Shown: positions 1-35,460 of the stretch, piece by piece
How positions within the stretch are numbered: position 1 is the stretch's first letter
Layout: each line of letters opens with the position of its first letter
NCBI GenBank assembly: GCA_913043905.1
Contig: CAJWNQ010000017.1
Coordinates: 1-35,460, forward strand
Length of the DNA stretch: 35,460 nucleotides
Direction of reading: 5' to 3'
Source: an uncultured Paracoccaceae bacterium
Lineage (GTDB): Bacteria > Pseudomonadota > Alphaproteobacteria > Rhodobacterales > Rhodobacteraceae
The notes under the pieces: generated by a model
Databases searched by the model: none
What the model was told of the DNA's origin: nothing
What the model saw: only the letters and a program-made list of their open reading frames with translations
Position numbers and translations under genes: made by a program

Positions 1-215
1 CTGCGGGCCTTTTAGGTTGTGGCGTTCGATCGAAAATTGAAACTTTATAATCTTTAATGTTTTGCTAATATTTTTCAATTGATACCTCGCTTTACGAGAA
101 TATCCTGTTACCCACAAATATTCACATTGTCACATACCACAGTATATACTCCCACATCATATGTTAACAAAATATGCTTACATATCAGATGGTTACATGG
201 ATATTTGTGAAAAAA
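1..215. other. left-edge intergenic DNA, no gene supported
   Basis: AT-rich DNA between the window edge and the first tRNA gene. One plus-strand frame is open from base 3 to a TAA near base 48 and could be the last 15 or so codons of a gene lying outside the window, but it is too short to identify. I see no RNA gene, repeat or convincing terminator in the rest. Confidence 0.4.
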
Positions 216-292
216 TGGTGCACCCGAGAGGATTCGAACCTCTGGCCACCTGATTCGAAGTCAGGTACTCTATCCAGCTGAGCTACGGGTGC
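216..292 (-). tRNA. tRNA-Arg (anticodon TCG)
   Basis: The minus strand folds as a complete cloverleaf. The acceptor stem GCACCCG pairs with CGGGTGC, followed by discriminator A and an encoded CCA (216-218). The anticodon stem CCTGA/TCAGG encloses the loop CTTCGAA, giving anticodon TCG, which reads CGA arginine codons. The T-arm has the usual TTCGAAT loop. It matches the tRNA-Arg at 2553-2629 through the acceptor stem, D-arm and anticodon stem, differing at anticodon position 34, one variable-loop base and the T-stem. Confidence 0.95.
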
Positions 293-472
293 ACTTTCTA
301 ATAACAAAATTCACTACGGTAACGTCCCGTAATTTATAAATATTTAGTCACATGGTTAGCTCGGCCTGTCAATCCACGAAGTATATTTTAAGAGAGTAGT
401 TGCTTAGCTTAGAAGCTCTTCATCAAAGAGGCCTAAATACATATTACTTTCTAGAGGCAGTTTTATTGAAAA

Positions 473-1024
473 TTAATTTCTAACCATTCTAGAAAATTTA
501 AACAAATAAATGAGCATAACCATTAAAATTATTTGTCCAGAAATGTCTCCAATAATAAATTGAAAAACAGTTATATTGAGAAAACTCATATTTAAAATAT
601 AATTAGTAATTACACTACTTGAAACTGACCCAATTACACCAGAGAATAATAAAAGTTTCCACTCTTTTTCTAAAATACCTTTAAATGCTCTAGAAGCTAA
701 TTGGACGGCAATCAGGCAACAGACCAAATGTATTATTGGTTGAATAGGATTAAGTGGAATTCCATTGCCATATACGTCAATAAACCACATCAGATATACT
801 GATGGCAGTAGTAGTGGCAAGGCTTTCCAGCCATAATAATATATAGCTAAAATGCGAATTCCGTGTGGTAAAAATAATATGCTAGCAGACCTATTATTAG
901 GGAAAGCTATATCTTGGATAGGTGAAATTAATCCACTGGTGACTGTGTAGCTAGCTATGTAAGCTAGACTAACAATTATAAAGGTTCCAATGCTATCACT
1001 GATAATTTGTTTCAAATTTCGCAA
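473..1024 (-). CDS. small multi-pass membrane protein under TPP riboswitch control (copy 1)
   Basis: An integral membrane protein of 183 residues with about five or six hydrophobic segments: roughly 12-33, one or two within 48-82, 96-113, 123-141 and 152-176. The central stretch with PHGIR, YYYGWKALP and LLPS resembles the core of MASE1-type sensor membrane domains, but no signalling domain is attached; that resemblance is from memory and is weak. The size also fits a small vitamin transporter of the S-component type. The leader carries a TPP riboswitch (1104-1188), so I infer a role in uptake or sensing of thiamine or a precursor. The start is TTG at 1024, with GGGA seven bases upstream. Copy 2 begins at the equivalent of the TTG at 1015, so that start is possible. 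Copy 2 at 1274-1822 is about 85% identical over the first 131 residues by my count. Substrate and function are unknown. Confidence 0.8.
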   Translation of the reverse strand: MRNLKQIISDSIGTFIIVSLAYIASYTVTSGLISPIQDIAFPNNRSASILFLPHGIRILAIYYYGWKALPLLLPSVYLMWFIDVYGNGIPLNPIQPIIHLVCCLIAVQLASRAFKGILEKEWKLLLFSGVIGSVSSSVITNYILNMSFLNITVFQFIIGDISGQIILMVMLIYLFKFSRMVRN

Positions 1025-1030
1025 TTGTTA

Positions 1031-1103
1031 TTCCCAATCTTTCATTAAAAAGGCAGATAGAACATAAGGAAATAGCTATTGAACTAATATATTGGTTCAA
1101 ATT
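1031..1103 (-). promoter_or_regulatory. leader between TPP riboswitch and copy-1 start; candidate translational switch
   Basis: In the RNA, UUUCCU (1072 down to 1067) can pair with AGGAAA at the 3' end of the riboswitch (1112-1107). It can instead pair with the Shine-Dalgarno-like GGGAA (1035-1031) ahead of the TTG start. The first pairing would compete with closing helix P1 when TPP is absent. The second would hide the ribosome site when TPP is bound. A short hairpin (1079-1100, TTGAAC/GTTCAA) lies between, with no U-run, so a terminator is unlikely. The mechanism is inferred from base pairing only. Confidence 0.4.
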
Positions 1104-1188
1104 CTGTTTCCTACGCCGGTCCTAACCAGTTCAGGTTCAATGGGTTAACGCTGTGCGTTTCTCAGCCTTTAATCAGGCACCCCAACAG
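1104..1188 (-). promoter_or_regulatory. TPP (THI-box) riboswitch
   Basis: The minus strand shows the conserved elements of the thiamine pyrophosphate riboswitch in order: GGGGTGC, the CTGAGA box, an ACCCATTGAACCTGAACTGG segment matching the usual ACC(N)TTGAACCTGATCTGG, then GCCAGCGTAGG as CCGGCGTAGGAAA. The closing helix P1 can form between CTGTT (1188-1184) and AACAG (1108-1104). In characterised cases TPP binding lowers expression of thiamine synthesis or uptake genes. The next gene downstream on this strand is the membrane protein at 473-1024. Confidence 0.93.
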
Positions 1189-1190
1189 TA

Positions 1191-1220
1191 ATATTATCAA
1201 GTATATTTACAAATAAACAA
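1191..1220 (-). promoter_or_regulatory. likely promoter of the riboswitch-membrane protein transcript
   Basis: The minus strand has TTGTTT (1220-1215) and TAATAT (1196-1191) separated by 18 bases. A start point about six bases further on falls at or just before helix P1 of the riboswitch. The -10 box matches the sigma-70 consensus well and the -35 box only partly. The placement relative to the riboswitch is the main support. Confidence 0.5.
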
Positions 1221-1273
1221 TATTTGCATTAATAAAATCAGGTATCATCTTTATACAACTTATTAAATTATTA

Positions 1274-1822
1274 TTATTTCTTCAATGGATGAGTAACTCT
1301 GTAATATGTCCAATAACTGAACATAATCATTAAAGCCATTTGTCCAGAAATGCCTCCAATAATAAATTGAAAAACAGTTATATTGAAAAAACTCATATCC
1401 AAAATATAATTAGTAATTATACTACTTTAAACTGACCCAATTACACCAAAGAATAATAAAAGTTTCCACTCTTTTTCTAAAATACCTTTAAATGCTCTAG
1501 AAGCTAATTGGACGGCAATCAGGGAGCAGACCACACTTATTATTGATTGAATAGGATCAAGTAGAATTCCATTGCCATATACATCAATATACCACATTAA
1601 ATACACTGATGGCAGTAGTAGTGGTAAGGCTTTCCAGCCGTAATAATATGCAGCTAAAATGATAATTCCGTGTGGTAAAAATAATATGTCAGCAACCGTA
1701 CTATTAGGAAAAATCATACCCTGAACGGGTGAAATTAACCCAATGGTGACTGTGTAGCTAGCTATGTAAGCTAGACTAACAATTATAAAGGCTCCAATGC
1801 TATCGCTGATAATTTGTTTCAA
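1274..1822 (-). pseudogene. copy 2 of the small membrane protein, interrupted by a nonsense codon
   Basis: A paralogue of the 473-1024 gene. Codons 1-131 are open from a TTG at 1822, then a TAA stands at 1429-1427 where copy 1 has TCA, a single base change. Beyond it the same frame continues without a shift for about 50 codons that still match copy 1 (SSIITNYIL, then NITVFQFIIGGISGQ) and ends at TAA 1276-1274. The full length would be 182 residues, as in copy 1. It lacks its own riboswitch. Its TTG overlaps the TGA of the upstream regulator gene, so it was probably translated by coupling. A truncated 131-residue product missing the last two hydrophobic segments is possible, as is a sequencing error. 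I call it a recent pseudogene. Confidence 0.7.
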
Positions 1823-2112
1823 ATTTCACAAATTAAAAATAATCCAACTTTTTTTACATCTGAATGTTTGATGAAACCCTTAGACTCTATTGCTTTCAGA
1901 GCCCTAAAAAATGTGGGTCGTGACATGTTCTGGGTAAAAGGATGTTCTATAATTAGTTTAGTCCCAGCAAGGCCATCTGAAGATTTTACATCTTGCGCTG
2001 CAAGATAAACAGCCTTTTCGACATTTGTCAGGGATGATAACCCAACATCTTGCTCCATGTCTTCGAGCATACGTTTTAAGAGGATTACTTTTTCTATAAG
2101 CTTAGACTTCAT
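1819..2112 (-). CDS. small winged-helix (MarR-like) DNA-binding protein
   Basis: A 97-residue protein with no membrane segment. Residues about 28-45 (LTNVEKAVYLAA) look like the first helices of a winged-helix fold. Residues about 60-80 (HPFTQNMSRPTFFRALKAIESKG) have the spacing of a helix-turn-helix, with SRPTFFRALK as the likely recognition helix. It would act in the cytoplasm as a transcription factor; no ligand domain is present. The start ATG is preceded by AAAGGAT. The gene ends in TGA overlapping the TTG start of the membrane-protein copy 2, so the two formed one operon and it may regulate that family. I do not recognise a named family; the regulator call comes from the helix pattern. 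Confidence 0.65.
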   Translation of the reverse strand: MKSKLIEKVILLKRMLEDMEQDVGLSSLTNVEKAVYLAAQDVKSSDGLAGTKLIIEHPFTQNMSRPTFFRALKAIESKGFIKHSDVKKVGLFLICEI

Positions 2113-2552
2113 GTAAAAATCCTTTTTTTAAAACATCTAATTAACTTATAATACAACATTATACTAAATTAATACTTTTATATAAATATTTTAGGAATAA
2201 AATTCTTAAAAGTGCCCCTCCCGTTAATAAAAGTGGAGGGGCGAGTAGAGTAGGGCAAGGGGAGGAAGCCAACTACCATGAAAATTAAGTCGGATTAATC
2301 TATGATTCGGCAACTAAAATTTTTATGATATTTTCTTTTAGTTAATTTATTTATATTAATTAAATATATATTTACAGTCGTTTCAATTCATCCTTGAGCC
2401 AATAAAATTTCAAATTTACTATAGTGTTAAATAATCTTAGGCTTTGAGTAATGAAGTTGTTAAATTAAGATTCACTTGTTTTTTCGCTCCAATTATAACT
2501 GTAAAACATGATTAATGGAAAAATTTTGGCAAAAGGCTATATTTTTTTATGA
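2113..2552. other. 440-base AT-rich intergenic region with one GC-rich hairpin
   Basis: This is the leader side of the regulator gene, running back to the second tRNA-Arg. Most of it is AT-rich and empty. The exception is a perfect 8-bp stem GCCCCTCC (2214-2221)/GGAGGGGC (2235-2242) with a 13-base loop. It is followed at 2259-2265 by GGGGAGG, which could compete for the same C-rich strand. A TATAAT-like box on the minus strand at 2163-2158 could serve the regulator gene, but no convincing -35 accompanies it. No coding remnant was recognised. Confidence 0.5.
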
Positions 2553-2629
2553 TGGTGCACCCGGCACGATTCGAACGTGCGGCCCCCTGATTCGTAGTCA
2601 GGTACTCTATCCAGCTGAGCTACGGGTGC
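2553..2629 (-). tRNA. tRNA-Arg (anticodon ACG)
   Basis: A complete minus-strand cloverleaf. Acceptor GCACCCG/CGGGTGC is followed by discriminator A and an encoded CCA (2553-2555). The anticodon stem CCTGA/TCAGG encloses CTACGAA, giving anticodon ACG. This is the usual bacterial tRNA-Arg whose A34 is deaminated to inosine, so it reads CGU, CGC and CGA. It is closely similar to the TCG tRNA at 216-292. Confidence 0.96.
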
Positions 2630-2696
2630 AGTAATGGCGATTTACTTGGACTACTGTCAGTTGGCAAGAGGCAATTTAAAGTTATTGAGCCAGTTG

Positions 2697-4280
2697 TTAC
2701 TTTCCTTTTAAATTAAAAGCTGCGGCTATTAATTCTCTAGTGTATTCTGATTTTGGATTTTCAAAAATTTCTTTGCTTGTACCAGTTTCTACTACGTCAC
2801 CTTTACACATGACTATAACCTTGTGACTTAGTGCACGAACAACTCTTAGATCGTGACTTATGAATAAATAGGCTAGTCCATATTTTTTTTGTAGCTGTCG
2901 TAAGAGATGAACTATTTGGACTTGAACAGTCATGTCCAAAGCTGAAGTTGGTTCATCTAAAATAAGAAGTTTAGGTTTTAAAATCATTGCGCGTGCAATT
3001 GCAATGCGTTGGCGTTGTCCTCCTGAAAACTCATGAGGATAACGATCTATCATATTAGACTGTAACCCCACCTCTATTAAAATATTTTTGACCATCTGGC
3101 GCCGATCTTGACCTTGATCTAGGCCATGAACATCTAGCCCCTCTGATACAATTTGTTCTATAGTGAAACGTGGTGAAAGAGATCCATATGGATCTTGGAA
3201 AACCATCTGCATATCTCGGCGTAAAGGTTTCAATTTTTTATTTGATAATCCATCTATATTTTTGTCCATGAACACTATTGAACCATTGGATGAAATTAGA
3301 CGCATTATTGCTAGAGCTAATGTAGTTTTGCCAGAACCACTTTCACCCACAACGCCAAGGGTTTCGCCTTCATGAATAGTTAAAGTGGTACTATTAACTG
3401 CTTTAACGTTACCTGTAACTTTGCGCATTATACCATTGAGAACGGGAAACCATACACGCAGCTCACTTGTACTAATAATTTTTTTAGCGACACCTTTTAT
3501 AGGATCTGGGCTGCCTGTTGGCTCTGCTTCTAATAGTTGTTTGGTATAAAGGTGTTTGGGGTTATTAAAAATTTCTATCGTTGGGCCAGTCTCTACAATT
3601 TTTCCATCTTTCATTACACAAACTCGATCTGCAATGCGTCGAACAACTCCCAAATCATGCGTGATGAACAACATTCCCATCCCTTCAGATTTTTGGATTG
3701 TTGCTAATAATTCTAAAATTTGGGCTTGTATGGTTACGTCCAAAGCAGTTGTAGGCTCATCTGCAATTAACAAATCAGGTTTATTTGCTAAAGCCATTGC
3801 AATCATAATTCGTTGCCGTTGGCCTCCAGAGAGTTGGTGGGGGTAATCAGTTAACCGCCGGTCTGCTTCATCTATGCCTACTTTAGATAGTAAATCTAAA
3901 ATCCGCAAACGAGCTTCCTGTCCTTTTACGCCTTGGTGTAGTGTAATACTTTCATTCAACTGATGCTCTATTGTGTGAAGCGGGTTGAGTGATGTCATGG
4001 GCTCTTGAAAAATAAAGCTTATATCATTACCTCTAATTTTTCGTAGGGTCGTATCTGATGCACCTATCATTTCCGTACCGCAATATTTTACAGATCCTGT
4101 AATTTTTGCAGAATCGCTAATCAGCTTTACTGTAGATAGTGCAGTGACTGATTTTCCTGAGCCACTTTCACCTACTAGGGCAACAGTTTCACCTTTTCTC
4201 AAACTAAGATTAACGTTTGATACAGCTTCATTACCATCAAAGTGAACAGATAGATTTTTGATCTCTAAAATCTGGTTCAT
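2697..4280 (-). CDS. yejF: oligopeptide-type ABC transporter, double ATP-binding protein (YejF-like)
   Basis: The ATPase subunit that powers the importer encoded by the three upstream genes. It is a 527-residue fusion of two ABC domains. The first has Walker A GESGSGKS (37-44), signature LSGGQRQR and Walker B LLIADEPTTALD. The second has Walker A GESGSGKT (about 313-320), signature FSGGQRQR and Walker B LLILDEPTSALD. Length and tandem layout fit the YejF/DppDF-fusion family, and both sites look intact. The ATG overlaps the TGA of yejE by four bases (ATGA), so translation is coupled; it is the last gene of the operon. The protein acts on the cytoplasmic face of the inner membrane. Substrate cannot be read from this subunit. 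Confidence 0.93.
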   Translation of the reverse strand: MNQILEIKNLSVHFDGNEAVSNVNLSLRKGETVALVGESGSGKSVTALSTVKLISDSAKITGSVKYCGTEMIGASDTTLRKIRGNDISFIFQEPMTSLNPLHTIEHQLNESITLHQGVKGQEARLRILDLLSKVGIDEADRRLTDYPHQLSGGQRQRIMIAMALANKPDLLIADEPTTALDVTIQAQILELLATIQKSEGMGMLFITHDLGVVRRIADRVCVMKDGKIVETGPTIEIFNNPKHLYTKQLLEAEPTGSPDPIKGVAKKIISTSELRVWFPVLNGIMRKVTGNVKAVNSTTLTIHEGETLGVVGESGSGKTTLALAIMRLISSNGSIVFMDKNIDGLSNKKLKPLRRDMQMVFQDPYGSLSPRFTIEQIVSEGLDVHGLDQGQDRRQMVKNILIEVGLQSNMIDRYPHEFSGGQRQRIAIARAMILKPKLLILDEPTSALDMTVQVQIVHLLRQLQKKYGLAYLFISHDLRVVRALSHKVIVMCKGDVVETGTSKEIFENPKSEYTRELIAAAFNLKGK

Positions 4281-5398
4281 TTAAATGTCTTTCTTGGATC
4301 AAAGGCATCGCGAACACCTTCGAAGACGAAAACCAACAGTGAAAGCATAGTTGCTAAAGTGATAAACGCTGAGAAGGCTAGCCAAGGTGCTTGTAGATTA
4401 TTCTTTGCTTGTAGGGCCAATTCGCCAAGAGATGGATAACTTGGTGGTAAGCCATAGCCCAAGAAATCTAGTGTTGTTAACGTGCCAATTGATGCAGTGA
4501 TAGTGAATGGTAAAAATGTTAGTGTGGCTACCATTGCATTTGGTAATAGATGCCTAAACATGATTTTTATATCACTTACGCCCATTGCCCTAGCCGCACG
4601 AGTATATTCAAAATTGCGTGCGCGCAAAAACTCAGCGCGCACCACGCCCAATAAACCAGTCCAACTAAATAAAATTACTAAGAATACTAATATTGGAAAG
4701 GTTATGTTAAATAATGATGCCATTATAATAATAACATAAAGCATTGGCATTCCATCCCAAATTTCTACTAGTCTTTGAAGAATTAAATCAACCCAACCCC
4801 CAAAATAACCCATTACTGCACCAGCTGCGATTCCAATGACGGAGCTAAAAAATACTACTAGTAATCCAAATATTGTAGAGATGCGAAATCCATAGATTAT
4901 ACGTGCCACAACATCGCGGGTCTGATCATCAGTGCCTAAAAAATGGTTACTATCGGGTGCTGATGGAGCTCGCTCAATATCATAATTTATTGTATCAAAA
5001 CTATAAGGTATGGGGGCCCATAACATCCAACCTTTCATAATATCTGCGCCAGAAATTTTTGTTTTACCAGCTTCTAGAGCTGCGATTGTGGCTTCTGGTT
5101 CATCCAAACAAATTTCTAGACCGCCAGACCTTATCAAACATTGGGTTTCAATTTCTTTATAAATTGCTTCTGTTTGAAAATCACCACCAAAATAAAATTC
5201 AGAATAATATTTAAAGGCGGGTGAATGGATTTCACCTCTATAGCTTGCTAACAAGGGCTTATCATTTGCTATTAACTCTGCAAATAAGCATAAGAAAAAA
5301 ATTACCCCAAACATCCAGAGTGACCATAAAGCACGCCTGTTTGCTTTAAAATTTTGCCAACGCCTTGTTGCCAATGGTGTTTTAAATACTAATACCAT
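4277..5398 (-). CDS. yejE: oligopeptide-type ABC transporter permease (YejE-like)
   Basis: The second membrane subunit of the importer, 373 residues. An N-terminal hydrophobic segment (about 25-45) is followed by a large periplasmic loop of about 130 residues, then five hydrophobic segments in the C-terminal half with the BPD_transp_1 coupling loop (ARAMGVSDIKIMFRHLLPNA). The long loop with KISGADIMKG and GTDDQTRDVVARIIYG is typical of the YejE/DppC class. The ATG overlaps the last base of the yejB stop (TAATG). It pairs with YejB to form the channel. Confidence 0.92.
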   Translation of the reverse strand: MVLVFKTPLATRRWQNFKANRRALWSLWMFGVIFFLCLFAELIANDKPLLASYRGEIHSPAFKYYSEFYFGGDFQTEAIYKEIETQCLIRSGGLEICLDEPEATIAALEAGKTKISGADIMKGWMLWAPIPYSFDTINYDIERAPSAPDSNHFLGTDDQTRDVVARIIYGFRISTIFGLLVVFFSSVIGIAAGAVMGYFGGWVDLILQRLVEIWDGMPMLYVIIIMASLFNITFPILVFLVILFSWTGLLGVVRAEFLRARNFEYTRAARAMGVSDIKIMFRHLLPNAMVATLTFLPFTITASIGTLTTLDFLGYGLPPSYPSLGELALQAKNNLQAPWLAFSAFITLATMLSLLVFVFEGVRDAFDPRKTFK

Positions 5399-6483
5399 TA
5401 TGTTTCACGGTTTCCAAAATCAATGCGAGGGTCAATCCAGATATAAGTCAGATCTGAAAGCAATTTTATAAGTAACCCTATTAAAGCAAATATATATAAT
5501 GTTGCAAAAAATACTTGATAGTCGCGGTTTACTGCTGCTTCATAACCAAGAAGACCTAACCCATCTAGAGAAAATATTACTTCAATAATGAGAGATCCAC
5601 CAAAGAAAATACCAACAAATAATGCTGGAAATCCACTTATAACTATTAGCATGGCATTTCGAAAAACATGTCCATAAAACACCTTAAATTCGGTTAGTCC
5701 TTTTGCTCGGGCTGTCATTACATATTGTTTGTTAATTTCGTCTAAAAAACTATTTTTAGTTAAAAGTGTTAAAGTAGCAAAAGCAGCAATTGTTGATGTT
5801 AAAATTGGTAGTGCCGCATGCCAGAAATAATCAATAATACGCTCAAATATACCAAAATTAGATGCTCCTTCAGACGATAACCCGCGCAAGGGAAAAATTT
5901 GCCAGTATGATCCGCCTGCAAACAATACAATTAGTAGAATGCCAAAAAGTAACCCAGGAATAGCATACGCTGCTATAATAATTCCAGATGTCCACACATC
6001 AAATGGAGACCCATCTTTAACTGCCTTGCGGATACCGAGGGGAATAGAAACCAAATAGGCTAGTAGTGTAGACCAAAGGCCAAGTGTTATTGATACAGGC
6101 ATTTTTTCAAGAATTAAATCAATAATAGTAATTGATCGAAAGTAACTTTCACCAAAATCAAATCGTGCGTAGTTCCACAGCATTGTCAGAAACCGTTCAA
6201 CTGGAGGTTTGTCAAAGCCAAATTGTTTTTCTAAATCTGCAATTAGTTCGGGGGGTAATCCTCGGGCACCTTTATATTCGCTACTCTCAGATTGGCCTAC
6301 TGAATCATCACCGCTTCCTCCTGTAAACCGATCTGTAGCCCCTGCAGACCCATCCTCCATTTGTGCAATGATCTGTTCGATTGGTCCACCAGGAACAAAC
6401 TGAATTAATGCGAAATTAATAACCATAATTCCTATTAAGGTAGGTATTATTAAAAATAACCGTCTAAGAATGTAGGCTCCCAT
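5398..6483 (-). CDS. yejB: oligopeptide-type ABC transporter permease (YejB-like)
   Basis: The first membrane subunit of the importer, 361 residues. It opens with the class hallmark [10 protein letters not shown] and a first membrane helix (residues 9-30) ending in a GGP turn. A hydrophilic periplasmic loop (about 35-90) follows, then five further hydrophobic segments and the coupling motif [22 protein letters not shown]. The YejB/DppB family usually runs 340-365 residues, so it is full length. The ATG abuts the yejA stop directly, implying co-translation. It partners with YejE and docks on YejF. Confidence 0.93.
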
Positions 6484-8346
6484 TTATTTGAATGCACCCT
6501 TTGCAATGAGATCATCATATTTAGATTGATCAAACCACCAAGTACTCATAACCCCTAAGTCAAATTTTGGTTTAATTTTTGGGCGGCCAAATACATCCCA
6601 ATATGCCAAGCGATCCTCCGCCAAGTGCCAATTTGGGATACGTATATGATAAGCACGTAAAATACGATCAATAGCTCGAACAGCAATATGCATTTCCTCA
6701 CGAGATTTTGCACCACCCACTTTTTTGATTAAGTCGTCTACTGCAGGATGTCCAAAACCAGATAGATTTGCACCACCTAATTGCTTGATACCAACAGATC
6801 CATATAATTGTGCAATTTCCTCTCCAGGACTTAGGCTTGTACCATATCCTGCAACTAAAACGTCAAAATCATAGCTTTTCATACGTTCAATCATTTGTGC
6901 TCGGTCAATTTGTGTAAATTTTGCTACAATTCCAGCACGTTTCATTGTGTCTATGATTGGAGTTAAGATGTGTAAAAAATCATCATTGTCATCAATAAAT
7001 TCAATTTTAAATGGCTTACCATTTTTATCTTTTAAAACCCCGGTGTCTAATACCCAGCCGGCTTCTGCTAGTAAATTACTTGCTTTTCGCAATGCACTGC
7101 GGTCAAATTTACTCTGTTTCATTACTGGAGGAACGTAAGCTTGCTCATCAAATACAGTTGGCAGTAATTGATCGCGATAGGGTTCTAATAAAGTCAGTTC
7201 TTCGGGGCTTATCATACCTTGAGCTTGCATTGATGAGTTTTCCCAAAAACTATCAGACCGGGTGTAAGAATCATAGAATACTGTTTTGTTTGTCCACTCA
7301 AAATTAAACAAATGCTGCAATGCTTCGCGTGTTTTAATATTCTTAAACTGCTGTTTACGTAGATTCATCCAGATGCCTTGATTTGATTGTGGTGTACCAT
7401 CAGGAAGTTGTTCAGCCATCACCCAGCCTTTTTGTATTGCGGGGAAATCGTATTGTGTTTTCCACTTTTTTGATATGTTTTCTTCACGAACTAAATATGC
7501 ACCACTTTTAAATGCTTCAAAACTAACGTCACCATCTTTAAAATACTCATACCGAATGCAATCAAAATTTCCGGAGCCTACATTAGCTGGATGAGTTTTA
7601 GCCCAGTAATTATCTATTTTACAATATTTCACAAATAGACCTGGTTCAAAGTCAGCTATAGTATACCCACCAGAACCAACGGGTATATCTGTGCCTGATT
7701 TGCCGAAGTCTCGATCTTTCCAATAATGTTTTGGTAGGATGCCTAATCCGCCGGCATACTGAGGTAAATCTCGCGTATTTGCGCCTTCCTTAAATGTAAA
7801 TTTAACTGTTTTTTCGCCTAATACTTCAACTTTTTCAAAATCCTTGAAAAATACATTTTTATAAAATGGATGACCTTTTTCGATCAATATATTTCTAGTA
7901 AATACGACATCATGTGCTGTAATAGATGTCCCATCAGAAAATGTTGCATCACTACGGATCTTAAAAGTTACTGACGAACGATCCTCTGGATATTTCATAC
8001 TTTCTGCCATATATAAATATGAGCTATCTGGCTCGTCAGATGTAGAGGTTAGTAAGCTATCAGACAATAGGCCTAGTCCTGTTACGCGCGCGCCTTTGAG
8101 AATGTAATTATTAAAGCTATCAAAAGTTGATCCGCCAGTGGACGGGCGCAAAGTTAATGTCCCGCCTTGTGGAGCGTTTGGGTTAACATATTCAAAGTGT
8201 TTATAATTTTCTGGATACTTTAAATCTCCATATGCTGAGATGCCATGAGAGTTAATTGTTTCTTGCGCATTAATACTACTTCCTAATGTAAGTATTGATC
8301 CTAAAATTATTGTGCTAACTACCTTTTGATACCATTGAATTGTCAT
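6484..8346 (-). CDS. yejA: periplasmic solute-binding protein, family 5 (YejA-like)
   Basis: The binding protein that delivers substrate to the YejBEF importer. Residues 1-27 form a signal peptide (a basic start, a hydrophobic core TIILGSILTLGSS, then INAQ and probable cleavage). The mature part starts in the YejA/SBP_bac_5 manner (HGISAYGDLKYP, YVNPNAPQGG) and continues for about 590 residues; total length 620 is normal. The ATG has a strong ribosome site (GGAGG, six bases upstream) and a possible promoter at 8368-8395. As first gene of the four-gene operon it sets expression for the rest. Relatives import oligopeptides and, in enterics, microcin C; the natural substrate here is inferred to be peptides. 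Confidence 0.93.
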   Translation of the reverse strand: MTIQWYQKVVSTIILGSILTLGSSINAQETINSHGISAYGDLKYPENYKHFEYVNPNAPQGGTLTLRPSTGGSTFDSFNNYILKGARVTGLGLLSDSLLTSTSDEPDSSYLYMAESMKYPEDRSSVTFKIRSDATFSDGTSITAHDVVFTRNILIEKGHPFYKNVFFKDFEKVEVLGEKTVKFTFKEGANTRDLPQYAGGLGILPKHYWKDRDFGKSGTDIPVGSGGYTIADFEPGLFVKYCKIDNYWAKTHPANVGSGNFDCIRYEYFKDGDVSFEAFKSGAYLVREENISKKWKTQYDFPAIQKGWVMAEQLPDGTPQSNQGIWMNLRKQQFKNIKTREALQHLFNFEWTNKTVFYDSYTRSDSFWENSSMQAQGMISPEELTLLEPYRDQLLPTVFDEQAYVPPVMKQSKFDRSALRKASNLLAEAGWVLDTGVLKDKNGKPFKIEFIDDNDDFLHILTPIIDTMKRAGIVAKFTQIDRAQMIERMKSYDFDVLVAGYGTSLSPGEEIAQLYGSVGIKQLGGANLSGFGHPAVDDLIKKVGGAKSREEMHIAVRAIDRILRAYHIRIPNWHLAEDRLAYWDVFGRPKIKPKFDLGVMSTWWFDQSKYDDLIAKGAFK

Positions 8347-8367
8347 GTGAAACCTCCAGTTTAGTGT

Positions 8368-8395
8368 ATCTTATGTAATTTCACCTAGACCTCAA
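8368..8395 (-). promoter_or_regulatory. possible promoter of the yejABEF operon
   Basis: On the minus strand TTGAGG (8395-8390) and TAAGAT (8373-8368) are 16 bases apart, 20-odd bases before the yejA start. Both boxes match the sigma-70 consensus only in part. It lies between the yejA start and the cytochrome terminator, where an operon promoter is needed. Confidence 0.4.
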
Positions 8396-8411
8396 CAGTA
8401 AGACGCATATC

Positions 8412-8447
8412 AATAAAAATAAAAAGCCGCCCAATAGGACGGCTTTT
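8412..8447 (-). terminator. intrinsic terminator of the cytochrome c gene
   Basis: On the minus strand AAAAGCCGTCC and GGGCGGCTTTT form an 11-bp stem with one G-T pair or mismatch around a TATT loop. A T-rich tract (TTTTTATTTTT) follows. It stands about 20 bases past the cytochrome c stop and before the yejA promoter, so it isolates the two units. Confidence 0.88.
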
Positions 8448-8468
8448 GAATATTTAGTTTAAAAAAGC

Positions 8469-8993
8469 TTATTTAACTGTTTGCAAATACGCGATGATGT
8501 TAGCCCGATCTGTTTCTTTTCGAAGGCCAGAAAAACCCATTTTTGTTCCAGGAGCGTATTTTTTTGGATTAGTTAAGAAGCCGTCCAAAGCTTCTGTAGT
8601 CCAATCTCCACCAAGACTAGCAAGTACTCCAGAATATCCAAAATCACCTATTGATCCTATGTCGCGACCTACAACATTAAATAAATGTGGACCAGTTCCG
8701 TTGGCGCCGTCTGCAAGTTTGTGACAAGCTTTACATTTGGAAAATGTTTTTTGACCTTTTGCCACATCAGCAGCAGCCAATAAATCTAACAAATTTGATT
8801 TTTCTACAACTATTTCAGTTTCTAACTCTACTTTATAAATTGAAGCAGGTGATACTGATGCATGTGCTTCACCGTGGCCACCATCACCAGATTCGACGTG
8901 ATAAAGTGTTTCTGCGCCCCAGTTAATCATTAGATAAACTAATAATGCACCACATAGTGCACCAGTAATTTTTGTGAATTCCATATTGTCCAT
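8469..8993 (-). CDS. membrane-anchored class I cytochrome c (CycM/c552 type)
   Basis: An electron carrier likely to link the bc1 complex to terminal oxidase at the periplasmic face of the inner membrane. An uncleaved N-terminal anchor (about residues 8-26) is followed by an acidic/His-rich linker (about 30-70) and one cytochrome domain. The haem attachment motif is CKACH at 87-91, and a likely axial Met lies in PGTKMGFSG near 150. The 174-residue length and anchor-plus-linker plan match alphaproteobacterial CycM/cytochrome c552. GGAGAA precedes the ATG. It is divergent from the prephenate dehydratase gene and ends at a strong terminator, so it is transcribed alone. Confidence 0.9.
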   Translation of the reverse strand: MDNMEFTKITGALCGALLVYLMINWGAETLYHVESGDGGHGEAHASVSPASIYKVELETEIVVEKSNLLDLLAAADVAKGQKTFSKCKACHKLADGANGTGPHLFNVVGRDIGSIGDFGYSGVLASLGGDWTTEALDGFLTNPKKYAPGTKMGFSGLRKETDRANIIAYLQTVK

Positions 8994-9114
8994 AGCGTTG
9001 TTCTCCGTCGGCTTTGGATTCGTAAATTAAGCTGTCGTCCTTCTAGCCTCTTCCAATGTGACAATGCAAGCTGTAGAAGTGCGACTAAACGATCATTCTT
9101 TAAAGGACCGTAAA

Positions 9115-9957
9115 ATGTCTAAATTAGATATTAAAATAGCATTCCAAGGTGTTTTGGGAGCATACTCCCATCAAGCATGCTTTGAGGCATATCCAGAAGC
9201 AGGGGTTGTACCTTGCAATAGTTTTCATTCCGCTATCGATGCTGTGACTTCTGGTCATGCTGATCTTGCAATGTTACCTGTTGAAAACTCTACTTATGGA
9301 CGCGTTGCTGACATCCACCAGCTTTTGCCTAACTCTGGATTGCATATTATTGGTGAACATTATGTTAGAGTTCATATTAATTTGTTAGCTGTTAAAGGTA
9401 CTACTATTTCAGAAATTAAATTTGCGATGAGCCATACGGTTTTATTGGGACAATGTCGAAAGTTTTTGGCAGAGCATTCGATTGAATCTGTCATTGGAGT
9501 AGATACGGCTGGGTCAGCAGAAATTGTGGCAAAAGACGGTGTTTGCAGTCAAGGTGCTTTAGCATCTGAATTAGCAGGAAGTATTTATGGTTTGGATGTG
9601 GTTGCAAAACATATTGAAGACCATTCAAATAATACAACGCGTTTTTTGGTTATGTCTTTAGATCCACAGCCTGCAATAATAACGGAAGGTGAAATTAAAA
9701 CATCTTTTGTTTTTCGTGTTCGCAACATTCCTGCCGCGTTGTATAAAGCGATGGGTGGATTTGCGACAAATGGTATAAATATGGTGAAGTTAGAAAGTTA
9801 TATGGTGGATGGATCTTTTACTGCAACACAATTTTATGCAGATATTATTGGTCACCCAGATGAACCAGCCGTACAGCGTGCAATGGAAGAGTTGTCATAC
9901 TTTACTACACATGTGGAAGTTCTAGGTGTTTATAAATCGGGAGTAATTCAAGCCTAA
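9115..9957 (+). CDS. pheA: prephenate dehydratase
   Basis: Converts prephenate to phenylpyruvate in phenylalanine synthesis; cytoplasmic. The N-terminal dehydratase domain (about 1-185 of 280) begins with IAFQGVLGAYSHQA and carries LPVENSTYGRV, GALAS and the catalytic-region motif NTTRFLVM. The C-terminal ACT domain (about 195-275) has the allosteric ESYM motif (KLESYMVDG), so feedback inhibition by phenylalanine is likely. It is a monofunctional form without chorismate mutase. I chose ATG 9115 because AAAGGA lies just upstream and the protein then begins at the domain edge; an in-frame ATG at 9064 would add 17 residues of unlikely sequence. Five bases separate it from the convergent nudC. 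Confidence 0.93.
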   Translation: MSKLDIKIAFQGVLGAYSHQACFEAYPEAGVVPCNSFHSAIDAVTSGHADLAMLPVENSTYGRVADIHQLLPNSGLHIIGEHYVRVHINLLAVKGTTISEIKFAMSHTVLLGQCRKFLAEHSIESVIGVDTAGSAEIVAKDGVCSQGALASELAGSIYGLDVVAKHIEDHSNNTTRFLVMSLDPQPAIITEGEIKTSFVFRVRNIPAALYKAMGGFATNGINMVKLESYMVDGSFTATQFYADIIGHPDEPAVQRAMEELSYFTTHVEVLGVYKSGVIQA

Positions 9958-9962
9958 AAATT

Positions 9963-10949
9963 CTAAAGTCCATCCCTTTGAGTTTGGCACTCATTGACGA
10001 GCGTGCCTTTAACCCAGTTCCGAATAAGAAATTCAGCAATTGCACCTTGGCGCGCAGGTAAAATACCAACATCAATACCTGAATACGCTTTTACAAGGGT
10101 TTCCTTACTCACCCATATAGCGTCATCCAGCTCAATGGGATCAATTGTAATTTGATGGGATGTTGCAGATGCAATGCAACCAAACATTAAGGAGGTAGGA
10201 AACGCCCAAGGTTGGGACATAACATATCTTACAGAGCCAATCTCAATATTAGTTTCTTCTTTCACCTCGCGCGCCACTGCCGCTTCTAAAGTTTCACCTG
10301 GCTCAATAAAACCTGCCAAACAAGAATACATTTTTTCTGGCCAGTGGGGAGAGCGCCCAAGCAAGAGGTTATTTCCATCCGTAATTAACATTATAACTAC
10401 TGGATCTGTGCGAGGATAATGTGGGGAACTACAAGTGCTACAGTCTCGTTGCCACCCTGCTTGAGAAGATACAGATTTATGCCCACATTTTGCGCAAAAC
10501 TGATGTGATTTATGCCATGAAAATAGTGCTTTAGCTGTTGAAACCAAACCAGCATCTTCAGCAGGCAATTGTGTCATAATTAACCGTAAGTCGTTAAACC
10601 TTTGATGCTTTTGCAGGCTTGGATGATGTTGAGTGGAATCATCCAAAAATGATGAAGGGTTAGCAGGCTCTAAACTGCTAGGTTCCCAATCTGAAATGTC
10701 ATGAGCGAAATAATCTGTACCTTTTGATTGCCCCAAAAAAATTCTTGATGTTTGTGACTGAGAAAGTATTTCATGGTTCAAAGGCAAAAAAACAAGTTTA
10801 AGATTATTTTCATCTATTAATGGCTTTCCCCGCCATAGAATCAGAGTTTTTCCAATTGAATCTAATTTATGCGAGGTTTTTTCTTTACGCAAATGCGCCG
10901 CTCTATCAAAATTTGAGCTACAAAAGCTTAATTCCTGCAGATTTAACAT
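9963..10949 (-). CDS. nudC: NADH pyrophosphatase (NudC, Nudix hydrolase)
   Basis: Hydrolyses NAD(H) to NMN(H) and AMP; family members also remove NAD caps from RNA. The N-terminal domain of about 150 residues is followed by a four-cysteine zinc ribbon (FCAKC ... CSTC). The Nudix box GFIEPGE ... REVKEET then follows, lacking the usual final Gly (Asn instead). The NudC signature SQPWPFPxS appears as SQPWAFPTS. Length 328 is slightly above the E. coli form (257), as usual for alphaproteobacterial versions. AAAGGAAA precedes the ATG. It converges on pheA and is divergent from the SRP RNA. Confidence 0.92.
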   Translation of the reverse strand: MLNLQELSFCSSNFDRAAHLRKEKTSHKLDSIGKTLILWRGKPLIDENNLKLVFLPLNHEILSQSQTSRIFLGQSKGTDYFAHDISDWEPSSLEPANPSSFLDDSTQHHPSLQKHQRFNDLRLIMTQLPAEDAGLVSTAKALFSWHKSHQFCAKCGHKSVSSQAGWQRDCSTCSSPHYPRTDPVVIMLITDGNNLLLGRSPHWPEKMYSCLAGFIEPGETLEAAVAREVKEETNIEIGSVRYVMSQPWAFPTSLMFGCIASATSHQITIDPIELDDAIWVSKETLVKAYSGIDVGILPARQGAIAEFLIRNWVKGTLVNECQTQRDGL

Positions 10950-10975
10950 AGTTTTCCTTTGTGCTCTCTCTACTC

Positions 10976-11003
10976 TTGAAGCTACCTATATAACGCTTTA
11001 TAT
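10976..11003 (+). promoter_or_regulatory. probable promoter of the SRP RNA gene
   Basis: TTGAAG (10976-10981) and TTATAT (10998-11003) are 16 bases apart and end four bases before the predicted 5' end of the RNA. The position and the good -35/-10 matches support a sigma-70 promoter, with transcription starting at or very near the mature 5' end. Confidence 0.5.
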
Positions 11004-11006
11004 CAA

Positions 11007-11109
11007 GGGTCGAGAGGTTGGCGCGGGCAAGCGCCTCGCCAACTCGGTCAGGTCCGGAAGGAAGCAGCCGCAACGAGCCCCGTTTGGGCCGCTGTCCAGC
11101 CTCTCACCC
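11007..11109 (+). ncRNA. ffs: signal recognition particle RNA, bacterial small (4.5S) type
   Basis: The RNA core of the signal recognition particle, which binds Ffh and targets nascent membrane proteins to FtsY. The conserved apical part GGTCAGGTCCGGAAGGAAGC with its GGAA tetraloop and asymmetric loop is intact. The ends close the long hairpin (GGGTCGAGAGG with CCTCTCACCC). Length is about 103 nt. It lies upstream of dnaX-ybaB-recR, a common alphaproteobacterial arrangement. A run of eight A residues follows; I see no clear terminator. Confidence 0.96.
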
Positions 11110-11267
11110 AAAAAAACAGGTTTCAATTAAACCTACTGTCCCATTCAGTGTTAATGGTATTTTTCATTTATTGATGAAATAAAATGTATGTAAGTTATTA
11201 AACAGAGCCTTGCCGTGGTTGATTGCAAGCTTTACGTTATTAAGAGAATTGCAAAGCTGTGGAAATA

Positions 11268-13052
11268 ATGAACGAAATTTCAGATACCTCCAAAATAGCA
11301 TATCAGGTGTTGGCACGTAAGTACCGCCCAGAAACATTTTCTGATATGGTTGGACAAGATACAATGGTTCGAACGCTAAGAAACGCGTTTGAAGCAGATC
11401 GAATTGCCCATGCATTTGTGATGACTGGAATTCGTGGAACTGGAAAAACAACGACTGCAAGAATTATTGCTAAAGGTATGAACTGCATTGGTGTTGATGG
11501 TCAAGGTGGCCCAACTACAGAGCCTTGTGGCCAATGTGTGCACTGTGTTTCAATTGTAGATGGTCGGCATGTTGATGTTATGGAGATGGATGCTGCCAGT
11601 CGAACCGGTGTTGGTGACATACGTGAAATTATTGACAGTGTGCATTATTCAACTACGTCAGCACGATATAAGATTTATATTATTGATGAAGTTCATATGT
11701 TATCAACCAGTGCGTTTAACGCGCTGTTGAAAACGCTTGAGGAACCACCAGAGCATGTAAAATTTATTTTTGCTACTACTGAAATACGCAAGATTCCTGT
11801 AACAGTTTTATCACGCTGCCAAAGGTTTGATCTGCGCCGTATTGAGCCTGATGTAATGATGGGGCTGTTAAATCGTATCGCAACTGCAGAAAATGCAAGT
11901 ATTGCAGAAGATGCAATTGCATTAATTACGCGAAGTAGCGAAGGTTCTGCGCGCGATGCAATTTCTTTATTGGACCAAGCAATTGCGCATGGGGCTGGTG
12001 AAACTACTGCGGCTCAAGTGAGGGCAATGTTAGGTTTAGCAGACCGTGGCCGAGTATTAGACTTATTTGACATGATAATGCGTGGACAAGCCGATAAAGC
12101 TTTGCAAGAGCTAGCAGAGCAATATGCTGATGGTGCTGATCCTTTGGCCATCTTGCGTGATTTAGCAGAAATTACCCATTGGATTTCAGTAATAAAGATT
12201 TCCCCACATACAGTGGATGACCCAACCGTCTCACCTGATGAGCGAGAGAGGGGCAAAGCGGCGGCGGCTGATTTGCCAATGCGAGCTATGACGCGCATGT
12301 GGCAAATGCTCTTAAAAGCAATAGAGGAAGTGATGGCTGCGCCAAATGCTATGATGGCAGCAGAGATGGCGATTATTCGTCTTACTCATGTAGCTGATTT
12401 GCCAAGCCCTGAGGAACTAATCAAAAAATTACAAAATGATCCACCGCCACCTCCATTACCTCCCTCTGGTGGTGGCGGTATTTCAGGTCCTGGAGAATTA
12501 ATTAGCAACTCTCAAACACAATCTATTGGTCAAAGTCCATCTGGCGGATCAACGTCATTTATTAAAGGCGGAATTGCTACGGCGATTGCCCAAATGCCAG
12601 ATGACCAAAAATTGGTCCAGTTTGAGCGCTTTGAGCAAGTATTAGAATTAATCCGGTCGCGACGTGATATGAAGTTACTGTACGATGTGGAAACATATGT
12701 TCGTGTTGTGAAGTATTTACCTGGCCGATTGGAGTTTCAACCCACAAATGATTCGCCAAGTGATTTAGCTCAACGTTTGGGCCAGAAGTTACAAAGCTGG
12801 ACTGGGGCTCGATGGGGGATTATCCTTGTTAATGAAGGTGGTGGTGCGACTGTCGCCGAACAGAAAATTGAGGCACGTGACGATTTGCATGCTAAAGTTT
12901 CTTTACACCCATTAGTTTTAGCAACATTACTGGCTTTCCCAAATGCAGAAATTAGAGATGTTCGCTCACTGGAAGATATGGCTGTAGATGATCAAATATT
13001 ACAAGAAGTTCCAGAAGAAGATGATAATTGGGACCCGTTTGAAGATAATTAA
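11268..13052 (+). CDS. dnaX: DNA polymerase III subunit tau/gamma
   Basis: The clamp-loader ATPase of the replicative polymerase. The AAA+ domain (about 1-240) has Walker A GIRGTGKTT, a zinc-binding cysteine set (MNCIG ... CGQCVHC), DExx box IIDEVHM and sensor SRC (LSRCQRF). The collar domain follows. A proline/glycine-rich linker (PPPPPLPPSGGGG, about 395-410) precedes a tau-specific C-terminal domain of about 150 residues. I chose ATG 11268; GTG 11259 in frame is possible. No A-rich slippery site like that of E. coli dnaX was seen, so one long form is expected. The sequence strongly resembles Rhodobacterales homologues. It heads the dnaX-ybaB-recR cluster. Confidence 0.95.
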   Translation: MNEISDTSKIAYQVLARKYRPETFSDMVGQDTMVRTLRNAFEADRIAHAFVMTGIRGTGKTTTARIIAKGMNCIGVDGQGGPTTEPCGQCVHCVSIVDGRHVDVMEMDAASRTGVGDIREIIDSVHYSTTSARYKIYIIDEVHMLSTSAFNALLKTLEEPPEHVKFIFATTEIRKIPVTVLSRCQRFDLRRIEPDVMMGLLNRIATAENASIAEDAIALITRSSEGSARDAISLLDQAIAHGAGETTAAQVRAMLGLADRGRVLDLFDMIMRGQADKALQELAEQYADGADPLAILRDLAEITHWISVIKISPHTVDDPTVSPDERERGKAAAADLPMRAMTRMWQMLLKAIEEVMAAPNAMMAAEMAIIRLTHVADLPSPEELIKKLQNDPPPPPLPPSGGGGISGPGELISNSQTQSIGQSPSGGSTSFIKGGIATAIAQMPDDQKLVQFERFEQVLELIRSRRDMKLLYDVETYVRVVKYLPGRLEFQPTNDSPSDLAQRLGQKLQSWTGARWGIILVNEGGGATVAEQKIEARDDLHAKVSLHPLVLATLLAFPNAEIRDVRSLEDMAVDDQILQEVPEEDDNWDPFEDN

Positions 13053-13064
13053 GGGAGAGCATAA

Positions 13065-13400
13065 ATGCTAAAAGGTATAGGCGACATGGCTAATATGATG
13101 GCTAAAGCCAAAGAAATGCAGGCTAAAGTTGAAGAAGCGCAGACTAAGATTGCTGCAATGGAAGTTGATGGTGAAGCTGGTGCTGGTCTTGTTACATGCC
13201 GTGTCAATGGTAAGGGTGAAGTAAAATCGTTAAATATTGATCAATCTATATTTAGTCCAAATGATAAGGAAGTTGTTGAGGATTTAATTATTGCTGCACT
13301 AAAAGATGGCAAAGATAAGGCAGATGTTAAGGCTAAATCAGAAATGGGTAAGATAACTGAAGGTTTAAATTTACCTGCAGGTATGAAATTGCCATTCTAA
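13065..13400 (+). CDS. ybaB: YbaB/EbfC family nucleoid-associated protein
   Basis: A small DNA-binding protein of 111 residues, the usual length, that acts as a dimer on the nucleoid. It has the family pattern: an N-terminal amphipathic helix rich in Met and Lys (MANMMAKAKEMQAKVEEAQ), then a central beta region (VTCRVNGKGEVKSLNID), then a C-terminal LNLPAGMKLPF. GGGAGA precedes the ATG by a good distance. It sits in the conserved dnaX-ybaB-recR order, and its TAA abuts the recR ATG. Confidence 0.95.
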   Translation: MLKGIGDMANMMAKAKEMQAKVEEAQTKIAAMEVDGEAGAGLVTCRVNGKGEVKSLNIDQSIFSPNDKEVVEDLIIAALKDGKDKADVKAKSEMGKITEGLNLPAGMKLPF

Positions 13401-13997
13401 ATGTCTAACAACCAAGACATTGATATTTTAATTGCTTTAATGGCTAAGTTGCCAGGCCTTGGCCCAAGGTCAGCACGTAGGGCCGTTTTACAATTAATTA
13501 AAAAACGTGATATTTTATTGTCACCACTATCTGATGCATTATTCAATGTAGCACAATCTGCAAGAGAATGTGTAAACTGTGGAAACATTGACACAACTGA
13601 AATTTGTGAGATTTGCAATGCTCCAAAACGTAAGATTGGGCAAATTTGTGTAGTTGAAGACGTTGCAGATTTATGGGCAATGGAGCGGTCTAACGTGTTC
13701 AAGGGCCGTTACCACGTTTTGGGTGGAAACCTATCAGCTTTGGATGGTGTGGGCCCTGAAGAGTTACGGATACCTCATTTAGTTAATCGCGTTAAAGGGG
13801 AAGAGGTTAATGAAGTTATCTTAGCCCTCAATGCTACAGTAGATGGTCAAACTACCGCGCACTATATTGCTGACCAATTAGATGATATGGATGTGGCAGT
13901 TACATCTTTGGCTCAAGGTGTGCCTATTGGTGGAGAGCTTGATTATCTAGATGATGGAACAATTTCAGCAGCATTAAATGCACGTAAGTCAGTTTGA
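13401..13997 (+). CDS. recR: recombination mediator protein RecR
   Basis: Acts with RecF and RecO to load RecA on gapped DNA. The 198-residue protein has the family order: helix-hairpin-helix ([14 protein letters not shown], residues 17-30), then a four-cysteine zinc finger (C57, C60, C69, C72). The Toprim domain starts at [14 protein letters not shown] and contains [19 protein letters not shown], with a Walker-B-like C-terminal part. The ATG follows the ybaB stop with no gap and no Shine-Dalgarno of its own, so translation is coupled. Its last nine bases overlap the convergent transporter gene. Confidence 0.96.
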
Positions 13998-14876
13998 GAT
14001 TTTTGCAATTCTTTCGCGATTAGTTATGTAGATGGTTGATACAATAACAATAAGCGCACCAATATATGTAGTTAAAACTGGAATTTCTTCAAAAAAGAAA
14101 AAAGCCATAATGCCAATTAATACCATCCGAAAATATGATATTGGGGCTATCACCGCAGCTTGTGCATAACGATATGCTTGAATGTCAGCGTATTGGCGTA
14201 ATATACCAAAGACAATAAGCACTGAAATCCATAAAATTAATGTTAAATCTGTGGCGAACTCAAATACGGGTGCTGCTATTGGAATGGTAATTATTAGGCC
14301 AATTGCGGTGGTGGAGATTAATGTGCTGATAGGCCCATCAGTTCGTGCTAGATTTCGTGACATAACTAAAGCAAAGCCAAAAAAGATAGATGACGTGATT
14401 CCATAAATCATATTAACATCAATTTGGTCAGATGAAGGTCGCATAACTATAATTGTTCCAAGGAACCCCACAATTATAGCTAAAGTGCGTCGTGGGCCAA
14501 TAGTTTCACGGCCTAGTGCTACACTAAAAATAGTGGCAAATATTGGGGCTGTTGCAAAAAGAATTGCTGCTGCAGCTAGTGGCACAACTGATAGTGTATA
14601 AAAGCCAAAATGAATAGAGCAGGCCATAAGTGATCCACGAATCAGATGTGCCCGAGGCTGGCTAAACCTAATTTCTGATCTTAACTGCGGAATTAGAAAA
14701 AGTGTCAGGCCAAGAATTATTAACGTGAAAAATAAACGGTAACCAACTAAAAGCCGTGTATCTAACTCTAGCGATGCACCTCGAACCGAAACTGCCATAG
14801 CTGAGGCACCTAAAACAGAAAGCATGGCCCATAAGATGCCACGCCAATTTTCAGATTCTTGGGTTGGACTGGTCAT
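13989..14876 (-). CDS. DMT-family (EamA) membrane transporter
   Basis: A 295-residue inner-membrane protein with about ten hydrophobic segments in two EamA repeats (about 10-145 and 155-288). It has the start pattern [23 protein letters not shown] and [15 protein letters not shown] between the repeats. Family members export metabolites or amino acids, or take up small solutes, by secondary transport; the substrate cannot be told from sequence. The gene is convergent with recR (nine-base overlap) and lies just downstream of hemE on the same strand, 21 bases away, so they may be co-transcribed. Confidence 0.88.
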
Positions 14877-14897
14877 GCTACTGTCTTCCTGTGGCGG

Positions 14898-15935
14898 TTA
14901 GCTGCGTACCGCGTGAATCATTTTTGTAACATTTTCAGGATCAGCGTCTGGAGTGATACCGTGCCCAAGGTTAAAAATATGTGGCCCTTTTGACAATGCT
15001 TTAACAATGCGTTTTGATTCTGAAGTAAGCTTTTCACCGCCAGATACTAAAAGGCTTTGATCTAAATTTCCTTGTACACAAGTAATTTTCTGCAAATAAT
15101 CAGCAGCCCATTTTATATCGACTGAGCTATCGATTGCCACACAGTCAACGCCTGTTTCTTTTGCGTAGTTAATGTAACCTTCATTTGTTGCACCACGAGG
15201 GAACCCTATAATTTTAATATTTGGGTGACGTGTGCGCAATTCAGATACAATTTTTTTGGCTGGAATTACTGAGTAATGATTGAACAAATTACCTTTTAGA
15301 GATCCTGCCCAACTATCAAAAATTTTAACTACTTCAGCTCCTGCATCGATTTGACGTGACATATAATGAATTGTAGCATCAGTGATTTTATCTATCAAAG
15401 CATCAAATATTTTGGGCTGGTTTTTAATTAAATCAAGTGCTGGGCGTTGATCTGGTGTGCCTCGACCGGCTATCATATACGTTGCAACTGTCCAAGGTGC
15501 ACCTGCAAAACCTATTAATGTAGTTTTACCAGGGAGTTCACGGGAAAGATTTTGTACGGTCTCATATATTGGCGATAATATTGCATCAATATCATCTACT
15601 TCTCCAAGTGAGTCAAAATCTGTTTGGGTTGTTATGGTTGACAGCCGTGGTCCTTCCCCTGTCACAAACCAAAGCTTTGCGCCTAAGGCTTGTGGAATTA
15701 ATAAAATATCAGCAAACAAAATAGCTGCGTCAAATCCATATCTTCTTATAGGCTGAAGTGTAACTTCGGTTGCCAACGCAGGATTGTAGCATAGAGATAA
15801 AAAATCGCCAGCAATAGAACGGGTAGCCTTGTACTCTGGTAGGTACCGGCCCGCTTGGCGCATCATCCATATTGGAGGCGTGCTTAAAGTCTCCCCACTC
15901 AGGGCGCGAATTATCAATTTTTCTTTTGTCTTCAT
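14898..15935 (-). CDS. hemE: uroporphyrinogen decarboxylase
   Basis: Removes four acetate carboxyls from uroporphyrinogen III to give coproporphyrinogen III in haem (and, if present, bacteriochlorophyll) synthesis. The 345-residue length is normal. Signatures are [16 protein letters not shown] (about 20-35, with the substrate-binding Arg) and [18 protein letters not shown] (about 142-160), with the closing [15 protein letters not shown]. It is divergent from hemC; the shared 84-base spacer probably holds both promoters. The DMT transporter gene follows on the same strand. Confidence 0.96.
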
Positions 15936-16019
15936 GAATTTGTTTTAGCGAGGATATGCCACAGTGGAAAGTATAATCATTCCCATTGTAGCTAATGCCA
16001 CAGCGGGTTATAAAAAATT

Positions 16020-16943
16020 ATGAGATTTACATCAAGTTCACCTTTAATTATTGGCACTCGTGGTTCTCCATTAGCGTTAGTTCAGGCCCACGAAACAATG
16101 GGCCGCTTAATTCGTTCAACGGGGTTAGAAGAAAATTGTTTTAAGATTTTAGTAATCAAAACTAGTGGTGATATGATTCAAGACCGCCCATTGAGCGAAG
16201 TTGGTGGTAAGGGTTTATTCACTAAAGAAATTGAAGAAGCGATGCTATCAGGCAACGTTGATATTGCTGTGCATTCAATGAAAGATATGCCTGTGATTTG
16301 CCCAGGCGGCCTAATTTTAGATTGCTATTTGCCTCGTGAAGATGTGCGTGATTCGTTTGTGTCTCCAAAATATAAAGCTATTTCTGAGTTGCCGGAAGGT
16401 TCTACTGTAGGAACATCCAGCTTACGCCGCCGTGCACAGTTGCTCAATCGAAGGCCTGATTTAAAAATTGTAGAGTTTCGTGGTAACGTTCAAACCCGAT
16501 TACGCAAGTTGAGCGAAGGCATTGCTGATGCAACTTTTTTGGCTTGCGCCGGATTGAACCGGTTAGGCCGATCTGACATCTCGAACCCAATAGAAACAGA
16601 AGACATGCTTCCTGCCATTGCTCAGGGATGCATTGGTATTGAACGACGAGAAAATGATATTGAAATATGTGAAATGTTAACTGCTATTAACGATATACCT
16701 GCTACATTGCGTTTAGCTGCCGAACGCACGCTACTTGCTGGGTTGGATGGATCTTGTCAAACACCAATTGCAGGATTAGCAGAATTAGATGGTGATCAAA
16801 TGCGTTTACGTGGCGAAGTTATTCGCCCCGATGGATCTGAAGCATTATTTGATGAAATTACATGTCGAATAACTGAAGGAATTTCTATGGCTGATAAAAT
16901 GGCAAAACGCTTTCGTGCACAAATGGGTATAAATTTTTTTTAA
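16020..16943 (+). CDS. hemC: hydroxymethylbilane synthase (porphobilinogen deaminase)
   Basis: Joins four porphobilinogen units into hydroxymethylbilane. Its dipyrromethane cofactor is carried on Cys246 in the GSCQTPIAG motif. The N-terminal IIGTRGSPLALVQA, DRPLSEVGGKGLFTKE and SMKDMP, and the central VGTSSLRRRAQL, are all intact; 307 residues is normal. No strong Shine-Dalgarno precedes the ATG. A TATAAT box at 15972-15977 could be its -10, though no matching -35 was found. Divergent from hemE. Confidence 0.95.
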   Translation: MRFTSSSPLIIGTRGSPLALVQAHETMGRLIRSTGLEENCFKILVIKTSGDMIQDRPLSEVGGKGLFTKEIEEAMLSGNVDIAVHSMKDMPVICPGGLILDCYLPREDVRDSFVSPKYKAISELPEGSTVGTSSLRRRAQLLNRRPDLKIVEFRGNVQTRLRKLSEGIADATFLACAGLNRLGRSDISNPIETEDMLPAIAQGCIGIERRENDIEICEMLTAINDIPATLRLAAERTLLAGLDGSCQTPIAGLAELDGDQMRLRGEVIRPDGSEALFDEITCRITEGISMADKMAKRFRAQMGINFF

Positions 16944-16999
16944 AACTTACGAAATTCAGTTTACAAACCTGATTTAACAGGCCACAACGACCGCGTGAT

Positions 17000-17085
17000 G
17001 CGAGCGTGGCGGAATGGTAGACGCGCCAGACTTAAAATCTGTTGTCCGTATGGGCGTGGGGGTTCAAGTCCCCCCGCTCGCACCA
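17000..17085 (+). tRNA. tRNA-Leu (anticodon TAA)
   Basis: A class II tRNA of 86 nt with an encoded CCA. Acceptor GCGAGCG pairs with CGCTCGC. The anticodon stem CAGA/TCTG encloses CTTAAAA, giving anticodon TAA, which reads UUA (and UUG by wobble). A long variable arm (TTGTCCGTATGGGCG region) and the T-arm GGGGG-TTCAAGT-CCCCC follow. UUA is common in the genes of this window, consistent with its AT-rich codon use. Confidence 0.96.
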
Positions 17086-17163
17086 CAAAATGTTCAATTT
17101 TCTTGATTAAAATCCTTCTCGATAGTATTTTGTTTACTTGGAATAAAGGTTAATAAAGTTTGT

Positions 17164-17742
17164 TCAAAAATTAGGCTTGATAATAGCGTTTAATAAATTT
17201 CTGGCATTAAGTGAATTCCAATCTGCTTCGCGTTGAATCCGTGCAATTTCTTGGCCTTTTAGATTTAAAATTAAAGTTGCTGGTAATCCGCGTACCCCAA
17301 AAGAGCCAGCCAATTTCATTTTTGGGTCCCGTTGTATTGGTAAGCTTGTAATATTGTTGTCTTCAAAAAACTGTTTTATTACTGGAATTGAATTGCGGCC
17401 AACTGCAATTGTAACTACTTCAAAGTGATCACCACCAATTTCTTTATTTAGAGCATCGAGCGATGGCATTTCAGCTCGACATGGAGCACACCATGTTGCC
17501 CAAAAATTTAATAGGACTATTTTACCGGTGTAAGCTGTTAGGTCTATAGTATCCCCATTAACATCTTGGAATGGCGTAGATACTGCAGGTTTTGGCTTGG
17601 TATGAATTGAAACTAAACGCATATCACCTTTACGAATCTCTCGCAGTGCCTCAACATCTAGAGTATTAGCTGTCAAAGGATTTGCACCTACTGCCAGCAG
17701 GGTATAAAGCATCGCGCATAGAATTTTAATTTTGGTCATCAT
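17164..17742 (-). CDS. TlpA-like thioredoxin-fold thiol:disulfide protein
   Basis: A periplasmic or membrane-tethered redox protein of 192 residues. Residues 4-25 form a signal peptide or anchor ([20 protein letters not shown]). The thioredoxin domain (about 55-190) has FWATWCAPC with redox cysteines 85 and 88 and the cis-proline in [11 protein letters not shown]. Relatives reduce apocytochrome or Cu-centre cysteines during cytochrome oxidase or cytochrome c assembly. That would suit the cytochrome c gene in this window, but the link is inference. It is divergent from argH, a pairing I associate with Rhodobacterales. Confidence 0.88.
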
Positions 17743-17768
17743 TTGGCCCCTTCGAAATGGTACTGTTT

Positions 17769-19163
17769 ATGTCTGACAAAAACTCATCAAATGCAATGTG
17801 GGGCGGGCGTTTTGCCAGTGGCCCTGATGCAATCATGGAAGCTATTAACGCATCGATTGGATTCGATAAACGCATGGCTGCTCAAGATATTGCAGGATCT
17901 ATTGCCCATTCTGCGATGTTAGCCAAACAAAATATAATTACTGATAGCGATGCTGATGCAATTAAGGAAGGCCTCCTCACGATCTTGTCAGAAATAGAAA
18001 GTGGAATATTTAAATACTCTACTGCCTTAGAAGACATCCACATGAATATTGAGAGTAGATTGCAGGAAATAATAGGTGAACCAGCCGGTCGCTTGCACAC
18101 AGCGCGTTCACGAAATGATCAGGTTGCTACGGATTTTAAGTTATGGACACGCGATCAGTGTGATGCCGTAATTTTAGGACTATCCGCACTGATGAGTGCA
18201 TTGGTTAATCAAGCAGAAATTGGTGCAGATATTGTAATGCCGGGGTTTACACATTTACAGGTTGCACAACCTGTTACTTGGGGCCACCATATGATGGCCT
18301 ATGTTGAAATGCTTGCTCGTGATAGGTCTAGATTTGTTGATGCCCGGTCTCGTATGAATGAAAGCCCACTGGGAGCAGCAGCCTTGGCTGGAACTGGATT
18401 TCCCATTGACCGTGACATGACTGCTGGCGCCTTAGGGTTTGATAGGCCTTCTGCAAACTCATTAGACGCGGTATCAGATCGTGATTTTGCATTGGAGTTT
18501 TTGAGTGCATCATCTATTTGCGCAACGCACTTATCGCGCTTTGCTGAAGAGTTGGTTATTTGGTCATCTGCTCAATTTAAATTTGTAGTTTTATCTGACA
18601 GATTTAGTACCGGCTCATCAATTATGCCCCAAAAAAAGAATCCAGATGCTGCTGAATTGATCCGAGCTAAAGTTGGCCGTATTACGGGCTCTTTTGTAGG
18701 TTTACTAATGGTAATGAAAGGACTTCCACTAGCATACTCTAAAGATATGCAAGAAGATAAAGAACAGGTTTTTGATGCTGCTGATAGTCTTATGCTAGCT
18801 TTGGCTGCTATGACTGGAATGGTTGCTGACATGAAGCCTAATGTATCTAAGCTTGAAATAGCTGCAGCATCTGGGTTTTCTACTGCAACAGATTTAGCAG
18901 ATTGGTTAGTGCGTGAACTTGGCATGCCCTTTAGGGAAGCTCACCATGTAACAGGTAGCTTAGTTGCTAAAGCAGAAAAACAAAGCTGTGATTTGCCAGA
19001 TTTAAGTCTAGACGATATGCAGGCTATTAATACTCAAATTACTGAAGATGTATTTAATTTTCTGAGTGTCCAAAACTCGGTTGCTAGCCGGAAAAGTTAT
19101 GGAGGTACTTCTCCCGAGCAAGTTCGTTTACAAGTAGCTCGGTGGAAAGAAGTTTTGTTGTGA
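17769..19163 (+). CDS. argH: argininosuccinate lyase
   Basis: Splits argininosuccinate to arginine and fumarate, the last step of arginine synthesis. The protein (464 residues from ATG 17769) starts with [20 protein letters not shown]. It carries the superfamily signature [12 protein letters not shown] (mobile loop with the catalytic Ser) and [13 protein letters not shown] prefer ATG 17769 because homologues begin MSDK-like a few residues before WGGRF; an in-frame ATG at 17757 would add four residues, and neither has a good ribosome site. It is followed, with a four-base overlap, by a small lipoprotein gene, then DUF2834 and lysA. Confidence 0.95.
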
Positions 19164-19273
19164 TACATAGGTTTATTTTGATATTAGCATTATTAATAGG
19201 CATTAATGCCTGTGGGATTAAAGGTGATCCTTTGCCAGTAAATGAGGAGGTGCCATGTCTTATTTGCGATTAA
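19160..19273 (+). CDS. LptM-like small outer-membrane lipoprotein
   Basis: A 37-codon gene starting at GTG 19160, whose GTGA overlaps the argH stop. It encodes a hydrophobic signal ([13 protein letters not shown]) ending in a lipobox-like INAC, then Cys18-GIKGDPLPV. The Cys-Gly-x-Lys-Gly start of the mature part is the hallmark of LptM/YifL lipoproteins, which assist folding of the LPS translocon LptD. Such genes commonly sit next to argH or lysA. Asn at position -2 of the lipobox is unusual. Its 3' end overlaps the next gene by 19 bases. The call rests on a short motif and position. Confidence 0.65.
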
Positions 19274-19575
19274 TTTATTTGGCCTTAGTTATCATTGGGG
19301 GCATCAAGCCGATGATGCATTTTCTTGCATGGTTTAATGAGTATGGTTATTCTTGGGTTGGTATTGTTGCTGCATGGACTGTAAATGAAGCGTCACGTGG
19401 TTTAATGTGGGATCTTACGATTTCAGCTTGTGCTCTATCAATCTGGATGGCTTCTGAAGTATACGTTCGCAAAGACTGGTGGGTTTTTATCGTTTGTTTT
19501 ATTGCAACGTTTGGAATTGGCGTATCTTGCGGTTTACCGTTGTATTTGTTTCTGCGCTCGCGCACTTTTAAATAG
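19255..19575 (+). CDS. DUF2834 small membrane protein
   Basis: A 106-residue membrane protein with three or four hydrophobic segments (about 5-25, 30-48, 55-70, 78-101). It has the DUF2834 pattern: a central DLTISACALSIWMASE (acidic residue before a helix) and a closing GLPLYLFLRSR. Function is unknown. GAGGAGG six bases before the ATG is the strongest ribosome site in the area, and the gene starts inside the lipoprotein gene. lysA follows after six bases, so argH-lipoprotein-DUF2834-lysA is one transcription unit. Confidence 0.85.
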   Translation: MSYLRLIYLALVIIGGIKPMMHFLAWFNEYGYSWVGIVAAWTVNEASRGLMWDLTISACALSIWMASEVYVRKDWWVFIVCFIATFGIGVSCGLPLYLFLRSRTFK

Positions 19576-19581
19576 GTTATT

Positions 19582-20847
19582 ATGGATCATTTTTTGTACA
19601 AAGATGGCGTCTTAAACGCTGAAGACGTTTCATTGATGGAAATTGCGGAAACAGTTGGAACACCGTTTTACGTATACTCAACGGCAACGCTGTCCCGACA
19701 CTTTCGGGTCTTTGATGAAGCGCTGGAGGGTATGGACCATTTGATATGCTATGCGATGAAAGCTAACTCTAATATTGCAGTGCTTAAAATTCTTGCTGAA
19801 CTGGGTGCTGGGATGGATGTAGTATCTGGTGGTGAGTATATGCGAGCTAAAGCTGCAGGTGTTCCTGGAAACCGAATCGTATTTTCTGGTGTTGGGAAAA
19901 CTCGTGAGGAAATGGAATTAGCTTTAATTAACGGTATCCGTCAATTTAATGTTGAGAGTGAGCCAGAATTAAAAATCTTAAATGAAGTTGCTATTTCGTT
20001 AGGTTTGATTGCTCCAATTACATTACGCGTAAATCCAGATGTAGACGCTAAAACACATGCAAAAATTTCTACTGGAAAGTCTGAAGATAAATTTGGAATT
20101 CCCATTGCTAAAGCTCGTAAAGTTTACGCCATTGCGGGTTCTATGCAAGGTATCGATGTCGTGGGTATCGATGTTCATATTGGTTCACAACTGACTGATC
20201 TGGAGCCGTTCCGGTTAGCTTATCAAAAAGTTGCAAAATTAACTGAAGCTTTGCGTGGCGATGGTCACAATATTAGACGTTTGGATTTAGGTGGGGGCTT
20301 GGGAATTCCATATGAGCAAACAAACCAAGCGCCACCTTTACCGGTGGATTATGGTAAGGTTGTTCGTGATACTGTTGGCCATTTGGGGTGTGAAATTGAA
20401 ATTGAACCTGGCCGGCTACTTGCTGGAAACGCAGGTTTGTTGGTCAGTTCTGTGATTTATAATAAAGCTGGTGAAGGGCGCAATTTTATGATTGTGGACG
20501 CTGCAATGAATGATCTCATCCGGCCTGCAATGTACGACGCATACCATGATATTCTGCCTGTAAATGAACCTGATATAGACGCTGATCAACAAAAATTTGA
20601 TGTAGTTGGCCCTGTTTGTGAGTCTGGGGATACGTTTGCAAAGCAACGTACTTTAACTCCTGTTGCTGATGGTGAGATGGTAGCATTCCGCTCTGCTGGA
20701 GCATATGGTGCAGTAATGGCTTCTGAGTATAATACGCGCCCAATGATACCAGAGGTATTAGTTCATGGAGATCAGTTTGCTGTTATTCGTAAACGCCCAA
20801 GTTTTGACGAAATGATAAAACGAGATATTATTCCTGAATGGCTTTAA
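19582..20847 (+). CDS. lysA: diaminopimelate decarboxylase
   Basis: A PLP enzyme that converts meso-diaminopimelate to lysine, the last step of lysine synthesis. The fold-III barrel has the PLP lysine in CYAMKANSN (Lys60). It also has the VVSGGEYMRA segment, the HIGSQ motif, the GGGLGIPY glycine loop and EPGRLLAGNAG for phosphate binding. The C-terminal barrel includes PVCESGDTFA and GAYGAVMASEYN at the active site. The 421-residue length is normal. The next gene is convergent, two bases away. Confidence 0.96.
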   Translation: MDHFLYKDGVLNAEDVSLMEIAETVGTPFYVYSTATLSRHFRVFDEALEGMDHLICYAMKANSNIAVLKILAELGAGMDVVSGGEYMRAKAAGVPGNRIVFSGVGKTREEMELALINGIRQFNVESEPELKILNEVAISLGLIAPITLRVNPDVDAKTHAKISTGKSEDKFGIPIAKARKVYAIAGSMQGIDVVGIDVHIGSQLTDLEPFRLAYQKVAKLTEALRGDGHNIRRLDLGGGLGIPYEQTNQAPPLPVDYGKVVRDTVGHLGCEIEIEPGRLLAGNAGLLVSSVIYNKAGEGRNFMIVDAAMNDLIRPAMYDAYHDILPVNEPDIDADQQKFDVVGPVCESGDTFAKQRTLTPVADGEMVAFRSAGAYGAVMASEYNTRPMIPEVLVHGDQFAVIRKRPSFDEMIKRDIIPEWL

Positions 20848-20849
20848 TG

Positions 20850-21623
20850 TTATTTAAATTTTAGAGTTATTTTTTCCATAGCGCTATTGAATAGGTTATG
20901 AAACCCAGGCTCTCCATCTAGATAATACATATCTTGGATAATTAGACGAGTTGATGATATTTTTGTTTCATAAGTATTCAAAAGCTGTGCCATCTCAGGA
21001 ATATAGTATGATATTCTTGGTGTAAAAATGTAAAGTGATGTAGCAATTGTCAGTATTGTAATTGCAGTTAAAAAGCCTTGGCATATTTTTTTTAAATTTG
21101 TTTTTTGTTTGTAAGTAGAATGCATGTCCACAAAATCAATTTTTTGGACTCTGCGGACAACTTGATTACTATCTAACTTTACATTGAGGGCCTCGATCCT
21201 TGCTAGAGGATCTTTTATAGTATTGGTAGATTGTTTCGTATCAAAGCCAGGTAGTTTAATTTTTGATGCAAATATTGCCTCATCTTGTAAAATTAATTTA
21301 ATTTCTGGAGTAAGTGATGGGCGCGCCTTGCTTAATTCAACTGTGTTCTTGCCCTTTGATCCGTATGGGTTTTTCTCTATCTTATTAGGATTAAATGTGT
21401 CCTGTATTTCATCATTACGTTGGGATTTAAAAATCTCACTATTTTTACTACTTTCAGCCAAAGGCTCTTTGGGTTCTAAGCGGGCTTTTTTGGTTAATTG
21501 CATAGGGGCATCTTGTAGCCAAATTTCCGTGCAGTTTGTACATTGAACATTGCGTCCAGATTTTGGAACAGAATTTTTAGGAATTTCGTAATGTGAGGCA
21601 CAGTTTGGGCAAATTATTCGCAT
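20850..21623 (-). CDS. MJ0042-type zinc-ribbon protein with one membrane segment
   Basis: A 257-residue protein of unknown function. The N-terminal zinc ribbon CPNCxxxYxIP ... CTNCTEIW (residues 5-35) is followed by a long charged, low-complexity region (about 40-175), a single membrane segment (about 183-205) and a C-terminal tail of about 50 residues, probably periplasmic. That layout is known for alphaproteobacterial zinc-ribbon proteins, often beside ftsE/ftsX in Rhodobacterales. Here ftsEX is missing from the expected place. AAGGGA precedes the ATG. Confidence 0.8.
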   Translation of the reverse strand: MRIICPNCASHYEIPKNSVPKSGRNVQCTNCTEIWLQDAPMQLTKKARLEPKEPLAESSKNSEIFKSQRNDEIQDTFNPNKIEKNPYGSKGKNTVELSKARPSLTPEIKLILQDEAIFASKIKLPGFDTKQSTNTIKDPLARIEALNVKLDSNQVVRRVQKIDFVDMHSTYKQKTNLKKICQGFLTAITILTIATSLYIFTPRISYYIPEMAQLLNTYETKISSTRLIIQDMYYLDGEPGFHNLFNSAMEKITLKFK

Positions 21624-21814
21624 TTTTATCCCTTTGTTCTTTTTTATTGGAATAATTGTAATTAACTAAGTATCAAGTGATTTAATAAATTATCAAACTA
21701 ACCAGTAAAATTACACTATTATTATTTACAGTCTAGCACACAATAAAACGTTTCAACTGAGAACTTATTAAAGTGTTTGATATTTATGCAAGTTTAATGA
21801 CAAGGATTATCTAA

Positions 21815-22540
21815 ATGATTGTTATCCAGTTTATACTTTCTTTAATTTTTATTGTTTCTATGTATTTATCAATGGTCTTATTTGCGGTTTTAGGAGCAAT
21901 ACCAACGCTCTTATCCCGCAAGGCAACATATTGGGTTGTTAGAAATTTTGCTGGATCTGTTATATGGCTTGCTTGGGCTATTTGTGGGCTGAAAGTCGAA
22001 CAGCGAGGGAAAATTCCAACAGGTAACGTTGTGGTAGCTTCAAAACATCAAAGTTTTTTTGACGTTATATTACATGCTTACTATTTAAAAAACGTGAATT
22101 ATGTGATGAAACAAGAACTTACATATTTTCCGATTATTGGGTTTTATGGAAAAAGATTAGGAACCGCTCCTGTAAGGCGGGGACAAAAAGCCAAAGCTGT
22201 ATCACAAATGATGGCGGGGCTTCAAAAGTACGATGGGGATACTCAGTTAGTCATTTACCCTCAAGGTACTCGTGTAGCACCTGGTAAAGTGATGCCTTAT
22301 AAAGTTGGTGCTGCGGTCATTTGCCAAAGAATGGAGCGTAGATGTGTTTTGGCAGCGACTAATGTGGGCGTTTTTTGGCCAAAACATAGCTTACTGCGAA
22401 AGCGAGGGACTGTAATTTTAGAATATTTAGACGAAGTTCCTATTAATTTAGAAACAAAGGAATTCGTTAATTATATGCAAGAAAAAATAGAAAAAGCATC
22501 TGATCGATTGATGGCAGAGGTGGGATTTCCTAGGGAGTAA
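21815..22540 (+). CDS. plsC: 1-acylglycerol-3-phosphate acyltransferase (PlsC)
   Basis: Makes phosphatidic acid by acylating the sn-2 position of lysophosphatidate, at the inner membrane. A hydrophobic N-terminus (about 3-33) and a second segment (about 45-60) anchor it. The catalytic HX4D is KHQSFFD (His78, Asp83). The substrate-binding motif, normally EGTR, appears as PQGTR (Gln for Glu). The 241-residue length is typical. AAGGAT precedes the ATG. The decayed flavoprotein gene starts eight bases after its stop, as if formerly in the same operon. Confidence 0.9.
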   Translation: MIVIQFILSLIFIVSMYLSMVLFAVLGAIPTLLSRKATYWVVRNFAGSVIWLAWAICGLKVEQRGKIPTGNVVVASKHQSFFDVILHAYYLKNVNYVMKQELTYFPIIGFYGKRLGTAPVRRGQKAKAVSQMMAGLQKYDGDTQLVIYPQGTRVAPGKVMPYKVGAAVICQRMERRCVLAATNVGVFWPKHSLLRKRGTVILEYLDEVPINLETKEFVNYMQEKIEKASDRLMAEVGFPRE

Positions 22541-22547
22541 ATTGCCT

Positions 22548-23124
22548 ATGGATACTCTAAGATCTATTAAAGAATTAGAAATAATTTATGGGCCCCCGTA
22601 TGTGGCTTTTTTACGCAAAGTATCAAATCGTATCACACCAAAATATTGTCAATGGGTTGATGCATCTGTGATATTTACATTAGCTAATATTGGCTCGGAT
22701 GGAGTAGGCGTTAGACCTTGAGGTGAAAATGGGAAAGTAATTTATGAACTTGATGAAAGAATATTATTATTACCAGATTGGCGAGGTAATTACAGAATAG
22801 ACAGTCTGAGGAATATTGTACTTGATCCCCCAAATTGCAGTTATGTTGATAATCGGGGGTTCAAATATTGTAATTCGTATTAACAGTAAGGCTACTGTAT
22901 CATTAAGCCCTGAGTTTATTGATCGCTTTGGGGCGCATAAAAAGAGACCACTCTCTGTTATTATTATCCATATTGAAGGCATCTACTTTTAATGTGCTTA
23001 AGCACTAAAGTGTTTAGAGATTTGGAATGGAAATACATGGCCTGATCAAACGATTTTACCATTGGTGGGACAAATCTTAGAAGTGATGAATGCTCAAAGT
23101 GCAAATATAGTAATGAAATTTTAA
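22548..23124 (+). pseudogene. decayed FMN-binding PPOX-type flavoprotein (MSMEG_1061-like)
   Basis: The remains of a pyridoxamine-phosphate-oxidase-fold protein of about 190-200 residues. The beginning is recognisable (LEIIYGPPYVAFLRKV). An in-frame TGA at 22719-22721 replaces an expected Arg. LPDWRGNYRIDSLRNIV follows in the same frame and is a strong family motif. A frameshift near 22835-22860 moves the rest to another frame (GGSNIVIRINSKATVSL, then SVIIIHIEGIYF). Two TAA codons at 22990-23001 break the next part, and the last piece (IWNGNTWPDQ to EVMNAQSANIV) still matches the usual C-terminus. At least three stops and one shift mean it cannot make the protein. It sits directly behind plsC. 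Confidence 0.85.
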
Positions 23125-23154
23125 TAAATAGTTTTTTGAAGCTAAGCGTCTAAA

Positions 23155-24114
23155 TCACAGCGATTTCTCACCTAAGTCTAAGAATTTTTTACGGCGCTCT
23201 TTTAGTAATGCATCAGGTTTTTTAATTTGTAGCTCTGCAAGGGCTTCAGTTATGGCATCGCTAACAATTGCATACGTTTGTTCGTGATTGCGTTGAGCTC
23301 CCCCAAGTGGTTCTGGCATAATTTTGTCTGCAACACCTAGTTTTTTTAAGTCCTGTGCTGTGAGACGAAGTGCTTCGGCGGCTTCACGCATTTTTTCAGG
23401 ATTTTTCCACAGAATTGAAGCACATCCCTCTGGAGAAATAACAGAATAAATAGAATGTTCTAACATAAGTAATCTGTCTGCTGTGGCAAAAGCAACTGCT
23501 CCACCTGAACCACCTTCGCCAGTTATAATTGAAATTAAAGGAACACGCACTTGAAGACATTTTTCAGTTGAACGAGCAATTGCTTCTGATTGGCCACGCT
23601 CTTCAGCACCTTTTCCTGGATATGCTCCTGGAGTGTCAACTAAAGTAATTATGGGTAGGCTAAATTTATTAGCCATTTCCATCAAGCGAATTGCTTTTCT
23701 ATAGCCTTCAGGCCGTGCCATGCCAAAATTACGTTTTATTCGGCTGTTGGTATCGGAACCCTTTTCATGCCCAATGACAACAATAGCTTGATCTTTAAAT
23801 CGAGCCAAACCACCCATTACAGCGGCATCGTCAGCAAAGTTTCTGTCGCCTTGAAGTGGTGTGTACTCAGTGAACAGTTCGCGAATATAATCTTTGCAAT
23901 GTGGACGATCTTGATGTCGCGCAACTTGGCATTTTCGCCAAGGGTTCAAATTTTTATATAATTCAGCCAACATGCTTTGCGCTTTTTTATCAAGAGCGCT
24001 AGCTTCTGCTTCTACGTCTACATCATCTTCAGATTTTTCAGCCATAGCGCGCAATTCAGCTGCCTTGCCTTCAATTTCGGCAAGTGGTTTTTCAAATTCA
24101 AGATAGTTTTGCAT
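23155..24114 (-). CDS. accA: acetyl-CoA carboxylase carboxyltransferase subunit alpha
   Basis: Transfers the carboxyl group from biotin to acetyl-CoA with AccD, giving malonyl-CoA for fatty acid synthesis. The 319-residue protein shows the AccA pattern: N-terminal [19 protein letters not shown], then [12 protein letters not shown], then the crotonase-like core. The core has [27 protein letters not shown], the [14 protein letters not shown] oxyanion region and GEGGSGGA. All core motifs are intact. AccD and AccBC are not in this window. Confidence 0.97.
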
Positions 24115-24185
24115 TAATAGTATCTTTGTAGATTTACGTTACATTACATATGACTAAATATTAGACTAATTGCAACGCCCAAGCT

Positions 24186-25352
24186 TTATTGTAAGTCGCT
24201 AAATGCATTTTCAAGACGTGCCATTGCCTTAATTAATTCTGTGCGCTGAGTAGCAAAGTTGAACCTCAAGAATGTTTCGCCACCAGCTCCAAATGTTTCT
24301 CCATGACTTGCTGCAATGTGCGCTTTTTTCTGGACGCGATCTATATATTCTGATTTTGACATTCCAGTGTCTGAGAAATCTACCCAAGATAAATATGTTG
24401 CCTCCATTGGCATAGATTTTAGGCCTGGAATTCTCGCCATGGTTGCATCAAGAATTTTTCGATTATCATCTAAATATTTGCATAATGTGTCCACCCATTT
24501 GTCACCATAAGAGTAAGCAGCTTGTGTCATATAAAGCCCGAAAGAATTGGGTGATGTTCCCGTGGCTTCCATTATAATTGAGAAGCGTGCTTTAAGTTTT
24601 TCATCGGCAATAATAACATTACCTGTGTGGCAGCCTGCGATATTAAAAGTTTTTGTGGCTGCAGTCATCATTATTAAACGGTCAGATATTTCTGGCGCAG
24701 CAATGGGCATGGTTATATGCTTAGTTTCAAATGTAATATCATGATGAATTTCGTCAGATACTAAAATTAAATTATAACGTTCAGCAAATGCTGCTACCTG
24801 CTTTAATTCACTAACTGTCCATACCCGTCCACCTGGATTGTGAGGAGAGCACAAAATAACCATTTTTGCACTACCATCCATTTGACTGTCATAAGCATCG
24901 AAATCCATTTCGTAGCGACCATTTTTTATTGCTAACTTACATTCAATTACTTTACGACCAGCTGCATTTATTACTCTAGAAAATGCGTGGTAGACTGGTG
25001 TAAATAAAACAATACTGTCACCCACTTCGGTAAATGATTGCACACATAAAGCGGTGCCATTTACTAAGCCATGTGTCGTGAAAATATCTGAAGGATTTAC
25101 TTTCCAACCGTGACGGCGTGCCATCCATCCTGTGATTGAATCACGATAATTTTCATCGTTACCGTAATACCCATAAATGCCCTGATCAGCCATAACTGCT
25201 AATGCATCATGTACTTCTTTTGGAGGTTCAAAATCCATATCTGCTACCCACATTGGAGTGCCAATTTTAGGATCTACTGCATAGTATGGTTGCATCATAT
25301 CCCATTTGGCAGAATGAGTATTAATACGATCAATCTTTTTATCAAAATTCAT
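24186..25352 (-). CDS. MalY/PatB-type PLP aminotransferase (likely cystathionine beta-lyase)
   Basis: A fold-I PLP enzyme of 388 residues. Motifs include the N-terminal PMWVADMDFEPP typical of MalY/PatB, then GIYGYYG, CSPHNPGGRVW (PLP-contacting Asn), SDEIHHDI (Asp) and ATKTFNIAG with the PLP lysine. Family members mostly act as C-S beta-lyases on cystathionine or cysteine conjugates; some are aminotransferases. A role in methionine supply is the simplest guess. AAGGAC precedes the ATG. It is downstream of selO on the same strand, with 53 bases between. Confidence 0.88.
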   Translation of the reverse strand: MNFDKKIDRINTHSAKWDMMQPYYAVDPKIGTPMWVADMDFEPPKEVHDALAVMADQGIYGYYGNDENYRDSITGWMARRHGWKVNPSDIFTTHGLVNGTALCVQSFTEVGDSIVLFTPVYHAFSRVINAAGRKVIECKLAIKNGRYEMDFDAYDSQMDGSAKMVILCSPHNPGGRVWTVSELKQVAAFAERYNLILVSDEIHHDITFETKHITMPIAAPEISDRLIMMTAATKTFNIAGCHTGNVIIADEKLKARFSIIMEATGTSPNSFGLYMTQAAYSYGDKWVDTLCKYLDDNRKILDATMARIPGLKSMPMEATYLSWVDFSDTGMSKSEYIDRVQKKAHIAASHGETFGAGGETFLRFNFATQRTELIKAMARLENAFSDLQ

Positions 25353-25405
25353 GGTGCAAGTCCTTGGTGCTATGTTGTTTATGGAGATTGTTACGGAAAG
25401 CTAGT

Positions 25406-26845
25406 TTAGGTACCACAAAAAGTTTTATAATTTGGATCAATCATTAATGGTGGTTTTGCATATATTTCTTTACCAGCTTTATCTATGAATGGGTCGGTAA
25501 TAATTTCTAAAAGTTGTTCAAACTGTGCATAATCACCATCTATTTCTGCAGCGTTTATGGCTGCTTCAACTAAGTGATTTCTTGGTGTGTATATAGGATT
25601 TTCTTGACGGATACGCTTTGCTATTCCAACCTCTAATAAGATCCTAACCTTGAAAGCCTTGATCCAACTATCAGTTGCGGAGGGATTTACGTAAAGATTA
25701 CGCAAGGGTATTGCATTTCCGTCTGAAAGTTCTGCTAAAGCACGAAATGAAAGAGTAAAATCCACCATATTATCTTTCATAGTCTCAAAGAAGCTATCGA
25801 ATAATTCAGCGTCGTTACTTTTCTTTATTTTAAATCCAAATTTACGGCGCATTTCTTTTAGCCAATAAGATTCATAAATATTTGAGAAGTTATCAATTAT
25901 GTGTGTAGCTTTTTCGGTTGCGATATCAGCATTGTTATGAATTAAAGGTATTAATGCTTCTGCTAATCTTGCAATGTTCCATCGAGCTAACATTGGCTGA
26001 TTAGAATAAGCGTAGCGACCTTGTCTATCTATGGATGAAAAAACTGCATTTGCATCATAATAATCCATAAATGCACAAGGACCATAATCAATAGTTTCAC
26101 CTGACAATGTGACGTTATCAGTATTCATTACGCCATGAATAAACCCAAGACCCATCCATTTTGATATTAGATATGCTTGATTATTTGTGGCGTATTCTAA
26201 TAGTTTTAAATAAGGATTGTCACTCTTTGCTGCTTCTGGATAATGACGATTTATAGTATAGTCAGCCAATTGCCTGAGTTTATCTATTTCTTGGCGAGCG
26301 GCAAAGAATTGAAAGGTACCAACTCTTATATGGCTGCTTGCTGTACGCGTTAATACAGCGCCTGTTTGCGCTGTTTCTCGTTGGATGCGTTCGCCAGTAG
26401 TGGTTGCGGCTAATGCCCGAGTCGTAGGGACGCCAAGCGCATGCATTGCTTCTGCTATCAAATATTCTCTCAAAACGGGGCCAAGCCCAGCTTTACCATC
26501 GCCATTACGTGAAAATACTGTGGGGCCTGAACCTTTTAATTGTATGTCGAACCTAACTCCTGATGGTGTGAGTATTTCACCTAATAAAAGTGCACGGCCA
26601 TCACCTAGCTGTGGCGAAAAGTTACCAAATTGATGCCCAGCATATGCTTGTGCCAAAGTTTCTGCACCATTAGGCTTTACTGCCCCAGAACAAATGGCAG
26701 TAAGGTTAAGGTTGGCGATGTCTAACCCAAGTTCATTAGAAAGAGTATTATTAAACTTAATGAGTTTAGGATTGGCTGGAATTACTGCATCGCATGGGGC
26801 GTAGAAACCTTCTAGGTCTCGAAAGTATGTGTTATCAAATTTCAT
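25406..26845 (-). CDS. selO: protein adenylyltransferase SelO (YdiU)
   Basis: A pseudokinase-fold enzyme that transfers AMP from ATP to protein Ser/Thr/Tyr. Relatives act in redox stress, with glutaredoxin and sucA among reported targets in E. coli. The 479-residue protein has the N-terminal YAGHQFGNF and LGDGRALLLGE, the nucleotide-binding LKGSGPTVFSRNGDGKAG and the catalytic HGVMNTDN and DYGP. It ends in Cys-Gly-Thr, matching the Cys (or selenocysteine) third from the C-terminus that is typical of the family. No sign of a UGA-coded selenocysteine; the codon there is an ordinary Cys codon. Confidence 0.93.
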   Translation of the reverse strand: MKFDNTYFRDLEGFYAPCDAVIPANPKLIKFNNTLSNELGLDIANLNLTAICSGAVKPNGAETLAQAYAGHQFGNFSPQLGDGRALLLGEILTPSGVRFDIQLKGSGPTVFSRNGDGKAGLGPVLREYLIAEAMHALGVPTTRALAATTTGERIQRETAQTGAVLTRTASSHIRVGTFQFFAARQEIDKLRQLADYTINRHYPEAAKSDNPYLKLLEYATNNQAYLISKWMGLGFIHGVMNTDNVTLSGETIDYGPCAFMDYYDANAVFSSIDRQGRYAYSNQPMLARWNIARLAEALIPLIHNNADIATEKATHIIDNFSNIYESYWLKEMRRKFGFKIKKSNDAELFDSFFETMKDNMVDFTLSFRALAELSDGNAIPLRNLYVNPSATDSWIKAFKVRILLEVGIAKRIRQENPIYTPRNHLVEAAINAAEIDGDYAQFEQLLEIITDPFIDKAGKEIYAKPPLMIDPNYKTFCGT

Positions 26846-27027
26846 ATGACGACTATGCCTGAGATTTTTGGTAGGTGTAAAGCGCAGTATAATTAGTTTA
26901 CGAGTTAAAATTTTTTAAGATAAGTATTAGTCTGTTTATATCAAATTTTTATAAGAACGTGCTAATTAGAATTAAATTTTTAATCTTCTAACTTGATCCT
27001 GTATCTAGTTTGCAATAAATCCAATTT

Positions 27028-27546
27028 ATGTCTTTATTGCCAATTCTTTTACACCCTGATCCACGCTTGAAAAAAGCCTGTGAACCAGTACTTAATGTTG
27101 ATTCAAAAATTCAAAAATTAGCAAATTCAATGATTGAAACTATGTATGATGCTCCAGGGGTTGGATTGGCAGCGCCTCAAGTGGCTTCTATGGTTCGCTT
27201 ATTCGTTATGGATTGCACTGACAGCGAGGCGGAAGACCACCCATTAGTGCTGATAAACCCTCAAATAACTTGGATATCAGAGGATTTAAATGTGCATTCT
27301 GAAGGATGTTTGTCATTGCCTGAATTATTTGATGATGTCGAACGCCCATCACAAGTAAGAATGTCATTTTTAGATATTCAGGGAAAAGTTCATGAGCAAC
27401 AGTTTGATGGTCTTTGGGCAACGTGTGCTCAACATGAATTGGATCATCTGAATGGTGTTTTATTTATAGATCACTTAACTCGGATGAAGCGATCTATGAT
27501 GACTAAAAAGATGGTAAAATTAAAAAAAGAATTGGTTCGTAATTAA
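27028..27546 (+). CDS. def: peptide deformylase
   Basis: Removes the formyl group from the N-terminal Met of new proteins. All three family motifs are intact: GVGLAAPQ (44-51), EGCLS with metal-ligand Cys94, and QHELDH with His136, catalytic Glu137 and His140. The 172-residue length is normal. It is the first gene of a tight def-def-fmt operon; its TAA shares a base with the next ATG (TAATG). No good Shine-Dalgarno precedes the ATG. Confidence 0.96.
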   Translation: MSLLPILLHPDPRLKKACEPVLNVDSKIQKLANSMIETMYDAPGVGLAAPQVASMVRLFVMDCTDSEAEDHPLVLINPQITWISEDLNVHSEGCLSLPELFDDVERPSQVRMSFLDIQGKVHEQQFDGLWATCAQHELDHLNGVLFIDHLTRMKRSMMTKKMVKLKKELVRN

Positions 27547-28055
27547 TGGCAGTTCATACGTTTATTAAATTTCCAGATAAACGATTGATGATTAAGTGCA
27601 ATCCAGTTGTATCTATTAGTGATCTAGAGCGCAAAATTTGGCGTGATATGTTTGATAGCATGTATAATATGCCTGGGGTTGGCCTTGCTGCCTGTCAGAT
27701 TGGGATTATTCGGGCGCTTGCAGTAGTAGATGCTGGTGATGGAAGGGATAAACCTGTATCTATGGCAAACCCAGTAATATTACATGCTTCAGCAGTGCTG
27801 GTTGAGCGTCAAGAGGGTAGCCCTAACTTGCCTGGGGTATTGGCTAATATAAAGCGACCTCGAGCTGTTACTGTAGGATTTATGAATGAGAACTCTGTAC
27901 AAATTGAACGTGATTTTGTTGGACTTTGGGCTACCTCTGTTCAACATCAGATTGATCATCTAAATGGAGTAATGTTTTTTGATCATTTAAGTAAGGTGAA
28001 GCGAAAAATGTTAATTATCAAGTCGCAAAAGCTAGCAAAACAAGGATTGATTTAA
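27546..28055 (+). CDS. degenerate peptide deformylase-like protein
   Basis: A 169-residue paralogue of the preceding deformylase. Motif 1 survives with a change (GVGLAACQ). In motif 2 EGCLS has become EGSPN, so the metal-ligand Cys is Ser92. In motif 3 HELDH is HQIDH, so the catalytic Glu is Gln135. With ligand and general base both lost it is unlikely to deformylate peptides. The frame is clean and the gene is translationally coupled on both sides (TAATG at 27546 and 28055), so it is probably kept for another role, perhaps binding formyl-Met peptides or partnering Def or Fmt. Second deformylase-like copies before fmt are, to my knowledge, common in Rhodobacterales. Confidence 0.85.
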
Positions 28056-28957
28056 TGCGTATAATTTTTATGGGTACGCCAAATTTTTCAGTGCCTATTT
28101 TGAACGCAATAATAGATGCAGGGCATGAAATTGTTGCTGTTTATTGCCAGCCGCCACGGCCAGCTGGGCGTGGTAAAAAAGATCGCCTTTCTCCAGTTCA
28201 TCAACGTGCAAATATTTTGGGGTTAAATGTAAAACATCCAATTAATTTTAATACTAACCAAACAGTTACTGATTTTGCTGAATTAAATGCAGATATTGCA
28301 ATTGTTGTAGCGTATGGAATGATATTACCTCAAGTCATATTAAACTCTACACATCAAGGATGTTTGAATATTCATGCTAGCCTTTTACCTAGGTGGCGTG
28401 GAGCTGCACCGATTCACCGCGCAGTTATGGCAGGGGATAAAACAACTGGAATTTGCATTATGCAGATGGATTCTGGTCTTGATACGGGCGCGGTGCTTCT
28501 TAGTGAGGAAGTAAGTATATTAGAAACTGATACTACTGCCACTTTGCATGATCGCTTAGCTGTTATTGGTGCGTTGAATGTAGTTGATGCTTTGGCCCGT
28601 TTGAATGATCTTGAAATGAAACCACAAGCTCTTGAGGGTATTATTTATGCCCATAAAATTAAGAAGGCTGAGGCACAGATTAATTGGTCAGGTTCTGCGC
28701 AAGAGGTCGATTGCCATATCCGTGGTTTGTCACCATTTCCTGGGGCATGGTTTAATGATGGAGATCAGCGAATAAAAGTTTTGATGAGTCACGTTGTAAA
28801 TGGTTTTGGTAATAATGGCGAAGTAATTGGTCAAGTATCTGTTGCCTGTCAAACAGGTGCAGTAGCACTAACCAATCTACAACGGCCTGGTAAAGGTGCT
28901 ATGAAAGCTGAAGTTTTCATTCAGGGTTATTCATTGCCGATTGGGAAAATTTTGTAG
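28055..28957 (+). CDS. fmt: methionyl-tRNA formyltransferase
   Basis: Formylates Met-tRNA(fMet) with 10-formyl-THF to start translation. The N-terminal formyltransferase domain begins [16 protein letters not shown] and has the [14 protein letters not shown] catalytic motif (Asn-His-Asp set: [16 protein letters not shown]). The C-terminal tRNA-binding domain (about 205-300) has [11 protein letters not shown]. Slightly short at 300 residues but intact. It is the last gene of the def-def-fmt operon, and its ATG overlaps the preceding stop by one base. Confidence 0.96.
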
Positions 28958-28982
28958 AATTTCAATAGTTGTTTATTTTACT

Positions 28983-29438
28983 TTATTTAGATTTAAATGG
29001 TGCCATACCATTACGTGCTAATTCATCGGCTTCTTCATTTTCTACGTGACCGGCATGCCCTTTGATCCATTCCCAAGAAACTTCATGGCGTTGTGTGGCA
29101 ACATCTAACTTCTTCCAAAGCTCTTCGTTTTTGACTGCTTTCTTTGCTGCAGTTTTCCATCCATTTTTTTTCCAACTAGAGATCCATTTTGTCATACCAT
29201 CTTTGACATATGAGCTGTCTGTAACAATAGTAATTGAACTTGGCCGCTGTAAAGCCTCTAAGGCCATAATTGCAGCGGTTAGTTCCATTTGATTATTTGT
29301 AGTTTCAGCTGAGCCACCTGATAAACTTCGAGTTTTCATGGTAGTTTCACCATCTTTTGCAAGCAGTAAGACACCCCAACCACCCGGACCTGGGTTTCCA
29401 GAGCATGCACCGTCAGTATAAGCATAAAGTTTAGGCAT
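28983..29438 (-). CDS. rnhA: ribonuclease HI
   Basis: Cuts the RNA strand of RNA-DNA hybrids. The 151-residue protein has the DEDD active site: Asp9 in [16 protein letters not shown], Glu52 in NNQMELTA, Asp74 in VTDSSYV and a C-terminal Asp in [10 protein letters not shown]. The basic handle [16 protein letters not shown] (about 88-105) is present. It overlaps the preceding methyltransferase gene by eight bases and is the last gene of the ispH-DUF3429-methyltransferase-rnhA operon. Confidence 0.96.
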
Positions 29439-30036
29439 AAGCGGTCACAATCATAAATGGTTCAAGTGCACCAGTCATTGAAATAGTTCCATTTGTATCG
29501 ATGCGCTGTGAGTGGAGACTGAAACCTGCAGAAATTAACAAAGAACTTAATTCGTTTGGTTGATAAAATGTGTAGTTTCGACCTAATTTATCACGTTTTT
29601 CACCATTACCGATTTTTAAGCCAAGGTGTAAATAACCGCTTGGTTTGAGTGCCGTAAATATACGAGATAAATTTGAAGGCATTTCGGAACGTGGAGCATG
29701 TAAAAGAGAGAAGTTAGCCCATATTGAGTTATATTTTTTTATATCATCAAGTTCATTGAAATCTGCATGCACTGCGTTAATACCAAAGTGTTTGGCTGCA
29801 ATGCGTACCATTTCTAAGCTGCCATCACTGGCATGAACAGTTAGCCCAGCGGCACGCATCATTGCGGCTGAGTTGCCTGGACCACAACCAAAGTCTAATA
29901 CATCTCCCCCCGGTGGGGTAGCTGCAATAAATGACCGTAAGTCACTATCAGGTTTTTTTCGACTTGTTTTATCAAGGTAAACTTGTGCCGATGAATCATA
30001 GTAAGCAATAGTTTTTTTATCCAAAATTATTTCCAA
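29431..30036 (-). CDS. SAM-dependent class I methyltransferase
   Basis: A 201-residue Rossmann-fold methyltransferase. Motif I is [11 protein letters not shown] (about 45-55), followed by an acidic residue at the end of the second strand ([15 protein letters not shown]) and motif IV-like [16 protein letters not shown]. Substrate unknown. The frame is open from a TTG at 30036; a second TTG at 30024 overlaps the stop of the upstream DUF3429 gene and would be a coupled start. I give the longer form without strong evidence. The ispH cluster context gives no clue to substrate. Confidence 0.82.
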
Positions 30037-30499
30037 TCATGGTTGCTATAAAAAACCTAAATTGAAATAATATTAAAATTGTAATAACGGTAAGTGTAAG
30101 AGGTATTCGTAAGCGAAGCCACCAAAGAGGGGCCATACCGAGTAATTTAAAATAAACATCAATAGGTAGAAGAAAAGCAAAACCAATACCAATAATTATG
30201 AATTGATATTGGCTTGGAAATAATAAGGCTCCTAGGATATAAAGAGTAGGCAGAACAGAAATAATATAGAGGAATGGTCTCTGAACTTTTGCATTTGCCG
30301 AAAATCCCCAGAAAGATCCAGCCATAAAGCATAAAATAATTATTGAATAATTTAGCTGAAGATGAGCGCTATTTGTATTTATAATATTACTTAATAGAGT
30401 ATCAAGGGTGAGATGGAAACTTGAAAAAAGTGCAATAAAAAAAGGTATCAAACCCAAAGTACCTAATACTTTTGCGGGCATTGGAACTCTGTGTTTCAT
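30017..30499 (-). CDS. DUF3429 (TMEM69-like) membrane protein
   Basis: A 160-residue membrane protein with five or so hydrophobic segments (about 9-28, 48-66, 75-95, 98-117, 130-152). It has the DUF3429 pattern: [14 protein letters not shown] at the start, FMAGSFWGF in the second segment and the closing [12 protein letters not shown]. Function is unknown. The ATG overlaps the ispH TGA (ATGA) and the end overlaps the methyltransferase, so it is held tightly in this operon. Confidence 0.85.
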
Positions 30500-31446
30500 G
30501 TTTTTTCGCGTAATATGCGTGGTACTTTAAATTCAACATTTTCTACGGCGGTTTCAACAATTTTTTGTGTTACGTCATAGCGATCTGTTATTGCAGCTAT
30601 TACTTCATTTATCAATATTTCTGGGGCTGAAGCCCCAGCTGTTATGCCAATTGATTTTACACCACTTAATGCACGCCAGTCTATATCTGATGCACGTTGT
30701 ACCATTTGGGAGTAGGCGCATCCAGATGATTTACCAACCTCTACAAGACGTTTTGAGTTAGAAGAGTTTGGAGCACCAATAACTAATAATGCGTCAACTT
30801 TTGGGGCAACTGATTTGACGGCTTCTTGGCGATTTGTAGTTGCATAGCAAATATCTTCTTTGTGTGGGCCAACAATATTTGGAAAGCGTGCCTTAAGCGC
30901 AGAAACAATTTCAATGGTGTCATCAACCGATAAGGTTGTTTGAGTAATATAAGCTAATTTGTTAGAATTGCGGGGGGATATATTTAATACGTCTTCGGGG
31001 GTTTCTACTAAAAGCACTTCACCCTTGGGAAGTTGCCCCATGGTGCCTATAGTTTCTGGATGGCCCTCATGGCCAATCATTACCATTTGTAATCCCTTTG
31101 AGTAATGGCGCTCAGCTTCAATATGAACTTTGCTTACAAGTGGGCAGGTGGCGTCAACATATATCATTTCACGAGCTTGTGCCGCGTCTGGAACCGATTT
31201 GGGGACACCATGAGCCGAAAATATAACAGGTCGATCATTTGGACACTCTTCGAGTTCTTCCACAAATATGGCGCCCTTTGCCCTTAATTCATCTACAACA
31301 TATTTATTATGAACAATTTCGTGGCGGACAAAAATGGGGGCACCCCATTTTTCCAATGCCATTTCAACTATCTTAATAGCACGATCCACTCCTGCGCAAA
31401 ATCCGCGTGGTGCTGCTAAGTAAAGGTCTAAAACTGGTTTTGTCAT
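30496..31446 (-). CDS. ispH: 4-hydroxy-3-methylbut-2-enyl diphosphate reductase
   Basis: The last enzyme of the MEP isoprenoid pathway, making IPP and DMAPP; it carries an iron-sulfur cluster. The three cluster cysteines are present: PRGFCAGV (Cys17), DATCPLV (near 102) and [11 protein letters not shown] (near 199). EIVHN (substrate His) and [11 protein letters not shown] are also there. The 316-residue length is normal. It heads a four-gene overlapping operon with DUF3429, a methyltransferase and rnhA. A 330-base AT-rich spacer lies upstream. Confidence 0.96.
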
Positions 31447-31776
31447 ATGAGTGTTTTAAACTGCAAAACGATAGTTATACAATGGAATTTAAGTTAATTT
31501 TATTAAAACATCAAAAGTTAACACACTTGCCCCAAAATACTTTGCATCCAATGTAATTATAATTTTGAAGAATGTGTTGTGAAAGTGCTGATGTAAACAT
31601 GTATTGCGATTATAATAAACTCAAATATTAGAAAAATTTAACCGAGTATTATAAAGTTAAGTATATAGCTTCTCATATCACTGAATGATGAATTAAAAGC
31701 TGTAAATGCTAAATTTGATTTAGAATTTCACATATTTTAAAATATTATTATAAATATACTAAATAATATATTTTGA
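31447..31776. other. AT-rich spacer upstream of ispH, no gene seen
   Basis: 330 bases between the NYN gene and ispH, both read on the minus strand. It should hold the ispH promoter and the 3' end of the NYN transcript. I found no coding frame, RNA gene or classical terminator; an AT-only inverted repeat lies near 31735-31772. The length stands out in this tightly packed window. Confidence 0.5.
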
Positions 31777-32304
31777 TCATGAGGATCGCCCAATAATACC
31801 GCGTAAGTCCTCAAGTTCGATAAAGTTATCTGCTTGGCGGCGTAAATCGTCTGAAATCATTGATGGTTGAGAGTGAGTTGTTGATACTATTGACACACGC
31901 ACACCTTGGCGTTGAATTGATTCAACAAGAGAACAAAAATCACCATCACCTGAAAATATAACTATGTGATCTAAGTGAGGGGCCAACTCCATTGCGTCTA
32001 CAGCAAGTTCTATGTCCATATTTCCCTTAACTTTGCGTTTTCCCAAAGAATCCCTATATTCTTTTGCCGGCTTTGTAACCAATGTGAAGCCATTGTAACT
32101 GAGCCAATCTACGAGGGGCCGAAGTGGTGAGTTTTCGTCGTCCTCTAACAAGGCAGTGTAGTAATAAGCACGCAATAGTTTTCCACGCCTCATGAACTCT
32201 TTTTTTAAAAGTTTATAATCAATGTCTAAATTAATAGCCTTTAATGAGGCATGGAGATTCGAGCCGTCTATAAATAGACCTAACCGTTCATTGGGAAAAA
32301 ACAT
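31777..32304 (-). CDS. NYN-domain (LabA/DUF88) putative ribonuclease
   Basis: A 175-residue PIN-like nuclease-fold protein. Acidic residues at the expected places include LFIDGSNLHASL (Asp13), KGNMDIELAVDAM (Asp in the middle) and IFSGDGDFCSLVESIQRQG (the paired Asp motif). NYN proteins are thought to cut or process RNA with a metal ion. The LabA subfamily call comes from the DGSN and SGDGDF motifs. It is divergent from folK, a neighbourhood I know from Rhodobacterales (NYN-folK-rpoZ-rel). RNA target unknown. Confidence 0.88.
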   Translation of the reverse strand: MFFPNERLGLFIDGSNLHASLKAINLDIDYKLLKKEFMRRGKLLRAYYYTALLEDDENSPLRPLVDWLSYNGFTLVTKPAKEYRDSLGKRKVKGNMDIELAVDAMELAPHLDHIVIFSGDGDFCSLVESIQRQGVRVSIVSTTHSQPSMISDDLRRQADNFIELEDLRGIIGRSS

Positions 32305-32417
32305 AACTTGTCCTTTTGTAAAACTTCATCAATAAAAAGAATAATTGGTTTCTAATGCAAAATATCTTAAATTTTAACATAATCTTTTATCCATGAAAAT
32401 TAAATGATCAATAGTTG

Positions 32418-33002
32418 ATGTCACACCATAACTCCAAGAAAATACTTTTGGCACTAGGTTCCAATGTCTCTAGTGATTTGCAGGATTCATACGATCTGAT
32501 TAAAAAATCAATAAGTGAATTATGTAAAAAAACTATTAAAAAAATAGATATTAGTAACTTTTATCAGACACCTGCTTTTCCTATTGGTGCGGGACCTGAT
32601 TTTATAAATTGTGTTATTTCAGCATACACAGAGTTAGATCCTGTAATTTTACTTGAAGAGCTTCATTCGATTGAAGCTAAATTTGGTAGAAAAAGATTAA
32701 AGCGTTGGGGGCAGAGAACTCTAGATATTGATTTGTTAGATTATGATTCTAAAATAAAGCCTAATATTACTTATGTTCAAGAATGGTTAAATATGCCATT
32801 CGATAAACAATTGAAACAAACCCCTAACCAATTGATATTGCCTCACCCACGGCTTCAAGAACGTGCATTTGTACTCATCCCAATGGCTGATGTTGCACCT
32901 GATTGGATGCACCCCATATTGTGTAAAACGACTTTGGAAATGCGTGATACTTTATCATTAAAAATATTAAATGAAATTCGATATTTCATTAGGCCAGATT
33001 AA
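32418..33002 (+). CDS. folK: 2-amino-4-hydroxy-6-hydroxymethyldihydropteridine diphosphokinase
   Basis: Activates the pterin with ATP for folate synthesis. The 194-residue HPPK protein has the N-terminal LLALGSN, the GPDFINCV segment, the signature KRWGQRTLDIDLLDYD and the closing LPHPRLQERAFVLIPMADVAPDW. I chose ATG 32418; a TTG one codon earlier is also open. There is no strong Shine-Dalgarno. It is codirectional with rpoZ. Divergent from the NYN gene. Confidence 0.93.
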   Translation: MSHHNSKKILLALGSNVSSDLQDSYDLIKKSISELCKKTIKKIDISNFYQTPAFPIGAGPDFINCVISAYTELDPVILLEELHSIEAKFGRKRLKRWGQRTLDIDLLDYDSKIKPNITYVQEWLNMPFDKQLKQTPNQLILPHPRLQERAFVLIPMADVAPDWMHPILCKTTLEMRDTLSLKILNEIRYFIRPD

Positions 33003-33081
33003 GTGAACTGCTCTTGCCATTTTTATAAAAACACAGTAAGAAATGCCTCTTGTAGATATCATGAAAACTTGGAGTTCCTAG

Positions 33082-33432
33082 ATGGCACGTGTAACTGTAG
33101 AAGATTGTGTTGATAAAGTACCAAATCGATTTGATTTAGTAATGCTAGCCGCACATCGTGCGCGCGAAATATCTTCTGGATCAGAATTAACTGTATCACG
33201 TGATAATGATAAAAACCCAGTAGTAGCTTTGCGTGAGATTGCTGAGGAAACACTAAGTGCTGCAAACTTACACGAAGCAGCAGTTCAAAGTTACCAGACT
33301 CAAATTGAAGTTGATGAGCCAGAAGAAGATGAAATGGCGCTGTTGATGGGTGGTGGCGATGATAAGCCAGGTGATGACATGAATGATGAAAATTTGTTAC
33401 GCGCACTTATGGAAGCTCAGGTAGCCAAATAA
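33082..33432 (+). CDS. rpoZ: RNA polymerase subunit omega
   Basis: A small subunit that helps assemble RNA polymerase and, in Proteobacteria, forms part of one (p)ppGpp site. The 116-residue protein begins [29 protein letters not shown], the usual omega N-terminus, with [13 protein letters not shown] following. The C-terminal third is acidic ([20 protein letters not shown]), a known alphaproteobacterial extension. GGAG lies upstream of the ATG. It precedes the rel/spoT gene, the common rpoZ-spoT pairing. Confidence 0.95.
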
Positions 33433-33464
33433 GTGGGCTTTGGCCTATTTTTAGGACCGGCTAA

Positions 33465-35460
33465 ATGATTGATGTTGAAACATTGGTCGATCATGTACGC
33501 GCCTATAATCCTAAGGCTAATGTAGAATTAATTAGCCGTGCTTATGCTTTTGGTAAACAAAAACATGTTAACCAAAAGCGACACTCAGGTGAGCCATACT
33601 TTTCACACCCTATAGAAGTTGCTATTATTTTAGCAGGGCAAAAACTTGATGATGATACTATCGTCACAGCATTATTGCATGATACCCTAGAAGACACTGA
33701 CGCAACCTTTAAGGAAGTAACTGAGTTATTTGGTCTTGAAATTGCACAATTAATTGACGGTGTTACAAAACTTACAAATTTAGAACTATCATCAGTTCAA
33801 GCAAAACAAGCTGAAAATTTTCGCAAACTATTACTTGCCATGTCCCAAGATTTACGAGTTTTATTAGTAAAGCTTGGTGACCGTTTGCACAATATGCGAA
33901 CAATTAAGCATATGCGGCCTGAAAAGCAGTTAAGCAAAGCGCGTGAAACTATGGATATTTTTGCTCCACTTGCTGGACGTATGGGTATGCAGTGGATGCG
34001 CGATGAGCTGGAAGATTTGGCCTTCAAAGTCTTAAATCCTGAAGCCCGTAATTCTATTTTGCGCCGTTTTATAAATCTTCGTGACCAGTCTGAGGATTTA
34101 ATTCCTTCAATCATTAAAGATATACGGACATTGTTATCAGCAAATTCTATTCAAGCCAGTATTACTGGCCGTGAGAAGAAACCATACTCAATTTGGCGCA
34201 AGATGGAAGAAAAACAACAAAGTTTTTCACGGTTATCTGATATTTATGGATTTCGAATTATTTCTGAAAATGAAGGTGACGCTTATCGTGTACTTGGTGC
34301 CGTTCATCAGAGATGGACGGGTGTTCCAGGGCGATTTAAAGATTATATATCTGCACCAAAATCAAACGGGTATCGGTCCATTCATACTACTGTAGCTGGC
34401 CGTGATGGTAAGTTGGTTGAAATTCAAATTCGCACGCGTGAAATGAACGAAGTTGCAGAAGTTGGCGTTGCAGCGCATTGGTCCTATCGTGATGGCCAGC
34501 GCGCACAAAATCGCTTTTCTGTTGACCCATTAACTTGGTTAGCAAGTTTAGCTGTGCGTATTGAAAGTGAAGAAGATGATCATGAAGAGTTCTTAGAACA
34601 TGTAAAATTGGAAATGTTTGCGGATCAAGTATTTTGCTTTACTCCCAAAGGAGATGTTATTCAATTACCTCGTGGGGCGACACCTATTGATTTTGCTTTT
34701 GCTATTCATACACGAATTGGCTCTACGTGCGTGGGTGTGAAAGTCGACGGGCGTCGTGTTCCATTGTGGACACGTTTGCGTAATGGCCAATCCGTTGAAA
34801 TTCAAACAGCAACTGGGCAACGCCCGCAGGCTACTTGGATAGATATTGTGATTACTGGTCGTGCAAAATCTGCGATCCGTCGCGCCTTACGTGAAGATCA
34901 TCAAGCTGGATATATAAAGCTTGGTCGCGAATTGGCTAGAGTTGCATTAGAACATATTGGTAAGAAAGCAACGGATAAAGCATTAAGTACCGCAGCAAAA
35001 AAACTTGGCCTAAAAAACCATAATGAAGTGCTGTTAAAACTTGGTAGTGCTGAATTAATGGGTGTTGACCTCGTAGAGGCCTTGTATCCATCATTATTAC
35101 ATCAGTCTGATAAAGATATTAATCAATCTGTTGCTAAAATTGTTGGCTTAGATGCCGATCAATATATTCAAGGAGCATCTTGTTGCCAGCCCTTGCCAGG
35201 CGAACGAATCCTTGGCATCGCAACACGTGGGAAAGGTGTATTTGTACACTCTATTCATTGTGATACTTTAATTGATTATGAAGATCAAACTGATCGCTGG
35301 ATTGATTTGACGTGGACTAAAGGGCGCAGTGATTCAGTTAATAAAGTTACGATTGAAGTTACAATGGCAAACTTTAGTGGTGTTTTGGGACGAATATGTA
35401 TTTTAATATCTGAACAAGATAGCAATATTATTGATATGCATTTTAGTGACCGTAAACAAG
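33465..35460 (+). CDS. bifunctional (p)ppGpp synthetase/hydrolase (RelA/SpoT, Rsh), 3' end outside window
   Basis: Makes and degrades the stringent-response alarmone. The frame is open from ATG 33465 (AGGA upstream) to the window edge, 665 codons so far; about 40-70 more are expected. The hydrolase HD domain has LLHDTLEDT. The synthetase domain has RLSDIYGFRI and RFKDYISAPKSNGYRSIHT. The RxKD form of that motif marks bifunctional enzymes rather than RelA. A TGS domain (MFADQVFCFTPKGDVIQLP) and a Cys-containing region (GASCCQPLPGERILG) follow, and an ACT domain (VTIEVTMANFSGVLGRICILIS) begins near the edge. Both catalytic sites look intact. Confidence 0.95.
   Translation, partial: MIDVETLVDHVRAYNPKANVELISRAYAFGKQKHVNQKRHSGEPYFSHPIEVAIILAGQKLDDDTIVTALLHDTLEDTDATFKEVTELFGLEIAQLIDGVTKLTNLELSSVQAKQAENFRKLLLAMSQDLRVLLVKLGDRLHNMRTIKHMRPEKQLSKARETMDIFAPLAGRMGMQWMRDELEDLAFKVLNPEARNSILRRFINLRDQSEDLIPSIIKDIRTLLSANSIQASITGREKKPYSIWRKMEEKQQSFSRLSDIYGFRIISENEGDAYRVLGAVHQRWTGVPGRFKDYISAPKSNGYRSIHTTVAGRDGKLVEIQIRTREMNEVAEVGVAAHWSYRDGQRAQNRFSVDPLTWLASLAVRIESEEDDHEEFLEHVKLEMFADQVFCFTPKGDVIQLPRGATPIDFAFAIHTRIGSTCVGVKVDGRRVPLWTRLRNGQSVEIQTATGQRPQATWIDIVITGRAKSAIRRALREDHQAGYIKLGRELARVALEHIGKKATDKALSTAAKKLGLKNHNEVLLKLGSAELMGVDLVEALYPSLLHQSDKDINQSVAKIVGLDADQYIQGASCCQPLPGERILGIATRGKGVFVHSIHCDTLIDYEDQTDRWIDLTWTKGRSDSVNKVTIEVTMANFSGVLGRICILISEQDSNIIDMHFSDRKQ

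Follow-up and report, generated by a model that had tools for sequence, protein, structure and literature searches.

A complete TPP riboswitch leads into an intact gene for a MASE1-like membrane protein (copy B) in the window analysed here, the whole 35,460-nt contig of a draft genome from an uncultured marine Paracoccaceae bacterium. A decayed duplicate of the same gene (copy A) lies on the other side of the riboswitch, next to a gene for a small winged-helix protein, and the membrane gene and the winged-helix gene occur as conserved neighbours in relatives. The riboswitch and the gene are real; their arrangement is rare, seen in one genome. Our preferred reading, which we put a little short of an even chance, is that copy B is a thiamine-gated, MASE1-like membrane partner of the winged-helix regulator, its level probably being set by vitamin B1 through the predicted switch. 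Copy B and the winged-helix protein may be physical partners, as gene order suggests, and copy B may act in sensing and may affect transcription.

Results

A complete TPP aptamer lies between two copies of a membrane gene

The locus reads 5' to 3' on the minus strand as a tRNA (2556-2629; anticodon ACG, read from the sequence as Arg), the winged-helix gene (1819-2112; 97 aa), copy A (1310-1831), which the winged-helix gene overlaps, a riboswitch-bearing segment of 285 nt (1025-1309), copy B (473-1024) and a second tRNA (219-292; anticodon UCG, again read as Arg). The two tRNAs form the boundaries of the locus and hold the same positions in loci L033 to L036 of relatives. Within the segment, the aptamer (1194-1091, minus strand) matched the Rfam TPP family RF00059 over its full length (model positions 1-105 of 105) with 76.4 bits against a gathering cut-off of 54.3 (E = 1.5e-13), a match that encloses the TPP riboswitch placed at 1104-1188 by the first-pass annotation. 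A custom model built from 29 other riboswitches, the thiB riboswitch of the same genome included and that of the window left out, found it again with 75.6 bits.

Base pairing in the aptamer was examined in an alignment of 14 riboswitches, namely the window riboswitch and 13 chosen from 43. Changes on both sides were seen in 12 of the 28 consensus pairs, a level reached by 1 of 500 shuffles; 89.3% of the cells were paired, and there were 34 both-side cells compared to 13.3 in the shuffles. Further pair types did not exceed the shuffles in this alignment, 493 of 500 being as high. In the window riboswitch 24 of the 28 pairs are standard and 4 non-standard, and pair 8-93 of P1 is U-A, against C-G in the 13 other rows.

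The nearest relative of the window riboswitch is of the thiD type (70% identity, against 67% to the thiB riboswitch of its own genome), which suggests that the leader may derive from a lost thiD-type leader. When the 285-nt segment was compared with the rest of its own genome, the riboswitch core alone matched (60 nt, 75%, E = 5e-4), the next-best match having E = 0.04. Recent copying from the genome's own thiB leader was also considered, and rejected because the match is limited to this 60-nt core at 75%. The thiD-to-thiF region of a relative likewise matched the genome of the window at the riboswitch core alone, and the 285-nt segment had no counterpart in the locus of the closest relative beyond short, chance-level matches.

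Two further features of the window were recorded. A peptide-type ABC transporter operon resembling YejABEF adjoins the locus (2697-8346); of its parts, only the YejB-like permease exceeds the NCBIfam cut-off, and by eye the same order is seen in L033, L034 and L036. A bacterial small SRP RNA (11012-11108; 55.9 bits) lies directly upstream of the DNA polymerase III gamma/tau gene.

The linker to copy B is predicted to form a translational switch

The aptamer stands 66 nt from copy B, which is the sole ORF of at least 90 aa from the riboswitch to the tRNA at 292-219. From partition functions and linker shuffles we predict that these 66 nt (1025-1090, minus strand) form an expression platform. 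The linker motif UUUCCU (approximately 1072-1067) can pair with AGGAAA of the 3' side of the aptamer (1112-1107), and without ligand this pairing has a best pair probability of 0.999 at 25 C. In the bound state, linker bases 1072-1068 pair with the ribosome site GGGAA (1035-1031) with a probability of approximately 0.42, the remaining pairing of the site being spread over linker bases such as 1064-1059. At 37 C the ribosome site was unpaired with a mean probability of 0.54 in the free state and of 0.14 once the aptamer helices were enforced. Computed energies at 37 C, from which the energy of the ligand is excluded, favour the unliganded fold (-44.3 versus -38.7 kcal/mol).

Among 200 shuffles of the linker at 37 C, the change in access was reached by 3%, the ratio by 4% and the aptamer-linker pairing by 3.5%; at 20 C the corresponding values were 3%, 7% and 1%. 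No shuffle reached the access change and the aptamer-linker pairing jointly (0 of 200 at 37 C and at 20 C), a zero that is also expected under independence because the single rates are so low. The computed folding fits a translational off-switch, a mode of control described for other TPP riboswitches, and the predicted platform fits the start of the gene at 473-1024, in agreement with the first-pass annotation, which had tied the riboswitch to this gene. The window riboswitch resembles known TPP riboswitches of the translational type in its full-length RF00059 match and in the predicted occlusion of the ribosome site in the bound state, and differs from them in leading into a MASE1-like gene instead of a gene of thiamine synthesis or uptake, and in its position between duplicated genes.

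Copy B belongs to a family with MASE1-like members

Copy B is an intact ORF with a TTG start and 183 aa, and its AlphaFold2 model (pLDDT 93.8, pTM 0.88) contains five long helices. For this protein no Pfam family scored at E = 1 or below, an NCBIfam search was also empty, and a profile search of PDB sequences gave no match up to E = 10. Relatives were present in 29 genomes out of 198 in the family and in 6 out of 33 in the genus, both counts including the window's own genome. When the contigs of named genomes were scanned, the single protein gave no relative, whereas an alignment of relatives gave 240; the 80 best of these serve as the named loci, nearly all of them titled as Rhodobacteraceae or as genera of that family, and one titled Flavobacteriaceae.

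Twenty-eight of 63 aligned members matched MASE1 (PF05231) at E up to 1, with a best value of 3.1e-9, as did 11 of 24 members of a smaller alignment. The earlier view of the protein as unassigned holds for copy B itself, which lies below detection, and fails for those relatives that share the MASE1 profile match with proteins such as YfgF. The 62 other aligned members have ten invariant residues, all of which copy B keeps. Copy B departs from YfgF-type MASE1 proteins in several respects. YfgF has up to 9 membrane-spanning regions according to PMC3718329, compared to five long helices in the 183 aa of copy B. MASE1 proteins usually, although not universally, carry a fused output domain; copy B is one membrane domain with none fused, and in its family a separate winged-helix gene adjoins. 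PMC3718329 also notes that MASE1 domains stand alone in 20 genera and describes a redox-responsive effect of YfgF on aspartate taxis, and PMC8846402 lists MASE1 among sensory domains without discernible physiological purpose.

A winged-helix gene accompanies the membrane gene in relatives

A winged-helix homologue was found within 900 nt upstream of the membrane gene in 76 of the 80 named loci with an iterated profile, in which weak members gain from strong ones because the profile was iterated on the same 80 loci. Among the remaining four, L036 has a winged-helix gene before the first of two tandem membrane-gene copies, and L046, L049 and L063 have no homologue in the 900 nt upstream by this profile. 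The gap between the two genes exceeds 600 nt in L035 and L061. By gene order, the winged-helix gene and the MASE1-like membrane gene are a conserved two-gene unit in relatives. Another set of neighbours (a two-component system, a presumed pckA and others) recurs in approximately 32 of the 80 loci, mostly in Ruegeria and near kin, and is explained by shared ancestry. Matches to Rfam PYLIS_3, the mttB pyrrolysine insertion sequence, were also noted near homologues (L012:219-321, L018:228-330 and L039:10875-10974).

In the window, the winged-helix gene precedes copy A, not copy B, and its dN/dS against the closest relative is 0.08. The model of its product is a winged helix (pLDDT 90.5) with SarA and BpsR as best PDB matches (E = 0.005 and 0.007) and no PDB match below E = 0.001. 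BpsR is a MarR-type regulator. Weak Pfam matches to MarR_2 and to the IclR helix-turn-helix were each found in 23 of 42 winged-helix members, and the window protein itself had no Pfam match. The predicted fold resembles that of MarR/SarA-type regulators, from which the window protein differs in its size of approximately 97 aa and in being tied to a membrane gene.

Copy B is a duplicate whose constraint is uncertain

Copies A and B share 90% identity over 520 nt and 82% at the protein level. Copy A (1831-1310) is broken: it has one TGA and one TAA in frame, it has lost two of the ten invariant residues (Arg57 to Ile and Asp160 to Gly), and its 3' end no longer matches. In the closest relative's locus, L033 (uncultured Amylibacter FRAM18_bin019), a single membrane gene separates the winged-helix gene from the tRNA. 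The winged-helix gene and copy A are collinear with L033 (80% over 1343 nt), as are copy B and the DNA downstream of it (85% over 779 nt). Synonymous divergence (dS) is 0.14 between A and B and 0.27-0.28 between each of them and L033, and L142 of genome G220 gave the same figures as L033. By sequence comparison, copy B is a recent duplicate, and within the present sampling the duplication together with the riboswitch appears confined to this lineage. L035 and L036 (HTCC2255) have two tandem membrane-gene copies (L035:1893-3162; L036:5244-6546) in the same tRNA-flanked place, with no TPP match; by eye, a short stretch ahead of the second copy is common to their two spacers.

Purifying selection on copy B was expected and was not clearly found. 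Its dN/dS against L033, a simple Nei-Gojobori count on AT-rich DNA, was 0.67, a value of near-neutral or fast evolution, compared to 0.22 and 0.19 in two other close family pairs (L035 with L036, copies b and a). Protein-altering changes made up 19 of 25 on the B branch and 17 of 22 on the A branch, and the amino-acid changes of copy B did not significantly avoid conserved columns (P = 0.28). Since clear purifying selection is lacking, the locus may be decaying. The riboswitch could then be a genomic accident, a leftover thiD-type leader before a decaying duplicate, which may fold and yet control nothing that matters. The occurrence in one genome among those examined, the state of copy A, the substitution pattern of copy B, the thiD-type affinity of the riboswitch and the failure to find thiD in its genome all speak for such an accident. 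Against it, the frame of copy B is whole and retains every invariant residue where copy A has lost two, P1 of the aptamer retains a pair changed on both sides, and the linker surpasses 93 to 99% of shuffles by single measures. We regard the accident as unlikely, and as the next most probable reading after the preferred one.

The thiamine setting and the question of transport

The draft genome (2.02 Mb, 83 contigs, 92.65% complete) contains two TPP riboswitches, the other of which leads into genes read as thiBPQ. ThiC, the ThiD kinase family and ThiG had no match in it at E = 0.001. The organism is probably a thiamine auxotroph, with approximately 7% of the genome missing from the draft; because ThiC, ThiD and ThiG gave no match, it probably imports thiamine. 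The expectation that part of the thiamine pathway would be missing is thus supported. A TPP riboswitch is present in 32 of 33 genomes of the genus and ThiC in 3 of 33. When the translations behind the 43 genus riboswitch sites outside the window were read, 26 led into thiB, 13 into thiD and 3 into thiC, and 1 ran off its contig.

Homologues of copy B were searched for the same arrangement. The membrane gene was led by a TPP riboswitch in 0 of 28 loci (flanks up to 1.5 kb), in 0 of the 12 first named loci by Rfam, and in 0 of 90 loci (80 named and 10 from the genus) by the custom model, L146 having only 30 nt upstream; the three sets overlap or share organisms. The arrangement is accordingly confined to one genome among those examined. 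Matches in L089 (16 bits, E = 0.11) and L070 (11 bits, E = 3.1) were at chance level and away from the gene. L056 (Jannaschia seohaensis, 4979-6857) has a TPP riboswitch and presumed thiBPQ divergent from the winged-helix/membrane pair, on the opposite strand, and a second TPP riboswitch (6857-6761, minus strand) before a presumed peptide-binding-protein remnant. A recurring thiamine linkage by way of L056 was rejected: it is 1 of 80 loci, and we do not count it as support because a rough, uncomputed estimate gives 0.2 to 0.4 such neighbours by chance. The first-pass annotation had proposed a candidate new transporter for thiamine or a precursor. That the homologues form a family of thiamine-regulated transporters finds no support in the 28-locus and 90-locus searches or in the upstream winged-helix gene; they proved largely free of any link to thiamine and assignable to another family, L056 beside thiBPQ being the exception.

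Structure comparison gave no significant match. The lowest Foldseek E-value of the copy B model against the PDB was 1.0 among the matches listed (50 of 169). By TM-score normalised to the query, the best of these 50 were BioY (0.50), TmRibU (0.48), CbiM (0.43) and ThiT (0.38 and 0.34), all further listed matches having TM at most 0.30. Their E-values were 1.6 for BioY and 1.9 for TmRibU, and five chains that are not S-components rank above BioY by E. The S-component superpositions had rmsd values of 5.9 to 7.6, and that of CbiM 14.0. An hhalign comparison with 30 sequences of BioY, the sole S-component tried, was not significant (probability 0.44% over 30 columns); in it, the invariant Gly-Asp of the family's last helix aligned with a Gly-Asp of BioY. 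Among the 50 of 169 matches listed, ECF S-components (BioY, RibU, ThiT) have the top TM-scores to copy B; copy B differs from them in that neither sequence nor fold comparison gives a significant E-value, in that ECF genes were not noticed in its vicinity and in its winged-helix neighbour. The model weakly suggests an S-component shape, which we treat as a lead only.

These data bear on the proposal that copy B itself takes up thiamine or a related compound, as a stand-alone, S-component-like carrier that the riboswitch would have recruited in an auxotroph. Such a role would suit the missing synthesis genes, the thiB, thiD and thiC targets of the other riboswitches in the genus, the rank of the S-components by TM-score and the Gly-Asp alignment. 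It is opposed by the fold and profile scores and by the absence of a PDB sequence match, by a constant neighbour that is a winged-helix gene, by the presumed ThiBPQ already placed behind the other TPP riboswitch, and by the location of the genome's sole EcfT-family (CbiQ-family) match approximately 90 nt from BioY, for which reason this protein is probably dedicated to biotin. We consider the carrier rather improbable. A thiamine-gated sensor partner is likelier than a transporter, given the MASE1-like relatives, the winged-helix neighbour, the lack of any other riboswitch-led homologue and the presence of thiBPQ; of the alternatives in the first-pass annotation, the thiamine-responsive membrane regulator fits better in so far as relatives match MASE1.

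It is very improbable that the riboswitch or the second copy was misplaced in assembly, even in so fragmented and incomplete a draft and with the locus at the contig start, since the flanking tRNAs and the order of winged-helix and membrane gene are as in L033 to L036, 10% of sites differ between A and B, and the riboswitch segment occurs in full only once in the genome.

Discussion

The thiamine-gated partner that we favour would have arisen by the rewiring, in this lineage, of the conserved unit of a winged-helix gene and a MASE1-like membrane gene. The sequences show that the membrane gene has been duplicated, that the copy beside the regulator has decayed, and that the intact copy B stands behind the TPP riboswitch. 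With TPP plentiful, the aptamer would form P1, the linker would pair with the ribosome site and copy B would remain untranslated; with TPP low, the 3' side of the aptamer would pair with the linker, the ribosome site would open and copy B would be made. If copy B is a membrane sensor or anchor partner, thiamine shortage would then alter the activity of the winged-helix regulator.

A bolder reading, to which we attach a low probability, is that the stand-alone MASE1-like family consists of S-component-shaped receptors for small molecules, each passing its signal to a separate winged-helix regulator, and that in this lineage one such receptor has become thiamine-gated through a captured TPP riboswitch. 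We know of no described circuit in which a vitamin signal feeds a pair of membrane receptor and transcription factor, and a literature search for such a circuit found no relevant paper.

TPP riboswitches usually mark thiamine genes, as at all 42 readable genus sites outside the window; the window riboswitch marks a member of a membrane-sensor family. The signals of MASE1 domains are poorly known. The conservation of the pair, with a MASE1-like partner of possible S-component shape, is the wider result and can be examined independently of the riboswitch. If the switch works, it would show the capture of a riboswitch during gene duplication, and thiamine would provide a defined handle on a winged-helix/membrane pair that recurs across the Rhodobacteraceae sampled.
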